Part shown: piece by piece, positions 1 to 32,063 of the stretch | How positions within the stretch are numbered: the stretch's first letter is position 1 | Layout: every line of letters starts with the position of its first letter | Source: Candidatus Wolfebacteria bacterium RIFCSPLOWO2_01_FULL_45_19 | Lineage (GTDB): Bacteria > Patescibacteriota > Minisyncoccia > UBA6257 > GWB1-45-9 | Assembly (NCBI GenBank): GCA_001793855.1 | Contig: MGIR01000004.1 | Location: 5,475-37,537 of the forward strand | Direction of reading: 5' to 3' | DNA length: 32,063 bases | Notes under the pieces: model-generated | Told to the model about the DNA's origin: nothing | Database searches by the model: none | What the model saw: the letters and a program-made list of their open reading frames with translations, nothing else | Position numbers and translations under genes: made by a program

Positions 1-287
1 GTAGCGTAAGCATAGTCAGAGGCGCAACGACGCAGCTTAGAGCATTTTATGATCCCGACGGATCTGATCCGCAATCGTCATTTGAAGTAACCGGCAGCGC
101 GAACTGGATTTCGGATAATCCAACAATCGCGAGCGTTAACAATACCGTTAGTAAAGGACTTGTTGCGGGAGAAAACTCGGGAAGCGCGAATATTGTCTCA
201 AGTTATGGAGGCGCCAGCGGATTTGCTAATGTGCGTGTTACCGCCTCCTTCCTTCAGCGCCTCAGAGAAATTCTGCCCGGATTTTAG
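1..287 (+). CDS. 3' end of a surface protein with BIG_2 (bacterial Ig-like) domain
   Basis: The first full codon is at base 3 and the frame is open to TAG at 285-287. The visible 94 residues begin SVSIVRGATTQLRAF, then carry NWISDNPTIASVNN and a G-x-A-x-I stretch. This is the usual layout of a BIG_2 domain (V..G.T.QL.A, W.S.NP.IA.V, G.A.I.A), a beta-sandwich found repeated in extracellular adhesins and S-layer-like proteins. The protein ends soon after the fold with LPGF and shows no membrane anchor or LPxTG signal in this part. The start lies outside the window, so length, number of repeats and signal peptide are unknown. A terminator follows, so it closes its own transcription unit. The family call is from motif pattern; the role is inference. 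Confidence 0.8.
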   Translation, partial: SVSIVRGATTQLRAFYDPDGSDPQSSFEVTGSANWISDNPTIASVNNTVSKGLVAGENSGSANIVSSYGGASGFANVRVTASFLQRLREILPGF

Positions 288-305
288 CTCTTTTGTGATT
301 TCGCT

Positions 306-331
306 AAAAGCCGCCTCACGGCGGCTTTTTT
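306..331 (+). terminator. Rho-independent terminator after the BIG_2 gene
   Basis: A 10-bp stem, AAAAGCCGCC paired with GGCGGCTTTT, has a TCAC loop and runs into a T tract ending at 331. It lies 18 nt after the stop of the BIG_2 gene and before the pilus block, separating the two units. Confidence 0.9.
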
Positions 332-348
332 GGTTGTTTGCAAAAGAG

Positions 349-354
349 TATAAT
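349..354 (+). promoter_or_regulatory. -10 box of the pilus operon promoter
   Basis: A perfect TATAAT ends 9 nt before the pilM start codon. There is no clear -35 because the terminator T tract lies there. The start point would fall only a few bases before, or at, the ATG, so the message is leaderless or nearly so. No Shine-Dalgarno sequence is present. Confidence 0.6.
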
Positions 355-363
355 TATAAAGAA

Positions 364-1458
364 ATGCAAACTACGTTTTTGAGTAAATTAATTAAGAAAT
401 TTAGTCCCGGCGCTTACTTGGGCGTTGATATCGGCACGACATCCATAAAAGTAGCGGAGCTTTTAAAAACGCCAAAAGGGTTGCGTCTCAGCAATTACGG
501 CCTGCTTGAAAGCTACGGCCATCTTGAGCGCTTCAACGACGCCATTCAAACCAGTTCTTTAAAATTACTCGGCAAAGAAACAGCCGAGATGCTGAAACTG
601 CTGATTAAAAAATCCAAAATAAAAACAAAAAGAGCGATAGCGTCAATTCCGCTCTTTGCCGCGTTCACCATATTGCTGGAGGTGCCAAGCATGAGTTCGG
701 AAGAAATAACGCAGTCAATGCAGTTTCAGGCGCGGCAATATATTCCTTTGCCTATTAACGAAATGGCGCTGGAGTGGATTAAGGTGGGGGAATACACGGA
801 CGAAAAAGGATTTTCAAAACAGCAGATATTTTTGATATCAATTCCAAATGATACCATAGGGCGATATAAAGATATTTTTAATTCGGCCGGATTAAATCTT
901 GAGGCGATTGAACTTGAGAACATAAGTTTGACTCGCGCTCTTATAGGCGGCGACCTGACACCGACTGCGATTTTGGACATCGGTTGCCGCGCGAGTTCGG
1001 TCAGTATCGTTGACGGAGGATTTGTAAAGGCGGTTCACCAGAGCGATTACGGAGGCGGCAACCTTACTCAAGCTATTGCCGGTGGGTTGCGCGTAAACCC
1101 GAAAAGAGCCGAAGAATTAAAGCGGCAAAGAGGGCTTTTGGGCACGCGAGGGGAATACGAGTTATCCACATTAATGACACCCTTTTTAGATGTTATAATA
1201 AATGAAGTGAGACGCGCCGCGAATAGTTATTTTGAAAAGTACGCGCGCAAAGTTGAACGCGTCATCATATCCGGCGGAGGCGTTGCTTTGCCGGGAATAG
1301 TTGAATACGCGGAGCGGCAGTTGGGTTTGCCTGTGATAAAATCCAATCCCCTCGCGGGAAGCCGCATTGCTTATTCGCAAGAGTTGACTCCGCTGATTGA
1401 GGGCCTCGGTTCGTCTTTTTCGGTTGCTTTGGGCCTGGCGATGAAAGAATTAATATAA
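364..1458 (+). CDS. pilM: Type IV pilus assembly protein PilM (FtsA/actin-like ATPase)
   Basis: PilM is the cytoplasmic actin-fold protein that binds PilN and links the inner-membrane pilus platform to the motor ATPases. The product has 364 residues, near the usual 350. Actin-fold nucleotide motifs are visible: GVDIGTTSIKVAEL (20-33, phosphate 1), DIGCRASSVSIVDGG (from D205, phosphate 2) and ISGGGVALPG (302-311, adenosine motif). The ATG at 364 was chosen over longer in-frame starts because those would run back through the terminator and the end of the BIG_2 gene, and because TATAAT sits just upstream of 364. It is the first gene of the pilus block; pilN begins 5 nt after its stop. The function is very secure. 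Confidence 0.95.
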   Translation: MQTTFLSKLIKKFSPGAYLGVDIGTTSIKVAELLKTPKGLRLSNYGLLESYGHLERFNDAIQTSSLKLLGKETAEMLKLLIKKSKIKTKRAIASIPLFAAFTILLEVPSMSSEEITQSMQFQARQYIPLPINEMALEWIKVGEYTDEKGFSKQQIFLISIPNDTIGRYKDIFNSAGLNLEAIELENISLTRALIGGDLTPTAILDIGCRASSVSIVDGGFVKAVHQSDYGGGNLTQAIAGGLRVNPKRAEELKRQRGLLGTRGEYELSTLMTPFLDVIINEVRRAANSYFEKYARKVERVIISGGGVALPGIVEYAERQLGLPVIKSNPLAGSRIAYSQELTPLIEGLGSSFSVALGLAMKELI

Positions 1459-1463
1459 AACAC

Positions 1464-2009
1464 ATGATTGATACTTTAAATATAGCTTCTAAACTTGGAA
1501 AAGGCGCCGAATCGCGGGCGGGTTGGCCGTGGCGGCTGATGTTTTTCGGCATATTCTTGTCTGCTTCCGTGGCGGCGATTTATGTCGGATTGACCGTGGG
1601 TTATATCACTTACGCAAACGCTGAAATAAGAAATATAGATAATCGCATAGCTCAATTGAGCCAGGACATCGACCCGGAAACACAAAGCCGTTTTCTGGAT
1701 TTTTATTCTCAAATATCCGGCATACAAAAATTACTTGGTTCGCACGTGAAAACAACGCGTTTATTCGCCGCGCTTGAGACGAATACCAATACAAGGGTCA
1801 GATACACAATAGCAAGAATAGACGCCTTCAGGTCGCAAGTTACCTTAAACGGCGCCGCGGCGACTTATGGACACTTGGCTCAACAGCTTGAGGCGTTCGC
1901 GGTCAATCCGGATGTGACGAACATTGAATTAATTGAGTCGCAGACCAGCGAAGGCGGCGTCGTTACTTTTTCCGCCCGACTAACTTTTAAGCCGTCATTT
2001 ATAAGATAA
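1464..2009 (+). CDS. pilN: PilN-like type IV pilus assembly protein
   Basis: PilN is a bitopic inner-membrane protein whose short cytoplasmic tail binds PilM and whose periplasmic-type domain pairs with PilO. The 181 residues show a short tail, one membrane segment at about 26-50, a coiled-coil-prone stretch (about 52-75, EIRNIDNRIAQLSQDI), and an alpha/beta domain (FAALETNTNTRVRYTIARI). The classic PilM-binding INLLP motif at the N-terminus is not seen; the tail reads MIDTLNIASKL. Position between pilM and pilO, size and topology support the call. Sequence conservation in this family is low, so the name rests partly on gene order. The stop is separated from the next start by one base. Confidence 0.82.
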   Translation: MIDTLNIASKLGKGAESRAGWPWRLMFFGIFLSASVAAIYVGLTVGYITYANAEIRNIDNRIAQLSQDIDPETQSRFLDFYSQISGIQKLLGSHVKTTRLFAALETNTNTRVRYTIARIDAFRSQVTLNGAAATYGHLAQQLEAFAVNPDVTNIELIESQTSEGGVVTFSARLTFKPSFIR

Positions 2010-2010
2010 T

Positions 2011-2589
2011 ATGGCAAAACCAAGCAGCAAAAGATTTGTAAGCATACTTCTGTCAATGTTTTTCATATTGGCCGCCATTGTCGGTTACTCTCTTTTTGTT
2101 GTTCCGGCTCTTCAAGAAGCAAAATTACTACGTGGAGAAATGGATGCGAAGGAGCAATTTTACGACGACCAGCGCCTGGCCATTGAACGAATAAAGGCAT
2201 GGCTTTCGCAGTTTGAAGAAAATGCCCAGCTTCAGGAAGCCATGAATTCAATTTTGCCCGTCGGTGATTCTAGGCAGTCTTTGCTGGTCGCGCAGGTGAG
2301 CGGTTTAGCGGCTTTAAATGGGTTGGTTTTGGACAATCTTTCTATGCGTGTCGGGCCTATTGAACCCCCGTCGTTTGAAATTCCTCTTGCCGCCGGAATG
2401 GGAAAAGTTACGCTGGAATTCTCCGCGGCTGGTAGCTATGAGGCCTTGAAAAATTTTCTGTCAGCTCTTGAAACGAATATAAGAATAATGGATGTTGCGA
2501 GCTTGGACGCCGAAGCTATAGCTGGACAAAATTTATTCAGATTGGATTTCGCGGTCGACGTTTATTATCAAGCGAAAAGTACGCAATAA
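2011..2589 (+). CDS. pilO: PilO-like type IV pilus assembly protein
   Basis: PilO forms a heterodimer with PilN in the inner-membrane alignment complex. The product has 192 residues: a membrane segment at about 10-32 (VSILLSMFFILAAIVGYSLF), a coiled coil at about 35-75, then a compact alpha/beta domain that contains AAGSYEALKNFLSALETN. The last motif resembles the PilO/GspM core, where a Y..L..FL..LE stretch is common. Gene order (M-N-O) agrees. It overlaps nothing; one base separates it from each neighbour, which suggests translational coupling across the operon. Confidence 0.85.
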   Translation: MAKPSSKRFVSILLSMFFILAAIVGYSLFVVPALQEAKLLRGEMDAKEQFYDDQRLAIERIKAWLSQFEENAQLQEAMNSILPVGDSRQSLLVAQVSGLAALNGLVLDNLSMRVGPIEPPSFEIPLAAGMGKVTLEFSAAGSYEALKNFLSALETNIRIMDVASLDAEAIAGQNLFRLDFAVDVYYQAKSTQ

Positions 2590-2590
2590 A

Positions 2591-2881
2591 ATGGCCATCG
2601 CAATTGAACAAAGAAAAAGTGGATCGGGCCTGCTTTCGTGGATGGTAATATTCACGTTTATAGGCGGAACGTTTTGGTTTGGATACCAGATATTTTTGTC
2701 GCCAGTGGATATTCTCGAACCGTTTCTAGCGCAAGAACAGGAAATTATTTCAAGTTTGTCGCAAATTACCATTGAGCCCGCGGTTGTGATAAATTCGCAG
2801 GAATTTCGAAATTTGCGCAAACAAATACCAGACGTTACGGTTGGACAAATCGGCAGAACAAATCCGTTTTTACCGTTTTAG
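2591..2881 (+). CDS. Small membrane-anchored protein between pilO and pilB, possible minimal PilP counterpart
   Basis: I do not recognise a named family. The 96 residues carry a short basic N-terminus, one membrane segment at about 17-36, then a mostly helical extracytoplasmic part that ends in GRTNPFLPF. The gene lies exactly where pilP lies in pilMNOPQ operons, but there is no secretin gene here, as expected for a cell with one membrane. The closing R-x-NPF-x-P motif loosely recalls the DPF-type motif of PilP/GspC proteins; that likeness is my inference. It is spaced one base from pilO and three bases from pilB, so it is very likely a co-translated part of the pilus platform. Confidence 0.7.
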   Translation: MAIAIEQRKSGSGLLSWMVIFTFIGGTFWFGYQIFLSPVDILEPFLAQEQEIISSLSQITIEPAVVINSQEFRNLRKQIPDVTVGQIGRTNPFLPF

Positions 2882-2884
2882 AGG

Positions 2885-4621
2885 ATGGATAACAAAACCC
2901 TCATAGATGCTTTAGTAAAAAAGGGCCTTTTAGCGCAGGAGATCGGCACCAAAATTTTACGCGAGGCAACTCTTTTAGAAAGTTCCGCGGAGAATTCGAT
3001 ATATCAGCGCCGTTTGGTGGATGAAGTCAATCTCGCGCAAACCAAAAGCGAACTTCTCAATATTCCTTATAAAAAAATATCGGCTGACGAAATTTTTGAT
3101 GAATTGCTTTCCGTTATTCCGGAAGTTACGGCGCGTACCTACAAAATAGTGCCCATTTCCAAAAATAAAGAGATTCTTGTGGTCGGAATGCTTAATCCGG
3201 ACGACCCGCGCGCTCAAGACGCGCTTAAATTCATCGCCAAACAGCAAAAAATAAATTTGGGAGTTTATATAGTTACACCTTCGGATATTGAATCGGTGAT
3301 GAGGAAATACGCTCCCTACAAGAGCGAAATTGAAGCCGCGATTAAAAGCATGCAGGGCAAGGGGTTGTCTCTTGCCGAATCGCAGAGAATAGTTCGGCTG
3401 GAAGAGGGCGCGAATGTTTCGGAAGAAGCTCCGATTATAAAAATGGTAAAACGGACCATCGAAGAAGGTGTTCAATTAAAGGCCTCTGACATTCATATTG
3501 AGCCACAGCGCAGCCGTTTGCGCATCCGCATTCGTGTTGACGGCGATTTGCAAGAGGTGTCCAGTATCCCGCTGGAACTTGCGCAGCCGATTGTGTCGCG
3601 CGTAAAAGTTCTTTCCAATTTAAAAATAGACGAAACGAGAATCCCTCAAGACGGAAGGTTCAGAAGTGTTGTTTTCGATCGCGACATTGATTTCCGCGTG
3701 GCGACGTTTCCGACTCCGGTCGGCGAAAAAGTTGTTCTTAGAATCTTGGATCCGACAATCGGTCTTCGCGGTTTTGAACAACTCGGAGTATCCGAGCATA
3801 ATCTCGCCGCCATGAAAGAAGGGCTTGCCCGGCCATTCGGTATGGTTTTGGTTACGGGACCCACGGGTTCCGGAAAAACTACCACGCTCTACGCGATGCT
3901 GCAGACATTGAACAATGAAGAAGTTAATATTGTCAGCTTGGAAGATCCGGTTGAATATTTCATAGACGGATTGAACCAATCGCAAGTCAAACCGGAAATC
4001 GGTTATGATTTCGCTTCGGGCTTGCGTCAGATTTTGCGCCAGGATCCGGATATTATCATGGTTGGAGAAATTCGCGACAACGAAACCGCGGCGCTCGCGG
4101 TTCACGCCGCGTTGACCGGTCACGTCGTTCTTTCCACCCTGCATACCAATGACGCTTTGGGAGTGATACCGAGATTGGTTGATATGAAGGTGGAGGGATT
4201 TTTGCTTTCTTCCGCTCTAAGTTTGATGACCGCTCAGCGCCTTCTTTCAAAACTGTGTCAAAATTGCAAAGAAGTCGAACAAGCGGCGCCGGAGCTTCAG
4301 AAGCTGATAGACGGCGAAATTTCAAAACTTCCGGAAAAAATTCGCAGAACATTGTCTTTAAAGAAGCCGTATGAGATTTATCACGGACGCGGCTGTAAGG
4401 TCTGTAAGGACAAAGGATTCTCGGGGCGTTTAGCACTGCATGAAGTTTTGATAATGACTCCGGAATTGCGCGAGACAGTAAGCGTCGGAGTCAGCGAAAG
4501 CAAGATTTTGGCTGAGGCGCGGCGGCAGGGCATGGTCAGCTTGAGACAGGACGGTATTATAAAAGCGCTTAACGGCTTGTTGAGCATCGAAGAAGTTCTG
4601 CGTGAAACAACTGAAACGTGA
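2885..4621 (+). CDS. pilB: Type IV pilus extension ATPase PilB
   Basis: PilB is the hexameric cytoplasmic motor that drives pilus polymerisation. The 578 residues comprise a GspE/PilB N-terminal domain (about 1-150), a linker, an N2 domain (about 185-300, with ASDIHIEP), and the RecA-like core. Walker A GPTGSGKTT is at 325-333 and the Walker B region GEIRD at 394-398; the His box (GHVVLSTLHTND) follows. The zinc-binding tetracysteine typical of PilB/GspE is present as C458, C461, C504 and C507. Length is normal. GAGG sits directly against the ATG with no spacer, too close for a normal Shine-Dalgarno site. Its TGA overlaps the pilT extended -10 element. Confidence 0.97.
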   Translation: MDNKTLIDALVKKGLLAQEIGTKILREATLLESSAENSIYQRRLVDEVNLAQTKSELLNIPYKKISADEIFDELLSVIPEVTARTYKIVPISKNKEILVVGMLNPDDPRAQDALKFIAKQQKINLGVYIVTPSDIESVMRKYAPYKSEIEAAIKSMQGKGLSLAESQRIVRLEEGANVSEEAPIIKMVKRTIEEGVQLKASDIHIEPQRSRLRIRIRVDGDLQEVSSIPLELAQPIVSRVKVLSNLKIDETRIPQDGRFRSVVFDRDIDFRVATFPTPVGEKVVLRILDPTIGLRGFEQLGVSEHNLAAMKEGLARPFGMVLVTGPTGSGKTTTLYAMLQTLNNEEVNIVSLEDPVEYFIDGLNQSQVKPEIGYDFASGLRQILRQDPDIIMVGEIRDNETAALAVHAALTGHVVLSTLHTNDALGVIPRLVDMKVEGFLLSSALSLMTAQRLLSKLCQNCKEVEQAAPELQKLIDGEISKLPEKIRRTLSLKKPYEIYHGRGCKVCKDKGFSGRLALHEVLIMTPELRETVSVGVSESKILAEARRQGMVSLRQDGIIKALNGLLSIEEVLRETTET

Positions 4622-4627
4622 TATAAT
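4619..4627 (+). promoter_or_regulatory. Extended -10 promoter for pilT
   Basis: TGATATAAT is a perfect extended -10 box. Its TGA is the pilB stop codon. The ATG of pilT begins exactly 6 nt after the box, where the transcription start is expected, so pilT may have its own leaderless message in addition to operon read-through. Confidence 0.6.
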
Positions 4628-4633
4628 TTTTAT

Positions 4634-5707
4634 ATGTCCGAAGTTTATGAACAAAAATTAAAAGATTTGCTTTTGCTTGCGGCAAGGCAAAATGCCTCCG
4701 ATCTTCATTTGGCGGTGGGACGAAGGCCGACTTTGAGAATAGATGGAAATCTAATTCCTGTTCAGCAGGAACAAATTCTCACTCCGGAAGCGACGGCGGG
4801 TTTGTCCATGACTTTGCTTACACCAGACCAACAGGCATATCTTGCCAAGAATAAAGAAGTTGACTTCGCTTATTCTTTTGAGGACAAGGCGAGGTTCCGC
4901 GTCAACGTTTATATGCAGAGAGGATTTTTTGCCGCGGCTTTGCGCCTGATTCCGTCAAAGATAAGAACGATTGAAGAATTGAATCTGCCGCCGATACTTC
5001 ACGATTTTACGCGACTGGCTCAGGGTTTTGTTCTTGTGGTTGGTCCAGCGGGGCACGGTAAATCAACGACGCTTGCCGCGATGGTAGACGAAATAAATCA
5101 TAGCCGCACCGAGCACATTATTACGGTTGAAGAGCCGGTGGAATATCTGTTCGCGCAGGACCGTTCCATTATCTCTCAGCGTGAAGTCGGGGTGGATACC
5201 GTTGATTTTCACAACGCGCTTCGTTCAGTTTTGCGACAGGACCCCGACGTGATAATGGTAGGCGAGATGCGTGACTCGACTTCCATATCCACAGCGTTGA
5301 CCGCTTCTGAAACGGGTCATTTGGTTTTTTCAACTCTGCACACCAATTCTGCTTCTCAAACAATAGACAGAATAATAGACAGTTTTCCGGCGGGACAGCA
5401 GGGGCAGGTTACTTCACAGCTCGCCGCGACGCTTGCCGGAATAGTTTCGGAGCGCCTTGTTCCCGGTATCAACGGCGGACGTTTTCCGGCTTGCGAGATA
5501 ATGTTGATGACTCCGGCAATACGCAATCTTATTCGCGAGAGAAAAACATATCAGATTGATTTGGTGATAGAAACAAGTTTGCAGGAGGGTATGATAAGTT
5601 TGAACAGGTCTTTTTCGGATTTGGTGCGAAAAAAGAAGATTTCGCTTGAAAACGCAGAATTGTATTCGCTCAACCCGTCAGAGTTAAGAGTGTTACTTGA
5701 GAGATGA
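4634..5707 (+). CDS. pilT: Type IV pilus retraction ATPase PilT
   Basis: PilT is the hexameric motor that depolymerises the pilus, allowing retraction and twitching. The 357 residues match the family length. It has the N-terminal PAS-like domain with ASDLHL, Walker A GPAGHGKSTT (137-146), Walker B region GEMRD, and the PilT signature AIRNLIRE near the C-terminus, which separates it from PilB and PilU. There is no tetracysteine, as expected. The Walker A carries His where Ser is usual (GHGKS for GSGKS); the catalytic Lys and Ser are kept, so activity is likely. It has its own likely promoter at 4619-4627. Confidence 0.96.
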   Translation: MSEVYEQKLKDLLLLAARQNASDLHLAVGRRPTLRIDGNLIPVQQEQILTPEATAGLSMTLLTPDQQAYLAKNKEVDFAYSFEDKARFRVNVYMQRGFFAAALRLIPSKIRTIEELNLPPILHDFTRLAQGFVLVVGPAGHGKSTTLAAMVDEINHSRTEHIITVEEPVEYLFAQDRSIISQREVGVDTVDFHNALRSVLRQDPDVIMVGEMRDSTSISTALTASETGHLVFSTLHTNSASQTIDRIIDSFPAGQQGQVTSQLAATLAGIVSERLVPGINGGRFPACEIMLMTPAIRNLIRERKTYQIDLVIETSLQEGMISLNRSFSDLVRKKKISLENAELYSLNPSELRVLLER

Positions 5708-5778
5708 CCAAAGAACCAAAGAATTAAAGAACTGTTATTAAGTTCATCCGTTCATAAGTTCTTAAGTTTATAAGTTGA
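5707..5778 (+). repeat. Degenerate 8-bp tandem array between pilT and pilC
   Basis: Nine 8-bp units can be laid end to end: ACCAAAGA twice, ATTAAAGA, ACTGTTAT, TAAGTTCA, TCCGTTCA, TAAGTTCT, TAAGTTTA and TAAGTTGA. The first part (AAAGAAC) is the reverse complement in style of the second (GTTCTTA), so the array switches strand in the middle and could fold back. It fills nearly the whole pilT-pilC spacer. A shorter relative lies upstream of ruvA. Confidence 0.75.
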
Positions 5779-5782
5779 AACT

Positions 5783-7006
5783 ATGAAGTTTAAATATCAA
5801 GCTCGTACAAAAACAGGAGAATTGCAGGCGGGATTTGTTGAGGGCGCCAGTAAAGAAATCGCGCTCAATCTTCTTCAGGGCAACGAACTTTATGTTTTAA
5901 GCCTGGAAGCAATGCAAAAAACGCAGTGGCTTGGAACGCTTACCGATTACTTTAATCGTGTGCGAGGTGTTGACTTGATGGTGTTTACGCGCCAGTTCGC
6001 GACAATGCTTTCCGCGCAGGTTCCGCTTGGAGATACTCTGAAAAGCCTGCATAGTCACACCAAAAGCCCGATTTTGCGGGAAGTTATTTTTGAAATGATT
6101 TCCGACGTAGATGCCGGATTGTCTTTATCACAGGCAATGGAAAGACATCCGAACGTTTTTTCCGTATTTTACATAAATCTAACCAGAGCAGCGGAGGCGA
6201 CCGGTCGGCTTGACGAAACCATTTCTTATCTGGCGGGTTATCTTGAAAATGAGGTTGGACTGACTACAAAAATACGCAACGCGCTTATTTATCCGTCAAT
6301 TCTTATCGGTCTGTCATTTTTGGTTGCAATGATTTTAATAGTTGTCGTATTTCCGGCGCTTAGACCCGCCTTCGAAGAAGTTGGAGTAACACTGCCACTA
6401 TTTACCAGGATTATTTTTGGCTTTGGAGAATTTGTCGCGAGTTGGTGGCTGGCTATAATTGTTTTCTTATTTTTAACCTTTTTGCTTATAGCGGATTATT
6501 TCCGTTCATCGGAAGGCAGGTTAGTTTATGACGAGATTCGCGTTAAAGCTCCGATTTTGGGAAAGATATTTAGAATGCTTTATGTAACGAGATTTTCCGA
6601 TGCCGCTTCAATTTTAATAAAAGGGGGCATACCCATAGCTCAGGCGATAGAAATTTCCGCGCATACCATAGACAACACGACTTATCGCGAAGTTTTGCAT
6701 GAGGCCGCGGAATCGGTTAGGCGCGGCGAACCGATGTCGCTTTATTTTGGGAAGAGTGAATTTTATTTCCCGTCTTTGGTAAGCCAGATGATCGCGGTTG
6801 GTGAAACAACCGGGCGTTTGGAGGAGATGCTTGACAGGATTTCAAAATTTTACGCACGCGAGGTTGATAGTTTGGTGACGAATTTGGTAGAATTGATACA
6901 GCCTGTTTTGATTGTTGCTATAGGAATTTTTGTCGGGTTGATTTTTGCTTCTGTTTTAATTCCGATTTATAATTTGACACAAGCAATAGGAGCCGGTGGA
7001 TTTTAG
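5783..7006 (+). CDS. pilC: Type IV pilus platform protein PilC (GspF family)
   Basis: PilC is the polytopic inner-membrane platform on which PilB and PilT act. The 407 residues show the two repeated T2SSF domains, each starting with a cytoplasmic helical bundle (FTRQFATMLSAQVPLGDTL near 67-86; the second, with FSDAASILIKGGIP, in the second half) followed by membrane segments. Hydrophobic segments are at about 172-195, 218-240 and 370-395. Length is normal. The gene begins 4 nt after the octamer array and no Shine-Dalgarno site is seen. Function is secure. Confidence 0.96.
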   Translation: MKFKYQARTKTGELQAGFVEGASKEIALNLLQGNELYVLSLEAMQKTQWLGTLTDYFNRVRGVDLMVFTRQFATMLSAQVPLGDTLKSLHSHTKSPILREVIFEMISDVDAGLSLSQAMERHPNVFSVFYINLTRAAEATGRLDETISYLAGYLENEVGLTTKIRNALIYPSILIGLSFLVAMILIVVVFPALRPAFEEVGVTLPLFTRIIFGFGEFVASWWLAIIVFLFLTFLLIADYFRSSEGRLVYDEIRVKAPILGKIFRMLYVTRFSDAASILIKGGIPIAQAIEISAHTIDNTTYREVLHEAAESVRRGEPMSLYFGKSEFYFPSLVSQMIAVGETTGRLEEMLDRISKFYAREVDSLVTNLVELIQPVLIVAIGIFVGLIFASVLIPIYNLTQAIGAGGF

Positions 7007-7043
7007 AATATGGTCTAAAAGGTCGTATGTTGACTAGTAATAA

Positions 7044-7478
7044 ATGACAAATAAAAAAGGTTTTACATTGGTTGAAGTATTGGTGGTGGCGACTATCATC
7101 GCTTTATTGGCTTCGGCCGTATTTTATGGATACACTCAATTTGCGCGCCAGGGGCGTGACAGCCGCAGGGCCCTGGATCTTAACAATATACAGAAAGGGC
7201 TTGAGTTGTATTACGGCCGTAATCTGCAATATCCGAACTCGCCTTATTCCACTATGGTTTCGGAGATTCAGGGCATCGGCATATCCCAGGTGCCAAATGA
7301 TCCGTTTCCGGGACAAACCTACGCATACGGCGTCAGTAGTGACCGCCAGCAATATGTTTTGAGAGCTCAGCTTGAAACAGCGGCAAGCCCGCTTCTTAAC
7401 CAAGATCTTGACGGAACGGTCTTTAGTATTGATTGCAGTGACGGGTCTCCGAATCTTGGCTATTGTATCGGATCGTAG
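7044..7478 (+). CDS. Type IV pilin, GspG/PilA-like, likely main pilin
   Basis: The 144 residues start with a five-residue basic leader after Met and a class III cleavage site, KKG|FTLVEV, with Glu at +5 of the mature chain. A hydrophobic N-terminal helix of about 20 residues follows. The rest is a small globular domain with LNNIQKGLELYY, the pattern of GspG-type pilins, and a C-terminal pair of cysteines (IDCSDGSPNLGYC) that may close a disulfide loop as in many major pilins. It is set apart from the minor pilins and next to pilC and pilD, which supports a main-subunit role, but relative expression cannot be read from sequence. Confidence 0.9.
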   Translation: MTNKKGFTLVEVLVVATIIALLASAVFYGYTQFARQGRDSRRALDLNNIQKGLELYYGRNLQYPNSPYSTMVSEIQGIGISQVPNDPFPGQTYAYGVSSDRQQYVLRAQLETAASPLLNQDLDGTVFSIDCSDGSPNLGYCIGS

Positions 7479-7488
7479 TTATTAAGTG

Positions 7489-8382
7489 ATGGCATATATA
7501 TTGCTTTTTATCATCGGCGTTAGCGTCGGCAGTTTTTTGAACGTTGTTTCCTTGCGTTACCGGTCTGGAGAAAAATTGTTCAGTTTTCGGGTAATCGGGG
7601 GGCGTTCGCGTTGTCAAAATTGCCAACGTTCGCTAGGCGCTTTTGAGTTGATCCCGCTGCTGAGTTTTGTATTTCAGAAGGGAAAATGCCGCTCATGTGG
7701 CGTCCGACTGTCGTTTCAATATCCACTGGTTGAAGCATTGGCGGGGTTTATTTTTGTTTTGGTTCCTATGCGGTTGTTCGCGCTTTATCTTTTTGCATCC
7801 GTTGAAATTATTTATCTCCTCTCTTTTCTATGGATTTTATTTTTTCTAACCCTGCTCCTTATTTCCATAATTGATTTTCGCCATTATATTATTCCGGATT
7901 CCCTTAATTTTTTTATTGCCGGTTTGGGCGCGGCCTTGATTTTGATTAAAATATACGGCGATTATGGTTTAGTTTTTCATGACTCGTTTCTTCTCGGCTA
8001 TTCAATGTTTATGTCGTTTGTTTCCGGAGTTTTGGCAAATCATTTTGTCGGGGTTACAGTCGGCGCCGGTTTGTTCGGCTTAATAATTTATTTGACAAAA
8101 GGAGCGGGAATGGGATTCGGCGACTTGAAGCTCGCGGCCGTTCTTGGAATCGCGTTGGGATGGCCGGATGTTTTTTTTGCGATAATATTCGCTTTTCTTA
8201 TCGGGGGCGCTGTAAGCATTCCGTTGCTTTTTGGAGGTCCCTCGACTTTGCTCGGGATAAATAAAAAAACCATGAAATCCGCCTTGCCATTCGGGCCGTT
8301 TCTGGCTTTTGGAACGGCGCTTTTGTTTTTCGCCGGATTTGAAATCTTAGAGCTGTATTTTATGGCTATGGGTCTGTTATAA
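7489..8382 (+). CDS. pilD: Prepilin peptidase / N-methyltransferase PilD
   Basis: PilD cuts the leader from prepilins at the inner face of the membrane and methylates the new N-terminus. The 297 residues contain GSFLNVV (14-20), the zinc tetracysteine C42, C45, C67 and C70 of the methylating domain, and the two catalytic aspartates of the GxGD aspartyl protease fold: D129 in IIDFRHYIIPD and D212 in GMGFGDLK. About eight hydrophobic segments are present. A GTG at 7486 lies directly before the chosen ATG, giving one more possible residue. It is placed to process the five pilin-like proteins encoded around it. Confidence 0.95.
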   Translation: MAYILLFIIGVSVGSFLNVVSLRYRSGEKLFSFRVIGGRSRCQNCQRSLGAFELIPLLSFVFQKGKCRSCGVRLSFQYPLVEALAGFIFVLVPMRLFALYLFASVEIIYLLSFLWILFFLTLLLISIIDFRHYIIPDSLNFFIAGLGAALILIKIYGDYGLVFHDSFLLGYSMFMSFVSGVLANHFVGVTVGAGLFGLIIYLTKGAGMGFGDLKLAAVLGIALGWPDVFFAIIFAFLIGGAVSIPLLFGGPSTLLGINKKTMKSALPFGPFLAFGTALLFFAGFEILELYFMAMGLL

Positions 8383-8383
8383 T
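8375..8383 (+). promoter_or_regulatory. Extended -10 promoter for the minor pilin cluster
   Basis: TGTTATAAT is a perfect extended -10 box overlapping the end of pilD. The ATG of the first minor pilin starts exactly 6 nt downstream, suggesting a leaderless transcript for the four minor pilins. Confidence 0.55.
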
Positions 8384-8389
8384 TCATAT

Positions 8390-8914
8390 ATGAATATTGG
8401 AAAAGGAGCCGGTTTTACGTTGGTGGAATTGGTTGTTACCGCTTCTATAATTGTTCTTCTTGTTTCGATTCTGCTCGTTTATAGCCGCAATCAGGAGATT
8501 CCGTTACTGCTTCTCCGCGAACAATCACAACTGGTGTCCGTTATTAATCGCGCGAAGGTTTTAAGCATTCAAGCGTTTAGCGACCCGGATGTGCCGTGCG
8601 GTATCGGCGTTTATTTCCAGACAAACGGTCGTTATTTTATGTTTAAAGATCAGGCGGCTAATTGCGCCAATTCCAATTACGTCTGGGAAAGCGGCGACGC
8701 GATTATCTCCGGCGAGGACTATCTTATGGATTCAAAAATAATTTTCGCCACCCTTCCGATAAACAGCGTTGTTTTCGCGCCGCCGCATCCACTGACTTAT
8801 CTTAACGGCAGTTTAACGTTCGGTGAGGCGCAGATACGTTTTCAAGTCGTTGAAGAGCCGAATTTTTTTAGAACCATTACCATAAACAATGCCGGACAAA
8901 TTACAACGCAATAA
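8390..8914 (+). CDS. Minor pilin, GspH/FimT-like
   Basis: The 174 residues carry a class III prepilin signal, GAG|FTLVELVV, with Glu at +5, then a hydrophobic helix of about 20 residues. The body is rich in predicted beta strands (IRFQVVEEPNFFRTITINNAGQ), as in GspH/FimT proteins, which cap the pilus. It is the first of four minor-pilin genes in a row and overlaps the next by 26 nt, so the two are translationally linked. Assignment to the H class is from gene order and the beta-rich body; the pilin call itself is secure. Confidence 0.85.
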   Translation: MNIGKGAGFTLVELVVTASIIVLLVSILLVYSRNQEIPLLLLREQSQLVSVINRAKVLSIQAFSDPDVPCGIGVYFQTNGRYFMFKDQAANCANSNYVWESGDAIISGEDYLMDSKIIFATLPINSVVFAPPHPLTYLNGSLTFGEAQIRFQVVEEPNFFRTITINNAGQITTQ

Positions 8915-9410
8915 GGGCTCTATATTAATAGAGGCGCTGGTTGCTCTTTCCATAATAGTGGTGGCGTTCTCGGCGGCGCTTTCGCTTCTAACCAGCTCGT
9001 TCGGACTTAATCGCGTAATAAGCGACCAATATACCGGCACTCATTTGGCGGCAGAAGGAATTGAAGTGGTAAAAAATATTATAGACGGTAATATTTTGCG
9101 GTGTTTGCCCTGGAACAGCGGTTTCGCGAACGGAGTTTTTATAGCGGACTATAACGACACGGCTTTATCCGCGTCGATGGGTTCGGAGGTTTTGCGTTTT
9201 AATCCATTAATTGGAGTTTATAGTTATGACGGTGGCATCAACACGAAGTTTAGTCGCCAGATTCAAATAAATTTATCCGGGTCGAATAGAATTCAGGTTC
9301 GTTCCACCACAAACTGGACAACAAGAGGCGGTTTTACCTCTTCGGTTAGAGTTGAAGATTATTTTTACAATTGGAGAACAGACGTCAATATACCACCGCA
9401 ATGCAGATAG
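8889..9410 (+). CDS. Minor pilin, GspI/PilV-like
   Basis: The 173 residues open with a short leader and the cleavage site NKG|SILIEALVALSI; Glu is at +5 of the mature form and the hydrophobic helix follows. The next stretch (HLAAEGIEVVKNI) is the A.EG.E pattern common in GspI/PilV-type proteins. Two cysteines are present. The start codon is inside the previous gene (26-nt overlap), and the end overlaps the next pilin gene by 10 nt. Confidence 0.85.
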   Translation: MPDKLQRNKGSILIEALVALSIIVVAFSAALSLLTSSFGLNRVISDQYTGTHLAAEGIEVVKNIIDGNILRCLPWNSGFANGVFIADYNDTALSASMGSEVLRFNPLIGVYSYDGGINTKFSRQIQINLSGSNRIQVRSTTNWTTRGGFTSSVRVEDYFYNWRTDVNIPPQCR

Positions 9411-9883
9411 AAACTAAGAACGGTTATACTTTAATTGAATTGCTGGTAGCGATGACGCTGTTTGTAACCGCTTTCGCGCTGGTGAACGCCGCGTTTGTAA
9501 GCGCCTTAAAAACTCAGCGTGAAATAGTGGCTCTTATCTCCGCGAATGACAATGTGATTACGTCTATGGAGCAAATCAATAGAGAGATTAGAACCGGAAT
9601 TGATTTTAGCGGCGGCGGCGACTCCTTGACGTTCACGAACGCAAGAGGCGAGGCAGTTGCCTACCGTCTTATAAATAACAGGATTGAACGCGGAGTGGGC
9701 GGAAATTTTTTCGCCATAACCGCAAACAACGTAAGGATAACCAGATTGAATTTCATACGGACGCAACCTGCCGGTTTTCCGCTGCGTGTTACAATAATCG
9801 TACAGATAAATCCCGTAGGCAAAGACCTTGAGCAGATTTTTGTCAATATGCAAACAACCGTGAGCCCGAGGATTATATTTTAA
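9401..9883 (+). CDS. Minor pilin, GspJ/PilW-like
   Basis: The 160 residues begin MQIETKNGYTLIELLVAM; cleavage is expected at NG|YTLIEL with Glu at +5. The chosen ATG leaves a normal seven-residue leader; a start 30 nt upstream would give an unusually long one inside the previous gene. After the helix come the SMEQINREIRTG pattern and a beta-rich body (DSLTFTNARGEAVAYRLINNRIERG), which is typical of GspJ/PilW proteins. Overlaps the previous gene by 10 nt. Confidence 0.85.
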   Translation: MQIETKNGYTLIELLVAMTLFVTAFALVNAAFVSALKTQREIVALISANDNVITSMEQINREIRTGIDFSGGGDSLTFTNARGEAVAYRLINNRIERGVGGNFFAITANNVRITRLNFIRTQPAGFPLRVTIIVQINPVGKDLEQIFVNMQTTVSPRIIF

Positions 9884-9886
9884 AAT

Positions 9887-10228
9887 ATGAATTATAAAAA
9901 AGGACAAGCTCTTATCATGACGGTTATGGTGCTTTCTGGAATTATGGTCGGCACCACGGTAATCGCCGGGACGCTTATAAAAAATCAAATTCGCCAAACC
10001 GTCGGCGTTGTTCAATCCAATCAAGCCATATATGCCGCGGACGCCGGTTTGGAATGGGAGTTGTACCGTTTTTTTGTTAATAACGCGGAGCCGAAACCAA
10101 GTATAGGAGGAGCATCTATTCAAACTTGTTCTCCCGTGGGAACGCGATGCGCCGGTTTCGAATCCAAAATACGTTCTATTGGAACCGCCGGCAGAACATC
10201 GAGGGCGTTTGAGGCTATATTTGAATAA
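9887..10228 (+). CDS. Minor pilin, GspK/PilX-like, lacking Glu at +5
   Basis: The 113 residues start MNYKKGQALIMTVMVLSG. If cleaved after Gly6, the mature chain starts QALIM, so position +5 is Met and not Glu. GspK is the one pseudopilin known to lack Glu5 and to sit at the tip, and this gene is fourth in the H-I-J-K order. The AADAGLEWELYRF stretch matches the A..AG.E pattern of PilX/GspK. It is much shorter than GspK of diderms, so the large insert domain is missing. A Cys pair lies near residues 82-88. Confidence 0.8.
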   Translation: MNYKKGQALIMTVMVLSGIMVGTTVIAGTLIKNQIRQTVGVVQSNQAIYAADAGLEWELYRFFVNNAEPKPSIGGASIQTCSPVGTRCAGFESKIRSIGTAGRTSRAFEAIFE

Positions 10229-10231
10229 AAT

Positions 10232-12271
10232 ATGGACAAGCAAGAGGCCAAAAGACGAATGGAAAAATTGAGGCAAGAGATTGACCGTTATAGATACGCT
10301 TATCACGTTTTGAATAAGTCGCTCGTTTCCGACGCGGCACTGGACTCCTTAAAAAAGGAGCTTTTTGATTTGGAACGGCAGTTTCCGGATTTAGTAACGT
10401 TCGATTCACCGACTCAGCGTGTCGCCGGGAAACCGCTCAAAGAATTCAAGAAAGTTCACCACGAAGAACGGATGCTTTCCTTCAATGACGCTTTTTCAGA
10501 AGAAGATATGCGTGACTGGATGGGACGCGTTGAAAATTATCTCGGCAAGAAAATCAAAGATGAATTTTACTGCGAGCTAAAAATTGACGGTTTGGCGATA
10601 GAACTTGTCTATGAAAACGGCATTCTGGTTCAGGCCTCAACTCGCGGCGATGGCATAATTGGCGAAGACGCCACGCAAAACCTCAAAACAATTGAAGCTA
10701 TTCCTTTACGCATCCAGATTCCAGATTCCAGATTCCAGATTCCAAACCGCTTCGTGGTTCGTGGCGAGGTTTTCCTGACCAAAAAAGAATTTGAGCGAAT
10801 TAATAAAGAACAGAAAAAGAAAGGACTGAAACCGTATGCCAATCCGAGAAATATCGCCGCCGGCTCCGTGCGCCAGCTTGATTCAAAAATAACTGCTGGC
10901 AGGAAATTGGATTCTTTTCAATACGACGTGGTAACCATTCTTGGGCAGAAAACGCACGAGGAAGAGCACGAGCTTTTGAAAAAATCGGGATTTAAAATCA
11001 ATCCTAACAATAAGCGCGTCAAATCGCTGGAGGAGGTCTTCGAATTCCGCGATTACTGGGCTAAACACCGCGACAGATTGCCTTATGAAATAGACGGCAT
11101 AGTTGTGATTATTAACGACAATAAAGTTTTTGATGATGCCGGAGTAATCGGTAAAGCGCCGCGCGCGGCAATCGCTTACAAATTTTCGCCAAAGGAGGCA
11201 ACTACAATTATTGAAGACATCAAAGTTCAGGTTGGCCGCACCGGCGCTTTAACGCCAGTAGCCGTATTGCGCGCGGTGAGCGTCGGCGGCATTACCATTA
11301 CGCATGCCTCGCTTCATAATTATGACGAGATTAAACGGCTTGGAATAAGAATTGGAGACACCGCCATAGTCAGTCGCGCGGGCGACGTTATACCGCAGGT
11401 GACCAAAGTACTTAAGGACTTAAGAACTGGAAAAGAAAAAGAATTTCATATGTTGACGCGTTGTCCGGCTGACGGTTCCAAAGTGATCAAAGAAGGAGCG
11501 GTCCACAGATGTTCCAATAAAAATTGCGGAGCGCGCGTCCGTGAGCAGTTGTATCATTTTGTGTCGCGCGCGGCTTTTGATATCCGTGGTCTCGGCAGCA
11601 AGATTATTGACCGCCTTTTGGACGAAGGACTCATCAGCGACGCCGCGGACATTTTTACGCTAAACTCCGGTGACGTCGCGGCCCTGGAACGCTTTGGCGA
11701 AAAATCAGCGGAAAATATCGTTCGCGAAGCTGATGGGCATAAAAAAATAACCCTGCCGCGTTTTTTATACGCTTTAGGAATTCTGCACGTTGGCGAGGAA
11801 TCCGTGCGTCTGTTGGCCGAGGCGTTGCTTCGCGGCAAGTCAAAAATTAATTTGCCAGCCGACGTGTTGAAAGTTGGAAAATCGTTAACTGAAGGAGAGC
11901 TTCAAAATATTCGCGACATCGGTCCGGCTGTGGCCAAAAGTATTGTTGATTATTTTAAGGACAAACGCCATCAAGAACTTCTAAAAAAACTGGATTCAGT
12001 CGGCGTCAAAATAGAAATCCCGCGTCTAAAAGCTAAAAGCTCAAAACTTAAAACTAAAACATTCGTTTTGACCGGCGGTTTGGAATCAATGAGCCGCGAT
12101 GAGGCAAAAGAAAAAATTCGCGAACTTGGCGGAGACATTTCAGAATCGGTTAGTAAAAAAACCGACTATGTCGTGACTGGCGGCGAGCCTGGTTCGAAAT
12201 TTGAAAAGGCGAAAAAACTTGGCGTAACAACTTTGACCGAAAAGCAATTTCTTGAGATGATTCAAAAATGA
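10232..12271 (+). CDS. ligA: NAD-dependent DNA ligase LigA
   Basis: LigA seals nicks in replication and repair using NAD. The 679 residues include the Ia and adenylation domains with the AMP-binding lysine K117 in CELKIDG, the OB fold (about 320-400), a zinc finger, helix-hairpin-helix repeats and a C-terminal BRCT domain (about 600-679, VLTGGLESMSRDEA). The zinc finger shows only three cysteines, C411, C427 and C432: the usual CPxC is CPAD here. Two degenerate heptamer arrays are read in frame: one puts RIQIPDSRFQIPNRF into a loop of the adenylation domain, the other gives RLKAKSSKLKTK before BRCT. The gene overlaps gatC by ATGA. Function is secure. Confidence 0.97.
   Translation: MDKQEAKRRMEKLRQEIDRYRYAYHVLNKSLVSDAALDSLKKELFDLERQFPDLVTFDSPTQRVAGKPLKEFKKVHHEERMLSFNDAFSEEDMRDWMGRVENYLGKKIKDEFYCELKIDGLAIELVYENGILVQASTRGDGIIGEDATQNLKTIEAIPLRIQIPDSRFQIPNRFVVRGEVFLTKKEFERINKEQKKKGLKPYANPRNIAAGSVRQLDSKITAGRKLDSFQYDVVTILGQKTHEEEHELLKKSGFKINPNNKRVKSLEEVFEFRDYWAKHRDRLPYEIDGIVVIINDNKVFDDAGVIGKAPRAAIAYKFSPKEATTIIEDIKVQVGRTGALTPVAVLRAVSVGGITITHASLHNYDEIKRLGIRIGDTAIVSRAGDVIPQVTKVLKDLRTGKEKEFHMLTRCPADGSKVIKEGAVHRCSNKNCGARVREQLYHFVSRAAFDIRGLGSKIIDRLLDEGLISDAADIFTLNSGDVAALERFGEKSAENIVREADGHKKITLPRFLYALGILHVGEESVRLLAEALLRGKSKINLPADVLKVGKSLTEGELQNIRDIGPAVAKSIVDYFKDKRHQELLKKLDSVGVKIEIPRLKAKSSKLKTKTFVLTGGLESMSRDEAKEKIRELGGDISESVSKKTDYVVTGGEPGSKFEKAKKLGVTTLTEKQFLEMIQK
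10714..10744 (+). repeat. Heptamer array (CCAGATT) inside ligA
   Basis: Four perfect copies of CCAGATT plus CCA lie in the reading frame of ligA, encoding part of IPDSRFQIP. The same unit, reverse complemented, makes the array in gatA. Confidence 0.9.
12026..12060 (+). repeat. Degenerate heptamer array (CTAAAAG) inside ligA
   Basis: Five 7-bp units follow each other: CTAAAAG twice, CTCAAAA, CTTAAAA and CTAAAAC. They are read in frame and encode a lysine-rich linker between the helix-hairpin-helix region and BRCT. Confidence 0.8.
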
Positions 12272-12588
12272 GCGTTATAGACAAAAAAACATTGGAACAC
12301 TTGGCCGAATTGGCGCGTATTGAGTTGAATGAGGGCGAAGAAGAGAAACTGCTCAAAGATTTAAAAAACATCCTGGGCTATTTTAATGAATTGAAAGAGC
12401 TGAATACTGAAGGCGTAGAGCCATTATCGGGCGGCGTCGCGGAAGTTAACGTTTTCCGCGACGATGTTCCGGACTTGCCCTCCGAAGCCTCGGCGCAGGC
12501 GGGACGTGCCTCCGATACCGGCAAGGGTAAGAACCAATTTCCAGAAGTAGAAAAAGGATATTTGAAAGTACCGCCAGTTTTTGAGTAG
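12268..12588 (+). CDS. gatC: Glutamyl/aspartyl-tRNA amidotransferase subunit C
   Basis: GatC is the small subunit that holds GatA and GatB together in the GatCAB complex, which converts Glu-tRNA(Gln) or Asp-tRNA(Asn) to the amide form. The 106 residues contain the typical HLAELARIEL start and NILGYFNELKELNTEGVEPL core; the end, GYLKVPPVFE, matches the family's YF.VP..... Between VFRDDVP and the end is an unusual insert, PSEASAQAGRASDTGKGK, encoded by a GC-rich, partly palindromic stretch (12474-12535). The start overlaps the ligA stop as ATGA. gatB is not in the window. Confidence 0.93.
   Translation: MSVIDKKTLEHLAELARIELNEGEEEKLLKDLKNILGYFNELKELNTEGVEPLSGGVAEVNVFRDDVPDLPSEASAQAGRASDTGKGKNQFPEVEKGYLKVPPVFE
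12474..12535 (+). repeat. GC-rich palindromic insert inside gatC
   Basis: CTTGCC at the left and GGCAAG at the right border a GC-rich stretch that has CCTCCGA twice and small hairpins (CCGA..TCGG, GCCT..AGGC). It is read in frame and adds about 18 residues to GatC where the family has a shorter linker. It looks like a repetitive element that entered the gene. Confidence 0.55.
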
Positions 12589-12589
12589 G

Positions 12590-12660
12590 AATTTAATTTT
12601 GAATTTCGAAATTCGAATTTCGAATCAATTTTTAAATGAATTAAATCCGAAACGTTTCAA
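12590..12660 (+). repeat. Degenerate heptamer array between gatC and gatA
   Basis: The spacer reads as 7-bp units: TTTTGAA, TTTCGAA, ATTCGAA, TTTCGAA (12597-12624), then weaker units. It begins directly after the gatC stop and ends about 20 nt before gatA. Confidence 0.75.
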
Positions 12661-12679
12661 AATTCTAGTTTAAATAATA

Positions 12680-14107
12680 ATGTTTACCTTACACGATCTC
12701 ACAATCAAAAAAGTCCACGATGGTTTGTTAAGCAAGGAATTTTCAGCGCTGGAGTTGGCAAAAGAATTTTTTGAATATATAGCATACAAAGACAAAGAAG
12801 TCGGCGCGTATTTAACTTTGGATAAAGACGGAGCTTACGTCATGGCGGAAAAAACCGATATCGCTATTGCCAAAGGCGAGGAAATCGGGGTGTTGTCTGG
12901 TGTTCCGCTTGCCGTGAAAGACAATATGCTTATTGAGGGTCTGCCCGCGACCGCGGCTTCAAAAATTCTAGAAAATTACCGTGCCGCGTATGACGCTACG
13001 GTTATTGAAAAATTAAAAAAAGAAAATGCGGTTTTTCTTGGCAAAACCAACTTGGACGAATTTGCTATGGGTTCTTCAACCGAGAATTCGGCGTTTGGAA
13101 TAACTAAAAATCCGCATGACCTTAAGCGTGTTCCCGGCGGTTCTTCCGGCGGTTCCGCGGCGGCAGTTGCCGCCCATATGGCCGTTGCGGCGCTTGGTTC
13201 CGATACCGGCGGCTCAATCCGCCAGCCGGCAAGCTTTTGCGGCGTTGTCGGTTTGAAGCCGACTTACGGCGCAGTTTCGCGTTACGGCTTGATTGCGCTG
13301 GCGTCCAGCTTGGACCAAATCGGTCCGCTGACCAAAACCGTTGAAGATGCGGCAATTTTGTTTAATGCCATTCGCGGAAAGGATGAAATGGATGCGACGA
13401 GCGTAGATTTGAATCTGGAATCTGGAATCTGGAATCTGGAAAAAGTTAGAAAATTAAAAATCGGTTTGCCGAAAGAATATTTTGTAGCCGGTTTGGACAA
13501 AGAGGTAGAAAAAGCTGTTCAGAACGCGATTGATTCCATCAAAAGTTTAAAAATTGAATTTAAAGAAATTTCGCTCCCGCACACCAAATACGCGCTTTCT
13601 TGTTATTACATCATTATGCCGGCGGAAGCCAGCGCGAATTTGGCGCGGTTTGACGGTATAAGATATGGCTCGCGCGCCAAAAAAGCGGAAAACCTCCCCG
13701 AACTTTATAAAAAAACGCGCGGCGAAGAATTCGGCGCGGAGGCGCGGCGCAGGATAATTTTGGGCACGTTCGTTTTATCGTCCGGATATTATGACGCGTA
13801 TTACGCTAAGGCACAGAAAGTTCGGCGGCTTATAAAAAATGATTTTGACGAAACGTTCAAGGAAGTTGACATAATTTTGACTCCAGTCGCGCCCACTCCG
13901 GCTTTCAAAATCGGCGAAAAAACAGAAGACCCGCTTTCAATGTATTTGTCCGACATTTTTACTATTCCGGTAAACCTCGCCGGCCTGCCCGCGATTTCTA
14001 TTCCGGTTAAAACTGAATTACCAGTTGGCTTCCAGCTAATCGGCAAACCCTTCTGCGAAGCCGACATATTGTCCCTCGGACAGTTTTACGAAAAAATTTC
14101 GATTTAA
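12680..14107 (+). CDS. gatA: Glutamyl/aspartyl-tRNA amidotransferase subunit A
   Basis: GatA is the amidase that frees ammonia from glutamine for the transamidation on GatB. The 475 residues have the amidase-signature triad: Lys80 in LAVKDN, Ser155 in GGSSGGS and Ser179 in GSDTGGS. Length is normal for bacterial GatA. At residues 244-254 a four-copy heptamer array adds NLESGIWNLE in frame to a loop between the DATS stretch and KIGLPKEYF, a site that varies in the family, so function should be kept. The gene follows gatC and converges with uvrB, their stop codons overlapping by 4 nt. Confidence 0.97.
   Translation: MFTLHDLTIKKVHDGLLSKEFSALELAKEFFEYIAYKDKEVGAYLTLDKDGAYVMAEKTDIAIAKGEEIGVLSGVPLAVKDNMLIEGLPATAASKILENYRAAYDATVIEKLKKENAVFLGKTNLDEFAMGSSTENSAFGITKNPHDLKRVPGGSSGGSAAAVAAHMAVAALGSDTGGSIRQPASFCGVVGLKPTYGAVSRYGLIALASSLDQIGPLTKTVEDAAILFNAIRGKDEMDATSVDLNLESGIWNLEKVRKLKIGLPKEYFVAGLDKEVEKAVQNAIDSIKSLKIEFKEISLPHTKYALSCYYIIMPAEASANLARFDGIRYGSRAKKAENLPELYKKTRGEEFGAEARRRIILGTFVLSSGYYDAYYAKAQKVRRLIKNDFDETFKEVDIILTPVAPTPAFKIGEKTEDPLSMYLSDIFTIPVNLAGLPAISIPVKTELPVGFQLIGKPFCEADILSLGQFYEKISI
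13412..13440 (+). repeat. Heptamer array (AATCTGG) inside gatA
   Basis: Four perfect copies of AATCTGG (13412-13439) lie in the reading frame of gatA. The unit is the reverse complement of the CCAGATT unit in ligA, with the same copy number. Confidence 0.9.
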
Positions 14108-15882
14108 GCCGCCGAAATAAATCCGGCGGAGATTTCTTTTTGTATTGGCTGCGGTTTTATACCGTGTAGTGTATTGTGTTTTTTCTGAATGGCGCGGCGG
14201 TTGGTTGTTTCGGCAACGAGTTTTTTAATTGAATCGGTCAGGAAGTCGGCGTATAAAATCACCTGTCCGTTTACCGAGCGCGCGGCGCGGCCTGCCATTT
14301 GCATCAAACTGCGGTAGTTTCGCAGAAACCCCTCGCGGTCAGCGTCCAAAATCGCCACCAAACTGACCTCCGGCAAATCCAAACCTTCGCGCAGAAGATT
14401 TATGCCGACGATGACGTCAACCTCGCCGCGGCGCAAGTCGTTCAAAAGCTCCATCCGCCTCAGTGTTTTTATTTCGGAATGGAGATAGTGCGTTTTTATG
14501 TTCCGTTCAAGGAGATATTCGGCAAGGTCTTCGGCTGAGCGCTTGGTTAGCGTCAGTGCCAGCACGCGTTCATTGCGGCTGACGCGCGTTTCTATTTCTT
14601 TAACCAGGTCTTTCACTTGGTTTTTCGCGGGTTTGATTTTGAGTATCGGGTCAAGAATGCCGGTCGGCCGGGTAAGCTGTTCGGCGATATGTCCGTCGCT
14701 TAATTCTGTTTCGTATTCTCCGGGCGTGGCGGAAACAAACACCGCAGAGTCAATTTTTGAATTAAATTCGTCAAAATTGAGCGGCCGATTGTCCAGCGCC
14801 GAAGGCAGGCGGAAGCCGTAATCAACCAGTGTTTGCTTTCTTTGCCGGTCGCCGCAATACATTCCTTTTAGTTGTGGCATGCCGATGTGCGATTCGTCTA
14901 CAAACGTCAAAAATGGACGCGGGAAATAATCCAGCAGAGTGAACGGCGGTTCTCCTTCCTCGCGGAAAGAAAGATGTCGTGAATAATTTTCTACGCCGTT
15001 GACATAGCCGGCCTTCATAAGCATGACCAAATCAAATTTGACGCGTTTTTCCAGGCGTTCGGCTTCTTCAAATTTGCTCGCGGCTTGCAGTTCTTCCACT
15101 CGGCTGTCAAGTTCGGTTTTAATGTTTCTGCGGGCCAGGCGCAGTTGTTCTTTCGGCGCAATCCAGAATTTGGCGGGATAGATGCCGAGAATGTCAAGCG
15201 GCAGGCCGCCGTTCTCCAGAGAAATAATTTTATTTTTTGAAAATCGCGCGAGAGCTTTTTCGCCGGTAACAAGATGAATCAGCAGTTCTTTCCCGTTTTT
15301 TGAGAGGTGAAATTCTCCGGGCGACGGCTCTTTTGCCGTTCTTTGATATTGCAGAAAATTAAGATGGCGAATTAGGTCTGCCGGACTGGCTTTCTGTCCG
15401 TTTCTTATTTGCAAACGGATTCGGCGGTATTCAGACGGGTCGCCGAGTCCGTATATGCACGAAACCGAGGCCACGATTATCGCGTCTTTTCTTGTGAACA
15501 AACTTTGCAGGGCGGCATGGCGCAATTTATCTATCTCAGCGTTGATGCGCGCGTCTTTTTGAATGTAGGTATCGGTCGCGGGAATGTATGCCTCGGGTTG
15601 GTAGTAGTCGTAATAAGAAACAAAATAATGCACCGCGTTTTGCGGGAAAAATGTTTTGAATTCGTGATACAGTTGAGCGGCGAGAGTTTTATTCGGCGAT
15701 ATGACCAGCGCGGGCAGATTGGCTTTTTCAATGACTTGGGACATACTGAACGTTTTGCCCGAGCCGGTTATGCCGAGAAGCACTTGGCGTTTATGGCCGT
15801 TTTCCAGTCCGGATACGAGTTTTTCCACGGCTTGGGCTTGATCGCCGGTGGACTTAAATTGTGAGATAAGTTTGAAATTCAT
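14104..15882 (-). CDS. uvrB: UvrABC excision nuclease subunit B, lacking the C-terminal UVR domain
   Basis: UvrB is the damage-verifying helicase-like subunit of nucleotide excision repair. The 592 residues hold Walker A GITGSGKT (37-44), the DNA-clamping beta-hairpin YYDYYQPEAYIP (90-101), DESH, SATPG and the motif V/VI region (GINLLREGLDLPEVSLV, GRAAR). The family is usually about 660-670 residues; this one stops right after HGIKPQPIQKEI, so the C-terminal UVR motif that binds UvrC is missing. Domain 2 also looks altered, with GEFHLSKNGKELLIHL in place of the usual RGTFRVRGD stretch. It is the only reverse-strand gene here and is divergent from ruvA. Confidence 0.95.
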   Translation of the reverse strand: MNFKLISQFKSTGDQAQAVEKLVSGLENGHKRQVLLGITGSGKTFSMSQVIEKANLPALVISPNKTLAAQLYHEFKTFFPQNAVHYFVSYYDYYQPEAYIPATDTYIQKDARINAEIDKLRHAALQSLFTRKDAIIVASVSCIYGLGDPSEYRRIRLQIRNGQKASPADLIRHLNFLQYQRTAKEPSPGEFHLSKNGKELLIHLVTGEKALARFSKNKIISLENGGLPLDILGIYPAKFWIAPKEQLRLARRNIKTELDSRVEELQAASKFEEAERLEKRVKFDLVMLMKAGYVNGVENYSRHLSFREEGEPPFTLLDYFPRPFLTFVDESHIGMPQLKGMYCGDRQRKQTLVDYGFRLPSALDNRPLNFDEFNSKIDSAVFVSATPGEYETELSDGHIAEQLTRPTGILDPILKIKPAKNQVKDLVKEIETRVSRNERVLALTLTKRSAEDLAEYLLERNIKTHYLHSEIKTLRRMELLNDLRRGEVDVIVGINLLREGLDLPEVSLVAILDADREGFLRNYRSLMQMAGRAARSVNGQVILYADFLTDSIKKLVAETTNRRAIQKKHNTLHGIKPQPIQKEISAGFISAA

Positions 15883-15888
15883 GTATAA

Positions 15889-15928
15889 TAAGAACTAAAG
15901 AACCGTTTATAAGTTCTTAAGTTATACA
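15889..15928 (+). repeat. Short 8-bp tandem array between uvrB and ruvA
   Basis: Units TAAGAACT, AAAGAACC, GTTTATAA, GTTCTTAA and GTTATACA follow each other. The mix of AAAGAAC and GTTCTTA in one array is the same as in the pilT-pilC spacer. It fills the divergent uvrB/ruvA promoter region; TATAAT at 15884-15889 lies at its edge. Confidence 0.65.
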
Positions 15929-15930
15929 GT

Positions 15931-16509
15931 ATGATTTACGCCCTTGAAGGTAAAATTATGGCAAAAAAGTCTGGCCTGGCGATTGTGGAAGTTGGCGGAA
16001 TCTGGTTCAGAGTTTTCGTCGGAGCTGGAACGCTCGAAAGTTTACCACCTCCGGGAAGCGTGGTCAAATTATTTTCTTATCTCCGCATGCGCGAGGATGG
16101 GATTGAATTATACGGCTTTTTGAGCGAACGGGAATTAAGTTTTTTTGAGCTTCTCAATACCATAAGTGGCATAGGGCCGAAGTCGGCGTTGAATATTTTA
16201 AGCATAGCCAAAACCGAAGAGCTTTTCGCGGCGATTCGCGAAGGCCGAGCGGACCTTTTTGGCAAGGCCTCCGGAGTGGGCAAAAAAACAGCGGATCGCA
16301 TCATTCTTGAGTTGAAAAATAAAGTTGATTTTCACGAATCGGCCGAAATGGTAAAGACCATGGAGAGTGATGAAGATATTGTTGAAGCGCTTGTTGCCGT
16401 GGGATATTCGCGCGTCAAAGCGAAGGAGGCGCTTTCAAAAGTTGATGCTGGCCTGAAAGAATCCTCGGGGCGCTTTAAAGCCGCGATGGATATGCTTAAA
16501 CAACAATGA
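15931..16509 (+). CDS. ruvA: Holliday junction branch migration protein RuvA
   Basis: RuvA binds four-way DNA junctions as a tetramer and loads the RuvB motor. The 192 residues match the family. The N-terminal OB domain begins MIYALEGKI, the helix-hairpin-helix pair is visible (LLNTISGIGPKSALNILS and FGKASGVGKKTADRIILEL), and the C-terminal domain III, which contacts RuvB, contains EALVAVGYSRVKAKEAL. ruvB and ruvC are not in the window. The stop TGA at 16507-16509 is followed after one base by the first inverted-repeat element. Confidence 0.96.
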   Translation: MIYALEGKIMAKKSGLAIVEVGGIWFRVFVGAGTLESLPPPGSVVKLFSYLRMREDGIELYGFLSERELSFFELLNTISGIGPKSALNILSIAKTEELFAAIREGRADLFGKASGVGKKTADRIILELKNKVDFHESAEMVKTMESDEDIVEALVAVGYSRVKAKEALSKVDAGLKESSGRFKAAMDMLKQQ

Positions 16510-16510
16510 G

Positions 16511-16635
16511 TCCCGTTAGAAGCCGCTTCGCTACGGAAACGTTAAATTATGAATATAAAATTTTACCATCAGACAATTAACAAGCTAGGTAACGACTTCA
16601 TCAACATAGCGAAGCGTTTCCTGCTTCTAACGGGA
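16511..16635 (+). mobile_element. 125-bp inverted-repeat element, copy A
   Basis: The element begins TCCCGTTAGAAGC and ends GCTTCTAACGGGA, a perfect 13-bp terminal inverted repeat. Inside the ends are a CGCTTCGCT/AGCGAAGCG pair and a GGAAAC/GTTTCC pair. It fills the ruvA-MurE spacer exactly: one base after the ruvA TGA, and its last A is the first base of the next ATG. Copy B at 30814-30938 has the same length and almost identical ends, but a diverged middle. No protein is encoded, so it resembles a MITE or REPIN; a structured RNA between genes is the alternative. Confidence 0.8.
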
Positions 16636-17939
16636 TGAACGCGGAAAATTTTCTGGAACGTTTAAAAAAAAATGAACTGATCGTCGCTTTGTATCGGATG
16701 TCGTTTTTGAGGCGGGCATATCATTTTACGCTCGCTTTTTTAGGCGCTTTGGTTTATCGTTTTCCGTCCAGAAAAATTTTCGTTCTCGGTGTTACCGGCA
16801 CAAAAGGAAAATCAACGGTTTTGGAGTTGATAAGCGCCATTTTTGAAGAAGCCGGAAAAAAGACGGCGTTGCTTTCTTCGGTTCGCGTTAAAATCGGGAA
16901 AGACAGCGCCAAAAATAAATCATCCACCACTATGCCGGGCAGATTTTTCATACAGAAATTTTTACGGCGCGCCGTTGGTACCGGATGTGAATACGCGCTG
17001 ATAGAAGTTACTTCTGAGGGCATTGAGCAATTTCGCCACCGTTTCATAAGTTTTGACGCCGCGCTTGTTACCAATCTTCATCCCGAGCATGTTGAAGCGC
17101 ACGGCTCTTTTGAAAATTACAGAAACGCCAAGGTCAGTTTTTTTGAATATGTTTCGCGTTCACGCAAGAAGAAAGTGCGTTTTTTCATCAATGAAGAGGA
17201 CGCGCATAGAGATTATTTTATGGCTGTCGCGCGCGATATTGAATCGGTTGTGCTGTTTGGACGCGAACAATTTATAGAGAACGAAGTAGGCGCGCGTTAC
17301 ACGCTGAAAGCCATGGGCGATCACGGCGTCGTCGGTGATTGGCTGAGGGCGAATTTTAATCTTGAAAATGCGGCAGCCGCGGTGGCTTTCGCGCGAAGCC
17401 AAGGCATTGACTGGTCGGTTATCGCGGCGACATTCAAAAAATTCAAGGGCTTGCCTGGGCGGCTTGAATTTATACAGCACAAGCCGTTTACGGTTGTCAT
17501 TGACTACGCGCATACTCCTGATTCTTTGCGAAAGGTTTATGAGACATTGAGTAATGAAAATTCAAAGCTAATATGTGTTCTTGGCGCCGCAGGCGGAGGA
17601 AGAGATAAGTGGAAGCGTCCGGAGATGGGCAAAATAGCATCGCAATATTGTTCGGAAATTATACTCACAAACGAAGACCCATACGATGAGGTTCCGGAAA
17701 AAGTCTTGGAAGATATTGAGGGCGGTTTTCCGGGCGCGGTGAATTACAGAAAAATTATGGATAGAAAAGAGGCGATTCGCGCCGCTTTGAAATCGGTCAA
17801 AAAAGGCGATACAATTATAATTACGGGCAAGGGTAGCGAGATTTGGATGCGTGTTGCCGGTGGAAAGAAAATTCCGTGGAACGAGAAAAAAGTTGTGCTT
17901 GCCGCGTTAAAAGCTTCAAAGAAAAGGTCGCGCGTTTAA
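16635..17939 (+). CDS. MurE-like Mur ligase with a reduced N-terminal domain
   Basis: Mur ligases add amino acids to UDP-MurNAc precursors of peptidoglycan in the cytoplasm. The 434 residues show the ATP-binding loop GVTGTKGKST (52-61), a central domain with EVTSEGIEQFRHRF and NLHPEHVEAHGSFENYRNAK (MurE style), and the C-terminal domain with VIDYAHTPDSL. MurE is normally near 490 residues; here only about 50 residues precede the P-loop, so most of the UDP-binding domain is absent. The DNPR motif that marks diaminopimelate use is replaced by EDPYDE. Substrate is therefore uncertain; a peptidoglycan role is likely. The start codon is formed at the edge of the inverted-repeat element. Confidence 0.85.
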   Translation: MNAENFLERLKKNELIVALYRMSFLRRAYHFTLAFLGALVYRFPSRKIFVLGVTGTKGKSTVLELISAIFEEAGKKTALLSSVRVKIGKDSAKNKSSTTMPGRFFIQKFLRRAVGTGCEYALIEVTSEGIEQFRHRFISFDAALVTNLHPEHVEAHGSFENYRNAKVSFFEYVSRSRKKKVRFFINEEDAHRDYFMAVARDIESVVLFGREQFIENEVGARYTLKAMGDHGVVGDWLRANFNLENAAAAVAFARSQGIDWSVIAATFKKFKGLPGRLEFIQHKPFTVVIDYAHTPDSLRKVYETLSNENSKLICVLGAAGGGRDKWKRPEMGKIASQYCSEIILTNEDPYDEVPEKVLEDIEGGFPGAVNYRKIMDRKEAIRAALKSVKKGDTIIITGKGSEIWMRVAGGKKIPWNEKKVVLAALKASKKRSRV

Positions 17940-17962
17940 TTATTTTATACTTATAAAACAAA

Positions 17963-18106
17963 ATGATGAATTATTGGGGAAATTCCACGGAATGGGGATG
18001 CGGAATGTGGGGATTCGGTATATTCGGCTTTCTTTTCCAAGTTGGAGTTCTAGCACTGTTGGTCTTGGCTATTGTCTGGCTGTGGCAGAAAGTTGCCAAA
18101 AAATAG
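17963..18106 (+). CDS. 47-residue membrane protein
   Basis: A short open frame begins ATGATG at 17963 and ends TAG at 18104-18106. It encodes MMNYWGNSTEWGCGMWGF followed by a hydrophobic segment (about 18-41) and the basic tail WQKVAKK. The product is rich in Trp and Gly at the N-terminus and would be a single-pass membrane protein. It sits between the MurE-like gene and the SIMPL gene, with 2 nt to the latter, so it is probably co-translated. I recognise no function. Reading-frame quality and tight spacing argue it is real. Confidence 0.7.
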   Translation: MMNYWGNSTEWGCGMWGFGIFGFLFQVGVLALLVLAIVWLWQKVAKK

Positions 18107-18108
18107 AA

Positions 18109-18873
18109 ATGAAAGACAATATAAAAAATATTCTAGGCGTTTCACTCGCGGTCGGAGTGATTGTTTTTGCTTTCAGCGCGTGGGTTTTCGCTAAATCATT
18201 TTTGAAATCTAGCGATCCGGCCCGGACTTTTAACGTAAGCGCCGAAGGCGAAGTGGTGGCCATACCCGACATCGCCGAATTCACTTATTCGGTTATAAGC
18301 GAAGGCGGAGAGGATATAGTTGCTTTGCAAAGAGAAAATACGCAAAAGGCAAACAGAATAAACGAATATTTAAAAACGCAGAGCGTTGAAGATAAAGACA
18401 TAAAAACGACAAGTTACGGCATAAATCCGCGATACCAATATTATCCTTGTCCGGTTGGCATGAGAGTATGCCCGCCGAGCGAGATAGTCGGCTACTCGAT
18501 CTATCACTCCGTTGTTATAAAAGTCCGCGATTTGTCGCGAGTGGGCGAATTACTTTCCGGAGTTGTTGAAAACGGCGCGAATTCCGCCTCGGGTCTGACT
18601 TTTTCAATTGACGATTTGGACAAAGTCCAGAGTCAAGCCAGAGATATCGCCATTCAGAAAGCCGGAGCGAAGGCCAAGGCAACGGCCGCTTCCGCCGGGG
18701 TCCGGCTCGGTAAAATAGTTTCAATAGACGAGAGTTTTTACACCCCATTTTATCAGACTCGCGCTTTGACAGAAGGATTTGACGGTGATTCGTTCGTTCC
18801 GTCGTCTCCGGCGATAGAGCCCGGCAGTCAAGAAATAAAAGTCAGCGTTTCCGTTAGATACGAAATAAGATAG
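18109..18873 (+). CDS. SIMPL-domain (DUF541) membrane-anchored protein
   Basis: The 254 residues start with a signal anchor (about 7-30, ILGVSLAVGVIVFAFSAWVF), then a SIMPL domain: FNVSAEGEVVAIPDIAEFTYSV, YLKTQSVEDKDIKTTSYGINPRY, VRDLSRVGELLSGVVENGA and a closing IKVSVSVRYEI. This domain (related to BP26/OMP28) is common on bacterial surfaces, and its molecular job is poorly known. The ATG at 18109 is chosen because it follows the stop of the small upstream gene by 2 nt and gives a clean signal anchor; a longer frame would run through that gene. Expected location is the outer face of the membrane. Confidence 0.9.
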   Translation: MKDNIKNILGVSLAVGVIVFAFSAWVFAKSFLKSSDPARTFNVSAEGEVVAIPDIAEFTYSVISEGGEDIVALQRENTQKANRINEYLKTQSVEDKDIKTTSYGINPRYQYYPCPVGMRVCPPSEIVGYSIYHSVVIKVRDLSRVGELLSGVVENGANSASGLTFSIDDLDKVQSQARDIAIQKAGAKAKATAASAGVRLGKIVSIDESFYTPFYQTRALTEGFDGDSFVPSSPAIEPGSQEIKVSVSVRYEIR

Positions 18874-18891
18874 TATCCAAATTAGGAGGGC

Positions 18892-18920
18892 TTGCAAAAG
18901 ATTGTAAAATGTGTTAGTAT
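18892..18920 (+). promoter_or_regulatory. Promoter of the DUF11/CAP/sortase group
   Basis: TTGCAA (18892-18897) and TAGTAT (18915-18920) are separated by 17 nt, the ideal spacing. The start codon lies 8 nt after the -10 box, so the leader is absent or one or two bases long. This is one of the few promoters in the window with a recognisable -35 box. Confidence 0.6.
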
Positions 18921-18928
18921 TTTGGCCT

Positions 18929-19906
18929 ATGAACACAAAGGTTTTTTTTGTTGTTTTTATTGCCGTTTTGGGCATTGGCATTACTACGCCTTTTATTGTT
19001 GGCGCGCAGTCGCCGCTTTTGCCTACTATTACGATAGGAGCCAGCCCGTCCACCGTTGACCGTGGAAGTCCGACGATTATTTCGTGGAACACGGTAAATG
19101 CTGCGAGCTGTTACGGTTTAGGCGCGTGGAGCGGACCAAAAGCGACCTCAGGAGCGGAAACAACGCATCCATTGGTTGACTCCACTTACATACTCGTGTG
19201 CAACAGCGGCTTCCCGGGCCAGTATTCTTCAGCGCATACAATAGTTAGGGTTAACAGTTTTTTTCAACAGCCCCAGCAATCGCCAATACAGCAGAACAAC
19301 GTTAACAGTTCGCTTGCAGTAACCAACTTGGTTTTAAACAAAACGTTGAACCAGTCCACCTTTACGAATTCCGTTGAGGCGCGGGAAACGGATACGCTTG
19401 TTTTTGAAATCAGGGTCAGAAACACCGGCGCTTCGTTGACGGACATTACCGTGCGCGATATTTTGCCGAAAGAAATTTTTTATCTCGGCAGTACCACAGT
19501 TAACGGCGCCGCGGTTAGCGATGGAATAGCCGGCGCTGGCCTCAATCTTTCTTCGGTTGTGTCCGGCCAGGAAATCGTAATCCGTTTCAGCGCGATTGTT
19601 TCTATTGGGATCGGCCAAACAACGGTTGTTAACCAGGCCGCGGCTATTAATTCTTCTGGTTTTTCTAATAGCGGATTTGCTACAATAATATTGAAGGGCG
19701 AAGGGCAAGTTTTGGGCGTAGGCGATATAGTGACCGGTCCGGAAAACGTCGTTCCTTGGGCTCTTGCGATAGGATTTTTCGCGACGCTTTTTATCCACCT
19801 CGTTTTTTTCAGACGGAGAGAGGAAACCGTGAATATAGCTTCCGAGCTTGAAACCGAAATTCGGAAATTAAGAACGGAAGAAAATCCTCGCTCCTTGCGT
19901 TTCTAA
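18929..19906 (+). CDS. Surface protein with DUF11-type domain and C-terminal membrane anchor
   Basis: The 325 residues have a signal peptide (FFVVFIAVLGIGITTPFIVGAQ), a small beta domain at about 25-95 with SWNTVNAASC and ATSGAETTHPL, a Gln/Asn-rich linker, then a DUF11-like domain at about 125-240 (LVLNKTLNQ, ETDTLVFEIRVRNTGASLTDITVRDILP). A membrane segment follows at about 272-292, and the cytoplasmic tail is charged. DUF11 domains build repetitive stalks in cell-surface proteins. The short N-terminal domain with SW...A.SC is often seen in CPR surface proteins, from memory. No LPxTG motif is seen although a sortase gene lies downstream. The ATG at 18929 gives the cleanest signal peptide. 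Confidence 0.85.
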   Translation: MNTKVFFVVFIAVLGIGITTPFIVGAQSPLLPTITIGASPSTVDRGSPTIISWNTVNAASCYGLGAWSGPKATSGAETTHPLVDSTYILVCNSGFPGQYSSAHTIVRVNSFFQQPQQSPIQQNNVNSSLAVTNLVLNKTLNQSTFTNSVEARETDTLVFEIRVRNTGASLTDITVRDILPKEIFYLGSTTVNGAAVSDGIAGAGLNLSSVVSGQEIVIRFSAIVSIGIGQTTVVNQAAAINSSGFSNSGFATIILKGEGQVLGVGDIVTGPENVVPWALAIGFFATLFIHLVFFRRREETVNIASELETEIRKLRTEENPRSLRF

Positions 19907-19918
19907 AATTTTTTACGA

Positions 19919-20920
19919 ATGGAATACGTTAAAAATTTCTTTTTTCCAACCGATGGCAATGAAATGTCGCCGTACGGGCTTTCGTACAGGGCTTCCGCTC
20001 TATATTTTATTTTTGCCCTGTCGTTGACCGTTGTCCCGGTTTATATGCGCGTTTCCGAACTCGCGACGCTGGCAAATTCGGATTTGACGAGTTTTACTTC
20101 AAGGTCGGTGATTGATCTCGCGAATTCGGCGCGCTTTGCTTACGGACTCGCGCCGCTTGAAGAAAATTCTAAACTGGCTTCCGCGGCGGAACAAAAAATT
20201 GAAGATATGTTCGCCAATCAGTATTTCGCTCATTTTTCTCCGCAAGGAAAGTCGCCGTGGGATTTTTTCAGAGCGTCCGGATATTATTACTACGCGGCCG
20301 GCGAGAATTTGGCAATTGACTTCGCGACTGCGGAAAGCGCTCATGTCGCGTTAATGAATTCGTCTGCTCACAGAGAAAATATATTAAATACTTTATACGA
20401 CGAGATAGGCGTGGCTGTGAAATACGGAACGTTTAACGGCCGCCCGAGCATTATTGTCGCGCAATATTTTGGGAAAAAGCGTGCCGTTGCGGCAGTTCAG
20501 TCGGAAGTTCCACCAGTCGCCGAATCTGTCGAACCCGCCGAACCTGCGGAACCAGAGGGCATTTTGGTTTCCGTGACAGCAAACAACGAAAACCGCGTAG
20601 CGGCGGCGATTGACGAGCCGGAAGTTTTACCCGAGAATGTTCCGGTTTCGTCAGCCGAAAGCAACGGAAATGGAGTATTGGCGGTGATTACGGCGGACTC
20701 ATCCGCGAAAGCCGCGGCTCTGTTTGCGATGCTTCTTCTGCTTCTTTCTGTTTTATTTCTTATCACAAGAACCGGGACAATGCCGTTTGCAATCGGAGCT
20801 CGCGCGCTTGTTTTGCTGATTATGTTCGCGTATGTGGCGTTTACGGGAGTCGGCGAGACAAGGGCGGCAAAAGTTACTCCGGATTCTGCCTTTACGGTTT
20901 CCAATTCAGTAGGAAATTAA
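19919..20920 (+). CDS. CAP-domain (SCP/PR-1-like) membrane protein
   Basis: The 333 residues hold an N-terminal membrane segment at about 28-45, a CAP domain at about 60-195 and two hydrophobic segments near the C-terminus (about 263-283 and 288-308). CAP motifs are clear: YFAHFSPQGKSPWDF, GENLA and SSAHRENILN, containing the His, Glu and His that line the cavity in this family, and a closing IIVAQYFG. Between the CAP fold and the C-terminal segments is a Pro/Glu-rich stretch (VEPAEPAEPEG). CAP proteins act outside the cell; enzymatic activity is not settled. The gene ends one base before the sortase start, suggesting joint expression. Confidence 0.9.
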   Translation: MEYVKNFFFPTDGNEMSPYGLSYRASALYFIFALSLTVVPVYMRVSELATLANSDLTSFTSRSVIDLANSARFAYGLAPLEENSKLASAAEQKIEDMFANQYFAHFSPQGKSPWDFFRASGYYYYAAGENLAIDFATAESAHVALMNSSAHRENILNTLYDEIGVAVKYGTFNGRPSIIVAQYFGKKRAVAAVQSEVPPVAESVEPAEPAEPEGILVSVTANNENRVAAAIDEPEVLPENVPVSSAESNGNGVLAVITADSSAKAAALFAMLLLLLSVLFLITRTGTMPFAIGARALVLLIMFAYVAFTGVGETRAAKVTPDSAFTVSNSVGN

Positions 20921-20921
20921 A

Positions 20922-21566
20922 ATGTTTTTGAGGAAATTTAACATTTTTTTAATGGTATTTTTTGGGATGAGTTTCCTCGCTTATTTTTTGCTGAACGGCG
21001 GGGCGTATTGGCGCGTCGCGAGGTACGCTATTTTTTTGAATTCTCCGTTCGCGAGCGCGGAATTAAGGCAAGGTGATATTCTTGCTTTTGCCGCGTCTGG
21101 CGCGGCGGTTAGCGACGTTCCGGTCGGCAATTCATTGCTTGTAATTCCCAAAATCGGAGTTGAAGCGCCGGTAGTTATGCCAAAAAGCTCAACAAAAGAA
21201 AGCATTCTCGCGAGTATGGAAGAGGGTGTGGGAATATATCCGGGTTCGGCGAAGCTTGGAGAAGACGGACGCCTTATTATTTTGGGGCACAGTTCTCAGG
21301 CGACGTGGTATAGGGGAGATTACGCTCATGTTTTTGCTCTGTTGAATAAGCTTGAAGATTCTGACGAGTTTTATATAATAACAAACGGAAAGAAATATGT
21401 TTATCGCGTTTTCGCGAACAAAGTTTTGACGCCGCAAGAAACAAATGAATTTCTTTCAACGAAGCCGCCGCATTCCGAAATTAATCTTGTCACTTGTTAT
21501 CCAGTCGGTTCTGCGTCAAAGCGGACCGTTATACAGGCGAAATTGATAAGCGAAGAGACAATATAA
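20922..21566 (+). CDS. Sortase-family transpeptidase
   Basis: Sortases cut a sorting signal in surface proteins and join them to the cell wall or to another protein. The 214 residues have an N-terminal membrane anchor (about 6-25), then the sortase beta-barrel with LVIPKIGVEAPV. The catalytic set is visible: H123 in ILGHSSQ, C192 in LVTCYPVG and R201 in SKRTVIQ. Class is not certain; the short C-terminus and TCYPVG recall classes D to F. No LPxTG-type substrate is seen in the neighbouring surface proteins, so its targets may lie elsewhere or use a different signal. One-base spacing to the CAP gene and 3-nt spacing to the next indicate an operon. Confidence 0.93.
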   Translation: MFLRKFNIFLMVFFGMSFLAYFLLNGGAYWRVARYAIFLNSPFASAELRQGDILAFAASGAAVSDVPVGNSLLVIPKIGVEAPVVMPKSSTKESILASMEEGVGIYPGSAKLGEDGRLIILGHSSQATWYRGDYAHVFALLNKLEDSDEFYIITNGKKYVYRVFANKVLTPQETNEFLSTKPPHSEINLVTCYPVGSASKRTVIQAKLISEETI

Positions 21567-21569
21567 TCA

Positions 21570-22136
21570 ATGAAATATATTTATTTTGTCGTAATAGCAA
21601 TTGTATTAATCGCGGTCGCGAGTGTGTTTATGTTTAGGTCCGAGAACGGGGAATCGGTTGAAAATCCAATCGTCGTTTTGAGCACTGCGATGGGCGATAT
21701 TAAAATAGAACTTTTTGCGGACAAAACTCCGGTTACGGCGGGGAATTTTTTGAAACTCGCGCAAGAAGGATTTTATGACGGCACTAAATTTCATCGCGTC
21801 GTTGACGGTTTTATGATTCAAGGCGGAGATCCAAATACAAAAGGCGATGACGCTTCAACTTATGGCACCGGTGGTCCCGGTTATACAATAGAAGACGAAT
21901 TTGTTAATGGCATTTCAAACGCGCGCGGAACAATTTCAATGGCAAACATCGGCCAGCCCAATACCGGCGGTTCGCAGTTTTTCATCAATCTTGTTGACAA
22001 TGTTTTTCTTGATGGCCGACACGCGGTTTTCGGCAAAGTGGTTGCTGAAATGGAAGTTGTTGACGCTATAGCCGGCGTTCAAACAAACGAATTTGATATG
22101 CCCATTGAACCGGTTGTTGTTTTATCAGTGCGTTGA
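21570..22136 (+). CDS. Membrane-anchored cyclophilin-type peptidyl-prolyl isomerase
   Basis: Cyclophilins speed the cis-trans isomerisation of X-Pro bonds during folding. The 188 residues begin with an uncleaved-looking anchor (about 3-22, YIYFVVIAIVLIAVASVFMF), so the enzyme probably acts outside the membrane on exported proteins. The domain runs from about 34 to 188, with TPVTAGNFLKLAQEGFYDGTKFHRV, FMIQGGDP, MANIGQPNTGGSQFFI and FLDGRHAVFGKV, which include the conserved Arg, Phe and Gln residues of the active site. It follows the sortase gene by 3 nt, so a role in folding surface proteins of the same group is plausible. Confidence 0.95.
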   Translation: MKYIYFVVIAIVLIAVASVFMFRSENGESVENPIVVLSTAMGDIKIELFADKTPVTAGNFLKLAQEGFYDGTKFHRVVDGFMIQGGDPNTKGDDASTYGTGGPGYTIEDEFVNGISNARGTISMANIGQPNTGGSQFFINLVDNVFLDGRHAVFGKVVAEMEVVDAIAGVQTNEFDMPIEPVVVLSVR

Positions 22137-22163
22137 ACTCCCACGCCAAAAAACCCGCAAAAA

Positions 22164-22172
22164 TGCTAAAAT
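22164..22172 (+). promoter_or_regulatory. Extended -10 box for the 54-residue ORF
   Basis: TGCTAAAAT is an extended -10 box; the next ATG starts exactly 6 nt after it, as for pilT and others. Confidence 0.5.
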
Positions 22173-22178
22173 AAATTT

Positions 22179-22343
22179 ATGAACTGGCTAAAAGAAAGAA
22201 ATAAATTAATTGTTATTTTGTCGCCAAGCATTGAAGAAAAATGCTCTATTCTTTTAAAAAGAACGGACGCAAAGATTGTTTATGTAAGCGATAAAAGGTC
22301 AATTTTAGAAGTCCAAAATGAAAAAGCCCCCGATGCAGACTAA
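22179..22343 (+). CDS. 54-residue hypothetical protein
   Basis: A short frame begins MNWLKERNKLIVILSPSIEE and ends in VQNEKAPDAD. It is charged, with alternating hydrophobic residues that suggest two or three beta strands. No family is recognised. Support for a real gene is indirect: an extended -10 box lies 6 nt upstream and a terminator begins within its last codons. A non-coding short RNA with the same promoter and terminator is an equally reasonable reading. Confidence 0.45.
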   Translation: MNWLKERNKLIVILSPSIEEKCSILLKRTDAKIVYVSDKRSILEVQNEKAPDAD

Positions 22344-22361
22344 CCGCACAAGGGTCTTTTT
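22321..22361 (+). terminator. Terminator after the 54-residue ORF
   Basis: AAAAAG pairs with CTTTTT and CCC with GGG around one mismatch, with a loop of about 21 nt and a T run at the end. The stem starts inside the last codons of the ORF. Confidence 0.55.
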
Positions 22362-22538
22362 CGTAGTGATTAATCACATAATAGCAACAGGCCGTCAAGA
22401 GTCAATACCTTTGTGGATAACTAAAAATGTCAAAAATCGAGAAATAATACCATGACCTCAATTTTAATTTTCATAATCCTTCAGCTTTGAGGTGGTCGTT
22501 TTTGCGTCTATGGAAGATGCGGTGTATGCTAAAATAAA
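22344..22538. other. Spacer with a 12-bp palindrome and no gene
   Basis: This stretch holds GTGATTAATCAC (22366-22377), a perfect palindrome that could be an operator; one TGTGGATAA at 22412-22420, the complement of a DnaA-box sequence, without partners; and a possible weak stem from ACCTCAA near 22454 to TTGAGGT near 22487. I see no open frame or RNA family. Confidence 0.4.
22527..22535 (+). promoter_or_regulatory. Extended -10 box for the SDR gene
   Basis: TGCTAAAAT ends 3 nt before the first ATG (22539) and 9 nt before the second (22545). If the gene is leaderless like others here, the second ATG could be the true start. Confidence 0.45.
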
Positions 22539-23306
22539 ATGGCTATGTTTCAGTTAAAAAATAAAATAGCGTTGGTAACCGGCGCCAAGCAAGGAATGGG
22601 CAGGACTCACGCGTTTGCGTTGGCCGAACAAGGAGCAAAAGTAGTTGTTACCGACATCAATCAAGACGAATGCGCGGCGGTGGTTGAGGAAATAAAATCA
22701 AAAGGAGGAGAGGCCGCTTGTTTCAAAATGGACGTTTCCAATGAGGCCGAGGTTGATCAGGTTTTTGATAAAGTTGTAAAGCAATTCGGGCGATTGGATA
22801 TTTTGGTAAATAACGCGGGCATCTATTTCTCAAAGCTGGCATTGGAACTTACCGAAGAAGATTGGGATAAAATGATCAATATTAATCTCAAGGGCCAATT
22901 TCTTTGCGCCAAACGAGCCGCGAAAGAGATGGTTAAAAACAAGTGGGGGCGGATTATCAATATATCCTCGGTCGCTTCTGGGCAAGTTGGCGTCGGGATT
23001 GCCGGTGGCGCGCACTATACTGCTTCAAAGGGTGGAATTATCGGAATGTCGGAAACTCTTGCGGTTGAATGGGCACCCTTTGGAATAAATGTAAATGTCA
23101 TTGCTCCCGGCGCGATTGATACGCCAATGGTGCAGGCAGCGCAAATACCCAAAGAGGCAATGGACGCGATGCTTCAACGTGTCCCCTTAAAAAGAATCGG
23201 CAAACCCGAAGAGGTTTCGGCAATGGTTGTTTTTCTCGCATCCGAAGAAGCAAGTTACGTTACCGGCGCCACTTTCTATGTGGATGGCGGTTGGCTGGCT
23301 GTTTAG
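22539..23306 (+). CDS. Short-chain dehydrogenase/reductase, FabG-like
   Basis: The 255 residues form a classical SDR: cofactor loop TGAKQGMG (14-21), NNAG (91-94), catalytic Ser in NISSVAS (143-144), Y160 and K164 in YTASK, and the PGAIDTPM segment. Asp at the end of the second strand (VVTDINQ) suggests NAD use. The length and C-terminal YVTGATFYVDGGW are those of FabG-like reductases, but substrate cannot be told from sequence, and many such enzymes act on sugars or small ketones. No fatty-acid synthesis genes are nearby. A start at 22545, two codons later, is possible. The gene has its own promoter and is followed after 12 nt by the MBL nuclease gene. Confidence 0.93.
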   Translation: MAMFQLKNKIALVTGAKQGMGRTHAFALAEQGAKVVVTDINQDECAAVVEEIKSKGGEAACFKMDVSNEAEVDQVFDKVVKQFGRLDILVNNAGIYFSKLALELTEEDWDKMININLKGQFLCAKRAAKEMVKNKWGRIINISSVASGQVGVGIAGGAHYTASKGGIIGMSETLAVEWAPFGINVNVIAPGAIDTPMVQAAQIPKEAMDAMLQRVPLKRIGKPEEVSAMVVFLASEEASYVTGATFYVDGGWLAV

Positions 23307-23318
23307 GAAAATATTTAA

Positions 23319-24671
23319 ATGCGTTTAACTTTTCACGGCGGGGCGAAATCGGTTACGGGAGCGAACTATCTTGTTGAATCAGGGCAAGCAAATATTCTGG
23401 TTGATTGCGGCCTTATTCAGGGCGGTTATTATTGCGATAAGCGGAATTTTGAGCCGTTTCCTTACGAGCCGGACAAAATTTCGGCGGCTTTTATAACGCA
23501 CGCGCATATTGACCATACCGGCCGTTTGCCAAAGCTGATAAAAGACGGATTCAAGGGGACGGTTTATTCCACGCCGCCGACGCGTGAGTTTGCCGGTCTG
23601 CTTCTAGCAGATTCGGAAAATATTCTAAATAAGGAAGCGCAAAGGGAAAATCACGCGCCGCTTTACGGCATTGACGACGTTCAAAAATTAATGACTCAAT
23701 GGCAAGGCGTTTCATATCGTAAACCGATAGAAGAAAAAAGATTTAAAATTACGCTTTACGATGCCGGGCATATTTTGGGGTCAAGCGTTGTTGTTGTTGA
23801 ATCTGAGGGAAAGAAAATCGCTTTTTCTGGCGATCTCGGTAATTCGCCGTCGCCGATAATAATGCCTACGGAAAGTTTGGAAGAGCTGGATATTGATTAT
23901 TGCGTCATTGAATCCACTTACGGCGACCGCTTTCACGAAGACGTTGATAAGCGTAAGGGTATTTTGGAAAATATTATTGAAGCTACGGTAAAAACCGGGG
24001 GAGTTCTTATGATTCCCGCCTTCGCGATGGAGCGCACCCAGCAGTTGCTTTTTGAATTGAACGAACTCGTGGAAAACGGTCGCATTCCGCGCGTTCCCAT
24101 ATTCATAGACAGCCCGCTCGCGATTAAACTTACGGCGGTATATCGGGAATATAGAAGTTATTTTAATCCTGAAGTTCGGGATTTGATAAAATCCGGAGAC
24201 GACATTTTTAATTTCCGCGGTTTGAAAATGACTTTGGCTACCGAAGAATCCAAGGCGATTAATGAAGTTCCATCGCCGAAAATTATAATAGCCGGCTCGG
24301 GAATGTCGCAGGGTGGCAGAATTCTTCATCACGAAAGGCGTTATCTTTCCGACCCTAAAAACACCATTCTTTTTGTCGGCTATCAGGCAAAAAATTCGCT
24401 TGGCCGAAAGATTTTAGAAGGAGCGAAAATCGTCAAGATTTTCGGTGAAGAAGTTCCGGTAAATTGTCGCGTTGAGGCCATTGGCGGATATTCGGCTCAC
24501 GCAGACCAGGCACAGCTTTTAAATTGGCTGAAGCCGGCGCGCAAAACTCTCAAAAAGGTGTTTGTGGTCCAAGGAGAAGAAGAGGCAAGTGCGGCGCTGT
24601 TGCGAAAGATTCATGATGAACTTGCGATTGAGGCAGTCGCGCCGAATGTCGGAGACGTAATTGAAATATGA
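23319..24671 (+). CDS. Metallo-beta-lactamase/beta-CASP ribonuclease (CPSF-like)
   Basis: The 450 residues are an MBL-fold nuclease of the beta-CASP group, close in layout to bacterial and archaeal CPSF73-like RNases. Metal ligands are in HAHIDH (61-66), DAGHILGS and SGDLG. Beta-CASP motifs follow: ESTYGDR, IPAFAMERTQQ, DSPLA and GSGMSQGGRI, and the RMMBL segment contains GGYSAHADQ. This set fits RNA cleavage by a two-zinc centre. It lacks the long C-terminal domain of RNase J. Likely substrate is RNA; the exact role is not known. The next gene has its own -10 box, overlapping this gene's end. Confidence 0.93.
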   Translation: MRLTFHGGAKSVTGANYLVESGQANILVDCGLIQGGYYCDKRNFEPFPYEPDKISAAFITHAHIDHTGRLPKLIKDGFKGTVYSTPPTREFAGLLLADSENILNKEAQRENHAPLYGIDDVQKLMTQWQGVSYRKPIEEKRFKITLYDAGHILGSSVVVVESEGKKIAFSGDLGNSPSPIIMPTESLEELDIDYCVIESTYGDRFHEDVDKRKGILENIIEATVKTGGVLMIPAFAMERTQQLLFELNELVENGRIPRVPIFIDSPLAIKLTAVYREYRSYFNPEVRDLIKSGDDIFNFRGLKMTLATEESKAINEVPSPKIIIAGSGMSQGGRILHHERRYLSDPKNTILFVGYQAKNSLGRKILEGAKIVKIFGEEVPVNCRVEAIGGYSAHADQAQLLNWLKPARKTLKKVFVVQGEEEASAALLRKIHDELAIEAVAPNVGDVIEI

Positions 24672-24677
24672 TACAAT
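24669..24677 (+). promoter_or_regulatory. Extended -10 box for the LOG-like gene
   Basis: TGATACAAT includes the stop codon TGA of the MBL gene. The ATG begins exactly 6 nt after it, the same arrangement as at pilB/pilT. Confidence 0.55.
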
Positions 24678-24683
24678 CTGTCT

Positions 24684-25271
24684 ATGCCTAAAAATAACAG
24701 TGGGGATTTGAACTGGCTCAAGAATCAGCCGAATTATAAAATTTGCGTTTCCGGGGCGGCTGAAACAGGACATTGCGCCAAAGACGCGTACAAACAGGCG
24801 ATAGAAGTCGGCCGTGAAATAGCCAAGCGAGGAATGATTTTAGTTACCGGCGCCACAACAGGCATTCCTTATTGGTCCGCGAAGGGAGCGAAAGAAGAGG
24901 GCGGAATTGTAATAGGAATTTCACCGGCGGTGTCGCGGGAGGCGCATGTTAAAACCTTTCATTTGCCGCTTGATTATCATGATGTTATTATTTATACCGG
25001 CTTTGATTATTCCGGAAGAAATTTGCTTCTCACTCGGGCGTCTGATGCTATAATTTCAATATGCGGGAGAATGGGTACTTTGAACGAATTCACTATCGCT
25101 TTTGAAGACAATAAGCCCATCGGTGTTCTTGAGGGAAGCGGAGGTATGGCTGATATGCTGAGAAATATCATCGCGAACGCGTATCGCGGTTACGGTAAGG
25201 TTGTTTTTTCTTCCGAACCAAAACAGCTTTTGGACTCAGTAATTAAAATGGTCGAAAAAGAACAGGTTTAA
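24684..25271 (+). CDS. LOG-like / TIGR00725-type Rossmann-fold protein
   Basis: The 195 residues show a Rossmann-like fold with ICVSGAAETG at the start, a second loop LVTGATTGIP, and SICGRMGTLNEFTIAFE, where family members with phosphoribohydrolase activity have PGGxGTxxE. Here the motif reads CGRMGTLNE, so the Gly-Thr and Glu are kept but the first part differs. The family is often called lysine-decarboxylase-like, a misnomer; members such as LOG release cytokinin bases from nucleotides. The function of TIGR00725-type bacterial proteins is not established. It leads a run of four closely spaced genes. Confidence 0.85.
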   Translation: MPKNNSGDLNWLKNQPNYKICVSGAAETGHCAKDAYKQAIEVGREIAKRGMILVTGATTGIPYWSAKGAKEEGGIVIGISPAVSREAHVKTFHLPLDYHDVIIYTGFDYSGRNLLLTRASDAIISICGRMGTLNEFTIAFEDNKPIGVLEGSGGMADMLRNIIANAYRGYGKVVFSSEPKQLLDSVIKMVEKEQV

Positions 25272-25277
25272 AATAAT

Positions 25278-25541
25278 ATGCCAAAAACAAAAGAACCAAA
25301 ACCGATAGGAGAAATTAAGCATTATTACGGCGGCATCGGTGTTGCGGTGATTAAGTTTGGTAAGGCGGTGAAAGTTGGCGACAGAGTCAGCGTAAAAGGC
25401 GCGACTTCTGATTTCGAGGAAACGATTTCTTCAATGCAGTACGACCACAAAGAGATAAAAGGCGCGAAAAAAGGACAGGAGGTCGGCGTGAAGATTTCTA
25501 AAAAGGTTCGTGAAGGCGACAAGATTTACGAGATAAAATAG
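25278..25541 (+). CDS. EF-Tu domain-II-like beta-barrel protein
   Basis: The 87 residues make up a single translation-factor-like beta-barrel: IGEIKHYYGGIGVAVIKF, KAVKVGDRVSVKG, SSMQYDHKEIKGAKKGQEVGVKI and KVREGDKIYEI. The VGDRV...G and G..VG.K patterns match domain II of EF-Tu/IF2, where it touches the aminoacyl end of tRNA, and the C-terminal part of U32 peptidases. There is no GTPase domain. Such stand-alone copies occur in several lineages, from memory, without a known role. It sits between the LOG-like and mgtC genes, 0 nt from the latter. Confidence 0.8.
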   Translation: MPKTKEPKPIGEIKHYYGGIGVAVIKFGKAVKVGDRVSVKGATSDFEETISSMQYDHKEIKGAKKGQEVGVKISKKVREGDKIYEIK

Positions 25542-26030
25542 ATGGAAGTTTTCGGAGATGAAAATTTGATAATGATGGGTCAGGTTTTGTTGGCCGCGTT
25601 TTTGGGCGTATTGGTCGGAGCCGAGCGTGAACTTGCGCGCAAGCCAGCCGGAATGCGCACATACGCCCTGGTCAGCATGGGCGCTTGTATTTTTACAATA
25701 ATATCCATCTTTGCCGGCAGAATGTCCGGAATGATTTTAGGCACCCCGGATGACGCTTTTACAGACGTTTCGCGCATCGCGGCGCAAGTTGTGGTGGGAA
25801 TAGGTTTTATCGGCGCCGGTATGGCTATTTTTCAAGGAACAAAAGTGCGCGGTTTGACCACTGCGGCGGGTGTGTGGGTTTCTGCGGCGATAGGAATGGC
25901 AATTGGTTTCAGAATGTATTCGATAGCAATATTTACTACCTTTGTGGTTCTTTTAATTTTCGTTTTTTTGTGGCAGTTGGAGGTTAGGATAGTTAAGAGA
26001 TACGCCAGCGAACCGCCGGAAGATGTTTAA
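25542..26030 (+). CDS. MgtC/SapB-family membrane protein
   Basis: The 162 residues hold four to five hydrophobic segments and the family's conserved part: GAERELARKPAGMRTYALVSMGACIF, DVSRIAAQVVVGIGFIGAGMAIF and VRGLTTAAGVWVSAAIGMAIG. MgtC proteins are linked to survival at low magnesium and to control of the F-type ATP synthase in some bacteria; the short form without the C-terminal ACT-like domain, as here, is widespread. The exact role here is unknown. It starts right after the stop of the previous gene and overlaps the permease gene by 8 nt. Confidence 0.92.
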   Translation: MEVFGDENLIMMGQVLLAAFLGVLVGAERELARKPAGMRTYALVSMGACIFTIISIFAGRMSGMILGTPDDAFTDVSRIAAQVVVGIGFIGAGMAIFQGTKVRGLTTAAGVWVSAAIGMAIGFRMYSIAIFTTFVVLLIFVFLWQLEVRIVKRYASEPPEDV

Positions 26031-27156
26031 AAGTTTTATTCTTCCATCCGCGTTTTTGGCGGCGATGATTATCGGCGCCGGAGTGTTCGCTCTGCCTTTT
26101 ATTTTTTCCGTGGCCGGATTGCCGGTCGGCTTTTTTTATTTGGCTTTCTTTGGAACTGTTTTCGCCGTTATTCATCTTCTTTACGCGGATATTATTTTCA
26201 GGACTTCCGGAGAGCGGCATCGATTTGTCGGTTACGCTAAAATTTATTTAGGCAAAGCCGGTTTTTTTGTTTCTGTATTTACGACGGCAATAGGGCTTGT
26301 TTTGGCGCTTACTATCTATCTTGTTTTGTCAGCAAGTTTTTTAAACCTCGTTTTCCCCGCGATTGACGCATTTCAAGCCATTCTCATTTTTTGGCTGGCA
26401 GCTTCTTCTTTTATTTTTTTGAAGATTGAGAACCTTGCAAATTCCGAGGTTCTGGTTGCGGCTTCAATGCTCGCGATTATTTTTGTCGTATTTTTGTTTG
26501 GTTGGTTCAGCGGCGAAGCGAATATCGCTTATGCGGAAATTAATTACGCTTATTTTTTGCTTCCTTTTGGCCCGGTGCTTTTCGCACTCGCCGGACGGCC
26601 GGCAATTTCTTTCATTGTTGATTATTTTGACCATAATCAATTGCCGGCCGCCGCGATTAAAAAGCCGATTATAGTAGGTACTCTGGTGCCTGCCGCGGTT
26701 TATCTGCTTTTTGTTCTCGGCATTTTAAAAATTTCTCCGACCATCAGCGGAGACGCCGTTTCTGGTTTAATCGGCTATCTTCCGGCTTCGTTTTTGGTTG
26801 CCATTGGTTTGTTCGGCCTTTTTTCCCTGTGGAGTTCTTATACCATCATTTCAAGGGAAGTGGAGGGGATTTTCGCGCTTGATTTTCATCTGCCGTTAAG
26901 CATCGCGCTCATCGCGACCGTATTTCTTCCGCTTATTTTGTATTTCGCGGGATTGCAGAATTTTTTGGTTTTGGTCGCCGCGGCGGGAGGGATTTTTCTA
27001 GCTCTGGAAAGCATTTTGGTCGTTTTAATGTGGCGCGCGCTCGGCAAACGCGCTATTCCGCCATTGCTTGTACGCCGCGTTTCGGCGCCGGTTCTTTTCG
27101 GTATAATTTTAATCTTTATGGGCGGGATGCTGTACGAAATATTAAATTTATTATGA
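26023..27156 (+). CDS. Amino-acid permease-like membrane transporter
   Basis: The 377 residues have about eleven membrane segments. The first segment contains AAMIIGAGVFALPF, the G-A-G-V-F-A-LP motif of the APC/aromatic amino-acid permease group (HAAAP-like), which lies at the substrate site. The last segments are typical in spacing. CPR bacteria depend on outside nutrients, so an amino-acid importer makes sense, but the substrate cannot be named. The 8-nt overlap with mgtC means the two are translated together. The stop overlaps a TATGAT box that may drive the next short gene. Confidence 0.88.
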   Translation: MFKSFILPSAFLAAMIIGAGVFALPFIFSVAGLPVGFFYLAFFGTVFAVIHLLYADIIFRTSGERHRFVGYAKIYLGKAGFFVSVFTTAIGLVLALTIYLVLSASFLNLVFPAIDAFQAILIFWLAASSFIFLKIENLANSEVLVAASMLAIIFVVFLFGWFSGEANIAYAEINYAYFLLPFGPVLFALAGRPAISFIVDYFDHNQLPAAAIKKPIIVGTLVPAAVYLLFVLGILKISPTISGDAVSGLIGYLPASFLVAIGLFGLFSLWSSYTIISREVEGIFALDFHLPLSIALIATVFLPLILYFAGLQNFLVLVAAAGGIFLALESILVVLMWRALGKRAIPPLLVRRVSAPVLFGIILIFMGGMLYEILNLL

Positions 27157-27157
27157 T
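27152..27157 (+). promoter_or_regulatory. -10 box for the 41-residue ORF
   Basis: TATGAT overlaps the end of the permease gene; the next ATG starts exactly 6 nt after it, repeating the spacing seen elsewhere. Confidence 0.45.
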
Positions 27158-27163
27158 TAATTT

Positions 27164-27289
27164 ATGGCGAAACGCGGGTTGAATTTAGAAATGCCGAAAC
27201 GGCGCGGGGAACAGCGGGAATTTCCAAAGGGCGCCAAAGAGCCAAGCGACGTAGTTTATATCAAAATTGATTTTGCAAAAGCTGGTTAA
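27164..27289 (+). CDS. 41-residue basic protein
   Basis: The frame opens at ATG 27164 and closes at TAA 27287-27289. The product begins MAKRGLNLEMPKRRGEQR and ends VVYIKIDFAKAG: a basic first half and a possible beta strand at the end. No family is recognised. A -10-like box at the common 6-nt distance supports it. It overlaps the start of the O-antigen-ligase-like gene by 23 nt, and could couple translation of that gene, which has only a TTG start. Against it: it is short and its codons could be chance. Confidence 0.5.
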   Translation: MAKRGLNLEMPKRRGEQREFPKGAKEPSDVVYIKIDFAKAG

Positions 27290-28610
27290 AATTTCCTTTT
27301 TTGTCCTTCTGCTTTCTTTGCCGTTCGGCTACCGCCGGTTATTTCACCAATTTACATTCGGCTTTGACGAGTATGAGGCGATTTTTTTGTATGCAAGCGA
27401 TATTTTATTGATATTGTTCCTGGGTCTATTTACGGTTTTTGTTTTTAGATTCAAAGCGCAAATTTTAAATTTCAAAAACTTTTCTACTTCCCACTTCCTG
27501 CTTTTCACTTTCTTGTTTTTTGCCGCTGTTTCCATATTTCTGGCGCAATACCAGTTTTTGGCTTTGTATAATTTCGCGCGATTGTTGCTGTTGGTATTCG
27601 CCGCGCTTGCGATCGCGGCGTTAATACGAGACGAGGTCGTTAAATTGTCGCATATTTTCGGCGTTATTGCCGGTCTCGCGGTTATTCAGTCGTTTATAGG
27701 TTTTTTGCAGTTCGCGCGACAGGGGAGCTTGGGACTTTGGTTTTTGGGCGAATCGGTTTTAAGCCCATTCATCGGCGGGGCAGCCAAAATATCGGTTGCG
27801 GGAGGTGTTTTGCTCCGCGCCTATGGAACGTTTCCGCACCCGAACATTTTGGCCGCTTTCTTGTTGCTCGGTCTTCTTGCGCTGTATTATTTTTGGCTAA
27901 ATCGCTCTTACGAGCGATCGCCCGACCTAGAACGCAATGCGATCGGTTTAGGGCTAAACCCTTGGAGTGATATTATAATCGGTGTCGGCATATTTATTGT
28001 TGCTTACGGATTGATTCTTTCATTTTCACGCATCGGATGGATTGTCGCGGCTATCGGCATGATTTTGACTTTGGTTTGGACGCTATGCCAGAAAGAATAT
28101 CGCGTTCAATCCACACGCTTATTTATAATTCTATTTTCTATTTTCTGCTTTCTATTTTCTACAATTGGTTGGGCAATTTTTCCGCGAGCGAATATCGCGG
28201 CAGATGAACCGGCTGTTACTTATCGTTTATCGTACAACGAACTTGGTTTGCATTTAATAAAAGAAAATCAGCTTGGAGTTGGCGTTGGCAATCAGGTTAT
28301 TTATTCTGTGAAAAATGGCGCTTACAAAACACTCGGAATGAGCGAGGCATGGCAATGGCAGCCGATACATAACATATATCTCTTAATCGGTTCCGAAATT
28401 GGAATTTTGGGACTTTTCGTTTTTTTAGTTTTTCTCGCGCTTTCAATTTTCAAACTCGAAAATTTCATTCCCAAAATCATGCTTTTATCTTTATTAATTT
28501 TTGGTTTAGCAGATCATTTCTTTTGGACTCTTCAGCCCGGACGATTGATGTTGTGGGCAGTGGTTGGTATAGTGTTGGGATTAACAAGCGATAGGCGCGA
28601 GTCCTCGTAG
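27267..28610 (+). CDS. O-antigen ligase / Wzy-like polymerase membrane protein
   Basis: The 447 residues have ten or more membrane segments and a large loop near residues 310-365. GTFPHPNILAAFLLLG and the loop with LGVGVGNQVIY fit the Wzy_C (O-antigen ligase/polymerase) family, which joins or extends glycans on lipid carriers outside the membrane. The target glycan is unknown. No ATG is available near the N-terminus; TTG at 27267 (or TTG at 27273) is the probable start, since an in-frame TAG lies at 27252. Two heptamer arrays (27459-27514 and 28131-28158) are read in frame as hydrophobic segments. The last 10 nt lie inside the tRNA-Arg gene. Confidence 0.88.
   Translation: MILQKLVKISFFVLLLSLPFGYRRLFHQFTFGFDEYEAIFLYASDILLILFLGLFTVFVFRFKAQILNFKNFSTSHFLLFTFLFFAAVSIFLAQYQFLALYNFARLLLLVFAALAIAALIRDEVVKLSHIFGVIAGLAVIQSFIGFLQFARQGSLGLWFLGESVLSPFIGGAAKISVAGGVLLRAYGTFPHPNILAAFLLLGLLALYYFWLNRSYERSPDLERNAIGLGLNPWSDIIIGVGIFIVAYGLILSFSRIGWIVAAIGMILTLVWTLCQKEYRVQSTRLFIILFSIFCFLFSTIGWAIFPRANIAADEPAVTYRLSYNELGLHLIKENQLGVGVGNQVIYSVKNGAYKTLGMSEAWQWQPIHNIYLLIGSEIGILGLFVFLVFLALSIFKLENFIPKIMLLSLLIFGLADHFFWTLQPGRLMLWAVVGIVLGLTSDRRESS
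27459..27514 (+). repeat. Degenerate heptamer array inside the O-antigen-ligase gene
   Basis: Eight 7-bp units can be written: CAAATTT, TAAATTT, CAAAAAC, TTTTCTA, CTTCCCA, CTTCCTG, CTTTTCA and CTTTCTT. They encode a loop and the start of a membrane segment. Confidence 0.6.
28131..28158 (+). repeat. Heptamer array (CTATTTT) inside the O-antigen-ligase gene
   Basis: Units CTATTTT, CTATTTT, CTGCTTT and CTATTTT lie end to end in frame and encode part of the segment FSIFCFLFSTIGW. Confidence 0.75.
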
Positions 28611-28675
28611 TTTAATGGATAGAACATCGGCCTCCGAAGCCGGGAATGGCAGTTCGAATCTGCCCGAGGGCACCA
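28601..28675 (+). tRNA. tRNA-Arg (anticodon CCG), CCA encoded
   Basis: All four arms fold. Acceptor GTCCTCG pairs with CGAGGGC (one U-G), followed by discriminator A and an encoded CCA. The D stem is GTTT/GAAC, the anticodon stem TCGGC/GCCGG with loop CTCCGAA, giving anticodon CCG for the CGG codon. The T arm is GGCAG-TTCGAAT-CTGCC. The variable loop has four bases. The first 10 nt overlap the end of the upstream coding region on the same strand. It is followed at once by a perfect palindrome and a patch of tRNA-arm copies. Confidence 0.95.
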
Positions 28676-28717
28676 ATAAAATAAATAGGACAGACGTCTG
28701 TCCTATTTATTTTATTG
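28674..28717. terminator. 44-bp perfect palindrome, likely two-way terminator after tRNA-Arg
   Basis: Every base pairs about the centre at GAC|GTC: the left half starts inside the tRNA CCA end and the right half ends TTATTTTATTG. The outer part is A/T rich, so transcripts on either strand would form a stem followed by a U-rich run. Confidence 0.75.
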
Positions 28718-28720
28718 TGC

Positions 28721-28848
28721 GCAGATTCGAACTGGGAAGGGGGTCGGGGAAACGGGAGTTTTCCCGTGACGGAGTCCACGAACCGAAGGGTTCGTGAGCG
28801 CAGTCCCGCTTTTGGCGGGACGAGCAGTGAGATTCTGCCCGAGGGCAC
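28721..28848. repeat. Patch of tRNA-arm copies and hairpins behind tRNA-Arg
   Basis: GCAGATTCGAACTG (28721-28734) is the reverse complement of the tRNA T arm (28650-28663). TCTGCCCGAGGGCAC (28834-28848) is a direct 15-nt copy of the tRNA 3' part (28659-28673). Three hairpins lie between them: ACGGGA/TCCCGT (28752-28767), CACGAACC/GGTTCGTG (28777-28796) and GTCCCGC/GCGGGAC (28803-28821). It may be the scar of an integrated element or a tRNA-linked repeat. Confidence 0.65.
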
Positions 28849-28864
28849 AATGCAAATGGCAGGA

Positions 28865-28894
28865 TTGATTTTTTGATCTTCTTTGTACTATAGT
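28865..28894 (+). promoter_or_regulatory. Promoter for the alpha/beta hydrolase gene
   Basis: TTGATT (28865-28870) and TATAGT (28889-28894) are 18 nt apart. The transcript would have a leader of about 40 nt, unlike the leaderless promoters elsewhere here. Confidence 0.45.
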
Positions 28895-28928
28895 ATAGGT
28901 ACGTTTTTTGAGAATTTGTTATTAGCTT

Positions 28929-28934
28929 GGAGGG
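28929..28934 (+). promoter_or_regulatory. Strong Shine-Dalgarno site of the hydrolase gene
   Basis: GGAGGG lies 6 nt before the ATG at 28941. It is the only strong, well-placed Shine-Dalgarno sequence I see in the window. Confidence 0.75.
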
Positions 28935-28940
28935 TGCGCA

Positions 28941-29855
28941 ATGAGAAAGTTTCTTCTTCCATCACGGGATAGTCCGTTAGATGCGCGGATGAAGGAATGG
29001 CTTCGCCATTTTGATACGTACGACCATAGACCGGCAGAACCGACTATTGGCACTGTTGTGGTTCTTCCTGGATATCGTGAGACTATGTGGGATCTCGCCT
29101 CGTTGCTTAAGCGATTTGAAAAAGCTAAATTCAACATTTTTGTCGCGAACTTGCCAAATCACGGTACGAGCGCCGTCAGTAAACGCATGCGAGGAGTCAT
29201 TACCAACTTTGACGAATGCGTTGCCGAAACACGGCTTCTGCTAGATATGATATTCCGATCGGAATCCAGGGGAAATAAGCCGGTAATCTTTTTCGGTCAT
29301 AGCGCCGGGGGGATCGCCTGTATTCGTTTGCTGCAGAAGAAACCGTTTTTCCGCACGCGTATTTCTGGCTTTATCGGGCTAAGCGTGCCGTTTGTGGTTG
29401 ACCATGGCATACGTTCTTTTTTAAAACCTTTTGTAAAATATTTTTTATGGCTCGCGGTCAAGCTTCCGCGGCTCCCCATTGATTTTCTTCTTTTCACAAA
29501 ACAACGCCGCGGCATCCATCCGGAGGATATGAAAGACCCTCTTTATTACAGCGGGTCTCTGCCAATCGGTTTCGCGGCTGAGGTGTACAAGGAATCAATA
29601 TCTGCTCGCGAAGAAATTGCCAAACTCAATGTTCCGTGCCTCTTCGTTCACGGCGACAAAGACATTACTGCCGATTTTTCCGGCGCCGTCGAAGCATTCT
29701 CGTTAATTCCGCATAAAGATAAAACGTTTATCCCTCTTCTTGGCGTTGGGCATGAACGGCATGAAGTGTTTGACGAGTCTGGTATTGTGGAGCGTCGCAT
29801 TCTTCGGTGGGCGCTAAGACGCATTAAAAAGAAACAAAAAGAACCAAGACCGTGA
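28941..29855 (+). CDS. Alpha/beta hydrolase (monoacylglycerol-lipase-like), possible foreign gene
   Basis: The 304 residues are an alpha/beta-hydrolase: GTVVVLPGYRETMWD after the first strand, nucleophile S121 in GHSAGG, acid Asp in HGDKD (238-242) and H271 in GVGHERHEVF. The layout fits the serine aminopeptidase S33 / monoacylglycerol lipase group; the substrate is probably an ester or lipid, but not known. No signal peptide is seen, so it is cytoplasmic. It differs from its neighbours: strong Shine-Dalgarno site, a longer leader, a clear terminator, more CTN/CGN codon variety, and position behind a tRNA with tRNA-arm copies. I infer transfer; this needs composition statistics. Confidence 0.9.
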   Translation: MRKFLLPSRDSPLDARMKEWLRHFDTYDHRPAEPTIGTVVVLPGYRETMWDLASLLKRFEKAKFNIFVANLPNHGTSAVSKRMRGVITNFDECVAETRLLLDMIFRSESRGNKPVIFFGHSAGGIACIRLLQKKPFFRTRISGFIGLSVPFVVDHGIRSFLKPFVKYFLWLAVKLPRLPIDFLLFTKQRRGIHPEDMKDPLYYSGSLPIGFAAEVYKESISAREEIAKLNVPCLFVHGDKDITADFSGAVEAFSLIPHKDKTFIPLLGVGHERHEVFDESGIVERRILRWALRRIKKKQKEPRP

Positions 29856-29883
29856 AAGCAGGCGCGATTTCGCCTGCTTTTTT
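29855..29883 (+). terminator. Rho-independent terminator of the hydrolase gene
   Basis: AAAGCAGGCG pairs perfectly with CGCCTGCTTT around a CGATTT loop, followed by more T. It starts at the last base of the stop codon. Confidence 0.9.
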
Positions 29884-29888
29884 GCGTG

Positions 29889-29897
29889 TGCTAAAAT
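29889..29897 (+). promoter_or_regulatory. Extended -10 box for the uracil-DNA glycosylase gene
   Basis: TGCTAAAAT, the same box as before the SDR and the 54-residue ORF, ends 14 nt before the ATG, giving a very short leader. Confidence 0.5.
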
Positions 29898-29911
29898 TAA
29901 TTTAATTAGCG

Positions 29912-30463
29912 ATGAGTAAGTTTGAAGAACTCAACAAATTGGAATTGGAAATGGCGGCGGATAAAACTTTGCCGCTTGTTGCCAACCTTGTTTTCGGAGA
30001 AGGAAATCCGGATTGTGAAGTTATGTTTATCGGCGAGGCGCCTGGCTATCACGAAGACCTGGAGAAACGCCCTTTCGTCGGCCGGGGCGGCCAGCTTTTA
30101 AATCGGGCGCTGGAGAGTATCGGCTGGAAGCGTGAAGATGTTTATATAACCAACATCGTGAAGCGCCGTCCTCCGGAGAATCGTGACCCGTTGCCGGAGG
30201 AGATTGAGGCTTATAAATTCTATCTCGCGAAGCAGGTTGAAATAATAGACCCGAAACTGATTGTCGCCTTGGGCCGATTCGCTACGAACTCTTTTTTGCC
30301 AACCGCGAAAATTACCCGAGATCAAGGCAAGGTATTCAAACTCGGCGGGCGTTTAATCGTGCCGGTGCTTCATCCCGCGGCGGCTTTGCGCGGAACAGGA
30401 GCGATGAATCAATTTTTGGATAGTTTTAAAAAACTGCCCATTATAGTGAAACGTGAGTTATAA
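29912..30463 (+). CDS. Family-4-like uracil-DNA glycosylase without iron-sulfur cysteines
   Basis: Family 4 enzymes remove uracil from DNA and normally hold a 4Fe-4S cluster through four cysteines. The 183 residues have motif A GEAPG (41-45), PFVGRGGQLLN (54-64), VYITNIVKRRPP and the closing HPAAALRG. The N-terminal C..C is missing (the region reads KLELEMAADKTL), the KCRPP cysteine is Arg85, and the fourth is Tyr101. The only Cys is C35, at a position not used for the cluster. Catalytic motifs are intact, so the fold probably stands without iron. A related family (5 or X) is less likely. Its TAA overlaps a TATAAT box. Confidence 0.9.
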   Translation: MSKFEELNKLELEMAADKTLPLVANLVFGEGNPDCEVMFIGEAPGYHEDLEKRPFVGRGGQLLNRALESIGWKREDVYITNIVKRRPPENRDPLPEEIEAYKFYLAKQVEIIDPKLIVALGRFATNSFLPTAKITRDQGKVFKLGGRLIVPVLHPAAALRGTGAMNQFLDSFKKLPIIVKREL

Positions 30464-30464
30464 T
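30459..30464 (+). promoter_or_regulatory. -10 box for the small membrane protein gene
   Basis: TATAAT overlaps the stop codon of the glycosylase gene. The ATG at 30471 starts exactly 6 nt after it. Confidence 0.55.
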
Positions 30465-30470
30465 AAGCTT

Positions 30471-30812
30471 ATGAGCTTCGCCTTGATTTATATAGTTGTG
30501 AGAGCGTTTTATAGTTTTGTTAAATTTTGGCGGCATTGGTATGTTGAAAGTTTTACGATTATCGCGCGTATGGCAATGAATGTTCTGGAGAAGCTTGACC
30601 GTGTATTCGCGGTAAGAATAAATTTCCGTTTTCTTCTTCAGCCGCTCTATCAGGATTATACCGTCGTCGGTCGCGTTATCGGTCCAATATTTCGTTTGAT
30701 TCGGGTTATTGTCGGTTCGTTGATTTATTCCGTGACTGTTGTTGCCGCGGCGATTTTTTATATCGTTTGGGCTTTGTTGCCGGTTTTTATTATTTATAGA
30801 GCTTTAACATGA
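30471..30812 (+). CDS. Small membrane protein upstream of the Clp-like ATPase
   Basis: No named family is recognised. The 113 residues have an amphipathic or membrane-spanning N-terminus (MSFALIYIVVRAFYSFVKFW), a central basic part (LEKLDRVFAVRINFRFLLQPLYQDYTVVGRVIGPIFRLIR) and a C-terminal hydrophobic stretch (about 80-110). The ATG at 30471 is chosen because of the TATAAT box 6 nt upstream; an in-frame start 18 nt earlier would overlap that box. The stop TGA is one base before inverted-repeat copy B. Without that insert, its stop would overlap the start of the ATPase gene as ATGA, so the two probably work together at the membrane. Confidence 0.75.
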   Translation: MSFALIYIVVRAFYSFVKFWRHWYVESFTIIARMAMNVLEKLDRVFAVRINFRFLLQPLYQDYTVVGRVIGPIFRLIRVIVGSLIYSVTVVAAAIFYIVWALLPVFIIYRALT

Positions 30813-30813
30813 A

Positions 30814-30938
30814 TCCCGTTAGAAGCCGCTTCGCTGCGGAAACTACAAATAAGCAACATGATATTTAGCAATAAACAATTAACCAAAGCAGATTATGACT
30901 TCGCCAGCACAGCGAAGCGTTTCCTGTTTCTAACGGGA
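30814..30938 (+). mobile_element. 125-bp inverted-repeat element, copy B
   Basis: It begins TCCCGTTAGAAGC and ends GTTTCTAACGGGA (12 of 13 bases paired). The first 30 bases match copy A at 16511 except for one, and the last 28 match except for one. The middle is diverged but keeps ACAATTAAC and GACTTC at about the same places. Both copies are exactly 125 bp. As with copy A, it starts one base after a TGA stop and its last A begins the next ATG. No protein is encoded. Confidence 0.8.
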
Positions 30939-32063
30939 TGAAGCATGAAAATTTAAATATTTATTACAGAGACCCAAGGATGGATATGACCATCGGGGGA
31001 AGATTTTTGGTTCGCGCTTCAAGCTATCTTGGTTATGGACTTTTGACCGCATTAACCGCGTCTTTCTTTATTTCGGACATAACAGCTTTGCGTTGGCTCG
31101 GTGTTTTTTTCGCGCTGTTTCTTATTCATGAAATATATCATCGCGGCGACGCGGACCGCTCTTTAAAAAATATAAAATCCGAAGCGGAAATTAACGTTAA
31201 AAATTATTTATGTCCATCCGCGTGGTCTGTGATTGGATACGCTTTTGACCGCGCGCTTTTGGGCGGGGGAGATTTCTACTTGCTAGCGCTTAGGTCGCTC
31301 TTATCAAAAAGCGAGGTTCGTTCCGCTTTTTTAAAACTTGAAATCAAACCGGATGAAGTGGAGCAAAAACTGGAGGATTATATTAAAGAGAGTGTTAAAA
31401 ATACGACGTCAAAGGCTGGAATTAAAAAAAACGCCGAAGAACTTGTTTTATCGGCGTTTCGGCAGGCGATGTCAACCGATGACCGTTTCGTAAAACCTTA
31501 TCATTTGGTAGGGGCTTTTAGTTCGGCGAAAAACGATTATGTTTCGCGTTTATTTGGCGTTTTCGGCATACAGCCGTCAGATCTTAAATACGCCATAATT
31601 TTTAGCCGTTTTTATTCAAGATTTTCTTTAATTCGTAATCTTCCGAGAGAACTTGGTGGATTTGTTCACGGACCGGGAAAAATAAGGCACCGCGTAATGA
31701 ATCGCGCCTGGACAGCTCGGCCGACGTCGACTTTAGACCGCTACAGCGTTGACTTCACCGATTTGGCAAGAAGCGAAAAGGTAGGTTTTCTTATAGGCCA
31801 TGAAAAAGAATTTGACCGGCTTGTGAACGTATTGTCCCGCCTCTCAAAGCCCAACGCTTTATTAATAGGAGAGCCAGGAAGCGGGAACGAAACAATCGTT
31901 TCGCATCTTGCTTATCGGATAACCAAAGACGACGTGCCACCGCAGCTTTTTGACAAACGGTTGGTGTCTTTGCAAATAGGAAGTTTGGTGGCCGGAGCAA
32001 AAACCGGCGAACTTCAAGACAGGGTTAGGCGAATAATTGATGAAATACTAGCCACAGGAAACA
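30938..32063 (+). CDS. Membrane-anchored ClpC-like AAA+ ATPase, 5' part
   Basis: The frame is open from ATG 30938 to the window end (375 residues). Two hydrophobic segments lie at about 28-65 (YLGYGLLTALTASFFIS, LGVFFALFLIHEIYH). A Clp-N-like region follows (about 90-250), then the first AAA+ domain: YSVDFTDLARSEK, LIGHEKEFDRLVNVLSR. Walker A reads GEPGSGNET (311-319): Asn stands where the P-loop lysine belongs. The pore-loop region, KYRGEF in ClpC, reads AKTGELQ and lacks the Tyr. This suggests that D1 may not hydrolyse ATP or grip substrate normally; a second AAA+ domain would lie outside the window. The start codon is formed at the edge of the inverted-repeat element. Confidence 0.82.
   Translation, partial: MKHENLNIYYRDPRMDMTIGGRFLVRASSYLGYGLLTALTASFFISDITALRWLGVFFALFLIHEIYHRGDADRSLKNIKSEAEINVKNYLCPSAWSVIGYAFDRALLGGGDFYLLALRSLLSKSEVRSAFLKLEIKPDEVEQKLEDYIKESVKNTTSKAGIKKNAEELVLSAFRQAMSTDDRFVKPYHLVGAFSSAKNDYVSRLFGVFGIQPSDLKYAIIFSRFYSRFSLIRNLPRELGGFVHGPGKIRHRVMNRAWTARPTSTLDRYSVDFTDLARSEKVGFLIGHEKEFDRLVNVLSRLSKPNALLIGEPGSGNETIVSHLAYRITKDDVPPQLFDKRLVSLQIGSLVAGAKTGELQDRVRRIIDEILATGN

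Follow-up and report, generated by a model that had tools for sequence, protein, structure and literature searches.

Small mobile elements of several kinds have been described in bacteria. The family that we report here resembles MITEs such as RUP and Correia/NEMIS (PMC2229807, PMC10969869), which are small and non-coding, carry terminal inverted repeats (TIRs), duplicate their target, are inferred to move in trans and form an RNA hairpin by pairing of the 5′ end with the 3′ end. Unlike the known MITEs, however, it inserts at start codons and rebuilds the ATG, and a parent IS was not found. The palindromic elements of Rickettsia, which are 105-146 bp in length and have a long stem-loop and inverted ends, do not destroy host genes (PMC2229807), although they form in-frame, translated parts of coding sequences (PMC10969869). 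Our family is like them in size, stem-loop, inverted ends and the sparing of host genes, but it precedes the first codon and follows no frame rule. REP/REPIN sequences with TnpAREP (RAYT) (PMC3116915, PMC8266576) also have inverted palindromic ends, a length of about 100 nt and movement in trans. In contrast to these, the family has a 4-nt duplication, TGRA, in place of the GTAG tag, TIRs that pair across the whole element and no consistent RAYT partner; the duplication likewise separates it from IS200/IS605 (HUH) derivatives, which have no target duplication. IStrons and other self-splicing elements (PMC4227781) are a further case of mobile DNA that spares the host gene, but they do so by splicing, whereas the family would be harmless through a start codon rebuilt in the DNA. 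Our literature search, with preprints outside its scope and absence thus unproven, found no description of this family, of MITEs in Patescibacteria, CPR or Parcubacteria, or of start-codon elements; the terms "start codon" and "initiation codon" are absent from the main text of the reviews PMC2229807 and PMC10969869.

The sequence studied here, copy B, is one of two 125-nt copies (A and B) in a stretch of 32,063 nt from a Wolfebacteria genome, which we call the window. Our analysis suggests, with a probability that we put at roughly 85%, that copy B is a MITE-like element, mobilised in trans, that inserted at a start codon and rebuilt the ATG. It belongs to a family of tiny mobile elements in Patescibacteria that has apparently not been described before.

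Results

The two copies and their neighbours in the window are as follows.

15931..16509, + strand: ruvA, upstream of copy A
16507..16510, + strand: left repeat of copy A, TGAG; the contained TGA is the ruvA stop
16511..16635, + strand: copy A, probable mobile element of 125 nt
16635..17939, + strand: Mur ligase gene, downstream of copy A; its start is the rebuilt ATG
16636..16639, + strand: right target duplication of copy A, TGAA
30453..30812, + strand: gene of 119 aa upstream of copy B, in synteny with the downstream gene in 11 relatives
30810..30813, + strand: left target duplication of copy B, TGAA; the contained TGA is the stop codon of the 119-aa gene
30814..30938, + strand: copy B, probable mobile element of 125 nt (TCCCG...CGGGA), with an empty site in relatives
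30814..30826, + strand: left TIR of copy B, TCCCGTTAGAAGC
30926..30938, + strand: right TIR of copy B, GTTTCTAACGGGA, with one change that pairs as G-U
30938..32063, + strand: gene downstream of copy B, open frame of 859 aa; its start is the rebuilt ATG
30939..30942, + strand: right target duplication of copy B, TGAA; its TG completes the rebuilt ATG 30938-30940

The initial annotation, made from the sequence of the window, had described two copies with the same length of 125 nt and near-identical ends, each preceded by TGA plus one base and each followed by an ATG that begins at its last base. All of this was confirmed; at copy B the TGA occupies 30810-30812, an A follows at 30813 and the final A of the right TIR is base 1 of the rebuilt ATG. 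The common setting that had been claimed holds to this extent, but the flanks are not the same, with TGAG on the left and TGAA on the right of copy A and TGAA on both sides of copy B. The copies are 75% identical across a 146-nt alignment, with near-identical 13-nt ends around a diverged middle, as had been proposed. Both also lie at would-be ATGA junctions, yet as a definition of the element this proved too narrow, the general rule being location in the start codon itself. The 859-aa frame extends past the end of the window, and Pfam gave no match in its first 375 aa or in the 119-aa gene upstream of copy B.

RNA folding predicts that both copies are more stable than all of 200 shuffles (z -5.2 and -5.5). 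The predicted stem of copy B runs from the base after the UGA through the U of the AUG and would bring stop and start side by side, from which we infer a possible aid to re-initiation. A search of the window with Rfam at the gathering threshold matched only a tRNA, and no ribozyme or known structured RNA was found for the element.

Some unrelated features of the window may be recorded here. Two heptamer arrays, both 100% perfect, lie inside the coding sequence of essential-type genes, one (TCCAGAT x4.6, 10713-10744) in the ligA-like DNA ligase gene and the other (GAATCTG x4.4, reported as the reverse complement, 13411-13441) in the gatA-like amidase gene; none was found in 2.6 Mb of other DNA. 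A tRNA-Arg(CCG) at 28601-28675 has a 42-nt, 76% copy of its 3′ half at 28816-28857, at a reported distance of 175 bp and with an inverted repeat between them. The partial copy may be what remains of a tRNA, or a scar left by an element that had integrated.

The host genome (588,822 bp in 10 contigs, rated 100% complete) contains further full-length relatives at C2:53019 and C4:43247, and nested or partial ones on contigs C1 and C8. Its copies stand at the starts of the Mur ligase gene (A), the 859-aa frame (B), rpsS, whose S19 product was confirmed by Pfam, a gene for a 106-aa protein, and two genes that we take from their translations to be a DEAD-box-like helicase and rpmI; one copy on C2 is intergenic. 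The copy at rpmI follows a gene presumed on the same grounds to be infC, and the two again form an ATGA overlap. The ends of the family read TCCCGTTAGAAGC...GCTTCTAACGGGA, and its elements have no coding capacity. The exact 13-mer end is present in 16 of 61 genomes of the order, and the pattern with both ends in at least 116 DNA stretches of the genome collection, in agreement with the earlier claim that the placement of the two copies is beyond chance. The titled records among the matches listed are MAGs labelled Patescibacteria or "bacterium", mostly Parcubacteria/Paceibacteria; the lineages among these matches include Nomura-, Zambryski-, Taylor-, Kaiser-, Lipton-, Sung- and Terrybacteria and others, with a few Levybacteria/Microgenomates. 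A strict pattern was found in 2 of 380 genomes drawn evenly across the phylum, both of the same class. The family is widespread in Paceibacteria, with few members in Levybacteria/Microgenomates. No viral contig matched the element.

The initial annotation had expected a fixed length together with paired changes in the stems. Length is not fixed: family members measure 42-350 nt, those at start codons 74 to 280 nt (mode 117-120), and 42-nt copies exist with the same ends. The paired changes, on the other hand, are present, so that only half of the outcome named there as a refutation, free length without paired changes, was seen. The outer 13 positions are paired in 98-100% of 116 distinct copies, which were collected by these ends, and position 13 varies among C-G, T-A, A-T and G-C. 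Inside the TIR follow an asymmetric bulge (3 nt on the left, usually one T on the right) and a second stem. In 50 copies the right arm of this stem matches the left arm with a constant offset, and in 12 it forms a local hairpin. This second-stem fit, seen in 62/116, compares with a mean of 19 and a maximum of 29 when arms were exchanged between copies, which indicates that pairing is maintained while the sequence changes. The earlier proposal of selection on end recognition or structure is upheld by the invariant TIR and by the conserved pairing of ends and inner stems; the maintained pairing may serve a recombinase (as DNA) or the message (as RNA). Subfamilies share the outer 10-12 nt and differ in their interiors, and no conserved motif was found in the interior across the 116 distinct copies, so that an internal promoter was rejected. 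A short GC-rich subclass (50-91 nt; L112, L122, L124, L125, L145 and G060 C3:177795) has the same ends, with duplications TCAA/TTGA or TAAA, and lies away from start codons. In a near-full census of one genome (G060), a class of 100-117 nt is found at starts and a class of 70-91 nt (TCAA/TTGA) is not.

Evidence for transposition comes from the flanks and from empty sites. Identical 4-nt flanks border 153 of 285 candidate TIR pairs, against 7-20 at 2, 3 or 5 nt; these family counts contain nested pairs and a few orthologous copies, so that the effective numbers are somewhat lower. The flank pairs include TGAA/TGAA (84), TGGA/TGGA (29), TGAA/TGGA (3), TGAA/TGAG (3) and TGAG/TGAA (1, which is copy A). 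Since the flanks agree within a copy and differ between copies, they are duplicated and not carried, and a carried tetranucleotide in the style of IS200/IS605 was rejected on this ground. Near-identical copies (up to 97%) occur at unrelated sites within one genome. The distance from the rplB stop to the rpsS start is 126 nt in the Wolfebacteria genome and 1-17 nt in most relatives, and subtraction of element plus duplication (124) leaves 2. The neighbours of copy B are adjacent in 11 relatives; the offset from stop to start is +125 here and, in the eight relatives with plausible starts, -14 to +5, the start being less clear in G012, G001 and G004. One relative (G005) has an ATGA overlap (-4) at this site, and 125 minus 129 is exactly -4. 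Elsewhere, an 8-kb contig piece (L155) holds three copies, 94-96% alike, at adk-like, L24-like and L29-like starts, which is a recent local spread in a ribosomal operon; the same piece also has, ahead of an L15-like gene, an 81-nt copy that belongs to another subfamily. Tandem insertions at L136, L162, L223, L179 and L213 consist of a second element in the start codon rebuilt by the first, or of two stacked full elements.

Oriented on the duplication, the target reads A|TGRA, which places the element inside the start codon, and its last A plus the duplicated TGRA form the rebuilt ATG. The host gene is not broken because the start codon is rebuilt in this way. Of 124 TGRA copies, 110 have an ORF of at least 60 codons that begins at the rebuilt ATG, compared with 30% of ATGRA sites generally; the remaining copies mostly precede short ribosomal proteins (L35, L36) or other short frames, or are tandem insertions into a rebuilt start. 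There are 508 ATGRA sites available at starts, 590 in intergenic and 5101 in coding DNA. If only start and intergenic sites survived, and equally, 46% of copies would be expected at starts, and 89% were observed (p=3e-23). ORF calling was simple for these figures, and some nested or orthologous copies are counted in them, although the difference is wide. Immediately ahead of the duplication stands A in 118, G in 6, T in 3 and C in 1 (n=128), so that most targets are ATG and almost all others are the alternative starts GTG or TTG. The duplications TGTA, TGCA and TGGC also stand ahead of long ORFs. The genes downstream are often essential ones, and the Pfam-confirmed products are S19, L35, L36, S13, L22, SSB and a Toprim protein (topA). 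Of 92 copies that could be tested, only 18 have the stop of the upstream gene in or at the left repeat, and 60 have an upstream stop within 60 nt. The ATGA overlap is therefore a special case, and the location in the start codon is the sharper rule.

Orientation, judged from internal asymmetry, is strongly biased, with the ATG made by the right end in 133 of 156 copies and by the left end in 12. Of 25 copies in which a single flank has remained TGRR, 24 have kept it on the right (24 vs 1, p=1.5e-6). Retention of the right TGRA while the left decays argues that the rebuilt ATG is in use; this flank decay is what would be expected if the left copy were free to change. The element supplied a Shine-Dalgarno motif in 0% of cases, compared with about 11% of control starts in these hosts. 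The lengths of start-codon copies are distributed 52/32/32 modulo 3, which amounts to no frame rule, and a leader-peptide model, in which the left ATG would be read to a TGA overlapping the right ATG, was rejected on this basis.

No copy of the family carries a transposase, and no autonomous copy was found by TIR pairing in the 61 genomes or in the near-full census of G060. The sole long TIR pair with two exact ends in the 61 genomes, of 1,082 bp in G013, was rejected as an autonomous element, being an unrelated membrane-protein gene between two short elements. In L091 (536-1618) the membrane-protein gene is CcdA-like and is flanked by two different family elements; the gene with its flanking elements could be mobilised as a composite unit. 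None of the families Y1, DDE_Tnp_1, IS1595, rve and RVT_1 tracks the element (DDE_Tnp_1 3/61, IS1595 2/15, rve 3/16, RVT_1 8/16; for Y1 see below).

Discussion

The members of the family are short and lack a transposase gene, have TIRs and a target duplication, and occur as dispersed copies with empty sites. This combination, read from comparison of genomes, identifies them as probable MITE-like, non-autonomous transposable elements, and we hold this classification with the same high confidence as the account of copy B of which it is part. A putative transposase supplied in trans would recognise the inverted ends and cut TGRA (mostly TGAA or TGGA) inside a start codon with a 4-nt stagger, and the element would nearly always enter in the same orientation to the gene. 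The TGRA would then be duplicated by repair. The left copy would preserve the upstream TGA stop where the genes had overlapped as ATGA, and the last A of the element together with the right copy would supply the gene with a fresh, in-frame ATG. Ribosomes would begin the downstream gene there, at the base of a long hairpin and with no Shine-Dalgarno sequence. The TIRs, the duplication, the empty sites, the location in start codons, the orientation bias and the retention of the right ATG can be read from the sequences; what we infer is a transposase and how it acts, translation starting at the hairpin foot, and the reason why starts are preferred over other intergenic TGRA sites. The failure to find an autonomous copy, the lack of a transposase family that tracks the element among the five examined, and the short GC-rich subclass away from starts count against this account.

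The strong hairpin (z about -5), the paired changes of the inner stems (62/116, where shuffled arms gave 19 on average and 29 at most) and the frequency of operon junctions (60/92 within 60 nt of an upstream stop) would also suit a vertically inherited RNA leader, an attenuator or riboswitch-like structure that evolved in place at such junctions. The 4-nt target duplications, unrelated downstream genes, empty orthologous junctions, near-identical copies at unrelated sites of one genome and tandem and nested insertions speak against such a leader, which we consider refuted as a full account and very improbable, although single copies may later have been domesticated as regulators. It is just as improbable that the insertion is made harmless by excision from the message, as in an intron, or by ribosomal bypass. 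Given its 4-nt direct repeats and closing hairpin, the element could be removed precisely, or the ribosome could leave the left ATG and resume at the right one, but either process would allow insertions inside genes, and TGRA copies are found at ORF starts despite the 5101 coding ATGRA sites; the free length modulo 3 and the decay of the left ATG with retention of the right also speak against it. A REPIN-like element moved on single-stranded DNA by a RAYT/Y1 (HUH) transposase seems somewhat less remote, though still improbable. The size of about 120 nt, the inverted ends and the hairpins are in keeping with it, and Y1 genes are present in 8 of 16 genomes with the element vs 8 of 45 without (Fisher p=0.02, a weak association). 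However, the other 8 carriers lack a Y1/RAYT gene, among them G060 with about ten copies, and no element end was found near ten inspected Y1 loci. A duplication that agrees within each copy and varies between copies is not an HUH signature, and the GTAG of REP tags is absent, the flanking TGRA/TYCA being the duplication.

A further question is whether start codons are sensed at all. The enzyme might simply need TGRA, with A preferred before it; coding insertions would be lost and copies at starts would survive through the rebuilt ATG. The A before the duplication in 118 of 128 copies means that plain ATGRA describes most targets, yet such a mechanism predicts about 46% of survivors at starts, where 89% are seen, and intergenic insertions should be the safest of all. 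Selection after insertion alone explains the absence from coding sequence and not the scarcity at intergenic ATGRA sites; we regard this explanation as rather unlikely. A recombinase that recognises translation starts themselves, for example by acting where transcription or translation keeps start regions open or marks them, is an equally tentative proposal; the element would be self-neutralising, turning ATG, GTG or TTG into ATG, and some copies would then, as hairpins, bridge the stop and start codons of operon genes. Beyond motif with selection and active recognition, there may also be selection that favours copies at starts.

To spare their hosts, mobile elements generally insert outside genes or rely on splicing. 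The family described here would represent a third solution, in which the start codon is hit and then restored from the terminal base of the element together with the duplicated target. The family precedes many essential genes in gene-dense, reduced genomes with few safe sites, and the element creates 5′ leaders that gene finders would misread. It makes testable how transposition can favour translation start sites, and how Patescibacteria, with few Shine-Dalgarno-like motifs, initiate at the foot of a strong hairpin.
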